Both the position numbers and the translations under genes were made by a program. Positions 1-64,000 of a stretch of DNA of 64,000 nt are shown in pieces. The stretch is taken from positions 4,216,001 through 4,280,000 of the forward strand of contig NZ_CP126604.1 of assembly GCF_008364625.2 (NCBI RefSeq). Direction: 5' to 3'. The notes under the pieces were generated by a model that did not search any database, was not told the DNA's origin, and was given only the letters and a program-made list of their open reading frames with translations. Source of the stretch: Enterobacter dykesii. Its GTDB lineage: Bacteria > Pseudomonadota > Gammaproteobacteria > Enterobacterales > Enterobacteriaceae. Each line of letters begins with the position of its first letter. The stretch's first letter is position 1.

Positions 1-927
1 CACTTTCGCGACCCAGGGCACCATCGCAATTCCGGTCAGCAGCAGCCCGATAATCTCTATCGCAAAGCAGATCGTCGCCACATTCAGCCCGCCAAGACGG
101 TTGATGCCGTTAGGGAAAAGCAGGCGGGCGCCAACAAACGCACAGCTGAACAGGGTTAACGCAAAGGCTGCGCCGTCCCAACCTTTGGCGTCGTAGAACA
201 GGGTAATGAAGGTCGCAATCACGCCGAAGCCGGTGGTCGCCAGCGCCAGGGCCATGCCGTACGGCCAGACGCGCCCCAGCACCGCCCGAAACGGCAGCGG
301 CTTGCCCTTGCTGGCCTTCACTTTCGGGCGCGGCAGCGCAAAGAGAATTGCCAGCAGCGCGACCGTCATAATGGTGATGGAAAGCCCATATAGCCCGCCC
401 AGCGCATAGCAGGCCACGCCGAGCGGCGCACCGAGCGCCATCGCACCGTAGGTGACAATCCCGTTCCAGGAGATCACCCGGCCAATGTGCGGCGCGCCTA
501 CCACCCCCACGCCCCACAGCGTCGAGCCGGTTCCCGCCAGACTTTGCCCGATGCCAAGAATAACGCGGCCCAGGCAGAGCAGCGCCAGGCTGACCAGCGG
601 CCAGTGGCCGGTGGTGGCAGCCAGCAGGTAGCTCAGGCCACTGAGGAAACAGCCGCACAGTCCCACCACCACGATGCTTTTTGGACCGAACGTGTCCGCG
701 TAGCGCCCGGCATGCGGGCGGCTGAGGAGCGTGGCGAAATATTGCAGGCTAATCACCAGCCCCGCCCAGAAGGCGCTGAAGCCCATCACGTCATGGACAT
801 AGCCCGGCAGGACCGCCAGCGGCAGGCCAATGGTCAAATAGCTGGCAAAGTTGAAAATCACAACGGAAACGATGCGCAGATTGAGGCGCAGTCCGCTCAG
901 TGCCGGTTCAGCGGCAGGTTCGGGCAT
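1..927 (-). CDS. yhhS: YhhS-family MFS transporter (C-terminus beyond window)
   Basis: This is an inner-membrane major facilitator superfamily exporter. Read on the minus strand from an ATG at 927, the protein begins MPEPAAEPALSGLRLNLRIV and stays open to the left edge, so about 309 residues are present and the C-terminus is missing. Visible features are repeated hydrophobic helices, the inter-helix 2-3 motif around SRPHAGRYADTFGPK, and a GRVILGIGQSLAGTGSTLWG stretch typical of YhhS. In E. coli the same gene lies divergent from yhhT, as here. The substrate is not known from sequence; YhhS has been linked to arabinose/toxic compound efflux only by family. Product identity is confident. Confidence 0.9.
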   Translation of the reverse strand, partial: MPEPAAEPALSGLRLNLRIVSVVIFNFASYLTIGLPLAVLPGYVHDVMGFSAFWAGLVISLQYFATLLSRPHAGRYADTFGPKSIVVVGLCGCFLSGLSYLLAATTGHWPLVSLALLCLGRVILGIGQSLAGTGSTLWGVGVVGAPHIGRVISWNGIVTYGAMALGAPLGVACYALGGLYGLSITIMTVALLAILFALPRPKVKASKGKPLPFRAVLGRVWPYGMALALATTGFGVIATFITLFYDAKGWDGAAFALTLFSCAFVGARLLFPNGINRLGGLNVATICFAIEIIGLLLTGIAMVPWVAKV

Positions 928-1072
928 GGGGTTCTACCTGGATTTTTTACAACAGTGTTTCACTATTACCACGGCGCAATAAGAAAATCAGCCCCGACTT
1001 TCAGATTAACGGTGCCAGACGAAGCGAAGCCCGGGCACTACACTTATCGGGTCATCATATTAAGGAACACGC

Positions 1073-2122
1073 ATGATCGCTAACCCGTCCGACAAAGCTG
1101 GACTCCACATCTTATTAAAACTCGCCTGTCTGGTGGTTATCCTTGCGGGTATCCATGCTGCCGCCGATATTATTGTTCAGCTCCTGCTGGCGCTCTTTTT
1201 TGCCATTGTGCTAAATCCGCTGGTCACCTGGTTTTTACGCCGGGGCGTCAGCCGTCCGGTAGCCATCACCATCGTCGTCATCGTGATGCTGATTGCCCTG
1301 ACGGCGCTTTTCGGCGTGCTGGCGGCATCGCTGAGCGAATTCTCCACCATGCTGCCGCAGTACAACAAAGAGCTGACGCGTAAAATTGTCGCGCTGCAGG
1401 AGATGGTCCCCTTCCTTAATCTGCATATTTCGCCCGAACGGATGCTGCGCAGGATGGACTCCGAGAAGGTCATGACCTACGCCACTACCTTGATGACGGG
1501 GCTTTCCGGCGCGATGGCCAGCATTCTGCTGCTGGTCATGACGGTGGTGTTTATGCTGTTCGAAGTTCGTCACGTCCCCTATAAGCTGCGCTTTGCGCTG
1601 AACAACCCACAAATTCACATTGCCGGCTTACACCGGGCACTGAAGGGCGTCTCCAAATATCTGGCGCTGAAAACGCTCCTGAGCGTCTGGACCGGGGTGA
1701 TTGTCTGGCTGGGGCTGATGCTGATGGACGTGCAGTTCGCCCTGATGTGGGGCGTGCTGGCCTTTCTGCTGAACTACGTACCCAATATTGGCGCGGTGCT
1801 TTCCGCCGTGCCGCCGATGATTCAGGCGTTTCTGTTTAACGGCTTCTACGAATGCATGCTGGTCGGCGCGCTGTTCCTCGTCGTGCATATGGTGCTGGGC
1901 AATATTCTTGAGCCGCGCATGATGGGGCACCGACTGGGCATGTCGACGCTGGTGGTATTTTTATCCTTACTGATTTGGGGATGGCTGCTGGGCCCGGTCG
2001 GTATGCTGCTGTCGGTTCCCCTGACTAGCGTATGTAAAATCTGGATGGAAACCACCAAAGGCGGCAGCAAGCTGGCGATCCTGCTCGGACCGGGGAGGCC
2101 GAAAAGCCGATTACCCGGATAA
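1073..2122 (+). CDS. yhhT: AI-2E family transporter YhhT (PerM-like)
   Basis: This is a polytopic inner-membrane protein of the AI-2E/PerM family, 349 residues, the same length as E. coli YhhT. It has hydrophobic N-terminal hairpins (residues about 10-90), an extramembrane central part (about 90-140) and a C-terminal membrane block holding the family signature around NYVPNIGAVLSAVPP and LEPRMMGHRLGMS. The ATG at 1073 has AAGGA eight bases upstream. It is divergent from yhhS. In E. coli acpT follows directly, whereas here the APE cluster intervenes. The transported substrate is unknown; members have been proposed as permeases or Na+/H+ exchangers. Confidence 0.9.
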   Translation: MIANPSDKAGLHILLKLACLVVILAGIHAAADIIVQLLLALFFAIVLNPLVTWFLRRGVSRPVAITIVVIVMLIALTALFGVLAASLSEFSTMLPQYNKELTRKIVALQEMVPFLNLHISPERMLRRMDSEKVMTYATTLMTGLSGAMASILLLVMTVVFMLFEVRHVPYKLRFALNNPQIHIAGLHRALKGVSKYLALKTLLSVWTGVIVWLGLMLMDVQFALMWGVLAFLLNYVPNIGAVLSAVPPMIQAFLFNGFYECMLVGALFLVVHMVLGNILEPRMMGHRLGMSTLVVFLSLLIWGWLLGPVGMLLSVPLTSVCKIWMETTKGGSKLAILLGPGRPKSRLPG

Positions 2123-2125
2123 CCG

Positions 2126-2145
2126 ACCTACCTGTACAGGTAGGT
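2126..2145. repeat. Perfect 20-bp palindrome after yhhT
   Basis: ACCTACCTGTACAGGTAGGT reads identically on both strands and begins four bases after the yhhT stop. It has no loop and no adjoining T-run, so it is a poor intrinsic terminator by itself. It lies at the left border of the APE insertion relative to the K-12 gene order. It could be an operator, a junction relic or part of the yhhT 3' end. Confidence 0.6.
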
Positions 2146-2171
2146 TTAAACCATCAGTAATACACCGTAAA

Positions 2172-2205
2172 TTACCGCGTCCTTAATCCGTCGCGGTATT
2201 TTATT
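2172..2205 (+). terminator. Putative rho-independent terminator of yhhT
   Basis: The arms TACCGCG (2173-2179) and CGCGGTA (2192-2198) pair perfectly across a 12-base loop and are followed by a T-rich tail. The position, about 50 bases after the yhhT stop and before the APE leader, fits a terminator separating the two units. Confidence 0.55.
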
Positions 2206-2293
2206 TGCGTTAAGGCGATATTCATCCTGTTTTTATTTACGTCGTGCGCATTACGCTCAATCGCAATTCATGATTTAACGCAAATTATAAAAA

Positions 2294-2322
2294 TTGAAAT
2301 GGTTATTTATTTTCCATGTTAT
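2294..2322 (+). promoter_or_regulatory. Candidate sigma-70 promoter of the APE operon
   Basis: The 335-base gap 2123-2457 holds no gene. Its AT-rich right half contains TTGAAA (2294-2299), a 17-base spacer and TGTTAT (2317-2322), giving five and four matches to the consensus hexamers. Transcription from here would leave a leader of about 130 bases before apeA, long enough for regulation. No operator could be assigned. Confidence 0.35.
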
Positions 2323-2457
2323 TATTCCCGTCTTCGCTTCAACGTAATGCAAACATTAATATTGATTAAAAATACGCCTGGCGCCAATGGAAAGCCGGAC
2401 GGATATTATTTGTAAAAAACACTACCCTTAATTGTTAATATTGATATGGAGTTGTTG

Positions 2458-2847
2458 ATGAAAAAGATCGTTAAATGGTGTGCTGCTGCCGTATTCGTTG
2501 GCGCACTGGCAGGCTGTGCGCGTACCGCCCCAATCGCTCAGGTTCACTCTATTGTCAGCGCGGGCCATACTGCCGATCAGGTAAAAACGGCAATTTTGAA
2601 AGCAGGCCAAAAACGTGACTGGATCATGACGGAAGCGGGCCCGGGAATGATTAAGGGGCGTCTGCAGTCACGCGATCACTCGGTCCAGGTGAGTATTCCG
2701 TACACGGCCACAAGCTATTCAATCAACTATGAAAACAGCCTTAACCTGAAAGCGGCAGACGGTAAAATTCACAAAAATTATAACCGCTGGGTGAATAACC
2801 TCGACCACGATATTCAGCTGAACCTCTCCGCGGGCGCCGCGCTGTAA
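2458..2847 (+). CDS. apeA: Small APE-cluster lipoprotein (ApeA position)
   Basis: This is a 129-residue predicted lipoprotein and the first gene of the APE unit. The N-terminus MKKIVKWCAAAVFVGALAGC has a charged start, a hydrophobic core and the lipobox LAGC with Cys20, so the mature protein should be lipid-anchored in the envelope. The mature part has no recognised catalytic motif. The ATG at 2458 is preferred over an in-frame ATG at 2446 because GGAG lies eight bases before it and the signal peptide starts there. The gene symbol rests on position, since the next 17 genes follow the published apeB to apeR order. Its role in APE assembly or display is unknown. Confidence 0.7.
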   Translation: MKKIVKWCAAAVFVGALAGCARTAPIAQVHSIVSAGHTADQVKTAILKAGQKRDWIMTEAGPGMIKGRLQSRDHSVQVSIPYTATSYSINYENSLNLKAADGKIHKNYNRWVNNLDHDIQLNLSAGAAL

Positions 2848-2916
2848 TATTTTTCTAAAGTCGGGCCGCATATGGCCCGATAATCTCTCTTAATTGCCCT
2901 CAAAGGTTACGCAGGA

Positions 2917-3981
2917 ATGTACGAAAAGGACACACTCAGCGCACTGGATGCCATTACCGAAGCGCAACGCATCGCCTTTGCCCCGATGTTATTCCAGACT
3001 GCGCTTTGTCTGCGTAACTCAGGCGTTCTCGCCTGGCTCGATAAACAAGGTAAACAGGGCGCCAGCCTCGAGGAAATAACGGAACACAGCACGCTCGGCA
3101 GCTATGGCGTCAGCGTACTGCTGGATATGGGATTAAGCGGTCGAATCGTTACCCAACAGAATGGACGTTATTTTCTGGCGAAAGTGGGCCATTTTTTACT
3201 GCACGACGAAATGACCCGTGTAAATATGGATTTCACCCAGGACGTTTGTTACCAGGGGCTATTTCACCTGGCGGATGCCCTGCAGGAGGAAAAACCGGCC
3301 GGATTAGCCGTGTTTGGCAACTGGCCAACCATCTACCCGGCGTTATCCCAATTACCTGCTCCGGCGAAAGAGAGCTGGTTCGCCTTCGATCATTACTATT
3401 CTGACGCCGCTTTTGATGCTGCTTTGCCATATATATTCGCAAGCTCGCCGACAAAATTGTACGATGTGGGCGGAAATACGGGTAAATGGTCGTTACGCTG
3501 CTGCCGCTATGACGAAAATGTTGCCGTGACGATCCTCGATCTGCCGCAGCAGATAGCGCTGGCGCAGGAAAACATCGCAAAAGCAGGTTTTTCTCATCGT
3601 ATTGCATTCCATGCTGTCGATATGCTTAGCCCAGCAACATTGCCGGGTGACGCCGACGTCTGGTGGATGAGCCAGTTCCTGGATTGTTTCTCTCCGGATC
3701 AGATTGTCGCCATGCTGACGCGCGTCGCAGAGGCCATGAAGCCAGGCGCACGTTTGTGCATCATGGAGCTTTTCTGGGATGCTCAGAAATTTGAAGCAGC
3801 CTCTTTCAGCCTGAATGCCACCTCGCTCTATTTCACCTGTATGGCGAATGGCAATAGCCGGTTTTACAGCGTAGAGAAGTTCTATCGCTACCTGGAGAGC
3901 GCAGGTTTCAGCGTTGAACAGCGGCTGGACAACCTTGGGGTCGGTCATACCCTGCTGATATGCACCAAACGTGAACAATAG
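2917..3981 (+). CDS. apeB: APE-cluster SAM-dependent O-methyltransferase
   Basis: The product has 354 residues, of the O-methyltransferase family 2 fold. Residues about 10-100 form a winged-helix-like dimerisation part (seen in TEAQRIAFAPMLFQTALCLR), followed by a Rossmann SAM-binding domain with motif I around LYDVGGNTGKW. A C-terminal substrate-binding region follows. In APE pathways the enzyme is thought to methylate the aryl head group; that assignment is from the family and context, not from visible catalytic residues. An AAGG lies about 12 bases before the ATG. The 68-base gap to apeC is the longest gap within the unit after that between apeA and apeB. Confidence 0.8.
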   Translation: MYEKDTLSALDAITEAQRIAFAPMLFQTALCLRNSGVLAWLDKQGKQGASLEEITEHSTLGSYGVSVLLDMGLSGRIVTQQNGRYFLAKVGHFLLHDEMTRVNMDFTQDVCYQGLFHLADALQEEKPAGLAVFGNWPTIYPALSQLPAPAKESWFAFDHYYSDAAFDAALPYIFASSPTKLYDVGGNTGKWSLRCCRYDENVAVTILDLPQQIALAQENIAKAGFSHRIAFHAVDMLSPATLPGDADVWWMSQFLDCFSPDQIVAMLTRVAEAMKPGARLCIMELFWDAQKFEAASFSLNATSLYFTCMANGNSRFYSVEKFYRYLESAGFSVEQRLDNLGVGHTLLICTKREQ

Positions 3982-4048
3982 AGCAGCTTAGCTGCCGGGT
4001 GGCCCAGCCTGCCCTTTGAATACGGTTTTTTTTCGCGGACGCGCGTAG

Positions 4049-4771
4049 ATGAAATTTTCACTGAACATTATCGACTGGCAGGCAAGAGCGCCAGGACTCA
4101 GCGATGCCACAGAGTGGCAGGCGTGGTCGCGCCTGCAGCCGGCCGTTGACCCAGCGGCCCCGCTTCCCCGCCTGACCGCTTTACACATGATGACCGCGCG
4201 CCGCCTCAATTCGGGCAGTAAGCTGGCGGTGGACATTGGTCTGGCCATGCTGCAAAACCACGCCATTGATGCCGTCGTCTATTCCAGCCGCCACGGCGAG
4301 CTGGAGCGCAACTACCGTATTCTGCATGCTCTGGCGACCGGACAGTCCGTTTCCCCCACCGACTTCGCGATGTCCGTGCACAATTCCGCGGTGGGTAATC
4401 TCACGATCACCGCACGCCAGGCCATCGTCTCGTCATCCATTTCTGCCGGACTGGACACCTTCCAGCAGGCCTTATGTGAAGTGCTGAGCCTGCTGCAGGC
4501 GGGCTATTCCCGCGTCCTGCTGGTCGATTTTGACGGCGCGCTGCCGGAATTTTACCATCCGGCGTTACCGCCGCAGATGCCCACCTGGCCCTACGCGCTG
4601 GCGCTGGTCATTGAATCCGGCAACGGATTGCAGTGTGAAACCCGCAGCGGCAGCACGGGTGAAGAACCTGCCCTGCCGCAAAGCCTGATGTTCCTGCAGC
4701 GCTATCTCGGCGAGGAACGTCAGTTTGTGGTGCCCGGCGAACGGTTGCTGTGGCAATGGACGCGCGCATGA
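4049..4771 (+). CDS. apeC: Ketosynthase-like chain-length factor
   Basis: This protein of 240 residues resembles the N-terminal half of a beta-ketoacyl synthase (Ketoacyl-synt_2 type). It has no TACSS-type active-site cysteine motif and no C-terminal thiolase half, so it should not condense alone. In APE systems the partner is the full ketosynthase ApeO, with ApeC acting as the chain-length factor of a heterodimer. The segment SVHNSAVGNLTI near residue 111 is characteristic of the family. The 3' end overlaps the start of apeD as ATGA, which predicts translational coupling. Confidence 0.8.
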   Translation: MKFSLNIIDWQARAPGLSDATEWQAWSRLQPAVDPAAPLPRLTALHMMTARRLNSGSKLAVDIGLAMLQNHAIDAVVYSSRHGELERNYRILHALATGQSVSPTDFAMSVHNSAVGNLTITARQAIVSSSISAGLDTFQQALCEVLSLLQAGYSRVLLVDFDGALPEFYHPALPPQMPTWPYALALVIESGNGLQCETRSGSTGEEPALPQSLMFLQRYLGEERQFVVPGERLLWQWTRA

Positions 4772-5583
4772 ACCGCCTGGCCGCCCGAATTAACTGGTTA
4801 TGGCGCCTGGTGATGACCGGCTTCTGCTTCGCGCTGTTTGGCGTGGGCGGGCTGCTGCTGTCGCTGGTCTGGTTCAACCTGCTGCTGATCGTCCAGCGCG
4901 ACCGCGCTAACCGCCGTCGCCTGGCGCGTCGCAGCATTGCGGCCAGCTTCCGCTTCTTCCTGACCGTGGCGCGCGGCCTCGGCGTACTGGACTATCGCAT
5001 TCACAATCTTGACGCGCTGCGCAGCGATCGAGGTTGTCTGGTGGTGGCTAACCACCCCACGTTAATTGACTACGTGATTCTGGCGTCGGTGATGCCCGAA
5101 ACCGACTGCCTGGTGAAAAGCGCGCTGCTGCGCAATCCCTTTGTCAGCGGCGTTATCCGCGCGGCGGATTACCTGATTAACAGCGAAGCCGAGCCCCTGC
5201 TCGCGGCCAGCCAGCAGCGTCTGGCTCAGGGCGACACGCTGTTAATCTTCCCGGAAGGCACGCGTACCCGGTTTGGCGAGGCTATCTCCCTCCAGCGCGG
5301 CGCGGCAAATATCGCCGTGCGCTGTAACAGCGATCTGCGGGTGGTGCTGATCCACTGCAGTGAGCACCTGCTGGATAAAAAAAGCCGCTGGTATGATGTA
5401 CCGCCAGAAAAACCTGTTTTCACCGTGGATGTCCGCGACCGCGTGAACATCGACGAATTTTACGATGCAAATGAACAAGAACCGGCGCTGGCGGCAAGGC
5501 AGTTAAACCGGCATCTGCAGCATCGATTAACATCAGGCCTTCAATCTTTGTCAGGAATTAATGATGCAAGCGCTTTATCTTGA
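4768..5583 (+). CDS. apeD: Lysophospholipid-type acyltransferase (PlsC-like)
   Basis: The product has 271 residues, of the LPLAT/PlsC family. An N-terminal membrane helix (about residues 12-38) precedes the catalytic HX4D motif in NHPTLIDYV and the acyl-acceptor motif FPEGTRTRFG. It probably helps transfer the polyene acyl chain onto a lipid carrier on the cytoplasmic face of the inner membrane. The ATG at 4768 overlaps the apeC stop (ATGA) and is preferred; upstream in-frame GTG 4750 and ATG 4756 would add only MAMDAR. It overlaps apeE by 23 bases. Confidence 0.82.
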   Translation: MNRLAARINWLWRLVMTGFCFALFGVGGLLLSLVWFNLLLIVQRDRANRRRLARRSIAASFRFFLTVARGLGVLDYRIHNLDALRSDRGCLVVANHPTLIDYVILASVMPETDCLVKSALLRNPFVSGVIRAADYLINSEAEPLLAASQQRLAQGDTLLIFPEGTRTRFGEAISLQRGAANIAVRCNSDLRVVLIHCSEHLLDKKSRWYDVPPEKPVFTVDVRDRVNIDEFYDANEQEPALAARQLNRHLQHRLTSGLQSLSGINDASALS

Positions 5584-5821
5584 AATTAAGAATCTCATAA
5601 TCACCACGCTGAATCTGGACGAGCTTACCGCAGAGGATATTGATACCGATGCCGCGCTGTTTGGCGATGGGCTGGGTCTGGACTCTATTGACGCGCTGGA
5701 ACTGGGTCTGGCGGTAAAAAACCAGTATGGCGTGGTGCTTTCTGCCGAAAGCGAAGAGATGCGCCAGCACTTCTTTTCCGTCGCCACGCTGGCGTCCTTT
5801 ATCAACGCTCAACGCGCCTGA
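5561..5821 (+). CDS. apeE: Acyl carrier protein (first of two)
   Basis: This is an 86-residue acyl carrier protein. The phosphopantetheine site is Ser42 in GLGLDSIDALEL. The helix II sequence is acidic, as expected for docking to pathway enzymes. Two tandem ATG codons (5561, 5564) follow GGAATTA. The carrier presumably bears the growing polyene chain and should be activated by the acpT product encoded at the end of this unit. Its sequence differs clearly from the neighbouring ApeF, suggesting separate roles. Confidence 0.9.
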   Translation: MMQALYLEIKNLIITTLNLDELTAEDIDTDAALFGDGLGLDSIDALELGLAVKNQYGVVLSAESEEMRQHFFSVATLASFINAQRA

Positions 5822-5831
5822 GATGTGAACG

Positions 5832-6083
5832 ATGACTGAACAAGAAACCATTTATCAGGAAGTCTGCGGCCTTCTGACCAGGCTCTTTGAAATCGACCCG
5901 CAGGACATTACGCCCGAAGCCCGTCTTTATGAAGACCTGGAGCTGGACAGCATTGATGCGGTGGACATGATCGTTCATCTGCAGAAGAAAACCGGTAAGA
6001 AAATCAAGCCGGAAACCTTCAAATCGGTTCGTACCGTTCAGGATGTGGTAGACGCCGTCGAACAGCTTCTGCGCGAAGAGTAA
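5832..6083 (+). CDS. apeF: Acyl carrier protein (second of two)
   Basis: This is an 83-residue acyl carrier protein with Ser40 in LELDSIDAVDM as the phosphopantetheine attachment site. It begins ten bases after apeE. The C-terminal helix is rich in lysine (KKTGKKIKPETFK), unlike ApeE, which may set its partner choice. In APE systems one carrier handles aryl starter loading and the other elongation; which does which cannot be decided from this sequence alone. Confidence 0.9.
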   Translation: MTEQETIYQEVCGLLTRLFEIDPQDITPEARLYEDLELDSIDAVDMIVHLQKKTGKKIKPETFKSVRTVQDVVDAVEQLLREE

Positions 6084-6086
6084 GAC

Positions 6087-6677
6087 GTGTTGCGTGGTGG
6101 ACGGACGTTCCCGGTCATCCCACTGCTGACGGGGCTGATGCTGCTGGCGTGGCCCTTCCTGATTGGATTTGGGCTAACGCACAACAGCCTGCAGTGGCTG
6201 TTGCCGGTGATGGCACTGGTATTGCTGCTGCGGCTGCGCCAGGCGCGGCGGAACACCGGCCCGATGCGGTATGTGGTGCAGTGCGTGGCGCTCGCGGGCA
6301 TTGCGCTCTGCGCGGCAAGCTACCTGCTGAAAACCCACCAGTGGCTGCTGTTCTACCCGGTGGTCGTCAACCTTGTGATGCTGGCCGTGTTCGGCGGTTC
6401 GCTGTGGACCGCGATGCCGCTGGTCGAACGGCTGGCGCGCTTGCGCGAGCCAGATTTTCCTCCGGAGGGCGTGCGCTATACCCGCAGGGTGACCCTCGTC
6501 TGGTGCGGCTTTTTCATCGGAAACGGCGCGATGGCGCTGTTCACCGTGCTCCACGGCGACATGCATCTGTGGACGCTGTGGAACGGTATGGTGGCCTACA
6601 TCCTGATGGGAACGCTGATGGCAACCGAGTGGCTGGTGCGCCCGCGGGTGATAAAAAAAGAGATGCACAATGACTAA
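6087..6677 (+). CDS. apeG: APE-cluster inner-membrane protein (COG4648 type)
   Basis: This is a 196-residue polytopic membrane protein with about five or six hydrophobic helices (for example residues 12-30, 33-47, 64-83, 88-108 and 135-155, 164-182). It starts at a GTG only three bases after the apeF stop. No catalytic motif is visible. Members are restricted to APE-like clusters next to the AMP ligase. A scaffold or transport role for the polyene lipid is plausible but unproven. It overlaps apeH by eight bases. Confidence 0.72.
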   Translation: MLRGGRTFPVIPLLTGLMLLAWPFLIGFGLTHNSLQWLLPVMALVLLLRLRQARRNTGPMRYVVQCVALAGIALCAASYLLKTHQWLLFYPVVVNLVMLAVFGGSLWTAMPLVERLARLREPDFPPEGVRYTRRVTLVWCGFFIGNGAMALFTVLHGDMHLWTLWNGMVAYILMGTLMATEWLVRPRVIKKEMHND

Positions 6678-8031
6678 CCCCCTTCCGCTGGGCCAGTGGT
6701 TAAACGCGCCCCGCCCTGACGACATGCCCGTTGCCTGGCTTGACGATCGTACCTGGACGCTTGGCCAGCTGCGCCACGACGTGACCTTACTGGTCGACAC
6801 CCTGCGTCAGCAGGATGGCGAGCGCTGGGCGCTGTGCTTTGAAAACAGCTACCTGTTTATCGTTGCGCTTCTGGCCTCGCTGCATGCCGGTAAAACGCCG
6901 GTCATTCCCGGCCATAGCCGCGTTTCGCAGCTTGAAGAACAGCAGTCGTTGTTTAGCGGCGTCCTGAGCGACAGGACTCTCGATTTCCATGGCAAGCTGA
7001 TTGTGGTGGCCTCCAGCCATCAGACTGCTCGCCGCTGGGCGCCCCTGCCGTCCATTGACGAAAGCCGCTTCGTTGAACTGTTCACCTCCGGCTCCACGGG
7101 GACGCCGCGCCGGGTGATTAAGCACATTGTCAGCCTGGATCGCGGAGCCCGTCTGCTGGCTGACCGCTTCGGCGAGCGTCTGACCGGCTGTAGCGTTGTC
7201 GCTTCGGTCGTACCGCAACATCTGTACGGCCTGACCTTCCGCATCGTCTTGCCGATGGCGCTGGGCCTGCCGCTGCATGCCGCGATGCTCTACTACGCAG
7301 AGCAGCTGGCCGCCCTTCCTCATGACAGGCATTACCTGTTCATCAGCAGCCCGGCGTTTCTGAAGCGCCTGGATACGGAGCTGCCCGCGCCGCCCGTCAG
7401 AATGCTGATTTCAGCAGGCGGAATGCTGCCCTGGTGCGACGTCTCAACCACCGCTGGCTGGCTTAACATCTGGCCGGATGAAATTTATGGCAGTACCGAA
7501 ACCGGGATCCTCGCCTGGCGCCATCGCCAGCAGGATAACGTCCCATGGCAACCCTTCCCCGGCGTTATTTTCCATCAGGAAGATGACGCCTGTCGCGTCA
7601 CGTCGCCGCTGATCCACGAGGCTGAAGGGCTCCAGCTGGACGATATCCTGCACTTCGACAGCGAGGGGCTGTTCAGCATCGCCGGTCGCCGCGGGCGGGT
7701 GGTCAAAATTGAAGAAAAGCGCATCTCGCTTAACGAGATTGAACGTCGCCTGCTGGAACTCGACGGCATTTGCGAAGCGGCTGCACTGCCGGTCACGCGC
7801 GGGGGCCGTCAGGGGATTGGCGTCCTGCTGGTTCTGGACGAAGCGGTTCGCCAGCGCGGGTATATGCAGGATAAAAAAGCGCAGGAGTTCGCCTGGCGTC
7901 GCGCCCTGCTGCCGTGGCTTGAGCCGGTCGCCGTTCCGCGATACTGGCGCATTGTCGATGAAATGCCGGTAAACAGTATGAACAAGCGTGTCTATGCGCA
8001 GTTAGAGGAGTTATTTCATGAAAATTCCTGA
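6670..8031 (+). CDS. apeH: Aryl-AMP ligase (adenylation enzyme)
   Basis: This 453-residue protein belongs to the ANL adenylating superfamily. The P-loop is FTSGSTGTPRRVIKH near residue 138. An A5-like EIYGSTETGILAW and an A8-like hinge around GRRGRVVKIEEKRISLNEIE are also present. It should activate an aryl carboxylic acid, in characterised APE pathways 4-hydroxybenzoate, and load it on a carrier protein to prime synthesis. No chorismate lyase or ammonia-lyase gene occurs in this unit, so the acid must come from general metabolism (UbiC) or elsewhere. Confidence 0.85.
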   Translation: MTNPLPLGQWLNAPRPDDMPVAWLDDRTWTLGQLRHDVTLLVDTLRQQDGERWALCFENSYLFIVALLASLHAGKTPVIPGHSRVSQLEEQQSLFSGVLSDRTLDFHGKLIVVASSHQTARRWAPLPSIDESRFVELFTSGSTGTPRRVIKHIVSLDRGARLLADRFGERLTGCSVVASVVPQHLYGLTFRIVLPMALGLPLHAAMLYYAEQLAALPHDRHYLFISSPAFLKRLDTELPAPPVRMLISAGGMLPWCDVSTTAGWLNIWPDEIYGSTETGILAWRHRQQDNVPWQPFPGVIFHQEDDACRVTSPLIHEAEGLQLDDILHFDSEGLFSIAGRRGRVVKIEEKRISLNEIERRLLELDGICEAAALPVTRGGRQGIGVLLVLDEAVRQRGYMQDKKAQEFAWRRALLPWLEPVAVPRYWRIVDEMPVNSMNKRVYAQLEELFHENS

Positions 8032-8371
8032 AATTGAGCGCCACCAGACACAGCCGGAGAAGCTGGAAATCATTTTGCATCTCGACGCGGCGCTGTTCTG
8101 GTTTCAGGGCCATTTTGCCGTACAGCCGCTGCTGCCCGGCGTTGCGCAGCTTGACTGGGTGATGCACTACGCAACGACCTTACTGGCACCGGGCTACCGC
8201 TTTCATAGCATTCAAAACGTGAAGTTCCAGGCGCCTCTGCTGCCGGAAAGCACAGTGACGCTGGTGCTTGAGTGGCATGCCGAACGTCAGATGCTGACCT
8301 TCAGCTATCAGCGTCACGCAGGGGCTGAGCGCCATACCGCCAGCAGCGGGAAAATTCGGCTATGTCAGTAA
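8018..8371 (+). CDS. apeI: Hotdog-fold 3-hydroxyacyl-ACP dehydratase
   Basis: The product has 117 residues, FabZ-like. The catalytic histidine is in FQGHFAVQPLLPGVAQLDW, matching the FabZ GHFP...PG...Q pattern but with FA instead of FP. It is expected to act as a heterocomplex with ApeP, dehydrating each 3-hydroxyacyl intermediate so that the chain remains fully conjugated, since no enoyl reductase gene is present. It overlaps apeH by 14 bases and apeJ by 10. Confidence 0.82.
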   Translation: MKIPEIERHQTQPEKLEIILHLDAALFWFQGHFAVQPLLPGVAQLDWVMHYATTLLAPGYRFHSIQNVKFQAPLLPESTVTLVLEWHAERQMLTFSYQRHAGAERHTASSGKIRLCQ

Positions 8372-10053
8372 CCTTCCGCCCCTGCGTGCTGATCCCGTGC
8401 TACAACCACGGCGCCATGATCGCCCGCGTGCTTTCGCGTCTCGCACCGTTCGGCCTGCCGTGCCTGGTGGTGGATGACGGCAGCGAAGCGAGCACCCGTC
8501 AGGAACTCGAACGCCTGGCGGCGGAGCAGCCGCAGATGACGCTGGTCCGTCTGACACAAAACGCCGGGAAAGGTGCCGCGGTCATCAGGGGGCTGGAGGA
8601 GTGCGCGCGCGCGGGCTATACCCACGCCGTGCAGGTGGACGCGGACGGTCAACACGCCATCGAAGATATCCCCAAACTGCTGGCGCTGGCGGTGCGCCAC
8701 CCGGACGCGCTGATTTCCGGCCAGCCCATTTACGATGATTCCATTCCACGCTCGCGGCTCTACGGGCGCTGGGTAACCCACGTCTGGGTGTGGATTGAGA
8801 CCTTATCCCTGCAGCTTAAAGACAGCATGTGCGGCTTTCGGGTCTACCCGGTCTCGCCCACGCTGCGGCTGGCAGCGCGTGAAACGCTCGGCAAACGGAT
8901 GGACTTTGACACCGAAGTGATGGTCCGTCTCTACTGGCAGGGCAACACCAGCATCTTTCTGCCCACCCGCGTCACCTACCCGCAGGACGGGTTGTCCCAC
9001 TTCGACGCGTTAAAAGATAACGTGCGGATCTCCCTGATGCATACCCGGCTGTTCTTCGGCATGCTGCCCCGCATGCCCGGCCTGCTTTTCCGTCGACGCC
9101 GCCAGCACTGGGCGCAGCAGGACGAGGTCAAAGGCCTGTGGGGCATGCGCCTGATGCTGCGCGTCTGGGAACTGCTGGGTCGGCGGGCTTTTACCGTGCT
9201 GCTGTGGCCGGTGATCGGCGTGTACTGGCTTATTGCGCGTCCGGCGCGGCAGGCCTCGCGGCAGTGGATTGAGAGAGTGAAGCAAGAACTGCGTCAGCGA
9301 AACATGCCCGTTCCCCCGCGGCTCAACAGCTTTTTCCATTTCATGCGCTTCGGCAACGCGATGCTGGATAAAGTCGCCAGCTGGCGCGGTGAGCTGAAGT
9401 TTGATCGCGACGTGGTCTTTGCCCCCGGCGCGAGCGAAACGCTTAATATCGCGGCGCCGCAGGGCAAGCTGCTGCTGGCCTCGCATCTTGGCGACGTAGA
9501 GGCCTGCCGGGCGCTGGCCCAGCTGGACGGCAGCAAAACTATCACCGCCCTGGTCTTCAGCGAAAACGCCCAGCGCTTTAAGCAAATCATGAGCGAAATG
9601 GCGCCCGAGGCCAGCGTGAACTTGATGTCAGTTACCGACATCGGCCCGGACACCGCGATTGCCATCAAAGAGAAGCTTGAGCGGGGAGAATGGGTCGCGA
9701 TTGTGGGCGACCGCATCGCGGTGAATCCGCAGCGTGGCGGCGAGTGGCGGGTGATCTGGAGTCCGTTCATGGGCCAGCCAGCGCCGTTCCCACAGGGGCC
9801 GTTTATCCTGGCCTCCATCCTGCGCTGCCCGGTGGTGCTGATTTTTGCCCTGCGCCAGCAGGGTAAGCTCGTCCTGCACAGCGAACCGTTTGCCGACCCG
9901 CTGCGCCTCCCGCGCGGCGAACGCCAGCAGGCGCTGCAGGAGACCGTCGATCGCTACGCGCAGCGGCTGGAGCATTACGCCCTCCTGTCGCCGCTCGACT
10001 GGTTTAATTTTTTCGATTTCTGGCATCTGCCAGAGTCCAGAGAGAAGGAGTAA
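8362..10053 (+). CDS. apeJ: GT2 glycosyltransferase / LpxL-like acyltransferase fusion
   Basis: This 563-residue protein has two domains. Residues about 1-240 form a family 2 glycosyltransferase with PCYNHG, VVDDGSEAST and the metal-binding VDADGQH. Residues about 300-560 resemble lipid A late acyltransferases, with an HX4E motif in ASHLGDVEACR and the GDRIAV block. A basic hydrophobic linker (about 270-300) may contact the membrane. Such fusions are standard in APE clusters, where they are thought to build the lipid anchor that carries the pigment. The sugar donor is unknown. Confidence 0.82.
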   Translation: MSVTFRPCVLIPCYNHGAMIARVLSRLAPFGLPCLVVDDGSEASTRQELERLAAEQPQMTLVRLTQNAGKGAAVIRGLEECARAGYTHAVQVDADGQHAIEDIPKLLALAVRHPDALISGQPIYDDSIPRSRLYGRWVTHVWVWIETLSLQLKDSMCGFRVYPVSPTLRLAARETLGKRMDFDTEVMVRLYWQGNTSIFLPTRVTYPQDGLSHFDALKDNVRISLMHTRLFFGMLPRMPGLLFRRRRQHWAQQDEVKGLWGMRLMLRVWELLGRRAFTVLLWPVIGVYWLIARPARQASRQWIERVKQELRQRNMPVPPRLNSFFHFMRFGNAMLDKVASWRGELKFDRDVVFAPGASETLNIAAPQGKLLLASHLGDVEACRALAQLDGSKTITALVFSENAQRFKQIMSEMAPEASVNLMSVTDIGPDTAIAIKEKLERGEWVAIVGDRIAVNPQRGGEWRVIWSPFMGQPAPFPQGPFILASILRCPVVLIFALRQQGKLVLHSEPFADPLRLPRGERQQALQETVDRYAQRLEHYALLSPLDWFNFFDFWHLPESREKE

Positions 10054-10056
10054 AGG

Positions 10057-10479
10057 GTGCTGACCGATCCCCGCTTTACGACTGAAGTTGAGATCACCGT
10101 TCCGTTCCACGACGTCGATATGATGGGCGTGGTCTGGCACGGTAACTATTTCCGCTACTTTGAGATCGCCCGCGAGGCGCTGCTCAATCAGTTTGACTAT
10201 GGCTATCGCCAGATGAAGGCCTCCGGCTACGTCTGGCCCGTCGTCGATACCCGGGTGAAATACCGCGATGCGGTGACCTTTGAGCAGCGTATTCGCGTCC
10301 GCGCGCACGTTGAAGAGTATGAAAACCGCCTGCGCATTGCCTATCAAATTTTCGATGCGCAGACCGGCAAACGCACCACCACCGGTTACACCATCCAGGT
10401 GGCAGTAGAAGAAGCGACCCGCGAAATGTGCTTTGTGAGCCCGGCAATACTGTTTGAACGAATGGGAGTGACGCCATGA
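10057..10479 (+). CDS. apeK: 4-hydroxybenzoyl-CoA-type thioesterase
   Basis: The product has 140 residues, of the YbgC/4HBT hotdog thioesterase family. The signature VPFHDVDMMGVVWHGNYFRYFEIAREAL contains the Asp typical of the active site, given here as residues about 13-40. It starts at GTG 10057, with GGAG six bases before it, and ends in an ATGA overlap with apeL. It may release or edit aryl or polyene thioesters. Confidence 0.82.
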   Translation: MLTDPRFTTEVEITVPFHDVDMMGVVWHGNYFRYFEIAREALLNQFDYGYRQMKASGYVWPVVDTRVKYRDAVTFEQRIRVRAHVEEYENRLRIAYQIFDAQTGKRTTTGYTIQVAVEEATREMCFVSPAILFERMGVTP

Positions 10480-11081
10480 AATGGTGGCCTTTGCTGGCGC
10501 TGATCGTCAGCCCGCTGGTCAGCGCCGTGACGCTGGATGAACTGCAGCAGCGTTTCACCGGGCAGCCCGTCGTGCGCGCGCACTTCGAACAGGTTCGCAC
10601 CATAAAAGATATGCCGCAGCCGCTGCGCTCGCAGGGCGAGATGCTGATCGCCCGCGACAGCGGCCTGCTGTGGGATCAAAAAGCGCCGTTCCCGATGACG
10701 CTCCTGCTCGATGACAAGCGGATGGTGCAGGCGATTAACGGCCAGCCGCCGCAGACCGTCACCGCCGACAATAATCCGCAGATGTTCCAGTTCAACCATC
10801 TTCTGCGGGCCCTGTTCCAGGCCGACCGCAGGGTGCTTGAAGAGAACTTCCGCATCGATTTTAAAGACCTGGGCGCGGGCCGCTGGTCGCTGGTGCTTAC
10901 GCCAAAAACGACACCGCTGGACAAAATCTTCGCCACCCTCGATCTGGGCGGCGCGACCTATCTGGAGACGATTCGTCTCAACGACAAACAGGGCGACCGT
11001 ACCGATATCGCCCTTTCACGCCACCAACTGACGCCCGCCAGCCTGACCGATGACGAACGCCAACGCTTTGCCGCACCGTAA
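10476..11081 (+). CDS. apeL: Periplasmic LolA-like carrier of the APE system
   Basis: The product has 201 residues with a signal peptide (MKWWPLLALIVSPLVSA, cleaved near residue 17) and a LolA/LolB-like mature domain, seen in the LDELQQRF start, the QG.ML..RD.G.LWDQ..PF pattern and the C-terminal IRLNDKQGDRTDIALS. It is likely to shuttle the lipidated polyene across the periplasm from the MMPL exporter next to it. It overlaps apeK (ATGA) and apeM by 32 bases. Confidence 0.8.
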   Translation: MKWWPLLALIVSPLVSAVTLDELQQRFTGQPVVRAHFEQVRTIKDMPQPLRSQGEMLIARDSGLLWDQKAPFPMTLLLDDKRMVQAINGQPPQTVTADNNPQMFQFNHLLRALFQADRRVLEENFRIDFKDLGAGRWSLVLTPKTTPLDKIFATLDLGGATYLETIRLNDKQGDRTDIALSRHQLTPASLTDDERQRFAAP

Positions 11082-13374
11082 ATCCCTGCGCCCGGCGCTG
11101 CTGTGGGCCACGCTATGCCTGATTCTGCTGGGCGTGCTGCTGTCGCTGCTGCCCGGCGCGCGTCTGAACAGCAGCGTGCTGGCCATGCTGCCGAAGCAGA
11201 CGCTGGGGGCGATCCCTCCGGCGCTCAACGACGGGTTTATGCAGCGTCTCGACCGCCAGCTGGTCTGGCTGGTCAGCCCCGGCAAAGAGCCCGATCCGCA
11301 CGTGGCGCAGCAGTGGCTGACGCTGCTGCAAAGCAGCGATTCGCTCAGCGAGGTCAAAGGCCCGATGGACGCCGCCGGGCAAAAGGCCTGGGGAGAGTTC
11401 TTCTGGCAGCACCGAAATGGCCTGATCGATCCCGCCACCCGCGCCCGCCTGCAAAACGGCGGAGAAGCGCAGGCGCAGTGGATTTTATCTCAGCTCTATT
11501 CGGCCTTTTCCGGCGTCAGCGGCAAAGAGTTGCAAAACGATCCCCTGATGCTGATGCGCGGCTCCCAGCTCGCTCTGGCGCAAAACGGCCAGAAGCTGCG
11601 GCTGATGGACGGCTGGCTGGTCACACAGGATGAGACGGGAAACTACTGGTATCTGCTGCACGGCGAGCTGGCGGGCTCGTCATTTGATATGCAGCAGACC
11701 CACCGGCTCGTGACGACGCTTAACGCGCTGCAGGAGAGGCTAAAAGCGCGTTACCCGCAGGCGCAGCTGCTTTCGCGCGGGACCGTGTTCTACAGCGATT
11801 ACGCCAGCCAGCAGGCCAAACGCGACGTTTCGACGCTGGGCATCGCCACCCTGCTTGGCGTGTTCCTGCTCATCGTGGCGGTGTTCCGCTCTTTGCGTCC
11901 GCTGCTGCTGAGCGTGCTCTCGATTGCCATCGGCGCGCTGGCGGGCACGGTGGTGACGCTGCTGCTCTTTGGCGAGCTGCATCTGATGACGCTGGTGATG
12001 AGCATGAGCATCATCGGTATTTCAGCCGACTACACGCTCTACTACCTGACCGAACGGATGGTGCACGGCGCGGAGCATTCCCCCTGGCAAAGCCTGGCGA
12101 AAGTACGCAATGCGCTGCTGCTGGCGCTGCTGACGACCGTCGCCGCCTACCTGATTATGATGCTGGCCCCCTTCCCCGGGATCCGCCAGATGGCGGTGTT
12201 CGCCGCAGTGGGGCTGAGCGCCTCCTGCCTGACGGTGATTTTCTGGCATCCGTGGCTGTGCCGGGGTTTACCGGTGCGCCCGGTTCCGCTGATGGTTATC
12301 ATGCTGCGCTGGCTGGCCGCCTGGCGACGCAATAAAAAACTGTCCGTTGGTTTGCCCGTCGCGCTGGCGCTGCTCTCCGCCGTGGGGATGAGCACCCTGA
12401 GGGTGGACGACGACATCGCCCAGCTGCAGGCCCTGCCGAAAGATATTCTGGCGCAGGAGAAAACCATTACCGCCCTGACCGGACAGAGCGTCGATCAGAA
12501 ATGGTTTGTGGTTCATGGCGCCTCGCCTCAGCAAACGCTGGAGCGGCTGGAAGCCTTTACCCCGGCGCTGGCACAGGCGCAGAAAGCCGGAGAGATCGCC
12601 CGCTGGCGTACGCTGCCGCTGAACTCGCTGGCCCGCCAGAAAAGCGATCTTACGCTGCTGCGCGAGGCTGCTCCTGCGGTAACGAACGTGCTGAAAAGCG
12701 CCGGGCTCAACGCCGTATCGCCGAATCTCGACGCCATGCCGGTCAGCGTGGACGCGTGGCTTAAAAGCCCGGCCAGCGAAGGCTGGCGCCTGCTCTGGCT
12801 GACCCTGCCCGACGGGGAAAGCGGCGTGCTCGTGCCGGTGGACGGCGCGAAAAACAGCGCTTACCTCGGTGAACTGGCCGCGCGCCATGACGGCGTCGTC
12901 TGGGTCGATCGCAAAGCCAGCTTTGACAGCCTGTTTGCTCTCTACCGCACGCTGCTGACGGGGCTACTGTTTGCCGCGCTGGCAGTGATTGCCTGCGGGG
13001 CGATGCTGCGCCTCGGCTGGCGTAAAGGGCTGATAAGCCTGGTGCCGTCCGTACTGTCGCTGAGCTGCGGGCTGGCGGTACTGGCCGCAACGGGCCACCC
13101 GGTGAATCTGTTCTCACTGCTGGCGCTGGTACTGGTGCTCGGCATTGGCATTAACTACACGCTGTTTTTCAGCAACCCGCGCGGTACGCCGCTGACCTCC
13201 ATGCTGGCGATTACGCTGGCCATGATGACCACGCTGCTCACGCTGGGCATGCTCGTCTTCAGCGCCACCCAGGCCATCAGCAGCTTTGGTATCGTGCTGG
13301 TAAGCGGTATTTTTACCGCCTTCCTGCTGGCGCCGCTGGCGATGCCGGATAAGAAAGAGAGAAAACGTAAATGA
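11050..13374 (+). CDS. apeM: MMPL/RND-type exporter
   Basis: The product has 774 residues and two repeats, each with one helix, a large periplasmic loop and five more helices. The first repeat carries GISADYTLYYLTERM after helix 4, and the second carries GIGINYTLFFSN at the matching place, both typical of MMPL/RND lipid exporters. The cytoplasmic tail is KKERKRK. It should move the aryl polyene lipid out of the inner membrane, handing it to ApeL. It is the longest gene in the unit and joins apeN by ATGA. Confidence 0.85.
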   Translation: MTNANALPHRKSLRPALLWATLCLILLGVLLSLLPGARLNSSVLAMLPKQTLGAIPPALNDGFMQRLDRQLVWLVSPGKEPDPHVAQQWLTLLQSSDSLSEVKGPMDAAGQKAWGEFFWQHRNGLIDPATRARLQNGGEAQAQWILSQLYSAFSGVSGKELQNDPLMLMRGSQLALAQNGQKLRLMDGWLVTQDETGNYWYLLHGELAGSSFDMQQTHRLVTTLNALQERLKARYPQAQLLSRGTVFYSDYASQQAKRDVSTLGIATLLGVFLLIVAVFRSLRPLLLSVLSIAIGALAGTVVTLLLFGELHLMTLVMSMSIIGISADYTLYYLTERMVHGAEHSPWQSLAKVRNALLLALLTTVAAYLIMMLAPFPGIRQMAVFAAVGLSASCLTVIFWHPWLCRGLPVRPVPLMVIMLRWLAAWRRNKKLSVGLPVALALLSAVGMSTLRVDDDIAQLQALPKDILAQEKTITALTGQSVDQKWFVVHGASPQQTLERLEAFTPALAQAQKAGEIARWRTLPLNSLARQKSDLTLLREAAPAVTNVLKSAGLNAVSPNLDAMPVSVDAWLKSPASEGWRLLWLTLPDGESGVLVPVDGAKNSAYLGELAARHDGVVWVDRKASFDSLFALYRTLLTGLLFAALAVIACGAMLRLGWRKGLISLVPSVLSLSCGLAVLAATGHPVNLFSLLALVLVLGIGINYTLFFSNPRGTPLTSMLAITLAMMTTLLTLGMLVFSATQAISSFGIVLVSGIFTAFLLAPLAMPDKKERKRK

Positions 13375-13949
13375 ACGCTTTTTACCGAGCCGTCGCGCTA
13401 ACCGCGGCGCTGTTGCTGGCAGGCTGCAGCCATTCGACCGATACCAAAGAGACGCGGCCTCAGGCCTGGCTCCAGCCGGGCACCAAAGTTACGCTGCCGC
13501 CGCCCGGCATCAGCCCGGCGGTAAGCTCCCAGCAGCTGCTGACCGGCAGCTTTAACGGACAAACGCAGTCTTTGCTGGTGATGCTCAACGCGGATGCGCA
13601 TAAGGTGACGCTGGCCGGGCTCTCTTCCGTGGGCATTCGTCTGTTCCTGGCAACGTACGATGAGACCGGTATTCATACCGAACAGTCGATCGTCGTGCCG
13701 CAGCTGCCGCCCGCCAGCCAGGTGCTGGCCGACGTGATGCTCAGCCACTGGCCGATTAGCGCCTGGCAGCCGCAGTTGCCGAAGGGCTGGACGCTAACGG
13801 ACAATGGCGATCGACGCGAGCTACGTAACGCCAGCGGCAAGCTGGTGACGGAGATTGTCTACCTGCAGCGCAAAGGCAAGCGCGAGCCGATCAGCATCGA
13901 GCAACACGTATTCAAATACCACATCACCATTCAATATCTGGGTGACTGA
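13371..13949 (+). CDS. apeN: DUF3261 lipoprotein
   Basis: The product has 192 residues. The signal MNAFYRAVALTAALLLAGC has the lipobox LAGC with Cys19. The residue after the cysteine is Ser, which favours outer-membrane sorting by Lol. The mature part is the DUF3261 domain found almost only beside APE-type exporters. Together with ApeL and ApeM it resembles a dedicated Lol-like route, with ApeN as a possible outer-membrane receptor; this role is inferred from context. Confidence 0.8.
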   Translation: MNAFYRAVALTAALLLAGCSHSTDTKETRPQAWLQPGTKVTLPPPGISPAVSSQQLLTGSFNGQTQSLLVMLNADAHKVTLAGLSSVGIRLFLATYDETGIHTEQSIVVPQLPPASQVLADVMLSHWPISAWQPQLPKGWTLTDNGDRRELRNASGKLVTEIVYLQRKGKREPISIEQHVFKYHITIQYLGD

Positions 13950-13950
13950 G

Positions 13951-15120
13951 ATGATCTATATTTCCGCTGTTGGCATGGTCAACGCGCTGGGCAACTCGCC
14001 TGACGAGATTGCCGCGAATCTGGTGGCAGGCGTCGCGCCGGGTATGCACGCCCGGACCGGCTGGCTGCAGAATTTACCCGAAGCCGTTCTGGGCGGCGTG
14101 GAAGGCGAGCTGCCGCCCGTCCCGGACGCCTTCTCCGCACACCGCACCCGCAATAACCAGCTGCTGCTGGCCGCGCTGGCGCAGATTCAGCCCGCCGTTA
14201 ACGAGGCCATCGCCCGCGTCGGTCGCGACCGCGTGGCCGTGGTGCTGGGGACCAGCACCTCCGGGCTGGATGAGGGCGATGAGCACGTCAGGCGCATGAC
14301 CGACGGCGAGGCCAGCACGCGCTGGCAGTATCCGCAGCAGGAGCTTGGCGATCCGTCCCGCTTCCTCGCCAACTGGCTTCAGCTCGAAGGCCCGGCCTAC
14401 ACGATCTCCACGGCCTGCTCCTCCAGCGCGCGGGCGATGATCGGCGGCAAACGTCTGATTGAAGCCGGGCTGGTGGACATCGCCATTGTCGGCGGGGCCG
14501 ATACCCTGAGCCGGATGCCCGTCAACGGTTTTAACAGCCTTGAATCCTTCTCCCCCACGCTCTGCGAGCCGTTTGGTCGCGACCGCCGGGGGATCACCAT
14601 CGGTGAAGCCGCCGCGCTGATGGTATTGAGCAGGGAGCCCGCCGACGTGGCGCTGCTCGGGACGGGCGAATCCAGCGATGCATACCATATTTCCGCTCCG
14701 CATCCGCAGGGCGAAGGGGCGATAAGGGCTATTACTCAGGCGCTTAACGAAGCGGGTATGCAGCCGCAAGATATCGGCTACATCAACCTGCACGGCACGG
14801 CCACGCCGCTCAACGATCAGATTGAATCGCAGGTAGTTCACGATCTCTTCGGGGAAAGCGTGCCGTGTAGCTCAACCAAACACCTTACCGGCCACACGCT
14901 GGGCGCCGCCGGTATTACCGAAGCGGCCCTGAGCTGGCTGATGCTGACGCGCGACCTGCCGTTGCCGCCGCAGGACTTCGCCCGCTACGCGCCGGACGAC
15001 ACGCTGGCGCCGTGCGGCCTGCTGCACCAGCGCACCGCTCTGAAAAAGCCGGTCATTTTGTCTAACTCGTTCGCGTTTGGCGGTAACAACGCCAGCATTC
15101 TGCTGGGGAGAGCCTCATGA
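13951..15120 (+). CDS. apeO: Beta-ketoacyl-ACP synthase (elongating)
   Basis: The product has 389 residues and a complete thiolase-fold ketosynthase. The catalytic cysteine is Cys156 in TISTACSSSARA, with histidines in INLHGTATPLND and KHLTGHTLGAAG. The ATG at 13951 lies one base after the apeN stop; an upstream in-frame ATG at 13855 lies inside apeN and is rejected. It is expected to form a heterodimer with ApeC and carry out repeated malonyl condensations on the aryl starter. Confidence 0.88.
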   Translation: MIYISAVGMVNALGNSPDEIAANLVAGVAPGMHARTGWLQNLPEAVLGGVEGELPPVPDAFSAHRTRNNQLLLAALAQIQPAVNEAIARVGRDRVAVVLGTSTSGLDEGDEHVRRMTDGEASTRWQYPQQELGDPSRFLANWLQLEGPAYTISTACSSSARAMIGGKRLIEAGLVDIAIVGGADTLSRMPVNGFNSLESFSPTLCEPFGRDRRGITIGEAAALMVLSREPADVALLGTGESSDAYHISAPHPQGEGAIRAITQALNEAGMQPQDIGYINLHGTATPLNDQIESQVVHDLFGESVPCSSTKHLTGHTLGAAGITEAALSWLMLTRDLPLPPQDFARYAPDDTLAPCGLLHQRTALKKPVILSNSFAFGGNNASILLGRAS

Positions 15121-15590
15121 GCTACTTATCACCCGAAGCCTATTTGCCACACGAGGCGCCGATGATGCTGCTGGGGTCCGTTGAGAACGTTTCGGACGAC
15201 ACGGCGGTCTGCCGCGTGGCCGTCAACGGGCAAAGCGTGCTGGCGCCGTTTCTCAATGCCGATGGCGACCTGCCGGGCTGGTACGCGCTCGAGCTGATGG
15301 CGCAAACCGTCGGCGTCTGGTCAGGCTGGCATCGCCAGCAGCAGGGGCAGGATCATATCGCGCTGGGCATGGTGCTCGGCGCGCGCGAGCTGATCTGCGC
15401 CAGCGGGCGTTTCGCCGCGGGCCTGACGCTGGATATTACCGTTAAGCTGCTGATGCAGGACGAACGCTTCGGCAGCTTTGAATGCGCGATTTCCGCTAAT
15501 GAAGAGACGCTGGCCACGGGCCGGGTCAATACCTTCCAGCCGAGCGCAGAAGAATTAACATCGCTTTTTAATCAGGGATCTAACGCATGA
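15117..15590 (+). CDS. apeP: Hotdog-fold dehydratase, partner of ApeI
   Basis: The product has 157 residues, related to FabA/FabZ-like hotdog proteins. The N-terminal LPHEAPMMLL is the usual start of this family, and WYALELMAQTVGVW corresponds to the central helix. It is expected to pair with ApeI to form the active dehydratase. It is joined to both neighbours by ATGA overlaps. Confidence 0.8.
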   Translation: MSYLSPEAYLPHEAPMMLLGSVENVSDDTAVCRVAVNGQSVLAPFLNADGDLPGWYALELMAQTVGVWSGWHRQQQGQDHIALGMVLGARELICASGRFAAGLTLDITVKLLMQDERFGSFECAISANEETLATGRVNTFQPSAEELTSLFNQGSNA

Positions 15591-16318
15591 GTCGTTCCGT
15601 ACTGGTCACAGGGGCCAGCAAAGGCATAGGGCGCGCCATCGCCCGCCAGCTTGCCGCCGACGGGTTTACCGTAGGCGTGCATTACCATCGTGATGCCGCA
15701 GGCGCGCAGGAGACGCTGGACGCCATCACGCAGGCGGGTGGCAACGGTCGTTTACTCGCCTTTGATGTGGGCAACCGCGAACAGTGCCGCGAGGTGCTGG
15801 AGCAGGAGATTGAAGCCCATGGCGCATGGTATGGCGTGGTCAGCAACGCCGGAATTACCCGCGACGGCGCCTTTCCGGCGCTGAGCGAAGACGACTGGGA
15901 CAGCGTGATCCACACCAATCTCGACAGTTTTTATAACGTCATTCACCCCTGCATTATGCCGATGATTGGCACCCGTAAAGGGGGGCGCATTATCACCTTA
16001 TCGTCCGTGTCCGGCGTGATGGGCAACCGCGGACAGGTGAACTACAGCGCGGCCAAAGCGGGCATTATCGGCGCCACCAAAGCGCTGGCGATTGAGCTGG
16101 CAAAACGCAAAATCACCGTCAACTGCATTGCCCCGGGGCTGATTGATACCGGCATGATTGAGATGGAAGAAGCCGCGCTGAAGGAAGCCATGTCCATCAT
16201 CCCAATGAAACGTATGGGCCAGGCTGAGGAGGTCGCCGGGCTGGCAAGCTATCTGATGTCAGATATTGCGGGCTACGTTACCCGCCAGGTCATTTCCATT
16301 AACGGAGGCATGCTATGA
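15587..16318 (+). CDS. apeQ: 3-oxoacyl-ACP reductase (FabG-like)
   Basis: The product has 243 residues, a classical short-chain dehydrogenase/reductase. The NADPH site is TGASKGIG (about residues 8-15). SNAGITRDG, the catalytic Ser in SSVSGVMGNRG and the YSAAKAG tetrad follow, and the C-terminus SINGGML is that of FabG. It reduces the keto group after each condensation. It overlaps apeP and apeR by ATGA. Confidence 0.9.
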   Translation: MSRSVLVTGASKGIGRAIARQLAADGFTVGVHYHRDAAGAQETLDAITQAGGNGRLLAFDVGNREQCREVLEQEIEAHGAWYGVVSNAGITRDGAFPALSEDDWDSVIHTNLDSFYNVIHPCIMPMIGTRKGGRIITLSSVSGVMGNRGQVNYSAAKAGIIGATKALAIELAKRKITVNCIAPGLIDTGMIEMEEAALKEAMSIIPMKRMGQAEEVAGLASYLMSDIAGYVTRQVISINGGML

Positions 16319-17544
16319 CGCGTCGCGTGGTGATTACGGGCATGGGCGGCGTGACCGCCTTTGGCGAAAGCTGGCAATCCGTTTCCAGCAGGCTGCTGGC
16401 GTATGAAAACGCGGTGCGTAAAATGCCGGAATGGCAGGTGTATGATGGCCTGCATACCCTTCTGGGCGCACCGATCGATGATTTCACGCTGCCGGAACAC
16501 TATACCCGCAAGCGTATTCGCGCCATGGGCCGGGTATCGTTGATGTCGACCCGCGCCACCGAGCTGGCGCTGGAGCAGGCGGGCCTGATTGGCGAAGCGG
16601 TGCTCACCAACGGTCAAACCGGTATCGCCTACGGTTCTTCGACTGGCAGTACCGGGCCCGTCAGCGAATTCGCGACCATGCTCACCGAAAAGCACACCAA
16701 TAACATCACTGGGACAACCTACGTCCAGATGATGCCGCACACCACGGCGGTGAATACCGGCCTGTTCTTTGGACTACGCGGCCGCGTCATCCCGACCTCA
16801 AGCGCCTGTACCTCCGGCAGCCAGGCGATTGGCTACGCCTGGGAGGCCATTCGCCACGGGTATCAGACCGTCATGGTCGCGGGGGGCGCTGAGGAGCTGT
16901 GTCCGTCTGAAGCGGCGGTATTTGATACGCTCTTCGCCACCAGCCAGCGCAATGACGCGCCTAAACATACCCCGTCGCCATTTGATACGCAGCGCGATGG
17001 TCTGGTGATTGGAGAAGGCGCAGGCACCCTGATTCTGGAAGAGCTGGAGCACGCCAGAGCGCGCGGGGCCACGATCTACGGCGAAATCGTGGGCTTTGCC
17101 ACCAACTGCGACGCGGCCCATATCACTCAGCCTCAGCGTGAAACCATGCAGATTTGCATGGAGCAGTCGCTGGCCATGGCGGGATTAAACGCCCGGGATA
17201 TGGGGTATATCTCCGCGCACGGTACCGCCACCGATCGCGGTGATATCGCCGAAAGCCTGGCCACCGCCGCTATCTACGGTGACAGCGTGCCGGTTTCCTC
17301 GCTGAAGAGCTATTTTGGCCATACGCTGGGTGCCTGCGGCGCGCTGGAAGCGTGGATGAGCCTGCAGATGATGCGTGAAGGCTGGTTTGCCCCGACGCTC
17401 AATTTAACGCAGCCGGATGAGCAATGCGGTGCTTTGGATTATATTATGGGAGAAGCCCGCCAGATTGACTGCGAGTATTTGCAGAGCAACAACTTCGCGT
17501 TTGGCGGCATCAACACCTCGATCATCATTAAACGCTGGGCGTAA
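16315..17544 (+). CDS. apeR: Beta-ketoacyl-ACP synthase (second, FabF-like)
   Basis: The product has 409 residues with full KAS II architecture. Cys165 in TSSACTSGSQAIG is the catalytic nucleophile; ISAHGTATDRGD and KSYFGHTLGACG carry the two histidines. Two ketosynthases plus a chain-length factor in one unit suggest that one starts or supplies the chain and the ApeO/ApeC pair elongates. Which step ApeR handles cannot be read from the sequence. It ends two bases before acpT. Confidence 0.88.
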   Translation: MTRRVVITGMGGVTAFGESWQSVSSRLLAYENAVRKMPEWQVYDGLHTLLGAPIDDFTLPEHYTRKRIRAMGRVSLMSTRATELALEQAGLIGEAVLTNGQTGIAYGSSTGSTGPVSEFATMLTEKHTNNITGTTYVQMMPHTTAVNTGLFFGLRGRVIPTSSACTSGSQAIGYAWEAIRHGYQTVMVAGGAEELCPSEAAVFDTLFATSQRNDAPKHTPSPFDTQRDGLVIGEGAGTLILEELEHARARGATIYGEIVGFATNCDAAHITQPQRETMQICMEQSLAMAGLNARDMGYISAHGTATDRGDIAESLATAAIYGDSVPVSSLKSYFGHTLGACGALEAWMSLQMMREGWFAPTLNLTQPDEQCGALDYIMGEARQIDCEYLQSNNFAFGGINTSIIIKRWA

Positions 17545-17546
17545 CT

Positions 17547-18164
17547 ATGTACCAGTTTGTACTGGGAAAAATCTCCACCCTTTGCGCGGACCCGCTGGCG
17601 TCAGCGCTCGCAGACAGGGCGCCTCAGGGTGCCCGACAGGCCTCCTGGCTGGCCGGGAGGACGCTGCTCGCCAGAACGTTATCCCCTCACCCGCTCCCCG
17701 ACATCATTTACGGCGAGCAGGGGAAACCGGCCTTTGCGAAGGGTCATCCGCTGTGGTTCAACCTGAGCCACAGCGGTGACGATATCGCCCTGCTGATGAG
17801 CGATGAAGGTGAAGTCGGCTGCGATATCGAAGTGATTCGCCCGAGAAAGAACTGGCAGGCGCTGGCTAATGCGGTATTCAGCATGACGGAGCATGACGAG
17901 CTGGAGCGAGAAGCGCCCGAGGAACGGCTTTCCGCCTTCTGGCGTATCTGGACGCGGAAAGAAGCGATTGTAAAACAGCGTGGCGGCAGCGCCTGGCAGA
18001 TTGTCAGCATCGACAGCACGGCGCGGACGCACGCGGTCAGCCAGCTACAGGTCGGCTCCCTGAGCCTTGCCGTCTGCACAGCAACCCCTTATACCCTGAC
18101 CCACGAGTCGATTATTCACGTTGGGACGTGCGGGGCAGAAAAATCACCAGCACACCCAGAATAA
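17547..18164 (+). CDS. acpT: 4'-phosphopantetheinyl transferase AcpT
   Basis: This 205-residue enzyme transfers phosphopantetheine from CoA to carrier proteins. Motifs are FNLSHSGDDIALL, VGCDIEVIRPR (metal-binding Asp/Glu) and WTRKEAIVKQRGG. The first 190 residues match E. coli AcpT closely, while the tail [17 protein letters not shown] is about ten residues longer and is encoded where the gene overlaps the antisense arnF. The start is two bases after apeR, so acpT is the last gene of the APE unit. ApeE and ApeF are its obvious substrates. Confidence 0.93.
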   Translation: MYQFVLGKISTLCADPLASALADRAPQGARQASWLAGRTLLARTLSPHPLPDIIYGEQGKPAFAKGHPLWFNLSHSGDDIALLMSDEGEVGCDIEVIRPRKNWQALANAVFSMTEHDELEREAPEERLSAFWRIWTRKEAIVKQRGGSAWQIVSIDSTARTHAVSQLQVGSLSLAVCTATPYTLTHESIIHVGTCGAEKSPAHPE

Positions 18165-18501
18165 TAAACCCGACGCCCACCAGCCCGTGCCAGGAGAAGC
18201 GTTCTCCCCAGCCGGGCAGTAGAATCGCCGCGCCCCACACCAGAATATAGCTGAGGCTCAGCAGAGCATACGCTTTGCTGAGCGCCATGCGATGCAGCGC
18301 CAGATACCAGCAGCCCATCGAGGCTACGTACCCCATCAACCCCAGCAGCAGCGCGCCCGTGCCGGACGAGAAGTGCCACAGCGCGGAAACAAACGCCAGA
18401 ACATTACTGACCGGTGGCAATGCCTGCATGGCATTGCGCAGCAACAGCTGCGCCGCGCTGACTAACAGCACGCTGCATAAGGCCCAGAACGCGCCTTTCA
18501 C
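18112..18501 (-). CDS. arnF: ArnF, subunit of undecaprenyl-P-L-Ara4N flippase
   Basis: The product has 129 residues, an EmrE/SMR-like inner-membrane protein with four helices and the C-terminal block [16 protein letters not shown]. With ArnE it flips alpha-L-Ara4N-phosphoundecaprenol to the periplasmic face. It is the last gene of the arn operon, overlapping arnE by ATGA. Its 3' end overlaps the 3' end of acpT on the other strand by 53 bases. Confidence 0.92.
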
Positions 18502-18833
18502 AGGCTCCCTCCCAGGATAACAATCCCAATGATGATGAACCCCACCCCCAGCCAGTGATGCGCAGCAACGTGCTCACGCCAGAACGACTTCGCCGCCAGC
18601 GTCACCCAGACAAAATTGAGGCTCAGCATAGGGTACGCGATGCCGACAGGCAGACGTTGCAGCACCACCAGCCAGACCAGCATCCCGCAGCCCAGCGCCA
18701 GCAGCGCCAGGCCAAGCCACAGCGCGATGTGCGTCCCGCGCCGCCCGGCTTTCGCCGGGCGGGTAGCCTGTTTCTGACACAGCTGCCCCGCGCAGCTGAG
18801 CATGCTTGCCAGTATTAGCCAGATCCAGGTCAT
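18498..18833 (-). CDS. arnE: ArnE, subunit of undecaprenyl-P-L-Ara4N flippase
   Basis: The product has 111 residues, the usual ArnE length, starting [20 protein letters not shown] at an ATG that overlaps the arnT stop (ATGA). The four-helix SMR fold is seen with [16 protein letters not shown] at the end. A longer reading frame extends upstream into arnT but lacks support. It acts with ArnF after ArnC/ArnD and before ArnT. Confidence 0.92.
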
Positions 18834-20488
18834 CACTTCGGCAGATACTCCAGCAGGGCCAGACGCCCCTGGATATAGAGATTGTCCGGCTGCGGTAAAT
18901 TCGCCCGTGAAATATCGTCGCGTTTTGAGAGCAGCATGACCAGCGACACGCGTCCCTGCTGACGATGCGTTGCCAGCCACTGCGCGAAGTCGTCCTCACT
19001 GACAAAACGATCTTTCACATCGGGATAATCCAGCCCGTAGCGCAACTCACCGCTCTGACCAAACAGCGTGATGTCATTGCGCTTCAGCTCCCACGCAAGG
19101 CCCGCGGCCACGCCCACGTTATTGGCCAGCACGAATCGGCTTTCCTGAAGCGGCTCGCGCACGGTATCAACCAGCGACTGTGGCTGTTTGGAATCCACCA
19201 CCAGGTTAGGAATGGCAAAACCAATCAGCAGCGCCAGCCCCGCGGGGCACAGTGCCGCCAGCCACCAGCGCTGCTGGCTCTGTCGGAACGTAAACCAGCC
19301 TACCGCGGCCCAGATGAGGAACGCCACCACCGCGCAGAACACTTTATACAGTTCGACCGACGTCCAGACCGGATGTTTAGACAGCCCCCACGGCGAGACC
19401 ACCAGCGCCGCCGCCACGCCGATAACGCCAAACGCCAGGTTAATCCCGCCGTTAATGCGTAACGCTCTGGCACCTTTTTCCGCCGCGAGGCAGGCATAGC
19501 GCGCCATCAGGATCGCCAGCGGGGCAAAGCACGGCAGGATATAGGTCGGCAGCTTGCCTTTGGCGATGCTGAAGAACAGCAGCGGCATCACCACCCACCC
19601 CAGCAGATAGAACCCGCCACCCGCGTTTTGTCTGTCATTCCAGCCGAGACGAAACGCGCCGGGCAAAAGCGCCAGCCACGGCAGGCTGCCCGCAATCAGG
19701 AACGGTATGTAGTACCAGAACGGGGCTTTGTGCTGCGCGTCGCTCTGGGCAAAACGCTGAATATGTTCCACCCAGAAGAAATAACGCCAGAAGTCAGGCT
19801 CACGGTGCGCAATGGCCAGCCCCCACGGTAGAACAATCAGCACGCAGCTCAGGATCGCGAGCCAGCCAAAAATCAGCACCTCTTTCCAGCGCTTCTGGGC
19901 GATCACCCACGGCAGCACGCCAATCACCGGTACCGCCAGCGCCAGGAAGCCTTTGGTCATCACCCCCATCCCGCAGGCCAGCCCAAGCAGCACATAGCCG
20001 CCCGCTTTTCCGGCAACGGTTTGAGCCTGTGAGGCCAGCCAGAAGCTGCACATCGCCGCCACCAGCCACAGGGTGATGATAGGATCCAGCACCGCATACG
20101 TGCCGATGCCATACACCAGGAACAGGGTCAGGAAGATCAGGCCGGAGAACAAGGCAACACGTTTATCCCGCCAAAGACGCCAGGCCATCCAGATGACCAG
20201 CAGCGCGGCTAAGCCAGTAGAGAAGATAGACCCGGCACGCACGGCGAGGTTCGTGTGCCCGAACAGCATCTGCCCGATGCTGTTGATCCAGTAGCCGGCA
20301 ATCGGCTTTTCAAAGTAACGCAGCCCCAGAAAATGCGGGACTACCCAGTCTCCGGATGCCAGCATTTCGCGGCTGATTTCCGCATAGCGCGTTTCATCAG
20401 GCTGCCAGAGCAGGCGGATATCGACCGGAATGAGGTAGTAAACGATAAACAGTGCGAGAAGCGCTAAGCCATAACGGGCTATTTTCAT
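18833..20488 (-). CDS. arnT: ArnT, lipid A L-Ara4N transferase
   Basis: The product has 551 residues, a GT-C inner-membrane glycosyltransferase that moves L-Ara4N from undecaprenyl phosphate to lipid A phosphates in the periplasm, giving polymyxin and cationic peptide resistance. The N-terminal catalytic acidic motif is in [15 protein letters not shown]. About a dozen helices follow and a soluble C-terminal domain begins near residue 430. Its length matches the family (about 550). Overlaps with arnD and arnE are both ATGA. Confidence 0.95.
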
Positions 20489-21387
20489 GGGACCGGACTC
20501 ACGGTTTGTTGATAGCCAAGCCAGCCCTCCCGGCCAGCCATTTCATTACGTACGACTTTGCCCACGGGCAGGGTGCTGAGATCGTCCGGCAGCAGCTCGC
20601 TCAGCGGGCAGAATTCAATGCCCTCCTGAGCGGCCATGGTCAGCAGTTCATCGAAATCATGCTGATACGCAATCCCTTCCACTTCGGCATGGATGGTATA
20701 CACCGGCGTGCCGGCGTCACGATGAATGCGGTCCAGAATGTAGCGATTGAACTCATCCGCCTTCACCTCGCGCCCGACCACTTCATCCCAGGTGGGAAGC
20801 GTAACCGGAATTTGCACCGTACCGTAGCGATTTTCGCCTAACAGCGGCAAAAAGGGCCCGGTTCCGCGACAGTCGCTGTTGTAGCGAAACGCAAAGGCTT
20901 CTTTGGCCTTCACGACGCGCTGATCCGCACGCCATCCCGCCACGGCGGAGCAGCGCACGGGCTGACCGGTAATGGCCTCCAGCTCCAGCATCCCACGCTC
21001 GACCTCACGGGACAGGCGCGGGATATCCCAGACGCCCGCCCAGGCTTGCCAGGCATGGTGGTCCCAGGCGTGCAGACCGACCTCATGATGCTGCGCCGCC
21101 TCGCGGATAACGGCTTCATTACCCGCGCCGATGCGTCTGCCGGGCCAGGCGGTGCCGGCCAGCAAAATATCCCAGCCGTAGAGGGATGCTGCGCGCGAGC
21201 GCAGCATTTTGAACAGAAATGCCGGTTTAATCAGACGCCATAAATGGCGTCCCATGTTGTCAGGCCCCACGCTGAAGAAAATGCTGGAACGCACATCGTG
21301 TTTGCTCAGCAGTTCCAGCAGTTTGGGTACGCCGTCACGCGTTCCCCTGAAGGTGTCGACATCAATGCGTAAACCGACTTTTTTCAT
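20485..21387 (-). CDS. arnD: ArnD, undecaprenyl-P-L-Ara4FN deformylase
   Basis: The product has 300 residues, of the polysaccharide deacetylase (NodB) family. The metal-binding signatures are [15 protein letters not shown] near the N-terminus (Asp) and [13 protein letters not shown] (two His). It removes the formyl group from undecaprenyl-phosphate-linked Ara4FN, which makes the pathway irreversible. The length equals that of E. coli ArnD within a few residues. ATGA overlaps link it to arnA and arnT. Confidence 0.94.
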
Positions 21388-23366
21388 GAGGCCTGTTCCG
21401 ACAGCTCCACGGTGCGCAGGAAGAAATCGAGCGTTTCATCAATGGTCTGCTCCATCTTGACCGTCGGCGTCCAGTTCAGGCAGCGCTTCGCGTTGCGAAT
21501 GCTTGGCTTACGGTGCTCAACGTCCTGGTAGCCCTTACCATAGTAGCTGCTGCTTTCCACTTCGCGGAAGCCGGCAAACGGCGGGAACTTGTCGCGCAGC
21601 GGATGGCGCTCAAAGCTGGCCAGCAGCATCTCGGCCAGCTCGCGAATGCTCGCTTCGTTTTCCGGGTTACCGATGTTGATGATTTCGCCGTTGCAGCGGT
21701 TATCTTTGTTTTCGATGATGCGGAACAGCGCTTCAATACCGTCGCTGATGTCCGTAAAGCAGCGTTTCTGTTTCCCGCCTTCGATAAGCTTAATTGGCGA
21801 GCCTTCCACCAGGTTGAGGATCAGCTGGGTGATCGCACGGGAGCTGCCGATACGCGCCGCGTTCAGGTTATCCAGACGCGGGCCCATCCAGTTGAACGGA
21901 CGGAACAGAGTGAAGCGCAGGCCTTCTTTCTCACCGTAGGCCCAAATCACGCGGTCCAGCAGCTGTTTGGAGACGGAGTAAATCCAGCGCTGTTTGTTGA
22001 TCGGCCCGACCACCAGGTTGGAGGTGTCTTCATCGAAGTTCTTATCGGTACACATGCCGTACACTTCAGACGTGGACGGGAAGATGATGCGCTTGTCGTA
22101 TTTCACGCAGTCGCGGATGATCTTCAGGTTCTCTTCGAAGTCCAGCTCGAACACGCGCAGCGGGTTACGGGTGTACTCGATTGGCGTGGCAATGGCGACC
22201 AGCGGCAGCACCACGTCGCATTTTTTAATGTGGTATTCAATCCATTCGGAATGGATACTGATATCCCCTTCCACGAAGTGGAAACGCGGGTTATCGAGGA
22301 AACGGCTGATGGCATCCGCGCCTATATCCAGACCGTAGATTTCGTAGTTATCGTCTTTAAGCAAACGTTCCGTCAGGTGGTTACCGATAAAGCCGTTCAC
22401 GCCGAGGATCAGCACGCGGGTGCGGCGCTTGATGGCAACCACCGGCGCGCTGGTAATCAGCGCCCCGGCCACCAGGCCAAGAGACTGTGCCAGCTGCGTG
22501 CCCTGCACGTACAGGCCGTTGTCGGTTTGTCCGGTGACGATCTCCAGCGCCTGCTCGCCGCAGCTCACAATCAGCGGAGAGACAGAGACGACGGTGCCCG
22601 GTTTGGCAGCAGGAATATCGTCACGCACGCGGGATTTCCAGACGATAAATTTGCTTACGCCCGCAAAGCTGTACGCGCCCGGCCACGGGTCGGTCACGGC
22701 ACGCACCAGGTTGTGCAGCTGGCGGGCAGGCTTGTTCCAGTCCAGACGACCATCTTCCGGCGCGCGGCGGCCAAAGCTGCTTGCCTTACTTTCGTCCTGC
22801 GCGGTCTCGCTGAAGGTGCCGTTGAGGATGACTGGAAGCGCATCACGCAGCAGCGTCTGTGCCGACGCATTCAGCTTTTGATGCAGCTGTAGCGCCGTTT
22901 CGTCCGCATCAATAGCGACCTTCTGCTGCGCCACGATAGCGCCCGCGTCCGCACGGCGCACCATGCGGTGCAGCGTCACGCCCGTTTCCGTTTCACCGTT
23001 CACCAGCACCCAGTTCAGCGGGGCGCGGCCACGGTAGGCAGGCAGCAGAGAACCGTGAAGATTAAAGGCGCCTTTTGCGGCCAGACCTAAGATCTCGTCG
23101 GAAAGCAGGTTGCGATAGTAGAACGAGAAAATTACATCAGGCGCCAGCGCGCGGATGCGCTCCACCCACAGCGGGTGGTTGACGTCGTCCGGAGCATAAA
23201 CCGGGATCCCGCGCTCGGCGGCGATACGCGCCACGGAGCCAAAAAAGTTATTCTCTCCGGCCGCGTCCGGATGGGTAAAGATTGCCGCAATGTCATAGCC
23301 CGCTTCCAGCAGGGCCAGCGTGCCCGTGCACCCCATATCGTGATAGGCAAATACAACAGCTTTCAT
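21384..23366 (-). CDS. arnA: ArnA, bifunctional UDP-Ara4N formyltransferase/UDP-GlcA dehydrogenase
   Basis: The product has 660 residues, exactly the family size. Residues about 1-304 form the formyltransferase with [19 protein letters not shown]. Residues about 315-660 are the UDP-glucuronate oxidative decarboxylase, an SDR with [23 protein letters not shown] and the Tyr-Lys pair in YSVSKQLLD. It makes UDP-4-keto-pentose for ArnB and then formylates UDP-Ara4N for ArnC. A 459-residue open frame lies antisense to it and is not a gene. Confidence 0.95.
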
Positions 23367-24346
23367 GGGTGAATTTCCTCTTGAGATGCTTTGTGTTCCT
23401 GACGGACAACACGTTGAATAAAGTAGCGCGGACGCGCGCGAACATCGTTATAGATACGGCCAATGTATTCACCGAGAAGGCCCATCCCGACAAACTGGGC
23501 GCCGATGAACATAAACAGCACGGCAAAGAGCATGAAGACCCCTTCCGCCGCCCACTGGGGGCCAAAGACCAGTCGCAGCACCACCAGCAGGACAGACAGC
23601 GCAAAACCGGCCACGGCGATGATGCTGCCGAACACGCTCAGCAGGCGCAGCGGCGTAGTGGTCAGGCAGGTGATGAGGTCGTACATCAGGTTGATGAGAC
23701 GCATAAAGCTGTACTTCGACTCCCCGTGCTCGCGCTCGGCGTGCAGAACCGGAATTTCCGTTGCCTTGCGGGCAAAGGTGTTGGCGAGGATCGGAATAAA
23801 GGTGCTGCGCTCATGGCAGTGCAGCATCGCGTCGACAATATGGCGGCGGTAGGCGCGCAGCATGCAGCCGTAATCGCCCATCGCTTTACCGGTCGTGCGC
23901 TGGATAAGACGGTTGATGGTGCGAGAGGCCAGCTTGCGGAACAGGCTGTCCTGACGGTTCTGACGTACCGTGCCGACCACGTCATAGCCTTCATCGGCTT
24001 TGGCGACCAGGCGCGGGATCTCTTCCGGCGGGTTTTGCAGGTCAGCGTCCAGGGTGATGACCAGATCGCCCGTGACGTGGCTAAACCCCGCCATAATCGC
24101 CGAGTGCTGGCCGTAGTTGCGGTTGAGCAGCACAGCCACAATGTGGCTGCCTTCGGCCTGTGCGGCCTGGGTCAGCATCAGCGCGGAATTATCGCTACTG
24201 CCGTCATCCACCAGCAGAATTTCGTAGGCCTTGCCCATCGTGTCGCAGGCGGCCGTTGTACGGCGGATCAGTTCGGGCAGGCTCTCCTGCTCGTTATAAA
24301 CCGGGATTACCACGGAAACTTTTTGTACAGGCGGTGCACTGAACAT
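23363..24346 (-). CDS. arnC: ArnC, undecaprenyl-phosphate Ara4FN transferase
   Basis: The product has 327 residues, a membrane-bound GT2 enzyme that transfers Ara4FN to undecaprenyl phosphate. [26 protein letters not shown] and the metal-binding [13 protein letters not shown] are visible, with two C-terminal helices (about residues 233-255 and 270-290). The start at 24346 gives [15 protein letters not shown], in line with E. coli ArnC; it lies one base after the arnB stop. Longer in-frame starts inside arnB are not favoured. Confidence 0.93.
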
Positions 24347-24347
24347 A

Positions 24348-25487
24348 TCAATGTCCTGCAAGCTGATGGAGTGCGGTAATGACGCGGGTCGTGTCGTCAT
24401 GAGTCATGTCCGGGAAAAGAGGGAGAGAACAAATACGCGCGCTATTCCATTCAGAATTCGGAAGCGATACATCAGGAAAACGCTCGCGGTAGTATTTTTG
24501 GGTGTGCGCCGCGCGGAAGTGGAGGCCGGTACCGATGCCTTTCTCTTTTAGCGCCGCCATCAGGCTGTCGCGTGAGATCCCGCAGCGCGCTTCGTCAACG
24601 CGAATAATGAACAGGTGCCAGGCGTGCACGTGCGGCCATGACGGAACGGTGAGCGGCTGGAACGGCGTGTCGCCAAGCTCCAGAAGGTAGCGTTCGGCGA
24701 TTTCCTGGCGGCGCCTGTTGGCCTCTTTCAGCTTGCCCAACTGCACCAGCGCCAGCGCGGCGTTGATGTCCGCCAGGTTGTATTTATACCCAGGCGCGAT
24801 CACTTCCGCCTGCGGCGCGCGGCCGTGCGTCTGGCGGTCATAGGCGTCTACGCCGAGGCCATGGAATTTCAGACTGCGGATCCGCTGTGCCAGCCGGGCA
24901 TTATCCGTGACGACTAAGCCGCCTTCCGCGCAGGTCATATTTTTAATGGCGTGGAAGGAAAAAATCGCCGTTCCTTTCCAGCCCACATGACGGTTCTTGT
25001 AATACGTTCCGGCGGCATGGGCCGCATCTTCAATAACCGGAATACCGTGACGTTCACCGATGGCATGGATAGCGTCGATTTCACACGGCGCACCGGCATA
25101 GTGAACGGGAATAATGGCTTTAGTGCGCGGGGTAATGGCGGCTTCAACGGCTTCTGGCGTCACCATTAGTGTATCTTTGTCCACATCAATCATGACCGGC
25201 GTGGCGCCCAGCAATACGATCATATTCAGCGTGGATACCCAGGTCTGGGAAGGGGTAATAACTTCATCACCCGGGCCAATCTCCAGCGCCATCAGCGTGA
25301 CGTGCATGCCCGCGGTAGCTGAACAGACGGCAATCGCATGCCGATTCCCGGTAAGTTGACAAAATGCCTCTTCAAGTTCCTGATTCTTAGGCCCAGTGGT
25401 GATCCAGCCGGAGGTTAAAACCTCCTGCAACGCCGCTAATTCCTCATGACCCATCGACGGGCGGGAAAAAGGCAAAAAATCACTCAT
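24348..25487 (-). CDS. arnB: ArnB, UDP-Ara4O aminotransferase
   Basis: The product has 379 residues, of the DegT/DnrJ/EryC1 family of PLP enzymes. The Schiff-base lysine is Lys182 in [15 protein letters not shown]. It converts UDP-4-keto-L-arabinose to UDP-L-Ara4N and is the first gene of the arn operon. Two tandem ATG codons exist (25490 and 25487); AAGGA is eight bases from the second, which also gives the MSxFLPFSRP start of E. coli ArnB. Upstream lies a probable BasR box. Confidence 0.93.
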
Positions 25488-25590
25488 CATTAATTTCCTT
25501 GCAATAAGAATGGCACGCGCTTGATATTACCCAATTACTTTTTCGTTTATTTCAACGAACCATAAACTCATATCAAGGTATCGTTCATTT

Positions 25591-25607
25591 CTTAGGGAAA
25601 AATTAAG
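25591..25607 (-). promoter_or_regulatory. Probable BasR (PmrA) box of the arn operon
   Basis: Read on the minus strand the site is CTTAATTTTTCCCTAAG, that is CTTAAT, five bases, CCTAAG. It differs from the PmrA direct-repeat consensus YTTAAK-N5-YTTAAK at one of twelve positions. It lies about 100 bases before arnB in an otherwise gene-free 324-base gap (25488-25811). A weak -10 (GATACC) follows eight bases downstream. Control by the BasS/BasR system is established for arn in E. coli and Salmonella. Confidence 0.6.
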
Positions 25608-25748
25608 ATGTGTATTGCAGAGGTAACAAAACCAATTACATCTCATTTATAAACAATGCTTTAGATAATTATGAATTATTTATTTCGTGATCCAACTCAA
25701 TTTTTACAAGATGTAATTTTTAAACCAAGCATAAACAAACAAAAAAAA

Positions 25749-25784
25749 TCCCGGTTATTTCTTTAAAAGAAGAAATAACCGGGA
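25749..25784 (-). terminator. Strong intrinsic terminator downstream of padC
   Basis: Two 15-base arms, TCCCGGTTATTTCTT (25749-25763) and AAGAAATAACCGGGA (25770-25784), pair perfectly around a six-base loop. On the minus strand the hairpin is followed by nine T residues (A-run 25740-25748 on the plus strand), so it should end padC transcription before arnB. The plus-strand side is also T-rich. Confidence 0.85.
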
Positions 25785-25811
25785 ACTTTTCTTTTTAGTT
25801 AATTGTCGCGC

Positions 25812-26318
25812 TTATTTTAAGTTATCTGGAAAGTTTTCCGGTAACTCGCTGGCCGCGCAGGCAATCACGCTTTCATCATTGGCGCCGCAGTCGCGAACAA
25901 AGGTGATCGTAGCAAATTCATCAATCACTTCCGTTGGATACGCCGGACCCGCATCGCGATAGCTGTTCATCAGCGGAATGTGATCGTTCTGGAAGCAGAC
26001 GGTTTTTTCCGGGTTATTCATAACCCAGCGCGGGAAGAAGATGGTGCCATGGAACAGTTTGTCGCCCAGGTTGACGATCAGGCTAACGTCGGTACCGGTT
26101 GGCTCAGTCCAGGAAATTTTGTAGATGCTCTCCCCTACCCGCACGATATAAGCCTGCTGATCTTTAACCCAACGGTTGCCTACAAGACCGCTGTGAATAC
26201 GATAGTCGAGGGTGTTTTCATTTTTGACGTAAATCTCGTAGTTCCAGCCGTTGTCGTAGGTATAAACAAGGTGTTTGCCAACGAAGCCGCTTAAGTCGTG
26301 TTTGTCGAAGGTGTTCAT
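25812..26318 (-). CDS. padC: Phenolic acid decarboxylase
   Basis: The product has 168 residues, of the PAD family (lipocalin-like barrel). The N-terminal FVGKHLVYTYDNGWNYEIYVKNENTLDYRIHSG region, residues about 9-42, contains the tyrosines and arginine typical of the active site, and TEPTGTDVSL and HGTIFFPRWV are family hallmarks. It decarboxylates p-coumarate, ferulate or caffeate to vinylphenols, a detoxification of plant phenolics. The ATG at 26318 has GGAG eight bases before it. It is divergent from a LysR-type gene across 98 bases, which suggests control by that regulator. Confidence 0.92.
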   Translation of the reverse strand: MNTFDKHDLSGFVGKHLVYTYDNGWNYEIYVKNENTLDYRIHSGLVGNRWVKDQQAYIVRVGESIYKISWTEPTGTDVSLIVNLGDKLFHGTIFFPRWVMNNPEKTVCFQNDHIPLMNSYRDAGPAYPTEVIDEFATITFVRDCGANDESVIACAASELPENFPDNLK

Positions 26319-26416
26319 AAATGTCTCCTTTGTTTTGATGAGAAGATTGTACCCCTTCAAAAAATGAATGAATAACGCTATGTTTTAATCAAATTCATCC
26401 AAATATTAGATAAATC

Positions 26417-27298
26417 ATGCATAAGACGACGCTTGAACAATGGTCCTTACTGGAAAAGGTAGTTGAGGCGGGCAGCTTTGCCAGAGCAGCGGAAGAAACG
26501 CACCGCAGCCAGTCTTCGGTGAGCTATAACCTGTCGCTGCTGCAGGAGCGGCTGGGCGTGGCGCTTCTGGTGCCGGAGGGACGACGGGCGGTGTTAACGC
26601 CGGCAGGAGAGCTTCTTCTCAACCAGGTTAAACCGCTGCTGAAAGCGTTTTCGTACGTCGAGACGCGCGCAGCGACCCTTCGAAACGGGATGCGCACGCG
26701 GTTAGATCTGGTAGTGGACTCCATTTTCCCGCGCCGCCGCCTGTTCGCTATTCTTCGTCAGTTCCAGCAGCAGTATCCGCAAACCCGGGTCCGTCTGACC
26801 GAGGTGCTGGAAAATACCCGCGCCGATGCCATTAACGACGAAGCCGATGTGATGGTCTTAACCCGCCGCCAGGACATTACCGGGCTCGGCGAATGGCTGA
26901 TGAATATCGATTTTGTTGCCGTGGCCCATCATCAGCATCCCCTGTTTCGCCTCGATGCGCCGCTAAATGATGAGATGCTGCGCCCGTGGCCGCTCATCCA
27001 GATTGCGGACAGCCAGCCCGCCGCGCGTGCTGCCGGCGAGTCGTGGACCTTCTCCACCATCGATGCCGCCATAGAGGCCGTCGTCTCTCAGGTCGGCTAC
27101 GGCTGGCTGCCAGAGGAACGCATCCAGACCCAGCTGGATCAGGGCGTACTGAAACGCCTGCCGCTGAGCCATGGCGCGCGCAGGGCAACGCCGCTTCACC
27201 TGATAGTTAAGCGTTCCCTCGCCCCGCTTGATGAACAGGTTGAGACGCTATTGCGCCTTTTTAGCCAGAAGCCGTCATCCCCACCTGCTACGCTTTAA
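26417..27298 (+). CDS. LysR-type regulator, divergent from padC
   Basis: The product has 293 residues. The N-terminal winged helix-turn-helix is in SFARAAEETHRSQSSVSYNLSLLQERLG (residues about 19-46), followed by a LysR substrate-binding domain from about residue 90. The 98-base divergent spacer with padC and the following SDR gene, 32 bases downstream, suggest local control of phenolic-acid genes. The effector is unknown. The spacer holds ATGAAT and ATTCAT arms but no convincing T-N11-A site was fixed. Confidence 0.85.
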   Translation: MHKTTLEQWSLLEKVVEAGSFARAAEETHRSQSSVSYNLSLLQERLGVALLVPEGRRAVLTPAGELLLNQVKPLLKAFSYVETRAATLRNGMRTRLDLVVDSIFPRRRLFAILRQFQQQYPQTRVRLTEVLENTRADAINDEADVMVLTRRQDITGLGEWLMNIDFVAVAHHQHPLFRLDAPLNDEMLRPWPLIQIADSQPAARAAGESWTFSTIDAAIEAVVSQVGYGWLPEERIQTQLDQGVLKRLPLSHGARRATPLHLIVKRSLAPLDEQVETLLRLFSQKPSSPPATL

Positions 27299-27330
27299 GG
27301 TCCGAACGTTAAAACGATAAGGAGCAGATG

Positions 27331-28125
27331 ATGAAAATCGACTTTGCGGGGAAAGTGGCGCTGGTGACCGCCTCAACCGGCGGGATCGGGTTCGCCATTG
27401 CCAGAGGTCTGGCAGAAAGCGGTGCGGAAGTGATCGTCAATGGCCGCAGCACGGAATCGGTGAATAAAGGCATTCAGCAGCTCCAGCAGGTGGTGCCGGG
27501 CGTACAGGTGCGCGCCGCGATTGCCGATCTCAGCACGGCGGAAGGGGTCGAGTCGCTTCTGAAGGTAGCGAATAACGTTGATATTCTGGTCAACAACGCC
27601 GGGATTTACGGTCCGCAGGATTTCTATGCCACCGACGATGAGACCTGGGAGCGTTACTGGCAGACCAACGTGATGTCCGGCGTGCGTCTGTCCCGCGCCC
27701 TGCTTCCGGGCATGGTGCAGAAAGGCTGGGGACGCGTGGTGTTTATCTCCTCCGAGTCGGCCTGCAATATTCCGGCGGATATGATCCACTACGGCGTGAC
27801 CAAAACGGCGCAGCTCTCGCTGGCGCGCGGGCTGGCGAAGTTCGTGGCGGGGAGCGGCGTGACGGTCAACAGCGTCCTGCCGGGCCCAACGATGTCTGAC
27901 GGTTTCGCAGAGATGATGAAAGATGAAATCGAAAAAACCGGCAAATCGCTGGAGCAGCTGGCGAAAGAGTTTGTGATGGCCAACCGCCCCAGCTCGGTTA
28001 TCCAGCGCGCGGCCACGGTTGAAGAGGTGGCCAATATGGTGATTTATGTCTGTTCGCCCCAGGCCTCCGCTACCTCGGGCGCGGCGCTGCGCGTCGACGG
28101 TGGCGTCGTGGATGACATCATCTGA
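27331..28125 (+). CDS. SDR family oxidoreductase next to padC regulator
   Basis: The product has 264 residues, a classical short-chain dehydrogenase/reductase with the cofactor motif TASTGGIGFAIA, LVNNAGIYGP, the catalytic Ser in SSESACN, and YGVTK. The ending LRVDGGVVDDII is normal. Two ATG codons stand in tandem at 27328 and 27331; AAGGAG is best spaced for the second. It probably shares a transcript with the LysR gene. The substrate is unknown; phenolic or vinylphenol derivatives are a guess from context. Confidence 0.82.
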   Translation: MKIDFAGKVALVTASTGGIGFAIARGLAESGAEVIVNGRSTESVNKGIQQLQQVVPGVQVRAAIADLSTAEGVESLLKVANNVDILVNNAGIYGPQDFYATDDETWERYWQTNVMSGVRLSRALLPGMVQKGWGRVVFISSESACNIPADMIHYGVTKTAQLSLARGLAKFVAGSGVTVNSVLPGPTMSDGFAEMMKDEIEKTGKSLEQLAKEFVMANRPSSVIQRAATVEEVANMVIYVCSPQASATSGAALRVDGGVVDDII

Positions 28126-28130
28126 TGCTG

Positions 28131-28658
28131 TCAGGCCGCGCTGCCTGCGACCCGACGGGCGGTAATGTAGTGTGCCTGCCAGTAATCATCCGTCAGGGTT
28201 GAAACCGTTACGCCCTGACTGGTTGAGGCATGAATAAACTGGTTTTCGCCAATATAAACGCCGACGTGCTTGCGGTTCGGGCCCGTCTGGAAGAAGACCA
28301 GATCGCCGGCTCTCAGGCGGTATTGCGCCACCTGCACGCCGCGATGGATCTGTTCACTCGTCGTGCGCGGCAAATTAAGATGCGCCGCATCGATGAACAG
28401 ATGCTGCATCAGCGCGGAGCAATCTACCCCGCGATGCGTGGTTCCGCCCCACCGGTACTGGGTGCCTTTCCACTTCTGGTATTGATCGAGAATACGCGAG
28501 CGCAGCGGGCCTGTTTCCTGATGCACCAGCGCAGATTTCGCCGGTGATGCTGCCAGTTCGCTGTTCATCGATAACATCGACGCTGGCAGTTGAAAGCTGA
28601 ACGCAGAAAACGAAGCAAAACTTAACGTGAGGATTGAAATAAGCGATCTAAGTGTCAT
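28131..28658 (-). CDS. NlpC/P60 family peptidoglycan endopeptidase
   Basis: The product has 175 residues. A signal peptide covers about residues 1-22 (MTLRSLISILTLSFASFSAF) with no lipobox. The NlpC/P60 domain runs from about 60 to 170, with the catalytic Cys in GVDCSALMQHLF, the catalytic His in RKHVGVYIGENQFIHAS and GDLVFFQTG. It should cut cell-wall stem peptides in the periplasm. The start at 28658 was chosen from the signal peptide; no good ribosome site is visible. It is convergent with the SDR gene, six bases apart. Confidence 0.82.
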   Translation of the reverse strand: MTLRSLISILTLSFASFSAFSFQLPASMLSMNSELAASPAKSALVHQETGPLRSRILDQYQKWKGTQYRWGGTTHRGVDCSALMQHLFIDAAHLNLPRTTSEQIHRGVQVAQYRLRAGDLVFFQTGPNRKHVGVYIGENQFIHASTSQGVTVSTLTDDYWQAHYITARRVAGSAA

Positions 28659-28897
28659 ATCAAGAAAGAAGTAGTGAGTGAGTTTTTCCTTACCTGTGGG
28701 GGCCAATGGTTCCCCTAAATATCTTGCGATGTGGCGATAATATAGACAGCTCGTTTTTTCACCAATTGTTATCGAGGCCAAAAATGGACTCACCTTGAGA
28801 TCGCAAGATCGAGAAAAAAAGAGTGGTGGTATAAGGACTGTCCAGCTAAAGCAGGTAAACTGATCCGCAGAATGTGTATTTCAGCTAAGACGTATTT

Positions 28898-29560
28898 ATG
28901 ACCAATATGATTGCCGATGAGACGGTGGCTAAATCCAGCGTGCTCTCTGTCTTTGACTTTGACGGGACATTAACGCACCACGATAGCTTTATTCCTTTCC
29001 TGCGTTTTGCCTTCGGTAAACGCTACTTCGCGGGCCGCCTGGTGCGCATGGCGCTGCCCACGCTCCACTGCGTGCGTCGCAAGCTGACGCGCGATGAGCT
29101 GAAGGAAGTGCTGATTAAAACCTTCCTGACGGGCGTGGATGAACACTGGCTGCGCCAGCAGGCGGAAGCCTTTTGTGAAAAATACTGGAACAAGCTGATG
29201 CGCCCTGAAGGGGTTCTGGCGGTGGCGGCTGAGGTAAATTCCGGTGCGGAGGTGACCATCTGTTCCGCGTCCCCGGCGCTGGTGCTCCAGCCGTGGGCTG
29301 ACAAACTGGGCATTAAGCTGATTGGCACGCAGCTGGAAGTGAAAGACGGCAAGCTGACGGGGCGCATCACGGGCAATAACTGCCGCTGCGCCCAGAAGGT
29401 GGCAAGGCTGGAAAAAGTGTATGGCGATCTGAACGCCTATCACCTGCGCGCCTGGGGAGACACCCGCGGCGACCACGAGTTGCTGGCGGCGGCGCAGGAT
29501 CCACACTGGCGGCACTTCCACCACCCGCGCAAGCGTCGGAATTCACCGATTAAGGGTTAG
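28898..29560 (+). CDS. HAD-IB family phosphatase
   Basis: The product has 220 residues, of the HAD superfamily subfamily IB (SerB-like). Motif I is FDFDGTLTHHD (nucleophile Asp and acid/base Asp), motif II is ICSASP, and motif III/IV lies around GDTRGDHELLAAA. A helical C1 cap lies between residues about 35 and 120. The C-terminus is basic (RHFHHPRKRRNSP). The substrate is unknown; related proteins act on phospholipid or phosphoserine-type phosphates. It is followed directly by a palindromic repeat. Confidence 0.8.
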   Translation: MTNMIADETVAKSSVLSVFDFDGTLTHHDSFIPFLRFAFGKRYFAGRLVRMALPTLHCVRRKLTRDELKEVLIKTFLTGVDEHWLRQQAEAFCEKYWNKLMRPEGVLAVAAEVNSGAEVTICSASPALVLQPWADKLGIKLIGTQLEVKDGKLTGRITGNNCRCAQKVARLEKVYGDLNAYHLRAWGDTRGDHELLAAAQDPHWRHFHHPRKRRNSPIKG

Positions 29561-29607
29561 GTGCGGTCTGGTGCCCTCACCCCGTCCCTCTCCCACAGGG
29601 AGAGGGA
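29561..29607. repeat. Dispersed palindromic repeat, copy 1
   Basis: GTGCGGTCTGGTGCCCTCAC is followed by CCCTCTCCC, the loop ACA and GGGAGAGGG (arms 29586-29594 and 29598-29606). The element begins right after the HAD stop and precedes the convergent TerC gene. The same leader and hairpin recur at 54066-54110, and the hairpin at 61051-61073 and, altered, at 40003-40036. It may also terminate transcription. Confidence 0.8.
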
Positions 29608-29620
29608 GAAAAACGATGCA

Positions 29621-30646
29621 TCAGGCCTCACGTTTTCCCGGGAACATCACGCTCGCAATAATCCCCAGGGCCAGCACGCCGAGTACCACAAACAGACTGG
29701 CCGTGGCGCCAATGCTGTAACCGTGATGCCAGAAGTGATCGGTGGCATTTAAACCGAGCTTGAACGCCACGAAGAACAGCAGCAGAACCACGGCTTTCTC
29801 AAGGTGCACCAGATACTGCTTCAGCGCTTCCAGCACGAAGTAAAGCGTACGCAGGCCGAGAATGGCGAACATCATGGCGCTGTAGATAATCAGCGGCTCG
29901 CGGCTCACGGCAATAATGGCCGGCACGGAGTCAAACGCGAACATGACGTCAGAAAGCTCGACGACGGCTACGCAAAGCAGCAGCGGCGTCGCATAGCGCT
30001 TCGCCTTCTTCACGCGTCCGACCATCACGTCCTGGTTTTCCGGCTTTTCAAGCTCCGCATCCACCTCTTTCTGGGTCAGAATAAAGGCGTTGCTGCTGAT
30101 TTTCGGCCAGACCGGATAGAAGCGCTTCACCAGGCGATAGGCGAGATGGCCAGAGTAATCTTCCACTTCGTCGCTCTCTTCATTGCGCCTGAGCATCATC
30201 ACCGCCGTCCAGCCGACGACCAGCGCGAAGATCACCTCAACGTACGGCCCCAGACTCAGCAGGCTGGTGCCAATAGCCACAAAGATGCCGCGGAAGACAA
30301 TCGCCCCCAGCACGCCCCAGTAGAGCACGCGGTGACGGTACTTATCCGGCACGCCGAACCAGGCGAAGATTGCCATCATCACGAACAGGTTATCGACGGA
30401 GAGCACCTCTTCCAGCGCATAGCCGGTAAGGAACAGGCTCGCAATCTCGGCGCCGTGGTGAACGTACAGGAATCCGGCGAAGGCCATCGCCATCATGACC
30501 CAGAAAACGGACCACATCGCCGCGCTTTTCAGCGAGATCGGTTTATCGTGACGGTGCATAAAGAGGTCGATAAACATCGCCCCAACGGCCATCACCACGA
30601 AGACAACAACGGTTTCCGTCGGGAAACCGAGATGAGCAGCAGACAT
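29621..30646 (-). CDS. TerC-family integral membrane protein
   Basis: The product has 341 residues with about nine helices. Charged membrane residues typical of TerC are present in GYALEEVLSVDNLFV and VELSDVMFAFDSVPAI. It resembles the TerC of plasmid tellurite-resistance operons more than chromosomal Alx, for example in the start HLGFPTETVVVFVVMAVGA and the MHRHDKPISL loop. No other ter genes are nearby. The start at 30646 gives MSAAHLGFP; earlier starts at 30658 and 30670 are possible. Metal (Mn) export or tellurite-related functions are known for the family. Confidence 0.85.
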   Translation of the reverse strand: MSAAHLGFPTETVVVFVVMAVGAMFIDLFMHRHDKPISLKSAAMWSVFWVMMAMAFAGFLYVHHGAEIASLFLTGYALEEVLSVDNLFVMMAIFAWFGVPDKYRHRVLYWGVLGAIVFRGIFVAIGTSLLSLGPYVEVIFALVVGWTAVMMLRRNEESDEVEDYSGHLAYRLVKRFYPVWPKISSNAFILTQKEVDAELEKPENQDVMVGRVKKAKRYATPLLLCVAVVELSDVMFAFDSVPAIIAVSREPLIIYSAMMFAILGLRTLYFVLEALKQYLVHLEKAVVLLLFFVAFKLGLNATDHFWHHGYSIGATASLFVVLGVLALGIIASVMFPGKREA

Positions 30647-30714
30647 ACACAACACCATACAAACTGACAAAAGCCAGTAACAGAAAAGGATCGTTACTTT
30701 AGCACACCCGTCGT

Positions 30715-31113
30715 CTAGCCGCTCATACCGCGCAAGCGCTGCAGCACCGCCACCAGAACCGCCACAGACCAGCCCACCATCAACGCGCCCACCAGCCCTT
30801 CCACACCGCCGATGAGCCGCCAGTGCTGGGGTAACGTGACGTCGCCGTATCCCACGGTGGCGTAGCTGACCAGTGAAAAATAGAAGCTGGTGTTCCAGTC
30901 ATTAAACGCGTCGATGACAAAATAAAACCCAGCAAACAGCCCGGCCTCAAGGAGATGGGCGAAAATCATGGAGATCACGATACCGACATTGCGTAAAACA
31001 ATGCGTACCGCAGAATCGACTTCTAATTTGATGAATTTTAAAACGCCAAACATCCACAGCGAATGGATCACCACGGTTAGGGTAAGCAAAATAATAATAC
31101 TGAGTAGCTGCAT
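30715..31113 (-). CDS. Two-TM potassium channel family protein
   Basis: The product has 132 residues. Hydrophobic helices lie near residues 3-23 and 40-68, a pore loop carries the selectivity filter ATVGYGDVTLP (about 87-97), and a last helix spans about 105-125. TVGYGD is the K+ channel signature. There is no RCK regulatory domain, so this is a minimal ion channel. It ends 68 bases before terC and may share a transcript with it. Confidence 0.8.
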   Translation of the reverse strand: MQLLSIIILLTLTVVIHSLWMFGVLKFIKLEVDSAVRIVLRNVGIVISMIFAHLLEAGLFAGFYFVIDAFNDWNTSFYFSLVSYATVGYGDVTLPQHWRLIGGVEGLVGALMVGWSVAVLVAVLQRLRGMSG

Positions 31114-31294
31114 GATGCGTGCTCGACCAAAAGGAATATGGCCCCGCTAACGCCGCGGGACATCTGGTCGAAGCTTAGTAGAAGGGAGAGCAAAAGTTGG
31201 TGCAATAATTGCGTTGCGTGACTATTTCTCTGCCAGCGCGTCCTGCTTGCGGCTGGTTAGCAGCTAAAAGCGATGTATCCGCAGCGCGCTATCT

Positions 31295-31405
31295 GTGAGT
31301 CACCTCTTATTTACATCATTTAAACCTTCCATTAACTGGATAAAAATAACGCACCGTCGCTATAGTGGTTTTGTTTAATAAAACTGAGTTGTACCTAATA
31401 AAACA
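31295..31405 (+). promoter_or_regulatory. Promoter and inverted-repeat operator, copy 1 (MFS gene)
   Basis: The 316-base gap 31114-31429 contains GTGAGTCAC (31295), a -10 TATAGT (31361-31366) and, just after it, an imperfect inverted repeat: GGTTTTGTTTAATAAA (31367-31382), a seven-base spacer and TGTACCTAATAAAACA (31390-31405). The layout is base-for-base co-linear with the promoter of the RraA-like gene at 33584-33694. Its place after the -10 suits a repressor, most likely the IclR-type protein encoded next door. Confidence 0.65.
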
Positions 31406-31429
31406 AAGAACAAACCCTGCGAGGACACA

Positions 31430-32764
31430 ATGACAGAACATTTACGTAACGGCGCTACCGCCACCGAGGACATAGAAAGAGAGACGATGCGAAAGGTGAT
31501 CTGGCGTATTCTCCCGTTTCTGATTGTCAGTTACCTGGTCTCCATTATCGATCGCGGGAATATCGGCATGGCTTCGCTGCAGATGAATGAGGACCTTGGC
31601 CTCAGCAAAGCCGCGTTTGGCTTCGCCAGCAGCCTTTACTTCGTGGCCTATTTTTTGTTTGAGGTACCCAGCAACCTGGCCATGCAGAAAGTCGGCGCCC
31701 GGCTGTGGATCCCGCGCATTATGATCAGCTGGGGCATCGTCTCCATGTGTATGTCCCTGGTGCAGAACACCACATCGCTCTATATCGTCCGTTTTCTTCT
31801 CGGTGCTGCAGAGGCGGGCTTCTTCCCGGGCGTCGTGCTGTATCTGACCTGGTGGATCCCGTCCCGCTACCGCGCACGCATTATTGCGTCCTTTATGGTC
31901 GCCATCCCGCTCGCTAACTTCATCGGTTCCCCGCTTTCCGGATTGATACTGTCACTGGATGGCTGGCTGGGTCTTCGCGGCTGGCACCTGCTGTTCATTA
32001 TTGAAGGCTTGCCGGCGGTGCTGCTGGGTATTGCGGCCTGGTTTATTCTCCGGGATCGCCCTCATCAGGCGAACTGGCTTAGCAGCGAACAGAAACAATG
32101 GCTGGAAACCACGCTGGAAACCGAGCGCAATCAGCAAAAGAATATCGGACATCAGACCACGTGGCAGTTGCTGAAGCATCGCCAAATCTGGCTGATGGCG
32201 CTGATTTACGCCGGAGCATCGTCCGCGGGCACCACCATCAGCGTCTGGTCTCCTCAACTGCTGAAATCCTTCCATCTCGATAATCTTGAGACAGGTCTGC
32301 TTAACGCTATTCCTTACGGTCTGGCATCGGTTCTCATGATTGTATGGGGACGGAACTCCGATCGTACCAACGAACGCCGCTGGCATACAGCGCTGACGCT
32401 GTTCATGATTGCCGCCGGCGTGTTTGCCGCCTTTGCGAGCGTCTCGCTGTCTGCCACGATCGTCATCCTCAGCATTATGCTGATAGGCGCTTATTCAATG
32501 AAAGGGCCTTTCTGGGCGCTGGCGTCCGGTTGGATGAGCAGTACCTCAGCGGCGGCGGGACTGGCCGCGATCGGTGCCATTGCAAACCTGATAGGCGGGG
32601 CAGTGATGGTAAACGCGTACGGCATTATCAATGAGCGGACGGGTAGCTACACGCTGGCTATGCTTCCGCTGGCCGTGCTGTGCGTGGCCGGGGGTATCGC
32701 GGTACTCATCATAGGACGGCAGGCTCGCAACGCTCAGCTACACGAAAAACAGGTCACGCATTAG
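31430..32764 (+). CDS. MFS transporter, anion:cation symporter type
   Basis: The product has 444 residues and twelve helices, of the ACS branch of MFS (tartrate, galactonate and glucarate carriers). RGNIGMASLQMNEDLG in the first helix region and EVPSNLAMQKVGARLW are typical of this branch. GAGGA lies five bases before the ATG. It should import an organic or sugar acid. It shares a promoter pattern with the RraA/dehydrogenase pair beyond the IclR gene, so it probably supplies their substrate. Confidence 0.85.
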   Translation: MTEHLRNGATATEDIERETMRKVIWRILPFLIVSYLVSIIDRGNIGMASLQMNEDLGLSKAAFGFASSLYFVAYFLFEVPSNLAMQKVGARLWIPRIMISWGIVSMCMSLVQNTTSLYIVRFLLGAAEAGFFPGVVLYLTWWIPSRYRARIIASFMVAIPLANFIGSPLSGLILSLDGWLGLRGWHLLFIIEGLPAVLLGIAAWFILRDRPHQANWLSSEQKQWLETTLETERNQQKNIGHQTTWQLLKHRQIWLMALIYAGASSAGTTISVWSPQLLKSFHLDNLETGLLNAIPYGLASVLMIVWGRNSDRTNERRWHTALTLFMIAAGVFAAFASVSLSATIVILSIMLIGAYSMKGPFWALASGWMSSTSAAAGLAAIGAIANLIGGAVMVNAYGIINERTGSYTLAMLPLAVLCVAGGIAVLIIGRQARNAQLHEKQVTH

Positions 32765-32801
32765 TGATGACAGGAGCGGGACAAATGTCCCGCTCCTGCG
32801 T

Positions 32802-33539
32802 TTAAAGATTTTCTTCCGCCGCGTCGCTCGTTTCACCAAAGAACTGCTGACAGAAGGGCTTACTGGCACCCATTTTCTGCGACAGACGGCTTGCAGCCGC
32901 CTTCATCAACTGGCCTATCTCCTGCTCACGACGATCTTCCGTCAGCCGTGAGATGGGGCCGGTCAGGGCTAACGCCGCTACCAGCTTGTCGTGAACGCCG
33001 AAGACAGGCATCGCAAACGCGGCGGTGTGGGGATCGCGTGCGCCTGACGTGTAGAAAGGAAGTTCAGCGTCTTCCTCCGGCAGGCTTTCATTGAGCCCCC
33101 AATGGCGTAATACCTTACTGATGGCTGAATTATCGAGCGGGAACTGGCTGCCGGGAAGATTGCTGTGCCGCAGGCCGTGCGACGCTTCAGCGCGAAACAG
33201 GCAAAGGCGTTGCCCTCCCTCCAGCACATACCAGCTGGCACTCTCCTGAGACGCCAGAGATAAGGCCTGAAGCTCTGGCTGAACCACCCGGGAAAGATGG
33301 AAAGATTGTTCATACAGCTTGCCAAGGTAAAGCAGACGTGGGCCAAGCGCATAATTGCCGTCTTCATGCCTGACGACGTAATTCATCCGTTCAAGAGAAT
33401 TCATCAAGCGGTAAACCGTGGTTTTGTGATAACCCGACAGCTGTGCCAGCGCGGTCAGCGTCAGGCTCTCATCCCCAGGACGGAAGCAATCCAGTAAAGC
33501 CAGCGCTTTTTCAACCGCTACAACGCCTTCATTCCCCAT
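32802..33539 (-). CDS. IclR-family transcriptional regulator
   Basis: The product has 245 residues. The N-terminal winged helix-turn-helix is in LTALAQLSGYHKTTVYRLMNSLERM (about residues 27-51). The effector domain follows, with AFAMPVFGVHDKLVAALALTGP. AAGGAG is six bases from ATG 33539, preferred over the tandem ATG at 33542. It lies between the MFS gene and the aldolase-like gene and is divergent from the latter. Both neighbours carry the same inverted repeat after their -10, so it is the probable repressor, and possibly autoregulated. Confidence 0.85.
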   Translation of the reverse strand: MGNEGVVAVEKALALLDCFRPGDESLTLTALAQLSGYHKTTVYRLMNSLERMNYVVRHEDGNYALGPRLLYLGKLYEQSFHLSRVVQPELQALSLASQESASWYVLEGGQRLCLFRAEASHGLRHSNLPGSQFPLDNSAISKVLRHWGLNESLPEEDAELPFYTSGARDPHTAAFAMPVFGVHDKLVAALALTGPISRLTEDRREQEIGQLMKAAASRLSQKMGASKPFCQQFFGETSDAAEENL

Positions 33540-33583
33540 CATTATCTCCTTGTTAGCCCGGCAGTGAGTGTACCTCAAATTTT

Positions 33584-33694
33584 GTGAGTCACTTCGTGTT
33601 TACATCACAAACGCCACCTCGGGTCTGGCTAAAAGGAAAGCAACACCGCTATAGTTGTTTTGTTCTGTACACCTGCATTGTACTCAGTAAAACA
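33584..33694 (+). promoter_or_regulatory. Promoter and inverted-repeat operator, copy 2 (RraA-like gene)
   Basis: GTGAGTCAC (33584), TTTACATCA, then CTGG and -10 TATAGT (33650-33655) precede a long inverted repeat: TGTTTTGTTCTGTACA (33656-33671), seven bases, TGTACTCAGTAAAACA (33679-33694). The arms share TGTTTT-N5-GTACA. From GTGAGTCAC to TATAGT the distance is 66 bases, identical to copy 1. The region also lies upstream of the divergent IclR gene. Confidence 0.7.
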
Positions 33695-33708
33695 ATATGG
33701 AGGCATTT

Positions 33709-34401
33709 ATGTCCGTTACTGAAAAAAAACCGATTAATCGCCAGTTCGAGCGCGTTTCTGCCGAGGACGTTCGTCGGGCTGCCGAGTATCAGGCAGCTAT
33801 TCTGGCCGACGTGGCCGGTCGCCGCGGTACGCTTCATGGCCGCATCAAACCACTGGCCCCACATATGTCCGTTGCGGGTCCGGCCGTCACCGTGGAAGTC
33901 CGTCCGGGAGATAATCTGGCGATTCATGCCGCGATGGCGGTTGCGCAGCCCGGCGATGTCCTGGTCGTCGATGGCAAAGGCGACCTGAGCTGCGCGCTGC
34001 TTGGCGAAATCATGGCCACTCAGGCTCAGGCGAGCGGTATTGCGGGCATCATTATTGACGGCGCTGTACGTGACGCCGATACCCTGAGCAAAGGTCACTA
34101 CCCTGTCTTTTCTGCCGGTCTGAACCCCTGCGGCCCGACAAAGTTAATCTCTGGCCGGGTTAATCATCCCATTTCAGTCGCCGGGGCGACGGTTCAGGCC
34201 GGGGATCTGGTTGTCGCGGATATCGACGGCGTGGTCGTTATCCCGCGCGATGAGGTTCAGGAGGTTATCGCGCTGGCAAAAGGAAAGCTGGAGATGGAGA
34301 CCCGACGTCTTGCCGCCATCCGTGAAGGCGATTTACGTCCACACTGGCTTGATGACGCGCTTCGTAAGGCAGGTATGTTAGCTGACGGGGAGACGCTGTG
34401 A
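33709..34401 (+). CDS. RraA / HMG-CHA aldolase family protein
   Basis: The product has 230 residues, of the RraA-like fold that includes 4-hydroxy-4-methyl-2-oxoglutarate/4-carboxy-4-hydroxy-2-oxoadipate aldolases and oxaloacetate decarboxylases. The core LVVDGKGDLSCALLGEIMA and GIIIDGAVRDADTL, with its Arg-Asp pair, marks the metal/substrate site. GGAGG lies six bases before ATG 33709, so an earlier ATG (33697) is rejected. Coupling to a 2-hydroxyacid dehydrogenase and a carrier indicates a catabolic aldolase or decarboxylase rather than an RNase E inhibitor. Confidence 0.8.
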   Translation: MSVTEKKPINRQFERVSAEDVRRAAEYQAAILADVAGRRGTLHGRIKPLAPHMSVAGPAVTVEVRPGDNLAIHAAMAVAQPGDVLVVDGKGDLSCALLGEIMATQAQASGIAGIIIDGAVRDADTLSKGHYPVFSAGLNPCGPTKLISGRVNHPISVAGATVQAGDLVVADIDGVVVIPRDEVQEVIALAKGKLEMETRRLAAIREGDLRPHWLDDALRKAGMLADGETL

Positions 34402-35339
34402 TGGGGGGCAAAGACGTAGTACTGGTTACCGGAAGCGACCTGGCGGAGCAGGCCATGGTGATGTTGCAGGGCTTTGAGGTAGTGTTTGCGGGCCGCCAGC
34501 CCACAGAAGATGACCTGATCGCGCTGTGTGAACGACACAATCCTGTGGCGATTCTGGTACGTTACGGCCGGATCACCGCGAAAGTCATGGATGCTGCCCC
34601 GGCTCTGCAGGTTATTTCCAAGCACGGAAGCGGGATCGATGTGATAGACCAGACGGCAGCGGCCGAGCGCAATATCGCCGTACGCGCTGCGCCAGGCGCA
34701 AACGCGGCGGCAGTGGCTGAACATACCTGGGCGCTGATCCTCGCCTGCGCAAAGTCAGTGGTGCCTCTGGACAAGCGGCTGCGGGACGGGCACTGGGATA
34801 AGGCGACGCATAAATCCATTGAACTCGAGGGCTTAACGCTGGGGTTAATTGGGTTGGGTGCTATCGGCTCGCGCGTGGCGACTATTGGTCACGCTTTCAG
34901 CATGAAGGTGCTGGCTTACGATCCCTATGCTAAGTCCATGCCTGCCCTGTGCGAACGCGCAGAAACGCTGAACGGACTTCTTTCCCGTTCCGATGTCATC
35001 TCTTTGCACTGTCCGCTGACCAATGAGAATCGGGGGATGATCAATAGCGAAACGCTCGCACACTGCAAGCGGAACGCCATTATGGTCAATACGGCACGCG
35101 GTGGACTGATCCACGATGAGTCGTTACTGGCGGCGCTCAGGGATGGCACTCTGCACAGCGCCGCGCTGGACAGCTTTCCCCACGAGCCGCTGACCGCGCC
35201 GCACCTCTGGCAGTCCGTAGAAAACGTGGTTATTTCACCGCATATTGGCGGCGTTACCGCAGCGTCATATATCAGGATGGGGACAGTGGCCGCGAGCAAT
35301 ATTCTGGCCGTGACGGACGCAACCACCGTCAGCTCGTAA
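34401..35339 (+). CDS. D-isomer-specific 2-hydroxyacid dehydrogenase
   Basis: The product has 312 residues. The NAD-binding motif is LGLIGLGAIGSRVA. The catalytic Arg lies in MVNTARGGLIHDESL, the Glu in DSFPHEPL and the His in VISPHIGG, as in phosphoglycerate dehydrogenase relatives. ATG 34401 overlaps the preceding stop by one base (TGATG), with GGAG eight bases before, so the pair is translationally coupled. It would interconvert a 2-oxo acid and a 2-hydroxy acid of the pathway fed by the MFS carrier. The substrate is unknown. Confidence 0.87.
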   Translation: MGGKDVVLVTGSDLAEQAMVMLQGFEVVFAGRQPTEDDLIALCERHNPVAILVRYGRITAKVMDAAPALQVISKHGSGIDVIDQTAAAERNIAVRAAPGANAAAVAEHTWALILACAKSVVPLDKRLRDGHWDKATHKSIELEGLTLGLIGLGAIGSRVATIGHAFSMKVLAYDPYAKSMPALCERAETLNGLLSRSDVISLHCPLTNENRGMINSETLAHCKRNAIMVNTARGGLIHDESLLAALRDGTLHSAALDSFPHEPLTAPHLWQSVENVVISPHIGGVTAASYIRMGTVAASNILAVTDATTVSS

Positions 35340-35371
35340 AGCCAACCGCGACGAGTGGCAGCGCGCTTATG

Positions 35372-36568
35372 TCACTTGTCTTCTGCCAGCGCCTGAGCAC
35401 ATGCCCAGGCACTTGCCCATGCCCACTGGAAGTTGTAGCCGCCGAGCCAGCCGGTCACGTCCATCACTTCGCCAATAAAGTAGAGCCCCGGCACGTTACG
35501 CGCTTCCATGGTGCGGGACGAGAGCTCATTCGTGTCGACCCCGCCCAGCGTAACCTCTGCCGTACGGTAGCCTTCGGTGCCGTTTGGCTGAACGCGCCAG
35601 TTTGTCAGCGTCTCTACCAGCGTCTCCTGCTCGCGGCTGTTCAGCTGCTTGAGAGACACATCCGGGATCTGCCCCAGCGCCTGCAAACATTCCACCAGAC
35701 GTTTTGGCAGCTGCATTGCCAGGGTGTTTTTCAGGCTTTGATTCGGGTGCGCGGTACGCTGCTCGTTAAGGAACGCGTCGAGATCGCAATCGGGGAGCAG
35801 ATTCACCGTGACAAACTCCCCCGGCTGCCAGTAGCTGGAGATTTGCAGTACCGCCGGGCCGGAAAGACCGCGATGGGTAAAGAGCAGATTTTCGCGGAAC
35901 ACCGTCCCGTCTTCGGCGGTAATGACCGAGGGAACAGACACGCCGGACAGTGTCTGAAGCTGTTCGAGAAGCGGTTTATGCAGCGTAAACGGCACCAGCC
36001 CGGCGCGCGTGGGCAAAACTTTCAGGCCAAACTGTTCGGCAATCTTATAGCCGAACGGGGAGGCGCCCAGCCCCGGCATCGACAGACCGCCGCTGGCGAT
36101 CACCAGGCTGTCAGCGCTGACGGTTTCACCGTTCAGCTGCAGCGTATAGCCCTGGTCGTCGCGGGCGACCTCCAGCACTTCCGTTCGCAGGCGCATGACG
36201 ACGCCGCCCTTCTCGCACTCGGCCACCAGCATATCGACAATCTGCTGTGCGGAGTCGTCGCAGAACAGCTGTCCCAGCGTCTTTTCATGCCACGCGATGC
36301 CGTGCTTGCCCACGAGATCGATAAAATCCCATTGGGTGTAGCGCGCCAGCGCAGATTTACAAAAATGACGGTTTTGGCTCAAATAGGCCGCGGGTTCAAC
36401 ATACAGATTAGTAAAGTTGCAGCGTCCGCCGCCGGACATCAGGATCTTACGGCCGGGCTTTTTACCGTTATCCAGCAGCAGCACGCGACGACCCGCCTGT
36501 CCGGCCATTGCCGCACAAAACATACCCGCCGCACCGGCGCCAATTACCACGGCATCAAACCTTTCCAC
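35372..36568 (-). CDS. yhiN: YhiN, FAD-dependent oxidoreductase (BaiN/RdsA family)
   Basis: The product has 398 residues, close to E. coli YhiN (400). The FAD-binding start VERFDAVVIGAGAAGMFCA is followed by GKKPGRKILMSGGGRCNFTN and the C-terminal FIGEVMDVTGWLGGYNFQWA. The start is GTG 36568, with AGAGGG seven bases before it; a longer reading into upstream DNA is not supported by the family. The physiological substrate is unknown. It is divergent from pitA, as in E. coli. Confidence 0.92.
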   Translation of the reverse strand: MERFDAVVIGAGAAGMFCAAMAGQAGRRVLLLDNGKKPGRKILMSGGGRCNFTNLYVEPAAYLSQNRHFCKSALARYTQWDFIDLVGKHGIAWHEKTLGQLFCDDSAQQIVDMLVAECEKGGVVMRLRTEVLEVARDDQGYTLQLNGETVSADSLVIASGGLSMPGLGASPFGYKIAEQFGLKVLPTRAGLVPFTLHKPLLEQLQTLSGVSVPSVITAEDGTVFRENLLFTHRGLSGPAVLQISSYWQPGEFVTVNLLPDCDLDAFLNEQRTAHPNQSLKNTLAMQLPKRLVECLQALGQIPDVSLKQLNSREQETLVETLTNWRVQPNGTEGYRTAEVTLGGVDTNELSSRTMEARNVPGLYFIGEVMDVTGWLGGYNFQWAWASAWACAQALAEDK

Positions 36569-36796
36569 GTCAAAACCCTCTTTGTTAACTGCCGCGGATT
36601 GTAAAGTTTCCTCTGTGGTCACACCAGCGTAAAAAGATATTACAAAGGCATTCCATTGAAATTTAAAGAATATCCTTTATGAGGCATTTCTCAAATCAGG
36701 TGGTATGTCAAAAAAAGTCTATATTTCACTTTGCCCGCCGCGCATTTGTCCTGGATAATGCGCCGCGTTCATGTCCTCAAAATGGCGTAACGTCCT

Positions 36797-38296
36797 ATGC
36801 TACATTTGTTTGCCGGCCTGGATTTACATACCGGGCTTTTATTATTGCTTGCTCTGGTTTTTGTACTGTTTTACGAAGCGATCAACGGCTTCCACGACAC
36901 TGCAAACGCAGTAGCGACGGTTATCTACACTCGCGCAATGCGATCGCAGCTTGCGGTTGTTATGGCGGCGGTATTTAACTTCTTTGGTGTCCTCCTGGGC
37001 GGGCTGAGCGTTGCGTATGCCATTGTGCATATGCTGCCAACGGATCTGCTGCTTAACGTTAGTTCTGGCCATGGCCTCGCTATGGTGTTCTCAATGCTGC
37101 TTGCTGCAATTATCTGGAACCTCGGTACCTGGTATTTTGGCCTGCCTGCATCCAGTTCTCACACCCTCATCGGCGCGATTATCGGTATCGGGTTAACCAA
37201 CGCCCTTATGACCGGAACATCGGTTGTTGATGCGCTGAACCTGCCTAAAGTATTGGGCATTTTCGGCTCTCTGATCATCTCCCCTATCGTGGGCCTGGTA
37301 GTCGCGGGTGGATTGATTTTTATCCTGCGTCGCTACTGGAGCAACACGAAAAAACGTGCGCGTATCCACCTGACGCCAGCAGAGCGTGAGAAGAAAGACG
37401 GCAAGAAAAAGCCGCCGTTCTGGACGCGTATCGCCCTGATCATTTCCGCTATCGGCGTGGCCTTCTCTCACGGCGCGAACGACGGGCAGAAAGGCATTGG
37501 TCTGGTGATGCTGGTTCTGATCGGCGTCGCACCGGCAGGCTTCGTGGTGAACATGAACGCCTCGGGTTACGAAATCACCCGTACCCGCGATGCGGTCAAC
37601 AACGTTGAAACCTATTTCCAGCAGCATCCCGATCTGCTGAAAAAAGCGACCGGCGTTGATCAGTTGATCCCTTCTCCGGAAGCCGGTGCAACCACCGCGC
37701 CTGGCGAATTCCACTGCCATCCGGCAAACGCGATTAACGCGCTGGAACGTGCGAAAGGCATGCTGGGCGATATCGAAAGCTACGACAAACTGGCTGTAGA
37801 ACAGCGTGGTCAGCTGCGTCGTATCATGCTCTGTATCTCTGACGTGACCGATAAAGTCGCGAAGCTGCCAGAGGTGAATGGTGACGACAAACGTCTGCTG
37901 AAGAAACTGAAAAGCGATATGCTCAACACCATTGAGTACGCGCCAATCTGGATCATCATGGCCGTCGCGCTGGCACTGGGTATCGGTACGATGATTGGCT
38001 GGCGTCGTGTGGCGACCACCATCGGCGAGAAGATCGGTAAGAAAGGCATGACCTATGCTCAGGGTATGTCCGCGCAGATGACGGCGGCGGTTTCTATCGG
38101 TCTGGCGAGCTACACCGGTATGCCGGTATCCACCACCCACGTACTCTCCTCGTCCGTGGCAGGTACCATGATTGTTGACGGCGGCGGTCTGCAGCGCAAA
38201 ACCGTGACCAACATTCTGATGGCCTGGGTATTCACCCTTCCGGCCTCTATCCTGCTGTCTGGCGGTTTGTACTGGATTTCGCTGAAGCTGATTTAA
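36797..38296 (+). CDS. pitA: PitA, low-affinity phosphate/metal-phosphate symporter
   Basis: The product has 499 residues, the E. coli PitA length. It takes up phosphate as a neutral metal-phosphate complex with protons. The two inverted PiT repeats show [11 protein letters not shown] and [13 protein letters not shown] as signature motifs, and a large hydrophilic loop lies between about residues 190 and 370. The N-terminus [19 protein letters not shown] is identical to that of E. coli. A strong terminator follows. Confidence 0.96.
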
Positions 38297-38316
38297 TCGG
38301 TTGAAGACGACAAAAA

Positions 38317-38347
38317 AGCGGGTCAGTAAACTGACCCGCTTTTTTTA
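38317..38347 (+). terminator. Rho-independent terminator of pitA
   Basis: AGCGGGTCAG (38317-38326), loop TAAA, CTGACCCGCT (38331-38340), then seven T residues. It has a perfect 10-bp stem and is flanked by A6 on the left, so it works on either strand in principle. Confidence 0.93.
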
Positions 38348-38482
38348 TGGCTGTTGTTTTTACTAAACCCATTGCTGTAATCAGGACAATCTGAACACTA
38401 TCTGTTCAGATTTTTACTACACAAATAACTATTATCCTCGCGAATGTTCTCAGTCCAAACAACACCCATGACGGAATAGACT

Positions 38483-38890
38483 ATGCCATTCAAAACGGCT
38501 ACTAAATGGATTCACTCCCTTGTGACGCTTTCGCTTCTGATTCTGGTCATTGGATTTGTATGGCTAAACCATCAGCCTAATCAGCGAAACAACGATGAAC
38601 TTCAGCGCGTTTATAAATTATCGGACAGCGTCTGGCTCTATATGACCGTTAACAAACAGGGTGGCGCAACCGTACCACCAATCTACCGTTACTATCTCTC
38701 GGGGGCGCTTGCAGGGAAAGACACTGATATTATCCATCAGCTTGCGATGAAGTATCCGGTAATCGAAGGTACAGGCACGATAACTTCGGCCAGTATTGAT
38801 ACAAACGGAGAAGTCAAAATCACCTATAGCGGGAAAGTTATTTCGATTGAGAGCAATATCTCCGATCTCCGGTTCTCGGTTAAGCCGTGA
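38483..38890 (+). CDS. Unknown protein with one N-terminal membrane helix
   Basis: The product has 135 residues and I do not recognise it. One hydrophobic helix (about residues 12-29, LVTLSLLILVIGFVWLNH) anchors a soluble domain of about 105 residues, probably periplasmic. The C-terminal part alternates polar and hydrophobic residues (beta-rich: ASIDTNGEVKITYSGKVISIESN). GGAA lies just before the ATG. It sits between pitA and uspB, where K-12 has no gene, and its base composition is more AT-rich than its neighbours, suggesting acquisition. Confidence 0.65.
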   Translation: MPFKTATKWIHSLVTLSLLILVIGFVWLNHQPNQRNNDELQRVYKLSDSVWLYMTVNKQGGATVPPIYRYYLSGALAGKDTDIIHQLAMKYPVIEGTGTITSASIDTNGEVKITYSGKVISIESNISDLRFSVKP

Positions 38891-38933
38891 GCCAGAGGAA
38901 AGAAGGCGGGGCTGACCCCGCCTGCTGTGGCGC

Positions 38934-39269
38934 TCAGTGCCAAATCATCAATGCAATCATACTGACCACGACCAGCCCGCACAGGGCGCTGGTCAAAATG
39001 AACTGACGACGCAGGCGCTCGCAGCGACGAATAAACTCTTCATCGTGATGATCGCGGTAGCGCTGGTAGTAGATGTACCCCACCAGACGCATCTGCTTGC
39101 TGGGCTGTCCATGCGAGGTGAAGAACCCTCCACCGTCCACATACTGATAAAGCAACGGATCGCAACCACGAAGTACCACTAACAGCGCACGTAACGATGA
39201 GAAGTAGCGCGCCATATTCACTATGCAAACCACGCATAACGCCCAAAACAATGCGACGGTGCTAATCAT
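38934..39269 (-). CDS. uspB: Universal stress protein B
   Basis: The product has 111 residues, identical in length to E. coli UspB. Two membrane helices occur at the ends ([19 protein letters not shown] and [20 protein letters not shown]) around a charged middle with [23 protein letters not shown] 39269 has GGAGGA directly upstream. It lies divergent to uspA. In E. coli it is a sigma-S dependent gene needed for ethanol tolerance in stationary phase. Confidence 0.93.
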
Positions 39270-39552
39270 ACATCCTCCCCGGCGTCCGCCCACGAAGCAA
39301 GGCTCCTGAGCTACCGCACCCCAATGCCCTGACAGACAGTTCAGTGAAAGAATGACCAGAAGTCGATCCGGTTCGCGTTTTAATATCCGAACGGCTCATT
39401 TAATAGTGTAGGAGATCCGTTAATTTTTTTGCCACAAGGTTAATCGTTATCAACACCAAAGCTTGAAAAATATGTTTAACTGGGCCGTAATGAAAGTATC
39501 AGACGACGGCATTCTCACTTAGTCATCGATAACTTAAGGAAGGAGTAACACT

Positions 39553-39990
39553 ATGGCTTACAAACACATTCTCATCGCGGTTGACCTCTCTCCGGAGAGC
39601 AAAGTGCTGGTTGATAAAGCGGTATCCATGGCACGTCCCTACAATGCGAAAGTTTCGCTGATTCACGTTGACGTGAATTACTCCGACCTCTACACCGGTC
39701 TGATCGACGTGAATCTTGGCGATATGCAGAAACGCATTTCCGAAGAGACTCACCATGCCCTGAGCGAACTCTCCACCAACGCGGGCTATCCGATTACCGA
39801 AACCCTGAGCGGCAGCGGCGACCTGGGCCAGGTGCTGGTTGATGCGATCAAGAAATACGATATGGACCTGGTGGTTTGCGGTCACCATCAGGACTTCTGG
39901 AGCAAGCTGATGTCTTCAGCGCGCCAGCTGATTAACACCGTTCACGTGGATATGCTGATTGTTCCACTGCGTGACGAAGAAGACGAGTAA
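39553..39990 (+). CDS. uspA: Universal stress protein A
   Basis: The product has 145 residues (144 in E. coli), a small cytoplasmic alpha/beta protein made under growth arrest. It begins [20 protein letters not shown], followed by [20 protein letters not shown]. As in UspA proper the ATP-binding G-2x-G-9x-G motif is not conserved. AAGGAGTAACACT precedes the ATG. The 283-base gap to uspB holds the divergent promoters. A dtpB gene, which follows uspA in K-12, is absent here. Confidence 0.95.
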
Positions 39991-40002
39991 GTGCGTTAAA
40001 CG

Positions 40003-40036
40003 CCCCTCACCCTAACCCTCTCCCAAAGGCAGAGGG
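40003..40036. repeat. Dispersed palindromic repeat, divergent copy
   Basis: CCCCTCACCCTAACCCTCTC, then CCAAAGGCAGAGGGGA. It shares the CCCTCAC and CCTCTCCC blocks of the repeats at 29561 and 54066, but the hairpin is decayed. It lies 13 bases after the uspA stop. Confidence 0.55.
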
Positions 40037-40050
40037 GATAGTTCGAGGAA

Positions 40051-40089
40051 GTAGGCCGGGTAAGGCGAAGTCGCCACCCGGCTTTTTTT
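40051..40089. repeat. REP-like palindrome, also a bidirectional terminator
   Basis: GTAGGCCGGGTAAGGCGAAG and TCGCCACCCGGC form a long imperfect hairpin (outer arms GCCGGG 40055 and CCCGGC 40077), followed by T7. The sequence resembles enterobacterial REP units. It touches the rsmJ stop and lies between convergent uspA and rsmJ. Confidence 0.75.
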
Positions 40090-40840
40090 ATTCCGGCGTA
40101 CCCGGATAAATATCAAACCGGTGCCCTTTCGTGACCACTGCGTTAGCGGTCGCAACGTCCGCCAGCGGCGGCGCATAGTCCGGGCGCTTTACCACCACCC
40201 GCTTCGTGGCCAGCTGACGAGCCGGCTCCAGCAGGCCATCGGCATCCAAATCCGGCCCCACCAGCGACTGAAACACCCGCATCTCTTTCTTCACCAGCGC
40301 GCTTTTCTGCTTATGCGGGAACATCGGGTCGAGATAGACCACCTGCGGGCGCGGGGTGATATCCGTCAATGCCGTCAGGCTGGAGGCGTGGATCAGCTGC
40401 AATCTTTCCTGTAACCACGGGCCGATTTCCGGGTCCGCATAGCCTCGCGCCAGCCCGTCGTCGAGCAGCGCAGCGACAACCGGATTACGCTCCAGCATCC
40501 GCACGCGACAGCCGACTGACGCCAGCACAAACGCATCGCGCCCCAGCCCCGCCGTGGCATCGACCACGTCCGGGAGGTAGCTCCCTTTGATGCCGACCGC
40601 CTTGGCCACCGCTTCGCCGCGACCGCCGCCGAACTTGCGCCGGTGCGCCATCGCGCCGCCGACAAAGTCGACGAAAATCCCGCCGAGCTTCGGTTCGTCG
40701 CGCTTACGCAACTCCAGATGTTCCGGCGTCATCACCAGCGCCATCAGGTTTTCGTCATCATGCTCCAGCCCCCAGCGGGCGGCCAGAACAGATAAGGCGC
40801 CGTCTCCGGCGCCTGTTTCATCTACTAAGCAGATCTTCAC
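40088..40840 (-). CDS. rsmJ: 16S rRNA (guanine1516-N2)-methyltransferase
   Basis: The product has 250 residues, the same as E. coli RsmJ. It methylates G1516 of 16S rRNA. SAM binding is at [17 protein letters not shown] and the catalytic-loop region is around [19 protein letters not shown]. The start is GTG 40840 ([10 protein letters not shown]), matching the E. coli N-terminus; the longer reading upstream overlaps prlC and is rejected. It ends seven bases after prlC starts its own stop region, so both are likely co-transcribed. Confidence 0.94.
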
Positions 40841-40847
40841 GTAACAA

Positions 40848-42890
40848 TCAGCCTTTGATCCCGTAATGCTCAAGCATCGCGTCCAGCTGCGGCTCGCGGC
40901 CGCGGAAGCGTTTGAACAGCACCATTGGCTCTTCAGACCCGCCTCGGGTCAGAATGTTATCGAGGAACGACTGGCCGGTTTCGCGGTTGAAGATCCCCTC
41001 TTCTTCGAAGCGAGAGAAGGCATCCGCGGCCAGCACGTCGGCCCACAGGTAGCTGTAGTAGCCCGCCGCGTAGCCGCCAGCGAAGATGTGGCTGAACGCG
41101 TGCGGGAAGCGGCCCCAGGTTGGCCCAGGAATAACGGCAACCTGCTTTTTAATCTCGGCCAGGGTCTCAAGGATTTTCGCGCCCTGCTCCGGGCTAAACT
41201 CGGCGTGCAGGCGGAAATCGAACAGGCCGAACTCCAGCTGGCGCAGGATGAACATCGCCGCCTGGTAGTTTTTCGCCGCCAGCATTTTATCCAGCAGCTC
41301 TTTCGGCAGCGGTTCGCCGGTCTCGTAGTGACCGGAGATAAACGCCAGCGCGTCCGGCTCCCAGCACCAGTTTTCCATAAACTGGCTCGGCAGCTCGACC
41401 GCATCCCACGGCACGCCGCTGATGCCTGCCACGCCTGCGGTTTCGATGCGGGTCAGCATATGGTGCAGACCATGACCGAACTCGTGGAACAGGGTAATCA
41501 CTTCGTCGTGGGTGAACAGCGCCGGCTTGCCGCTTACCGGACGGTTGAAGTTACAGGTCAGGTAGGCGACCGGCTTCTGCAGAGAGCCGTCGGCTTTACG
41601 CATCTGGCCCACGCAGTCGTCCATCCACGCCCCGCCGCGCTTGTTCTCACGCGCGTAGAGATCGAGATAGAAGCTGCCGCGCAGCTCATTTTTCTCGTCA
41701 TACAGCTCGAAGAAGCGCACGTCCGGATGCCAGACGTCGATATCGGTACGCTCTTTGGCGGTGATGCCGTAGATGCGCTTCACCACTTCAAACAGGCCGT
41801 TAACGGCTTTGTTTTCCGGGAAGTACGGGCGCAGCTGCTCGTCGCTGATGCTGTAGAGGTGCTGCTTCTGTTTTTCGCTGTAGTACGCGATATCCCACGG
41901 CTGCAGCTCGTCCACGCCGAACTCCGCTTTCGCGAAGGCGCGCAGCTGGGCCAGCTCTTTCTCACCCTGAGGACGGGCGCGTTTCGCGAGATCCGTCAGG
42001 AAGTCGAGCACCTGCTGCGGGTTTTCCGCCATTTTGGTGGCGAGAGATTTGTCGGCGTAGTTTTCAAAGCCCAGCAGCTGCGCCAGCTCGTGACGCAGAG
42101 CGAGGATTTCCGCCATGACAGGGCTGTTGTCCCACTTACCGGCATTCGGCCCCTGATCGGAGGCGCGGGTGCTGTACGCGCGGTACATCTCTTCGCGCAG
42201 GGCCTGGTTGTCGCAGTAGGTCATCACCGGCAGATAGCTCGGGATATCCAGCGTCAACAGGAAGCCTTCCTGCTCTTTCGCTTCAGCCTGGGCTTTTGCC
42301 GCCGCCAGCGCGCTTTCCGGCATACCGGCCAGCTCAGCTTCGTCGGTAATCAGCTTCGTCCAGCCCATGGTGGCGTCGAGCACGTTGTTGCTGTACTGGT
42401 TGCCCAGCTCGGACAGACGCGCGGCGATTTCACCGTAGCGGGTCTGCTTCTCTTTTGGCAGGCCAATCCCGGACAGCTCAAAATCACGCAGGGCGTTATC
42501 GACCGATTTTTTCTGCGCCGTGCTCAGTTCGGCATAGTGGTCGCCGTCGCGCAGGTCGCGGTAGGCTTTGTACAGCCCTTCGTGCTGACCGACCCAGGTG
42601 CTGTACTCAGAGAGCAGCGGCAGCGTCTGTTCGTAGGCTTCGCGCAGTTCCGGGCTGTTTTTTACCGAGTTCAGGTGGCTTACCGGGGAGAAGATACGCC
42701 CCAGCACGTCGTCCACTTCGGCCAGCGGCTGACACAGATTTTCCCAGGTGTACGGCGCGCCCTGCGCTACCACGCTTTCTACCGCCGCGCGGCAGTTGTC
42801 CAGCGATTGCGTAACGGCTGGAACCACATGCTCAGGGAGGATTTTAGAAAACGGCGGCAACGAAAAAGGCGTCAGTAATGGATTGGTCAT
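40848..42890 (-). CDS. prlC: Oligopeptidase A
   Basis: The product has 680 residues, exactly E. coli size. It is an M3 zinc metallopeptidase that degrades signal peptides and other oligopeptides in the cytoplasm. The HEXXH zinc site is [13 protein letters not shown], with the third ligand Glu about 25 residues later. ATG 42890 gives [20 protein letters not shown]. It precedes rsmJ by seven bases, the same operon as in E. coli. A 670-residue open frame antisense to it is a mirror of codon bias, not a gene. Confidence 0.95.
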
Positions 42891-43048
42891 AAACGCTGTC
42901 CTGTTGAAATAGGTGAATGAAGCGCGCATCCGGCGCTGTGCATATGAGATCTAGAATGGGGTTAAGTGTAGAGGATTTCAATGCCGGACGTTGCGCTTTC
43001 GCGGCCGTGGAAACTTTTCTGTATACTGTGGCGATACGGTCTATTTTT

Positions 43049-43078
43049 GCCCGATGGCGCTACGCTTATCGGGCCTAC
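43049..43078. repeat. REP-like palindrome upstream of rlmJ
   Basis: GCCCGATGGCGCTACGCTTA followed by TCGGGCCTAC, with arms GCCCGATGGCG and CTTATCGGGC. It matches the enterobacterial REP pattern (GCCGGATGGCG...TTATCCGGCCTAC). It lies in the leader between divergent prlC and rlmJ. Confidence 0.75.
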
Positions 43079-43104
43079 GTTTACTACCTGGAACACATTC
43101 ATCC

Positions 43105-43947
43105 ATGCTCAGTTATCGCCACAGCTTTCACGCAGGCAACCACGCCGACGTCCTTAAACACACCGTTCAGAGCCTGATCATTGAATCGCTCAAAGAGAAA
43201 GAGAAGCCGTTTCTCTATCTGGACACGCACGCGGGCGCGGGCCGTTATCAGCTGAGCGGCGAGCATGCCGAGCGTACCGGTGAATATCTGGAAGGGATTG
43301 CCCGCATCTGGCAGCAGGACGACCTGCCTGCCGAGCTGGAGCCTTACATCGGCGTGGTGAACCACTTCAACCGCAACGGCCAGCTGCGCTACTACCCTGG
43401 CTCACCGCTGATTGCCCGCCAGCTGCTGCGCGAGCAGGACAGCATTCAGCTGACCGAGCTGCACCCGAGCGATTTCCCGCTGCTGCGTTCTGAATTCCAG
43501 AAAGACAGCCGCGCCCGCGTGGAAAAAGCCGACGGTTACCAGCAGCTGAAGGCCAAGCTGCCGCCGGTTTCTCGTCGCGGCCTGGTGCTGATCGACCCGC
43601 CGTACGAAATCAAAACCGACTATCAGGCGGTGGTAACCGGCATCCACGAAGGCTACAAACGCTTCGCCACCGGGACATACGCCCTGTGGTATCCGGTGGT
43701 GCTGCGCGCGCAGATCAAACGCATGATCAAAGACCTGGAAGCGACCGGCATCCGCAAAATCCTGCAGATCGAGCTGGCGGTACGACCTGACAGCGATCAG
43801 CGCGGCATGACCGCCTCCGGGATGATTGTGATCAACCCGCCGTGGAAGCTCGAAGCGCAGATGAACAGCGTGCTGCCGTGGCTGCATAAAACGCTGGTGC
43901 CCGCGGGGACAGGCCACGCCACCGTCAGTTGGATCGTGCCGGAGTAA
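43105..43947 (+). CDS. rlmJ: 23S rRNA (adenine2030-N6)-methyltransferase
   Basis: The product has 280 residues, as in E. coli. The start MLSYRHSFHAGNHADVLKH at 43105 fits the family; an earlier in-frame ATG at 42991 lies in the REP-containing leader and is rejected. DTHAGAGRY binds SAM and LIDPPYE is the catalytic DPPY motif of N6-adenine methyltransferases. It is followed by gor, as in K-12. Confidence 0.95.
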   Translation: MLSYRHSFHAGNHADVLKHTVQSLIIESLKEKEKPFLYLDTHAGAGRYQLSGEHAERTGEYLEGIARIWQQDDLPAELEPYIGVVNHFNRNGQLRYYPGSPLIARQLLREQDSIQLTELHPSDFPLLRSEFQKDSRARVEKADGYQQLKAKLPPVSRRGLVLIDPPYEIKTDYQAVVTGIHEGYKRFATGTYALWYPVVLRAQIKRMIKDLEATGIRKILQIELAVRPDSDQRGMTASGMIVINPPWKLEAQMNSVLPWLHKTLVPAGTGHATVSWIVPE

Positions 43948-44018
43948 TCGCAGTCATCGGTGGAAACTATTGATTTCAGGTATACAATCGCGGCAATTCA
44001 CGATTAAGGACAAAAGCA

Positions 44019-45371
44019 ATGACTAAGCATTATGACTACATCGCAATCGGCGGCGGCAGCGGCGGCATCGCCTCCATCAACCGTGCGGCCATGTACGGCC
44101 AGAAGTGCGCGCTGATTGAAGCCAAAGCGCTGGGCGGCACCTGCGTGAACGTGGGTTGTGTACCGAAGAAAGTGATGTGGCATGCGGCGCAGATCCGTGA
44201 AGCTATCCATATGTATGGCCCGGACTACGGCTTTGACACCACCATCAACCGCTTCGACTGGGACAAACTGATCGCCAGCCGTACCGCCTACATCGACCGT
44301 ATTCACACCTCGTACGACAACGTTCTGGGTAAAAATAACGTCGATGTTATCCACGGTTTCGCCCGCTTTGTGGACGAAAAAACGATCGAAGTGAACGGCG
44401 AGACGATCACCGCCGATCACATCCTGATCGCCACCGGCGGTCGTCCGAGCCACCCGAACATCCCGGGCGTGGAATACGGCATCGACTCCGACGGTTTCTT
44501 CGAGCTGCCTGCCCTGCCAAAACGCGTTGCCGTTGTTGGCGCGGGCTATATCGCGGTGGAACTGGCCGGCGTGATTAACGGCCTGGGCGCGGAAGCCCAC
44601 CTGTTCGTACGTAAACACGCGCCGCTGCGCAGCTTTGACCCGCTGATTGTCGATACGCTGGTTGAAGTGATGAACACCGAAGGCCCGACCCTGCACACCA
44701 ACGCCGTGCCAAAAGCGGTCGTGAAAAACGCGGACGGTAGCCTGACGCTTGAGCTGGAAGATGGCCGCAGCCAGACCGTCGATTGCCTGATCTGGGCGAT
44801 TGGCCGTGAACCTGCGAACGATAACTTCAACCTGGGCGTGACTGGCGTGAAAACCGACGAAAAAGGCTATATCGTCGTCGATAAATTCCAGAACACCAGC
44901 GTTCCAGGCATTTATGCGGTTGGCGACAACACCGGCGCGGTTGAGCTGACGCCGGTCGCCGTTGCGGCGGGCCGTCGTCTCTCCGAGCGCCTGTTCAACA
45001 ACAAGCCGGACGAGCATCTGGACTACAGCAACATTCCGACCGTGGTCTTCAGCCACCCGCCAATCGGCACCGTCGGCTTAACCGAGCCGCAGGCGCGCGA
45101 GCAGTATGGCGACGACCAGGTGAAAGTGTATAAATCGGCGTTTACCGCGATGTACACCGCCGTCACCTCGCACCGTCAGCCGTGCCGCATGAAGCTGGTC
45201 TGCGTGGGCCCGGAAGAGAAGATTGTCGGCATCCACGGCATCGGCTTCGGCATGGACGAGATCCTGCAGGGCTTCGCCGTGGCGCTGAAGATGGGCGCAA
45301 CCAAGAAAGACTTCGACAACACGGTGGCCATCCACCCGACGGCCGCGGAAGAGTTTGTGACCATGCGTTAA
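44019..45371 (+). CDS. gor: Glutathione reductase
   Basis: The product has 450 residues, exactly E. coli Gor. It reduces oxidised glutathione with NADPH. FAD motif [16 protein letters not shown]; redox-active pair Cys42/Cys47 in [18 protein letters not shown] motif [13 protein letters not shown]; active-site His in IHPTAAEE at the C-terminal dimer interface. A terminator follows 35 bases after the stop. It is the last conserved gene before the fimbrial insertion. Confidence 0.96.
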
Positions 45372-45405
45372 TACGGGAAACGTATCTATACACGTTTTTG
45401 CTCTG

Positions 45406-45438
45406 GAAATCTGGCTGAAAGGCCAGATTTCTCTTTTT
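45406..45438 (+). terminator. Rho-independent terminator of gor
   Basis: GAAATCTGGC (45406-45415), loop TGAAAG, GCCAGATTTC (45422-45431), then CTCTTTTT. A perfect 10-bp stem with a T-run. Confidence 0.92.
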
Positions 45439-45646
45439 AAGAACGTAATGAAAGTCCGTTTGTAGGGTAGAGATATACCCGGCTTACAATTCATGGCTTG
45501 CTGAACATGTATTCTTCATCGGCCTAAAAATCGTCAAACTCCCTAATTCTAAAACACCGATATCCTGAAGGGGTCAAATAATGCGCAATCATCTCGCCTC
45601 CAATAAATACCCGGTTAATATGACGTCTTGTTGACTGAATTGCCCT

Positions 45647-45832
45647 CTATTCTATTATTATGCCTGGAATTATCTCTAAAAGATTGCCTTTGAGAATACG
45701 GTATTCAGGTTTAACCGCCGTTCCGTACTCTATTACTTCAGATTCGAAATCATGTCTGGAACGATGGGCAAAAATTACTGTTTTGCCTGTCTCCACGCCT
45801 ATTCCAAATTGGTAGGCTGCCGTTGTCAGCAA
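45647..45832 (-). pseudogene. Possible remnant of an unidentified gene
   Basis: A 61-codon frame (MLTTAAYQFGIGVETGKTVI to IIPGIIIE) reads like real protein, with mixed charge and a closing beta-rich segment, but is short, has no clear ribosome site, and lies in an AT-rich 750-base gap (45372-46125) otherwise without genes. It could be the C-terminal end of a decayed accessory gene or a genuine small protein. I do not recognise its family. Confidence 0.3.
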
Positions 45833-46125
45833 TGAATTTGAAGTTATTGCATAGTCATCCTTATGCTTCTTTCACATGGTTCTCAGATAAGCAGGCGTAT
45901 GATAGTTAAGATTTTGTATTCTCGTGACTACCATACTCGTCGAGGTCTGAAGCAAGCATGCATTAGAAAATCCACCGGCAGCAGTGCTCGCAATGATCGT
46001 TTTTAGGTGAGAGATATATCCTGCCCTGGAGACGGAAGATATAGGCTTCTCTTAATCAATAACAGCAAATGTATCAGTTACTAATAGCATTACAAAGTTG
46101 CATTTTATTCATAACGACATTCTTA
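45833..46125. other. AT-rich gene-free spacer 3' of the fimbrial operon
   Basis: No reading frame of credible length and no strong terminator hairpin were found here. It joins gor to the end of the fimbrial operon and probably represents decayed border DNA of an insertion. The fimbrial operon's own terminator was not identified. Confidence 0.5.
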
Positions 46126-46635
46126 TTACTGATAGGTGAAATCTACCTCCACCACTGCATTAAAGTCTCCTGCAGTGACTACCCCACTCGGATTAAACAT
46201 TCTGGCATCAAGTTGAAAAGTAACATTTCGGTTTACATCAATTAACTCTGTTATAGTTGCACCATTACCGTAGCTCTTGGTATGTCCTGTATCGCTAATT
46301 TGCAAAACTACACCTTGCGCGCTACCGCTGTTTGCAAAGTATTTATTATCACTGGCACTATTACCAGTAAGTGTTACAGTGGCATTTTCCCAGTTTACCG
46401 GGCATTTACTTAAAGTTAGTGTAAAAGGAGTCCAGACACTGCCAGAACCTGCGGCCAATTCGTTAACAAAAGTTTTACCTAAGAAAACTGTCTGATTGAT
46501 GGTATCGGTATCAACAGTACATGGGGGAGCTGTAATTCTTCCTAAGATATTAATCGTTGCAGTTGTAGTTCCTGCTATTGCAAAATTTACTGTAGTTACA
46601 ATAATAAAAAGCACTATTAATTTTATAAATTTCAT
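46126..46635 (-). CDS. Minor fimbrial subunit
   Basis: The product has 169 residues. The signal peptide MKFIKLIVLFIIVTTVNFAIA is followed by a pilin domain: a donor-strand-like N-terminus (TTTATINILGRI), Cys at PPCTVD and at SKCPVNW forming the usual disulfide, and the penultimate Tyr ending (VEVDFTYQ). AGGA lies 11 bases before ATG 46635; a second ATG at 46647 is less well placed. It is the last gene of the operon and probably a minor rod or terminator subunit. Confidence 0.82.
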   Translation of the reverse strand: MKFIKLIVLFIIVTTVNFAIAGTTTATINILGRITAPPCTVDTDTINQTVFLGKTFVNELAAGSGSVWTPFTLTLSKCPVNWENATVTLTGNSASDNKYFANSGSAQGVVLQISDTGHTKSYGNGATITELIDVNRNVTFQLDARMFNPSGVVTAGDFNAVVEVDFTYQ

Positions 46636-46652
46636 TATATAAATCATCCTGT

Positions 46653-47600
46653 TTACTGATAAGTTATGTCCAGGGTAGCAGTTGAGTTTGCCTCACCAGG
46701 AATGATTTTTTCTTGTGTTTGATAGTAACGAGCCGAGAAAGTCAGTAATTCTTGAGAGCCTCCTTCAGTTGATATCAATGGAATAGATTCTTCAAGTTTT
46801 ATTGGTTGAGAATTATATAATATTTGTACACCTATCCCTTTAGCCGTATCATTTGCGCCAGTGTTAGTTAGCGCGATAACGGTAGGGTCGCTAGTTTCCC
46901 CACTCTTTTCTGCATTCAAAGTGATACTAATGTTTGAATGCCCATCGCAAGTTAAACCAATTTTAAAATCATATGAATCTGAGGCCGAACCAACTCCCTT
47001 GAATACATTTGAAGATATATCGCCCAGTTTTGCCTGCACGTTCGAATTATCCAATAAACATTGAGTAGCATGAATAACCCCACCACTAACAAGATAATTA
47101 AAAATTATATCACCTGTTTTTTCCACTTTTAAATGAGTATATTGTCCATTATATAACGTGCCAGATTCAGGCTTTTCAGTAATATACAAAGCCATCTCCC
47201 TATCATTCGTAAAAGTGGGCCAGGAACCACTAACAGAATTAGGCGGTGCGAATTCGTTACAGTACCGTGCGCTTATTGGTCCGAATGTTATCACATATCC
47301 GATCCCTTTCACATTTGTAGAATATATGTGACAACCTTCCGCGGTTGTTAATCCTGTGTCATTTCCGTAATCTGCAATGGAGTTAAATACAGACGTGCCG
47401 CAAGTAGTATTTACACCGGCTGAATCAGTTAAATATGAAGAATCCCAAATCTTTGCTCCTGTTGAAGTCCCATAAGGAACCGTAATTTCAGGGACAGTGA
47501 AAGTTACATTCATAGTTTTGTCTATACATCCTGCAGCCCAACTATGAGTGGATAATGTATAGAGCATTAAAAAAAACAAAAAATGGAAGATTCTTTTCAT
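46653..47600 (-). CDS. Two-domain fimbrial tip adhesin
   Basis: The product has 315 residues with a signal peptide (about residues 1-22, ending THSWAAG). Residues about 23-175 form an N-terminal domain with several cysteines (CIDKTMN, TTCGTSV, EGCHIYS, RYCNEF), which may be the receptor-binding part. Residues about 180-315 form a pilin domain (CLLDNSNVQAKLGDIS to TATLDITYQ). The start at 47600 overlaps the usher stop (ATGA); an ATG at 47609 is an alternative. The architecture is FimH-like, but the receptor cannot be read from sequence. Confidence 0.8.
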   Translation of the reverse strand: MKRIFHFLFFLMLYTLSTHSWAAGCIDKTMNVTFTVPEITVPYGTSTGAKIWDSSYLTDSAGVNTTCGTSVFNSIADYGNDTGLTTAEGCHIYSTNVKGIGYVITFGPISARYCNEFAPPNSVSGSWPTFTNDREMALYITEKPESGTLYNGQYTHLKVEKTGDIIFNYLVSGGVIHATQCLLDNSNVQAKLGDISSNVFKGVGSASDSYDFKIGLTCDGHSNISITLNAEKSGETSDPTVIALTNTGANDTAKGIGVQILYNSQPIKLEESIPLISTEGGSQELLTFSARYYQTQEKIIPGEANSTATLDITYQ

Positions 47601-50182
47601 TGGATACATTCGCTATTCATGTTTATCAAAGAACTTTTCTCAGTGCTATCTGGCATAAAATATTTAACCGTGCATTTTTTACTGGTACTTGCTCCCCAAC
47701 TTGCCAGTAGTACACCCTGTTTTTTCAAACCACTAACATATACTTGCCCTTCCTCACCTACGATAAATTCTACATCTTGTGTGCTGTCATTAGCAGTTAC
47801 CGTTGCACCAAAAGGAACATATTTTCCATCCTTTAATCTGAGCGTTATTAAAGCTCGTGAACCTATACGAGCTTCAAATTCAGCCCGTACAATTGCGCCA
47901 CGGGTTGGAATTACCGTCTTATTGGTCTGAACTAAGTCGATGTCATCACCAAGATACTCAGTATCAAGACCAACATCATTCTTGCGGAACGCTGTTTCAT
48001 ATGGGACAACTGCGTAACCCCGGAAGTCTGTCTTCACGCCGGTTTGTCCGTGTATTTTAACTCCGGACGCCCCAGGGGCTTTTACCAAGGAGATAGTTTC
48101 ACCCAATGGTTGGCTTAATGTCAGACCATCTCTATGTAAGATCATCCCACCTGATATACCGTAATTTACGCGGCTATTATCAGGATCATAACTGTAACCG
48201 CCGTTCATTTCGCCATAAGTGCCACGATAATCGACATTTAGATTCCCGGTAGTACCCGTATCAGATGTTGAATATCCTTTCTGCATGTTCCAGCTTAGAT
48301 TATTGTCCTCAAGCAACGTACCGTTAAGACCCACCGTGTGGCTGGTACCAACGCCTTTAGTACCCGTCATGCCATAGCTGACATTCATATTATGACCTAA
48401 AAGAAAATTGCTGAACGGAACGTTAATATTTAAGGACACAATCTGATCTTTATCATAAACTTTGCTACCATCGTTATTTCCGCTGGATGTGCCATTTCGG
48501 CTGTATGAGTAATTGATGCTATAGCTAATACCTTTCCATGAATTATTATACCCGGTTGAGTATGATTCTGTGCTTTGCCGGGTGTCCCAGTAAGCTTCAT
48601 GGATAGCTGATAGCGACAGACTACCCATACTTTCACCGATTGTTTGCGTCATTGTCAGCTCTTCACGATTGCGAGCCCTGCCAACGTTGCTGCTGGCGTT
48701 GCTGTCATCATTTCGCCAAGAATCAAGGGTTTCCCCCATCGTGTAGTACCCACTTGTGGAATATCGATAACCCGCTATTGCAAAATTCGTCCCTGTTTGT
48801 GTAATGTTTTTATTGTAGCGAATACGCATCGACGTCCCCTGAGGAGATTCAGAACTTTTCAACTTAGCGTCTGCCAGGGTTACATCTACTGACAATGCGC
48901 CAACATCTCCCATGTTCTTACCCAGCCCCATAGACATGCTGCTATAGTGCTCTGCGCCCTGTAACCCGCCATAAATAGTTACCCCTTTGGGCATACCGTA
49001 TATAGCAGTGCCTTGAAAAAAAGGTGTTTTATTTACAGCGCTGTCATAGGAGCGATATTGTCCTGTGGTTGTACTGTATTTTAATCGTCCTTCACGCTGT
49101 AACACCGGCAATGAAGCAAACGGCACCAAAATATGCTGCTCAGAACCATCTGCTTCTTTGATTGTTACCTCGAGATCGCCGGAGCCGCCTGTCGGATACA
49201 TATCGGTAATTTCAAAAGCTCCCGGAGAAACATAACTTCGGTAAATCTCATAACCATTTTGACGAATAACTACTTGTGCATTCGTCCGGGCAATTCCGCG
49301 TACCACAGGTGCATATCCACGTAAACTTTCAGGCAACATGTCATCATCAGATGCGATCTGAACCCCACGAAACGGCACACTGTCAAACACGTCTGAAGGA
49401 GACGAGCTATCGCCAAAGGTCATTTGCCCTTTAAGTGTCACGATATTGCGCTGGGCATAGGTATAGACACTTTCAAAATTACTTCGACCATCACTTCCAT
49501 GGTTCCATGTGGAATAATTTCGAAAACGCCACGGCCCGACGTTTAGACCAGGTCGCAAATTAGCATACTGGCTATTGCTGTTCCGTCCTGTACCGGAATG
49601 GTCATGGGTACTATCCCCTGAAAAGCTATAGTTCAGTAAAAGAGCATTTATTCCATTATCCCATTGCGCAGAGTCAACATACCCACGAGCCTTAGGTATC
49701 AGTGCCGCCTGGGGAATACGTAGAACTAATTTCTGGCTATTAAAATAAAATTGGCTATCAGCATCTGGAATGGCATTCAAATTAACACATGTCGTGTTTG
49801 TATCTCCAAGCGACGGGAACAGATACGTTTTTACGCCATAACTACGCAAATCTTTCAGACTGAGACATGGAATTAGCCGATTTTTTCCTGACTCTTCATT
49901 AAGACGAAAATCCACATCACGAGCATCTACATTTTCGCTGTTGACAAAAATATCAACCCTGTATTTTCCAGGCGCTTGTGTCCCACTTTCATAAAGAGAT
50001 AAATCAACATGTTCCTGATTCGGATTCCCCAAAGATAAAAGGGCTGGATTAAAATATACATCGCTGCTTTCGTTCAATTCCGGCGCTTTACTGTCTCCAG
50101 CATATACCAGCGATGGTATCAATAAAGTTACCAGGCATGCTAAAGCTGAGCGAGGAAAGCGAGAAGGTAATACTGCAACCAT
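47597..50182 (-). CDS. Fimbrial outer-membrane usher
   Basis: The product has 861 residues, a normal usher length. A signal peptide ends at VYAGDS. The N-terminal chaperone-binding domain begins VYFNPALLSLG. A 24-strand barrel with a plug and the family motif RGYAPVVRGIARTNAQV near residue 290 follows, then C-terminal domains with GSRALITLRLKDGKYVPFGA. The closing cysteine pair is in KKCTVKYFM and NSECIQ. It secretes and assembles the subunits encoded around it. Confidence 0.93.
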   Translation of the reverse strand: MVAVLPSRFPRSALACLVTLLIPSLVYAGDSKAPELNESSDVYFNPALLSLGNPNQEHVDLSLYESGTQAPGKYRVDIFVNSENVDARDVDFRLNEESGKNRLIPCLSLKDLRSYGVKTYLFPSLGDTNTTCVNLNAIPDADSQFYFNSQKLVLRIPQAALIPKARGYVDSAQWDNGINALLLNYSFSGDSTHDHSGTGRNSNSQYANLRPGLNVGPWRFRNYSTWNHGSDGRSNFESVYTYAQRNIVTLKGQMTFGDSSSPSDVFDSVPFRGVQIASDDDMLPESLRGYAPVVRGIARTNAQVVIRQNGYEIYRSYVSPGAFEITDMYPTGGSGDLEVTIKEADGSEQHILVPFASLPVLQREGRLKYSTTTGQYRSYDSAVNKTPFFQGTAIYGMPKGVTIYGGLQGAEHYSSMSMGLGKNMGDVGALSVDVTLADAKLKSSESPQGTSMRIRYNKNITQTGTNFAIAGYRYSTSGYYTMGETLDSWRNDDSNASSNVGRARNREELTMTQTIGESMGSLSLSAIHEAYWDTRQSTESYSTGYNNSWKGISYSINYSYSRNGTSSGNNDGSKVYDKDQIVSLNINVPFSNFLLGHNMNVSYGMTGTKGVGTSHTVGLNGTLLEDNNLSWNMQKGYSTSDTGTTGNLNVDYRGTYGEMNGGYSYDPDNSRVNYGISGGMILHRDGLTLSQPLGETISLVKAPGASGVKIHGQTGVKTDFRGYAVVPYETAFRKNDVGLDTEYLGDDIDLVQTNKTVIPTRGAIVRAEFEARIGSRALITLRLKDGKYVPFGATVTANDSTQDVEFIVGEEGQVYVSGLKKQGVLLASWGASTSKKCTVKYFMPDSTEKSSLINMNSECIQ

Positions 50183-50243
50183 TGATTTATTCCTTTACCT
50201 TATTCCTGTAATTTATTCAAGCAGAGTATAAATAATCGAAACA

Positions 50244-50909
50244 TCAGAAAGTTGTATGATGTTCTGGGCCTATGGCACCGTAGTCACTGATTATTTTCCA
50301 TGTCACTGCGCTTCCTCCTGAAGAGAGAGGGAAATAAGAAGTTGCTCCCGGCGCAACGTAGGCCACATTCTTTAATTTTTTACCATCTACAGAGATATCA
50401 TTGAAATTCATATAGTATGCAGTTGGATTTTTAACCTTTAACTGATTACCACTACGCGACCAGACTAGCCTGTCGGCCTGATCCTCAGGTGAATTATCTT
50501 TCAGCGAAGATGGTCGGTAAATTAATTTGATACGCGTGCGAACAGCAATTTGAAGTGTGTTTCCCGCTCTTTTACCGGCAGGAATAGCTTTAACATTCAA
50601 CCAGAAAAGAGACTCTTGATCTTCCGGAAGATTTCCAGAGCGAATTATACGCAGAAGATTTTGTTGTTCACCATCAAGACGGAATAGGGGTGGTGTTACA
50701 ATAAAAGGTGCTTTTGATGAACTACTATCGTTGTTTTCGATCCACGTCTGAATCAGATATGGAATTTTATCGGGATTATTGACACTCAAGGAGGATTCTT
50801 TCTTCGCGCCATCATAAACCACGCGGGTACCGCCAACTATGATGCCGGCATTTACATTTGATATAACAAACATCGAACCTAACAATAATATGCTTCGTAT
50901 AATATTCAT
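50244..50909 (-). CDS. Periplasmic fimbrial chaperone
   Basis: The product has 221 residues. The signal peptide ends at SNVNAG. The mature part has GIIVGGTRVVYDGAKKESSLSV, YLIQTWIEN, the conserved PPLFRLDGEQQNLLRI and LFWLNVKAIP, giving the two immunoglobulin-like domains of the FGS (short F1-G1 loop) type. It donates a strand to unfolded subunits and delivers them to the usher. It lies between the major subunit and the usher. Confidence 0.93.
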   Translation of the reverse strand: MNIIRSILLLGSMFVISNVNAGIIVGGTRVVYDGAKKESSLSVNNPDKIPYLIQTWIENNDSSSSKAPFIVTPPLFRLDGEQQNLLRIIRSGNLPEDQESLFWLNVKAIPAGKRAGNTLQIAVRTRIKLIYRPSSLKDNSPEDQADRLVWSRSGNQLKVKNPTAYYMNFNDISVDGKKLKNVAYVAPGATSYFPLSSGGSAVTWKIISDYGAIGPEHHTTF

Positions 50910-50964
50910 ATAATACTATTCCAGATGATTAAACTGCCGAGTCATTAGACCCGGCGAATTAAAA

Positions 50965-51501
50965 TTATGGATAAACGATTGTGAAGTTGACAGCAGCATC
51001 TGCTTTACCAGCTGCAACGGTAGCTGCTTTCTGAATATAACGAGCATAGAAATCGAGTTCGTTAGAGACATCAGTAGCCAGGGTATAAGAGCTTGATGGA
51101 GTTTCAAGCGGAACGACTGTACTCGCAGAATCCAATAATTGAATACCGATCCCTGTAGCGACACCTGTACCAGTAGTCAAAGCAAGTACAGATTCATCCC
51201 CGTCATAAGAAATCCCTTCAAACTTCACACTTGCTTTCGTTATGGTCGAAGGACATTTAGAAACTTTTAACGTAAATTTCGTAGCACTTGCCGTTGAGCC
51301 TACAGCGGTAAAAGCAGATTTCTGTACAGAGCCAAGATCCACAGCTAATGCACTGCTAGCACCAACATCGACAGTACATGCCGCGTCAAGAACTGTGCCA
51401 GTAAAATTAATTGAACCATCTGATGCATTTACGTTCGCATTTAGAAATGCACACGTAAGAAGTCCAAACAATGCTAATTTCGAATATTTTTTAAATTCCA
51501 T
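50965..51501 (-). CDS. Major fimbrial subunit
   Basis: The product has 178 residues, FimA-like. The signal peptide ends NANVNASDG. The mature domain has DGSINFTGTVLDAACTVDVG with the first cysteine, the partner Cys in VSKCPSTITK, ATGIGIQLLDS, and the C-terminal AAVNFTIVYP with penultimate Tyr. It is the first gene of the five-gene operon (subunit, chaperone, usher, adhesin, minor subunit), preceded by a leader with a palindrome and repeats. The operon is clearly more AT-rich than the flanking core genes. Confidence 0.92.
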   Translation of the reverse strand: MEFKKYSKLALFGLLTCAFLNANVNASDGSINFTGTVLDAACTVDVGASSALAVDLGSVQKSAFTAVGSTASATKFTLKVSKCPSTITKASVKFEGISYDGDESVLALTTGTGVATGIGIQLLDSASTVVPLETPSSSYTLATDVSNELDFYARYIQKAATVAAGKADAAVNFTIVYP

Positions 51502-51609
51502 AGATAGTAATTTCCTGTGATATTAAGTATGCATGTTAAACGCAGTTTTAACGCAATAAATACAAGCAGAATATCGTATACAAAAGAAATAATTCGTAAA
51601 GCGTAAAAA

Positions 51610-51625
51610 AGTCTCAATTGAGACT
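51610..51625 (-). promoter_or_regulatory. Perfect 16-bp palindrome in the fimbrial leader
   Basis: AGTCTCAATTGAGACT is self-complementary and, on the minus strand, is followed by six T residues. It lies about 110 bases before the major subunit ATG. It may be an operator, or an attenuator-like weak terminator upstream of the subunit. Confidence 0.5.
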
Positions 51626-51630
51626 CAAAA

Positions 51631-51660
51631 CAACAAAAAAACAACAAAAAAAAACAACAA
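51631..51660. repeat. Poly-A/CAAC simple repeat upstream of the fimbrial operon
   Basis: Three CAAC units alternate with runs of seven A (51635-51641) and nine A (51646-51654). Homopolymer runs of this size can vary by slippage. They lie about 130-160 bases from the first fimbrial start, in the probable promoter region. Confidence 0.6.
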
Positions 51661-52234
51661 TCAATGAATTAATTTAGCACTATCATTGATAATAATATTT
51701 TATTAATTAATTTATTGAGAATCTTCCCTTTCTTAACGTGAGTTTATAACCTAAAGAAACAAATCCTTTGTCACATTCGCATAAATTAAGGTAGATCAAT
51801 TGTAGCGACCATTTATTAGCAAGGGAGAACAGTATAGCTCCTTACTTTTGCATTAAAAAAAACATAGTATTCAGTCATATCCTTCTGTTAACTGTTCAGC
51901 GAGCAACTGAAATTAAAATATTATTGGGTCAGGTTATCAACAACTCTCTTGAATAAATTCTTATTACTCAAATTCATTAAATGAGCATATTTTTATGATA
52001 CTCCTAAGAGCGAAAATAGTGGTTTAATCAACCTAAGTTGAATTCCCCGTCTGATAGAGTCTTCTACTGGCCTATCAACTGATACCAAGCTCTATGCAAC
52101 AAAGTAACGTTACAAAATTTAGTTTTGTTCTCTGGAATCCAACGTCCTCCCCCTCAGATCATGGGATTCAAGGCTTTCCCGAGTTCCAGAGGTCTGCGGG
52201 TGTAGAGGTATTGTGTGACCATGCGTTAATCCTG
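51661..52234. other. AT-rich intergenic region between the fimbrial operon and treF
   Basis: The gap 51502-52410 has no credible protein gene. Its left part is very AT-rich. The right part (about 52079-52234) becomes GC-balanced and runs into a strong plus-strand terminator, so a short untranslated transcript is possible. No known RNA family was recognised. Confidence 0.45.
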
Positions 52235-52262
52235 ATGCCCCTCCCCGGAGGGGCATTTTTTT
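52235..52262 (+). terminator. Strong terminator with no upstream gene on its strand
   Basis: ATGCCCCTCC (52235-52244) and GGAGGGGCAT (52247-52256) form a 9-bp or longer stem with seven T residues at 52256-52262. The only plus-strand gene upstream is gor, with its own terminator almost 7 kb away, so this end belongs to an unseen transcript. Confidence 0.85.
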
Positions 52263-52410
52263 AACATTCATAAATCGTTGCAAAACGAATGCTCCGAAAA
52301 TAGTGATCTACCGCACATTTCCCTCCCCATCTACCGAAGCGAATGTCTACGCTTATAAGACGCCCGGATAAACCTGTCTTTTGAACACACAACCGGAGGT
52401 CCCTATCACC

Positions 52411-54060
52411 ATGTTCAACCAGAAACTACAGGCTACCGAGAACATCGAGTTCGAGATTGCAGAAGAGCTGCGCTACGAGACCGATCCCTGCGAGTTGAAA
52501 CTGGATGAAATGATTGAGGCGGAGCCGGAACCCGAAATGATCGAGGGGCTACCCGCCTCCGATGCGTTGACGCCCGCAGACCGCTATCTTGAACTGTTCG
52601 AGCACGTGCAGTCGACGCGGCTGTTTGCGGACAGTAAAACCTTTCCCGACTGCGCGCCAAAGATGGATCCGCTGGATATCCTGATCCGCTACCGCAAGGT
52701 CAGACGCCACCGGGATTTCGACCTGCGCCAGTTTGTGGAGAACCACTTCTGGATGCCGGAAACGTACGGCACAGAATATGTCTCCGACCCGGGACTCTCC
52801 CTGAAAGAGCATATTGATAACCTGTGGCCGGTGCTGACGCGCGAGCCGCAGGATCACATTCCCTGGTCTTCCCTGCTGGCACTGCCGCAGGCCTATATCG
52901 TCCCCGGCGGGCGATTCAGCGAGACCTACTACTGGGATTCCTATTTCTCCATGCTGGGGCTGGCAGAGAGCGGCCGTAACGATCTGCTCAAGTGTATGGC
53001 GGACAACTTCGCCTGGCTGATTGAACGCTACGGACATATCCCCAACGGCAATCGCACCTATTATCTCAGCCGCTCACAGCCGCCGGTCTTTGCCCTGATG
53101 GTGGAGCTGTTCGAGGAGGACGGCGTGCGCGGGGCGAAACGCTATCTGGACCACCTCAAAATGGAGTACGCCTTCTGGATGGACGGCGCGGAGTCGCTGC
53201 TGCTTAATCAGGCTTACCGCAGCGCCGTGCGCATGCCGGACGGTTCACTGCTCAACCGCTACTGGGACGACCGTGATACCCCGCGCGACGAATCGTGGAT
53301 TGAGGACGTGGAAACCGCCCGCCACTCGGGTCGTCCGCCCAATGAGGTGTATCGCGACCTGCGTGCGGGGGCGGCGTCCGGCTGGGATTATTCGTCCCGC
53401 TGGCTGCGCGATCCGTCGCGGCTCGCCAGCATCCGCACGACGCAGTTTATCCCCATCGATCTGAACGCCTTCCTGTTCAAGCTGGAAAGCGCTATCGCCA
53501 ACATCTCGGCGTCGAAAGGGGATAAAGAGACGGCAGAAACGTTCCGCCAGAAAGCCAACGACCGCCGCGCGGCGGTGAACCGCTATCTGTGGGATGAGGA
53601 GAGCGGCTGTTACCGCGATTACGACTGGCGACGCGAAGAGCTGGCGCTGTTTTCTGCCGCCAGCATTGTGCCGCTGTATGTTGGAATGGCGACGCACGAG
53701 CAGGCAGAACGTTTGTCGGATGCGGTCAAGGCGCGTCTGCTGACGCCGGGCGGAATTCTGGCGACCGAGTACGAAACCAGCGAGCAGTGGGATAAACCCA
53801 ACGGCTGGGCACCGCTGCAGTGGATGGCGATTCAGGGGTTCAAGCAGTACGGCAACGACTCGCTGGGCGATGAGATCGCCTGGAGCTGGCTGCATACGGT
53901 GAACCATTTTTATAAGACGCATCACAAGCTGATTGAGAAGTACCACATCGCCAGCAGTACACCGCGCGAAGGTGGCGGGGGTGAGTATCCGCTGCAGGAC
54001 GGTTTCGGCTGGACGAACGGCGTGGTGCGGCGGCTGATTGGGCTATATGGGGAACCTTAA
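52411..54060 (+). CDS. treF: Cytoplasmic trehalase
   Basis: The product has 549 residues, identical in length to E. coli TreF, of glycoside hydrolase family 37. It hydrolyses trehalose to glucose in the cytoplasm. Signatures [15 protein letters not shown] (about residue 165) and [12 protein letters not shown] (about residue 460) are intact, plus [18 protein letters not shown] at the C-terminus. ATG 52411 gives MFNQKLQ, aligning with E. coli MLNQKIQ. The GGAGG at 52395 is rather far (14 bases). Confidence 0.95.
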
Positions 54061-54065
54061 GCGGG

Positions 54066-54110
54066 GTGCGGTCTGGTGCCCTCACCCCGGCCTCTCCCAC
54101 AGGGAGAGGG
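54066..54110. repeat. Dispersed palindromic repeat, copy 2
   Basis: GTGCGGTCTGGTGCCCTCAC followed by CCTCTCCC, loop ACA, GGGAGAGG (arms 54091-54098 and 54102-54109). The first 20 bases are identical to copy 1 at 29561. It lies right after the treF stop, between convergent genes. Confidence 0.8.
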
Positions 54111-54118
54111 AAAAGAGA

Positions 54119-55708
54119 TCAGCGAATCACCTCATAAATGGCAGTCTGAATGGACTGCCATTTTTTCGTAGTGGCATCCGGCTGCGACTGCGCGCGGCGT
54201 GTGGCCATGTCGAGATCGTGCTGCTGGCGTTTCACCACGGCAGGCACGGTGCAGAAAGCTTTGAGATACTCTTTACGAACCGAGGTCAGAGACTCGCCGT
54301 TCGACATGGCGTGGCTGAGCGTGTTGATGAAGCGACGACACGGCTTCTCTTCCACCATGTTCTGCCGGTAGCGTAACATCAGCTCCAGCACATCGTCATA
54401 GCCTGCAGACATCGCCTCTTCGGTCCAGGAGAGCTTCCAGTCCATACCGCCCTGCAAAAAGAGCTGGGTCACGCGGGTATCGTTGCGGTTAATGGCCGAG
54501 CGGAAATTATTCTCGTCCCAGGTGACCCCCATGCGCGTGAGCGTTTCGCGCGAAGAAGGCGTCTCGCGCATTTCCTGCGGAGGAGCCGCTTCAGCCGCGC
54601 TGACGGTCGCTGGCTGCGGCTTGCTGCTGGTTACCAGCCAGAAGCCCCCCGCCACGATGGCAATCACCATAACGCCAACCGCCCCCCATAGCGCACCGGA
54701 AATGAGCTGCTCGCGTTGTTCGGGCGTACGCGGCGCGCGCTGGGTAGGCTTTTCAATGGTGTCCCGGACTTCAAACAGATCCCCACCGGTGACCCGATCC
54801 ATTTTCTGCGCCTTTTCCCAGAAGGTATGCAATTCGCTGGCATCTACCGCCATGAATCCGGCCGGATTGACGGGCGTTCTCCCCTCTTCAAACGCCCGTT
54901 GCACGGGCCGCGCGATCTGCGTGTAGTAGTTATCCAGCAGCTGGATTTGCGCCGAGCTTAACGTTTTCTGAACGGTGATGTTGTTGCGGATTTGCCGAAT
55001 GTCATCGAGGAAGGTTTGCAGCGTTTTGCGCGGTTCAACCAGCAGCGTCAGCATCGACGGGTCGCTGAACAGCGAAGCGTAATAGCGGCTGAACTCTTTT
55101 TTATCCACCAGCATCTGCGCCAGTTCACTGAACATCATGCCGCTGAGGACATCATTGATCTCGCCAAGCTTCAGCCAGCGCCGCACGCGGTCAGCGTTAA
55201 ACAGGGTCTTCAGATGGTTGTTCAGCCGCACCTGATCGGGCCAGGCCTGCTGGATGAGCCCTTTAATCATCAGCTCAATCGCGCGTACCTGCTTGTGCGC
55301 CTGCTGCTGCTGGAGTTCGTTTCCCGGCGCCAGGTCCGTGCTGTAGGTCAACAGCGGCTGCTGCAGGCGAAGATGTTCCAGCGCGGTCACAAACCGCATC
55401 GCCGCAATAAGCTGGTTTTCACTCACATCCTGTCCGCTTTCATACTGCGGAACGCGCTGCTGCAGCAGGCGTAGCTGGAGCGTAAATTCCGACATCTCGG
55501 CATCATTAAGGTTGAGTTTTTTCGCAACGGCTCCCCAGCCGCCCTGAGCTAATCGCGCGCTGTCGAGTTGTTCCAGGAACCAGCGTGGATCTTTGCCCTC
55601 AGAAGCATGTACATTCAGAAGGAGTAAAATTTCCACCGACGCAAGGCGAATGACCGCCAGACAGTGTTCAAACTGTTCGCGAATATGATGTGATGTGCTG
55701 AGAGTCAT
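54119..55708 (-). CDS. HEPN-like membrane protein (STY4199-type)
   Basis: The product has 529 residues and I place it, with moderate confidence, in the STY4199 family described as HEPN-domain proteins in Salmonella and relatives. Residues 1-335 are mostly helical and cytoplasmic, with IRQIRNNITVQK resembling the RN motif of HEPN folds; R-X4-H also occurs at residues 10-15. One membrane helix spans about 336-359 (ALWGAVGVMVIAIVAGGFWL). The C-terminal 170 residues include an ankyrin-like NFRSAINRNDTRVTQLFLQGG. It occupies the treF-yhjC interval. Function is unknown. Confidence 0.65.
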   Translation of the reverse strand: MTLSTSHHIREQFEHCLAVIRLASVEILLLLNVHASEGKDPRWFLEQLDSARLAQGGWGAVAKKLNLNDAEMSEFTLQLRLLQQRVPQYESGQDVSENQLIAAMRFVTALEHLRLQQPLLTYSTDLAPGNELQQQQAHKQVRAIELMIKGLIQQAWPDQVRLNNHLKTLFNADRVRRWLKLGEINDVLSGMMFSELAQMLVDKKEFSRYYASLFSDPSMLTLLVEPRKTLQTFLDDIRQIRNNITVQKTLSSAQIQLLDNYYTQIARPVQRAFEEGRTPVNPAGFMAVDASELHTFWEKAQKMDRVTGGDLFEVRDTIEKPTQRAPRTPEQREQLISGALWGAVGVMVIAIVAGGFWLVTSSKPQPATVSAAEAAPPQEMRETPSSRETLTRMGVTWDENNFRSAINRNDTRVTQLFLQGGMDWKLSWTEEAMSAGYDDVLELMLRYRQNMVEEKPCRRFINTLSHAMSNGESLTSVRKEYLKAFCTVPAVVKRQQHDLDMATRRAQSQPDATTKKWQSIQTAIYEVIR

Positions 55709-55856
55709 TGTTTTCCTTAAGCGACAACGAAGACATCCGGAATGGGCACGAAACGCCCTTTATTCTTTTTATTTATACGCGGTTAACCATACCTGACTTT
55801 CTGTTGAAATAAAGTGACAACCCTAAAATGATTTAAAATGTTTCAGGAGAATCCGA

Positions 55857-56396
55857 ATGCCGGTTTTAATTACCTCTCGCCTGACCTGTTCGCCCCTGCA
55901 GGAACAAGACTGGCCCTTTTTTCTGGCGCTACAGCAGCACCCGGACGTGATGCGATTTGTGGCGGAAGACCGCCCCGTCGCGGCGATCCGCGAGGCGTTT
56001 GATTCGCGCCTGACCCCATGGGCACCGGGCAGCGCGCACTGGCTTTGTCTCGTCGTACGTGACACCGCCTCACAGGGCCCGCTGGGCGTTACCGGCTATA
56101 TTCATCGGGAGGAGGACTGCGCAGAAGTGGGCTTCCTTTTCGCCCCCGAGGCGCAGGGGAAAGGTTACGGCTTTGAAACCCTGAAAGCGCTTTGCGATTA
56201 CGCTTTTCATCAGGGCGGTATACGGCGACTCACCGCCACCGTCACCGCGGGAAATGTCGCTTCAAGACGCCTGCTGGAAAAAGCCCACTTTCGCCTGGAA
56301 GGGGAATTACGCGAGAGCTATTATCTTGCGGGGCGCTGGCAAAATGACTGGCTATTTGGTTTATTACAGCAGGAATACCTGAATAATAATTCCTGA
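55857..56396 (+). CDS. GNAT-family N-acetyltransferase (RimJ/RimL type)
   Basis: The product has 179 residues. The acetyl-CoA site is FLFAPEAQGKGYGFETLKAL (motif Q/RxxGxG/A as QGKGYG), and ATVTAGNVASRRLLEKAHFRLEG matches the C-terminal NxxSxxLxEKxGF block of RimJ/RimL relatives. AGGAG lies seven bases before the ATG. The substrate is unknown: a protein N-terminus or small amine are both possible. Confidence 0.85.
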   Translation: MPVLITSRLTCSPLQEQDWPFFLALQQHPDVMRFVAEDRPVAAIREAFDSRLTPWAPGSAHWLCLVVRDTASQGPLGVTGYIHREEDCAEVGFLFAPEAQGKGYGFETLKALCDYAFHQGGIRRLTATVTAGNVASRRLLEKAHFRLEGELRESYYLAGRWQNDWLFGLLQQEYLNNNS

Positions 56397-56596
56397 CCAA
56401 CCGCTTTTTAGCAGATATTCCCCGGACATCGTTTCCTCTTTGGTGTCGCTATTAAGAGGAAACGAATATCAAACGTCATTTGCTGGAAATATTTTCTGCG
56501 GCCATTGCGTTAATAAAAAAACATCAGGGTCTTTCTCTGGCGAAATATTGTGATTAAGGGTCTCCTTAAGAGGATCCTTCCCCTTAAGCCCGTACA

Positions 56597-57355
56597 TCAC
56601 AGGAACATACCGCCAGAGACTTCAATACGTTGCGCATTCATCCAGCCCAGCTTATCGCTGAGCAGTGCCGCAATGGCATCGCCGATATCGTCCGGCAAAC
56701 CCACCCGTCCCAGCGCCGTCTGCGACGCCAGCATCTGATTCAGCTCCGCGTTGTCGCGCACGCGTCCGCCGCCAAAGTCTGTTTCTATCGCGCCAGGCGC
56801 AATGATATTGACGGAAATGCCGCGCGCGCCCAGCTCTTTCGCCTGATAACGCGTCAGCACTTCCATCGCCCCCTTCATCGCCGCGTAGGTCCCTGAACCC
56901 GGCTGGGTAAAACGGGCCAGCCCGCTGGAGACGTTGAGGATCCGTCCCCCGTCGTTAAGCAGCGGCAGCAGGCGCTGGGTCAGGAAGAAAGGTCCTTTGA
57001 AATGAATGTTCAGCGCTTCATCAAACTGGGCTTCCGTCGTGTCGGCATAGGGCGCGTATAAACCCGTTCCGGCATTGTTCAATAAATAGTCAAAGGTTTC
57101 GCGCTGCCAGACGGTCTTAAGGGTTTCCTGAAGCTGTCGGGCAAAATGATCAAAACTCGTGATATCCCCGACGTTGAGCTGTAATGCCGCTGCGTTGACG
57201 CCTTTTTGCTGAATTTCATGCACAACATCCAGCGCTTCCTGCTGGCTACGGTTGTATGTCAGGACAATTCCCGTGCCGTCTGCCGCCAGCTTTAACGCAG
57301 CGTTTTTGCCCAGACCACGGCTACCACCCGTCACTAATGCGATACGTTCACTCAT
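56597..57355 (-). CDS. SDR family oxidoreductase, divergent from yhjC
   Basis: The product has 252 residues. Cofactor motif TGGSRGLGKNAA, LLNNAGTG, the catalytic Ser in SSGLARFTQPGSGTY and YAAMKGAME, ending IEVSGGMFL. GAGG is six bases before ATG 57355; the tandem ATG at 57358 is too close. It is divergent from the LysR-type gene yhjC across about 120 bases, which suggests that YhjC controls it. The substrate is unknown. Confidence 0.83.
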   Translation of the reverse strand: MSERIALVTGGSRGLGKNAALKLAADGTGIVLTYNRSQQEALDVVHEIQQKGVNAAALQLNVGDITSFDHFARQLQETLKTVWQRETFDYLLNNAGTGLYAPYADTTEAQFDEALNIHFKGPFFLTQRLLPLLNDGGRILNVSSGLARFTQPGSGTYAAMKGAMEVLTRYQAKELGARGISVNIIAPGAIETDFGGGRVRDNAELNQMLASQTALGRVGLPDDIGDAIAALLSDKLGWMNAQRIEVSGGMFL

Positions 57356-57474
57356 CATAAACCTCGTTTTGGCTGTTAAGGAGATTGAGAAAGAGCTTAT
57401 TAGGTGATAGAAAATCAATAAAGATGGGTTAAAACGCTTCACTGTTTCAGCAGAAACAACAATGAGCTTCCTCT

Positions 57475-58374
57475 ATGGATAAAATTCACGCAATGCAGTT
57501 GTTCGTCCGCGTCGCGGAACTGGAGAGTTTTTCCCGCGCGGCCGAAACGTTAACCCTGCCGAAAGGCAGCGTCTCGCGGCAAATTCAGGCCCTGGAAAAC
57601 CGGCTTGGCACCCAGCTATTGCACCGCACCACGCGACGCGTCAGCCTGACGCAGGACGGCATGGTCTATTACGAGCGGGCCAAAGATCTGCTGGCAAACC
57701 TTGATGAACTCGACGGCATGTTTCAGCACGATCCCTCCAGCATCAGCGGTCGGCTCCGCGTGGATATGCCCGTCGGCGTTGCTCGAAATTTAGTCATCCC
57801 CAAACTGCCTGCTTTTCTGCAGCACTATCCGGGCATTGAACTTGAGCTCAGCAGCAGCGATCGTCTTGTGGATGTGATCCGCGAAGGGTTTGATTGCGTG
57901 GTGCGCGTCGGCACGCTTAAGGATTCAGGGCTGATTGCCCGTCCGCTGGGCAAGCTATCGGTGATTAACTGCGCCAGCCCGGATTATCTGGCGCGTTTTG
58001 GCTATCCGGAAACCCTGGACGATTTAGGCTCGCACGCCGTCATTCATTACACCGCTACGCTGGGAACACGCCCCCAGGGTTTTGAGTTTTATAACGGCAG
58101 TGCAACGCAGTGGATAAAAACGGGCGGGGTCTTAACCGTCAACAGCACGGAAACTTACCAGGCTGCCTGTCTCGCCGGGCTGGGCATTATTCAGGTGCCG
58201 CGGGTTGGTGTGCGCGATTTACTGCGCGCGAAGAAGCTGATTGAGATCCTCCCGCAATACCGGGCCGAACCGATGCCTGTTTCCCTGATTTACCCCCACC
58301 GCCGCAACCTCTCCCGCCGGGTCCATCTGTTCATGGAGTGGCTAACTGAACTCACAAAAGCTTACGTGGACTAG
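57475..58374 (+). CDS. yhjC: LysR-family regulator YhjC (RcdB)
   Basis: The product has 299 residues, equal to E. coli YhjC. The helix-turn-helix is SFSRAAETLTLPKGSVSRQIQALENRLG (about residues 18-45), and the effector-binding domain follows from about 90. In E. coli the yhjC product (RcdB) activates csgD and biofilm genes; whether it does so here is not known. It precedes yhjD by 44 bases. Confidence 0.9.
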   Translation: MDKIHAMQLFVRVAELESFSRAAETLTLPKGSVSRQIQALENRLGTQLLHRTTRRVSLTQDGMVYYERAKDLLANLDELDGMFQHDPSSISGRLRVDMPVGVARNLVIPKLPAFLQHYPGIELELSSSDRLVDVIREGFDCVVRVGTLKDSGLIARPLGKLSVINCASPDYLARFGYPETLDDLGSHAVIHYTATLGTRPQGFEFYNGSATQWIKTGGVLTVNSTETYQAACLAGLGIIQVPRVGVRDLLRAKKLIEILPQYRAEPMPVSLIYPHRRNLSRRVHLFMEWLTELTKAYVD

Positions 58375-58418
58375 CCGCAAGCTATAATTCAAAAACATCC
58401 AGCCAAACGAAAAGGAAA

Positions 58419-59450
58419 ATGCGCGTGACGCCGGAAAACAATCCGCAACGACCGACTCAACATTTAGAGTATGACCCCATCAAAAAGATGGAGACCGGGC
58501 CCGAAGAGGCCAAAACGCCAGGCACCGCCAGCAAAGCGCTGGGGACCGTCACCGGTATCGCCGCGAGAATTCAGCAGCTTCCCATGATTGCGCACCTGAT
58601 ACGCGCCACAGAACGGTTTAATGACCGCATGGGGAACCAGTTTGGTGCCGCCATCACCTATTTTTCCTTCCTGTCGATGATACCAATCCTGATGGTGTCG
58701 TTTGCGGCAGCCGGTTTTGTGCTCGCGTCGCACCCGACGCTACTGCAGGATATCTTCAATAAGATCCTGAATAACGTCAGTGACCCGACCCTTGCCAGCA
58801 CGCTCAAAAGCACCATCAATACCGCCGTTCAGCAGCGTACCACCGTGGGTATTGTCGGTTTGCTGATTGCCCTTTACTCCGGCGTTAACTGGATGGGCAA
58901 CCTGCGCGAGGCCATTCGCGCCCAGTCGCGCGACGTCTGGGAGCGTAAGCCGCAGGACCAGGAGAAAATATGGGTTAAGTATCTCCGCGATTTTGTTTCG
59001 CTGATTGGCCTGCTCGTCGCGCTGATCGTGACGCTTTCCATTACCTCCGTGGCGGGCTCGGCGCAGCAGATGATCATCTCCGCGCTTTACCTTGATTACA
59101 TCGAATGGCTGAAGCCCGCCTGGCGCGGCATTGGGCTGGCCATTTCCATCTTCGCCAACTACCTGCTGTTCTTCTGGATCTTCTGGCGCTTGCCGCGCCA
59201 TCGTCCGCGCAAGAAGGCGCTGCTCCGCGGCACGTTGATTGCGGCGATCGGCTTTGAGGTGATCAAAATCGTGATGACCTACACGCTACCGTCGCTGGTG
59301 AAATCCCCTTCCGGCGCGGCGTTTGGCTCGGTGCTGGGGCTGATGGCCTTCTTCTACTTCTTCGCCCGCCTGACCCTGTTCTGCGCGGCATGGATTGCCA
59401 CCGCCGAGTACAAAGGCGACACGCGAATGCCGGGCAAAACGCACCGCTAG
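58419..59450 (+). CDS. yhjD: YhjD, YihY/BrkB-family inner-membrane protein
   Basis: The product has 343 residues (337 in E. coli). A hydrophilic N-terminus of about 75 residues precedes six helices with FGAAITYFSFLSMIPILMVS, RTTVGIVGLLIALYSGVNW and FGSVLGLMAFFYFFARLTLF. AAGGA precedes the ATG. YhjD has been implicated in lipid A export bypass in E. coli (suppressor alleles allow growth without Kdo), so an envelope lipid role is likely. Confidence 0.93.
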   Translation: MRVTPENNPQRPTQHLEYDPIKKMETGPEEAKTPGTASKALGTVTGIAARIQQLPMIAHLIRATERFNDRMGNQFGAAITYFSFLSMIPILMVSFAAAGFVLASHPTLLQDIFNKILNNVSDPTLASTLKSTINTAVQQRTTVGIVGLLIALYSGVNWMGNLREAIRAQSRDVWERKPQDQEKIWVKYLRDFVSLIGLLVALIVTLSITSVAGSAQQMIISALYLDYIEWLKPAWRGIGLAISIFANYLLFFWIFWRLPRHRPRKKALLRGTLIAAIGFEVIKIVMTYTLPSLVKSPSGAAFGSVLGLMAFFYFFARLTLFCAAWIATAEYKGDTRMPGKTHR

Positions 59451-59458
59451 CCCCGCTC

Positions 59459-59480
59459 TCGGGCTGAAATTTCAGCCCGA
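59459..59480. repeat. Perfect 22-bp palindrome after yhjD
   Basis: TCGGGCTGAAA is followed immediately by its reverse complement TTTCAGCCCGA. A T-rich stretch follows on the plus strand, so it probably acts as a terminator for yhjD. It begins nine bases after the stop. Confidence 0.7.
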
Positions 59481-59710
59481 TTCTTCATTTCAGCATATAA
59501 ATCCAGCCCGTAACTTTTATTTAACCGAAAACCAGTTTAATTGACCAATATTTAAAATCTGTGAAGCATTTCATAGACGTGTTTTCGCTGGTCTGAAAAT
59601 TATCCGCTTTTTGTTGTTTTTATCACCAGCCCGCGGCTTTGTTACAGATTGAAATGTCGCTTTTGCTGTGCGTAATATGGCCTTTCGTTCGACAAAAATA
59701 AGAAAATATT

Positions 59711-61033
59711 ATGCAAGCAACCGCCACCACACTCGACTCAGGAACGGAAAACGTTCCGGTAAACTCGCGCAATAAAGTCGTCGTCGCATCGCTGATTGGC
59801 ACCGCCATTGAGTTCTTCGACTTTTATATTTATGCCACCGCCGCGGTCATCGTCTTCCCGCATATTTTCTTCCCGCAGGGCGATCCGACGGCGGCCACGC
59901 TGCAGTCTCTGGCGACTTTTGCTATCGCGTTTGTTGCGCGTCCGATTGGCTCTGCGCTGTTTGGACACTTTGGCGATCGCATTGGCCGAAAAGTCACCCT
60001 GGTGGCCTCGCTGCTGACGATGGGCATCTCCACCGTAGCCATCGGTCTGCTGCCGACCTATGAAACCATCGGCATTCTGGCGCCGGTCCTGCTGGCGCTG
60101 GCGCGTTTTGGTCAGGGTCTGGGGCTGGGCGGTGAATGGGGCGGCGCGGCGCTGCTGGCCACCGAGAACGCCCCGGCGCGCAAGCGCGCGCTGTACGGTT
60201 CATTCCCGCAGCTGGGCGCTCCGATTGGCTTCTTCTTTGCCAACGGGACGTTCCTGCTGCTCTCCTGGCTGCTGACGGATGAACAGTTCATGAGCTGGGG
60301 CTGGCGTCTCCCGTTTATCTTCTCAGCCGTGCTGGTGCTGATTGGCCTGTACGTGCGCGTTTCGCTGCATGAGACGCCTGTTTTCGCGAAAGTGGCCGCG
60401 GCGAACAAGCAGGTGAAAGTGCCGCTGGGTACGCTGCTGACCAAACACGTCCGCGTGACCGTACTGGGCACGTTCATCATGCTGGCAACCTATACGCTTT
60501 TCTACATTATGACCGTCTACTCCATGACGTTCAGTACCGCCGCCGCGCCGGTTGGCCTGGGCCTGCCGCGTAACGAAGTGCTGTGGATGCTGATGATGGC
60601 GGTGATCGGGTTTGGTGTGATGGTACCGATTGCGGGCCTGCTGGCGGATAAATTCGGTCGTCGTGCGAGCATGATTACGATCACCACGCTCATCATTCTG
60701 TTTGCTCTGTTCGTCTTCCCGCCGCTGCTGGGTTCAGGTAGCCCGGCGCTGGTGATGGCCTATCTGCTGATTGGCCTGAGCCTGATGGGGCTGACCTTCG
60801 GCCCGATGGGCGCGCTGCTGCCCGAGCTGTTCCCGACGGAAGTACGTTATACCGGTGCGTCATTCTCCTACAACGTTGCCTCTATTCTGGGCGCGTCCGT
60901 TGCGCCGTATATCGCCACCTGGCTGCAGGCGAACTATGGTCTGTTCTATGTGGGGGTCTATCTGGCGGCAATGGCGGCGCTGACGCTGATTGCGCTGCTG
61001 CTGACGCACGAAACTAAGCACCAGGCTCTGTAA
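59711..61033 (+). CDS. yhjE: YhjE, MFS metabolite:H+ symporter
   Basis: The product has 440 residues, the same as E. coli YhjE, of the MHS branch of MFS (relatives of ProP and ShiA). IGTAIEFFDFYIYATAA is the first helix signature, and HFGDRIGRKVTLVASLL is the loop 2-3 motif; RFGQGLGLGGEWGGAALL is typical for the branch. Twelve helices. The substrate is unknown. A palindromic repeat follows the stop. Confidence 0.92.
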   Translation: MQATATTLDSGTENVPVNSRNKVVVASLIGTAIEFFDFYIYATAAVIVFPHIFFPQGDPTAATLQSLATFAIAFVARPIGSALFGHFGDRIGRKVTLVASLLTMGISTVAIGLLPTYETIGILAPVLLALARFGQGLGLGGEWGGAALLATENAPARKRALYGSFPQLGAPIGFFFANGTFLLLSWLLTDEQFMSWGWRLPFIFSAVLVLIGLYVRVSLHETPVFAKVAAANKQVKVPLGTLLTKHVRVTVLGTFIMLATYTLFYIMTVYSMTFSTAAAPVGLGLPRNEVLWMLMMAVIGFGVMVPIAGLLADKFGRRASMITITTLIILFALFVFPPLLGSGSPALVMAYLLIGLSLMGLTFGPMGALLPELFPTEVRYTGASFSYNVASILGASVAPYIATWLQANYGLFYVGVYLAAMAALTLIALLLTHETKHQAL

Positions 61034-61050
61034 TTCACTGCGGCCTGACG

Positions 61051-61074
61051 CCCCTCTCCCACAGGGAGAGGGAG
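61051..61074. repeat. Dispersed palindromic repeat, copy 3 (hairpin only)
   Basis: CCCTCTCCC (61052-61060), loop ACA, GGGAGAGGG (61064-61072). It has the same hairpin as copies 1 and 2 but a different leader. It lies between convergent yhjE and yhjG and touches the yhjG stop, so it may terminate both. Confidence 0.8.
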
Positions 61075-63117
61075 CTACTTCTTCATCTGCGACAAAATAG
61101 TCCGGCACTGATTGGCCTCGCCTTCTGACGGTGAAATCAACGCCAGTAGGGCTGCGGCTGGGGTGACCAGCGTCGCCAGTGCCGCAGCCACCGCACCGCG
61201 CGCAATCAGCGGTCCGGGCTTCACGCCCGCCTGCGGGTTTTTGAAGGTTCCGCGCACGTAAAGCGGCGAGCGCAGGGTGATGATGCGGATCCCCTTACTT
61301 TCCGGGTCAATCGTCAGATCAAGCTGCTCCGAGGCCATGCTGGCGGTACCGGTTACGTTAATCACCGCGTTTTCCGTGTCGAAGGCAAATATCTGCGGAC
61401 GCGCCACGCCGTTAACCAGATCCAGATTGGCCGCCGCGCAGTTCACCCGCACCTCGTCATCACCGAAGATTTGCCCGATGACGTAGTTACCCACGTTCAG
61501 CCCCAGGATCTCCATCAGGTTTCGGCTCACCAGCCCGTCGTTCATCAGCAGCTTCAGGTTACCATTGCCGCTGCCCAGCAGCGCCGCCACCGAGTTCCCC
61601 ACGCCGCGAATGTCGGCATCACCATTCATTTCACCGAGGGTTTTCTGCATCAGCTCTACGTTCGGCATCAGCTCTTTCAGCTTCAATCGACGCGCCTGGA
61701 TCTCCGCCCGCCCCTGCATCGGCTTCTTATCGCCTTCCAGATGAATGTTCGAAGAAATCGTCCCACCCGCCATGCCGAACTTCAGCGGCTGCAGGCGCAG
61801 GTCGGCGTTTTTGAGGAGGATATGGGTCGAAAGATTGCTGATCGGCAGCGTACTGCCATGTTCAATTTTTCCGCCTTTGAAGCGCACATCCGCATCCATC
61901 ACGTTCCATTTGTCGGTTTCGAAGCGATCGTATGGCAGCACTTTGCCGGCAGGCTGAACATCCTTTTTGACCTCTTTCGACTTTGTGCCTTTGCCTGAGT
62001 CCACGCCAATCAGCGGACCCAGATCGGCCAGGCGCAGCTGACGGGACTCCACATCCCCTTCCAGTTTCGGGCGCGGTTTTCCGGTGGTGTAGGTCAGCGT
62101 GCCGTGGATATCGCTGTCGCCGATCCGGCCGTTGAAATCCCGGTAGTCAAAAACGGACGCTTTTTCAGTATCGATTTTGGCGACCAGATGCCCGTCCGTT
62201 TCGAACGGCGGGGTATCCGGTAGCAGCACGCCGGTCAGTTCATACAGCTCGCCCAGCGAATCGCCTGCAAATTTAAGCTGAAGGTCGACGCCCCCCATAT
62301 TCATCGGGTCGTTGACCGTGCCCACGAACGCCACGCGGGTGTTACCGGAACGGAAGTCCGCCTGCACCGGGAACGGCGTGCCTTCGCTCCGAAGCGCCAG
62401 CATGCCGCCGATTTTCCCTTTACCGCTGAGAGGCTGATCGTTATATCGTCCTTTTGCCGTCAGGCCGAAGACATAGTCACCCACGCTTGCCGCGTCACCT
62501 TTCGCTTTCCTGCCCGTGACCTCGCTAAACGGCAGCGGTTTGCCCAGCGGATCGACCAGGATCTCCACGTCCGCCTTGCTGACCTTATCGTCGATGGCGA
62601 TCCGCCCGCGATCGAAAAGAATATTGTCGAGACGGAATGACCAGGAAGAAGGCTGGGCATTCGGATCTTTTTCGCTGTCGCTGGCAAGGTTAAACGTCCA
62701 GTTGTTGTTTTTTTCTGAAAGTCGGATCAGACGCGCATCGGGCTGCTGAAGTTTGATCCACGGCAGATAGACCGTTTTGGTGAGGAGCGCTAACGGAGCC
62801 AGCGTGGCTTCAACCCGCGGCAGGTGGATCATGGTGACGTCCGGGATATCCGGCGGGTTGCCGAGAATGATGTCGTCGGCATGGACGTGTGGCCAGGGGA
62901 TCCAGCTTCGCCAGCCTGGCTCCTCTTTCTGACGCTCCCACACCACCCCTAAATCACCGCGTATGGCGAAGGGGCGGTTCAGTTCGGTTGAGACTTTCTG
63001 GTTGATGGTCGGCTTGAGACGGTTCCAGTCAAACGTCGCAATAATGATGGCTACGACCACGATCAACAACAAGAAAATCCCTGCTGTCCAGGAGATTACC
63101 CTGGTTGTTCTCGTCAT
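61075..63117 (-). CDS. yhjG: YhjG, AsmA-family protein
   Basis: The product has 680 residues, near E. coli YhjG. An N-terminal membrane helix (about residues 9-30, ISWTAGIFLLLIVVVAIIIA) anchors a long periplasmic AsmA-type beta-rich domain: FDWNRLKPTINQKVSTELNRPFAIRGDL at the start and the GTGNSVAAL/GNGNLKLLMNDGLVS region near 500. AsmA-like proteins are bridge-like lipid transfer candidates between the membranes. A glycine-rich hydrophobic end (RGAVAAALATLVTPAAALLALIS) closes it. Confidence 0.92.
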   Translation of the reverse strand: MTRTTRVISWTAGIFLLLIVVVAIIIATFDWNRLKPTINQKVSTELNRPFAIRGDLGVVWERQKEEPGWRSWIPWPHVHADDIILGNPPDIPDVTMIHLPRVEATLAPLALLTKTVYLPWIKLQQPDARLIRLSEKNNNWTFNLASDSEKDPNAQPSSWSFRLDNILFDRGRIAIDDKVSKADVEILVDPLGKPLPFSEVTGRKAKGDAASVGDYVFGLTAKGRYNDQPLSGKGKIGGMLALRSEGTPFPVQADFRSGNTRVAFVGTVNDPMNMGGVDLQLKFAGDSLGELYELTGVLLPDTPPFETDGHLVAKIDTEKASVFDYRDFNGRIGDSDIHGTLTYTTGKPRPKLEGDVESRQLRLADLGPLIGVDSGKGTKSKEVKKDVQPAGKVLPYDRFETDKWNVMDADVRFKGGKIEHGSTLPISNLSTHILLKNADLRLQPLKFGMAGGTISSNIHLEGDKKPMQGRAEIQARRLKLKELMPNVELMQKTLGEMNGDADIRGVGNSVAALLGSGNGNLKLLMNDGLVSRNLMEILGLNVGNYVIGQIFGDDEVRVNCAAANLDLVNGVARPQIFAFDTENAVINVTGTASMASEQLDLTIDPESKGIRIITLRSPLYVRGTFKNPQAGVKPGPLIARGAVAAALATLVTPAAALLALISPSEGEANQCRTILSQMKK

Positions 63118-63182
63118 TTTTATCCCCTTTCCTGATGACCTGTCCTGTAAAACTATAGTCCAGACAAAGGGAAGCGGGCTTA

Positions 63183-63956
63183 TCAGAGGGTCATTATCAC
63201 GCTATCGAGGCGATCCATGGGTACCGGGCGGGAGAGATAATAGCCTTGCGCCGCCGCTGCGGGAGAGTTTTGCACATCACGCCACTCTTCCAGTGTTTCC
63301 ACACCTTCAACAATCACGCCCTGGCAATAGCGGTTCATCAGCTGTAATAGCAGCGTAAACAGATTCCGCCCTTCCGGGGTTTGACGCAGCATAATGAACA
63401 GGTCGCGGGCCACTTTAATGTAGTCGTAGCGCACTTCACTCAGGGCGGAGAAGTTCGCCATGCCGGTGCCAAAGTCATCCAGCCACAGCGGGCCGTATTC
63501 GCATATCGACGCAAACGAGGAATCCTGCGGCAGGCGGACATGCTCCACCAGCTCAAAGCGCATCCACGGAAGAGTGGCGATCAGCTCCTGCAATTTTGCG
63601 TTCTGACGCAGCGCCAGCAGGGTTGGACCATCGACGTTCACCGAGGCGAGGATATCGTGCTGTTCGAAAAAGGGCTGCTTCGTCGCCAGCATACGAAGCT
63701 GCTCTTCCAGCACGTCCAGACGCTGGCGAACGGCAACTTCGGCAAAATAGCGATCCGGCGGGATGCGCTGAGTAGGGTTTGTGGGGTGCGTAACGACGGT
63801 TAATATTTCAATTGCCATCAGTCGACCATCTGTTCGGTAAATCGGCTGATAGGTGTACGCACGCTCACATTGCAGCCAGTAGCGATGCTCCTGCAAGTTC
63901 TCAATACTTGCCTCAGGCGTAGTGCTCAGCCGCTGGATAACCTGCTCTGACTTCAT
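63183..63956 (-). CDS. pdeH: Cyclic-di-GMP phosphodiesterase PdeH
   Basis: The product has 257 residues (255 in E. coli), a single EAL domain. The signature is EIL in RLMAIEILTVVTHP rather than EAL. Metal and catalytic motifs are NVDGPTL, FELVEH, WLDDFGTGMANF, YIKVARDL and VEGVETLEEW, so it should be active. In E. coli PdeH (YhjH) is a class 3 flagellar gene that lowers c-di-GMP and relieves YcgR braking. Its flagellar promoter would lie at the window edge and was not identified. Confidence 0.93.
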   Translation of the reverse strand: MKSEQVIQRLSTTPEASIENLQEHRYWLQCERAYTYQPIYRTDGRLMAIEILTVVTHPTNPTQRIPPDRYFAEVAVRQRLDVLEEQLRMLATKQPFFEQHDILASVNVDGPTLLALRQNAKLQELIATLPWMRFELVEHVRLPQDSSFASICEYGPLWLDDFGTGMANFSALSEVRYDYIKVARDLFIMLRQTPEGRNLFTLLLQLMNRYCQGVIVEGVETLEEWRDVQNSPAAAAQGYYLSRPVPMDRLDSVIMTL

Positions 63957-64000
63957 TTCAGATGTCCTGTTGTTGGGATAGCCTTTCTGGACTCGTCACA

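Follow-up and report, generated by a model that had tools for sequence, protein, structure and literature searches.

A chaperone-usher fimbrial operon inserted at the 3' end of gor in Enterobacter dykesii

Between gor and treF in Enterobacter dykesii lies a set of AT-rich fimbrial genes. How did these genes come to this position, and what kind of pilus do they encode? We analyzed the surrounding stretch of 64,000 nucleotides, hereafter the window, in which all positions are counted, and compared it with other genomes and plasmids. The type of pilus is ordinary; the history of the insertion is the more interesting part of the answer.

The fimbrial operon

The operon and the AT-rich sequence preceding it comprise the following features:

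50965-51501, minus strand: major pilin, 178 aa; Pfam Fimbrial over cut-off
50244-50909, minus strand: periplasmic chaperone, 221 aa; Pfam PapD_N and PapD_C over cut-off
47597-50182, minus strand: outer-membrane usher, 861 aa; Pfam PapC_N, Usher and PapC_C over cut-off
46653-47609, minus strand: two-domain tip adhesin, 318 aa counted from the first ATG and 315 aa from an in-frame ATG at codon 4; Pfam Fimbrial on residues 180-318, over cut-off
46126-46647, minus strand: minor pilin, FimG/SthD-like, 173 aa; Pfam Fimbrial over cut-off
51502-52213, no strand: AT-rich leader and distal end of the insert, 32.4% GC

According to Pfam a PapD-type chaperone, a PapC/FimD-type usher and Fimbrial-domain pilins are combined in a single operon, as in chaperone-usher fimbriae. 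Positions 46126-51501 are a complete, horizontally gained operon of this already known kind. The initial annotation had described a five-gene, AT-rich fimbrial operon at this place and had attributed it to horizontal gain. Coordinates, Pfam domains and reading frames, intact in all five genes, agree with this description, and the GC content of 37-44% across the five genes stands against 59.6% for gor and 59.8% for treF. Horizontal gain is borne out by this composition, by the empty gor-treF sites of other genomes described below and by the rarity of the adhesin in the genus. Universal presence was not observed: near-full-length matches to the adhesin in the 59 other Enterobacter species genomes sampled attain at most 38% identity, with partial matches of the pilin domain reaching 42%. 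On plasmids no adhesin match reached 60% identity. Among 23 loci of a named genome collection, which may omit the genome of the window itself and very close ones, no close adhesin was found (best match 38% for a partial segment, 32% near full length). The whole genome contains 7 usher matches.

The position of the adhesin gene ahead of the last pilin gene had been pointed out as well. The order itself is correct. As an unusual trait it was rejected: major pilin, chaperone, usher, adhesin and last pilin(s) follow each other in the same way in sfm (sfmACDHF), elf, the lpf operon of E2348/69 and mrk, and a plasmid-borne fimbrial operon of E. hormaechei likewise has the adhesin ahead of the last pilin(s).

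By inspection of open reading frames no regulator gene was recognised inside the inserted unit, and the longest inverted repeat of the leader is 12 bp long and consists of A and T only. Together with the low GC content of the leader this would fit an intact operon in a silent state, for instance through repression as AT-rich foreign DNA, with little present effect. We regard this as unlikely, since the five intact reading frames argue against long disuse. Upstream of the major pilin gene, at 51630-51660, runs of A are broken by C and could slip in replication.

Insertion at the 3' end of gor

Outside the operon, the junctions of the insert and the neighboring genes were located as follows:

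44019-45371, plus strand: gor, intact, its 3' end overlapping the left repeat; Gor protein matches across the genus
45356-45372, no strand: left 17-bp direct repeat TGTGACCATGCGTTAAT, attL-like, containing the gor stop codon; from alignment to empty sites
45405-45432, plus strand: terminator-like hairpin within the insert, now downstream of gor; from a hairpin search
52214-52230, no strand: right 17-bp direct repeat TGTGACCATGCGTTAAT, attR-like, followed by displaced native gor downstream sequence; from alignment to empty sites
52234-52257, plus strand: native terminator of gor, displaced to the treF side by the insertion; from empty-site comparison and hairpin search
52411-54060, plus strand: treF; open reading frame, with a treF match in all 60 genomes surveyed

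The inserted unit has a length of 6,858 bp, is located at the last codons of gor and is bracketed by a perfect 17-bp direct repeat. Empty sites align to the flanks of the window up to 45372 and from 52214 onwards, and in all short sites compared (10/10) the two flank alignments share 15–18 bp of the empty site. Four of the ten, from the Enterobacter genomes G012, G013, G039 and G054, are 184 bp long; G039 and G012 also carry the Gor proteins most like that of the window. With the exception of one dispersed repeat family, TGTGACCATGCGTTAAT is the sole 17-mer repeated in the window. Because the repeat covers the last gor codons together with the stop codon, the Gor product is unaltered; Gor is 94–100% identical in 58 of the 59 other genomes of the genus, the remaining one giving a partial match at 78%. 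The hairpin at 45405-45432 is weak evidence when taken alone, as 6 hairpins were found and 5.0 are expected in shuffled sequences. Neither the flanking repeat nor the decayed gene beside it, treated below, was part of the initial annotation. A dispersed short repeat containing CCTCTCCCACAGGGAGA is present in 3 copies in the window (29587, 54091, 61053).

Sequence searches with parts of the insert returned little. For the 712 bp at its right end, a search of 60 other Enterobacter genomes gave nothing of use (a single match of 29 bp), and plasmids gave no match. E. coli genomes contain no near match to the insert, and Rfam gave nothing over threshold in 43500-53000. A search with the right-junction pattern, allowing up to 2 mismatches, matched 86/392 genomes of the family. 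We read these matches as chance: none of the seven that were fetched (G295, G202, G296, G248, G405, G424, G444) encodes gor or treF within the stretch retrieved.

To describe the interval across the genus we surveyed 60 Enterobacter genomes, this one included, in all of which both genes were matched. The gap between gor and treF is at most 281 bp in 24/60 genomes and exceeds 6 kb in 10/60, again including this one; the value for G055 is derived from partial matches. This agrees with the earlier designation of gor-treF as a hot spot, in which E. coli was said to carry ars and acid-fitness genes, a content that we confirmed for K-12. Several of the long intervals carry other adhesin genes (content partly assessed by eye). 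In G037 a distant fimbrial operon is present, and the tree groups its usher with YbgQ of E. coli. Five genomes (G002, G003, G010, G020, G040; loci L081-L084, L087-L092) have in common an island that spans about 27 kb; its very large open reading frames look by eye like genes for a giant adhesin and for its secretion. The island of G007 comprises 20.8 kb with RHS/Tc-like, mannosidase-like and PTS-like open reading frames (by eye), and the C-terminus of gor is changed there (loci L085, L086, L160).

A related fimbrial operon is located between gor and treF in G031, at the same place and in the same orientation. This could indicate an operon already present between gor and treF in the ancestor of Enterobacter and later lost from the other species. 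However, the usher of G031 is merely 52% identical to that of the window whereas its Gor is 96% identical, the interval is short in the 24 genomes mentioned above, and the 17-bp repeat together with the displaced gor terminator marks an insertion into an empty site. We therefore consider ancestral presence highly improbable.

A decayed gene shared with GInt-like islands

Between the left repeat and the operon we found the remains of a further gene:

45497-46087, minus strand: decayed gene, interrupted by 4 in-frame stops, with 60% identity to a 211-aa protein over residues 14-210

Pfam searches with three pieces of the decayed gene gave nothing meaningful, and the intact 211-aa relative has no match in Pfam, PADLOC or NCBIfam. 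At the DNA level the decayed gene matches 138 plasmid and 8 E. coli records, with about 67–68% identity among the matches listed. Two of these records, pW17-1 and E. coli 214-4, were inspected; the other copies were obtained through searches of the genus and the family. In 11/11 distinct other places (pW17-1, E. coli 214-4, G013, G031, G046, G051, G057, two in G053, G319 and G328) the 211-aa gene is located beside a gene for a tyrosine recombinase (ginA-like). These places do not count as independent cases because most copies are nearly identical, nearly all of them belonging to one lineage that is inserted in ygiQ or plasmid-borne. The four gin-like genes of 415, 578, 705 and 142 aa are intact in 7/11 places and decayed in the second place of G053; in the remaining 3 the examined stretch ends before all four are reached. 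We use the name gin on the basis of gene number, sizes, order, the integrase domain in the first gene and a weak, sub-threshold match of the fourth gene to DUF6262, rather than of a comparison with published Gin proteins.

The arrangement of these islands agrees with the plan of GInts as given in the available text of PMC5385486, consisting of ginABCD, cargo, an AT-rich end and direct imperfect repeats of 10–17 nt. The same text describes that GInts sometimes overlap the end of a gene while leaving its product unaltered. In G031, G046, G053 and G057 a ygiQ gene is split by this type of island, and its two sides were both located; in G031 the island has a length of about 35.7 kb. At its junctions a short imperfect repeat, GAGCACCC, was seen by eye. 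Altogether, several Enterobacter genomes and one E. coli have ygiQ interrupted by such GInt-like islands (loci L114-L120, L164-L168).

The decayed gene of the window is oriented toward the element end as in the GInt-like islands, and its distance to the repeat of about 120 bp is close to the 130–140 bp or so between the 211-aa gene and the end of intact islands. It lacks its first codons, and the last pilin gene ends about 40 bp away from it. With gin-like queries from locus L101 no tblastn match to ginABCD was obtained in the window at 1e-4. We also found no gin-like genes near the fimbrial operons of the relatives and no intact element at gor. These absences were counted against a GInt origin, as were the lack of relatives for the right 712 bp, the identity of only 60% between the decayed gene and its relatives, the near restriction of the latter to one lineage and the basis of the gin naming.

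Taking these observations together we consider it fairly likely that the fimbrial operon was delivered into the 3' end of gor by a site-specific, probably GInt-like element and that a deletion then fixed the cargo. A mobile element carrying an Sth/Lpf-like chaperone-usher operon would have integrated at the 3' end of gor by recombination at the 17-bp sequence over the last codons, leaving Gor intact and the unit bracketed by direct repeats. At the gor-proximal end it would have retained the remains of the terminal gene that lies between element end and ginA. A later deletion would have taken the first codons of the decayed gene and the recombinase operon, up to just past the last pilin gene, and the loss of the recombinases would leave the fimbrial cargo fixed in the chromosome.

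A different tyrosine-recombinase element, such as a P4-like satellite, an IME or a prophage, could have integrated at gor and lost its integrase, the decayed gene then being old cargo. Islands often use the 3' ends of genes, and the sister operon of Citrobacter sp. R56 is located near P4-type integrase-like (427 aa) and primase-like (919 aa) open reading frames (by eye). In addition the island of G007, which has no decayed gene, contains a second copy resembling the gor end, and its right arm is similar: GGTATTG is found to the left of this copy as it is in the window. Among the gor-treF intervals searched for a second gor-end copy beside treF, the window and G007 alone have one. On the other hand we recognised no remains of an integrase within the insert, and the decayed gene lies at the same end, in the same orientation and at the same spacing as in GInt-like islands. 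We regard such a different element as somewhat unlikely.

If a GInt-like element was involved, the 3' end of gor may be a natural target of the GInt type in Enterobacter: one element would have delivered the operon, lost its recombinases and left a fixed adhesion locus, and such a target may explain why unrelated adhesins have been captured at gor-treF repeatedly. We put this forward tentatively, as a reading that is quite possible. It would offer a concrete route by which fimbriae reach a fixed chromosomal position, namely site-specific insertion at a gene end followed by recombinase loss, and it suggests gor-treF as a recurrent site of adhesin capture in Enterobacter. Searches of the open-licence literature yielded no paper that describes integration at gor or a GInt with fimbrial genes.

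The adhesin and comparison with known systems

When the operon is expressed, chaperone and usher would be expected to assemble a pilus of the major pilin that is tipped by the two-domain protein, with the minor pilin serving as adaptor. The domains of the tip protein were assigned as follows:

47067-47528, minus strand: receptor-binding domain of the adhesin, about residues 28-181; from an AlphaFold2 model and structure comparison
Residues 182-318, minus strand: pilin domain of the adhesin; from Pfam Fimbrial (180-318) and fold match

The AlphaFold2 model was built from 18 sequences and has a mean pLDDT of 84.1. In model comparisons residues 27-182 match Abp1D (Z 16.4, rmsd 2.1, 145 aligned), the N-terminal half matches Abp2D (Z 16.1, rmsd 2.4, 145 aligned), residues 22-186 match MrkD (Z 15.2, rmsd 3.4, 150 aligned) and the C-terminal half matches FimA-type pilins (Z about 18). 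The N-terminal domain thus has a predicted receptor-binding fold of the MrkD/Abp type, a label that denotes the best-scoring and not a unique match, because looser matches to both domains were also obtained for FimH, FocH, LpfD and CupB6. A four-sequence profile detected MrkD at E 2.3e-7 and Abp2D at 1.5e-4. Against PF22003 (MrkD-like receptor-binding) the single adhesin scores 22.9, under the gathering cut-off of 27 bits, while two related adhesins exceed the cut-off with 30.9 and 31.8. No match to PF09160 (FimH mannose-binding) was obtained up to E 0.1, with FimH as control reaching 247 bits.

The initial annotation had proposed a two-domain adhesin with four cysteines in the N-terminal domain and no recognised sugar-binding motif. 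Both domains hold in the Pfam assignment and in the predicted structure, so that the protein is not a plain pilin, and the four cysteines are Cys28, 70, 93 and 117, with Cys184 and Cys221 in the pilin domain. The third statement can be made more precise: by fold and profile the domain is MrkD/Abp-like, yet the arginine of the binding pocket is absent. According to the available text of PMC9942807 the pocket residues are R86 of Abp1D/2D and R105 of MrkD, and charge reversal abolished or reduced binding. Where MrkD has R105 in the alignment the adhesin of the window has Val106; across the 18 aligned rows this column holds Arg in 10/18 and Lys in 4/18. We therefore predict a pocket chemistry and a ligand specificity unlike those of MrkD and Abp; the tip adhesin would bind its ligand through a domain of this type with a different pocket. 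As an adhesin of MrkD/Abp fold without the pocket arginine it provides a test case for specificity. Besides fold and profile it shares with MrkD and Abp1D/Abp2D a cysteine pair, Cys28 and Cys70, that is placed like their single disulfide and is invariant across the 18-row alignment. In contrast to them it has the second pair Cys93/Cys117, which is also present in the R56 adhesin and in one adhesin of Enterobacter 638 and absent from the other 638 adhesin.

Compared with GInt islands as outlined in the available text of PMC5385486, the unit has a perfect direct repeat within the 10–17 nt range, an intact target gene end, an AT-rich distal end (51502-52213) and the relic of a gene adjoining ginA. 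It differs by its length of 6.9 kb and by the absence of ginABCD, and is therefore not filed as a GInt.

Among fimbriae, the Sth type provides the top NCBIfam models for adhesin, usher and chaperone. These lie within PRK15292-15295, which we take to be the Sth fimbriae (a name also applied to one related usher); for the minor pilin the FimG model is best and the Sth-type model second. Unlike Sth proteins, however, those of the window stay under the curated equivalog cut-offs, with 865.7 versus 1397 for the usher and 96.3 versus 277 for the adhesin. The usher is 44–55% identical to Sth/Lpf-type ushers, 44% to LpfC and 42% to FimD. With E. coli Sfm the operon shares the gene order A-C-D-H-F, but the usher is 40% identical and the Sfm usher sits in another supported branch. 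The usher of the window is also not of the Mrk type of Klebsiella (31% identical to MrkC).

Usher-based clade typing, proposed in the initial annotation, placed the near kin and left the deeper forks without resolution; by identity the nearest are the Sth/Lpf-like ushers, part of the group of Fim/Lpf/Sth-type ushers that presumably corresponds to usher clade gamma1. In the tree the usher of the window falls in a supported set of four with the usher of the E. hormaechei plasmid and another usher of the same genome. The closest relative found is the operon of Citrobacter sp. R56 (loci L097/L169), whose usher is 61% identical and sister to that of the window with a support of 100/100. Gene order is the same, the chaperone is 52% and the pilins are about 47% identical, and its adhesin has a valine in place of the pocket arginine as well. 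In contrast, this adhesin is 32–35% identical to that of the window, and the R56 operon occupies a different chromosomal site.
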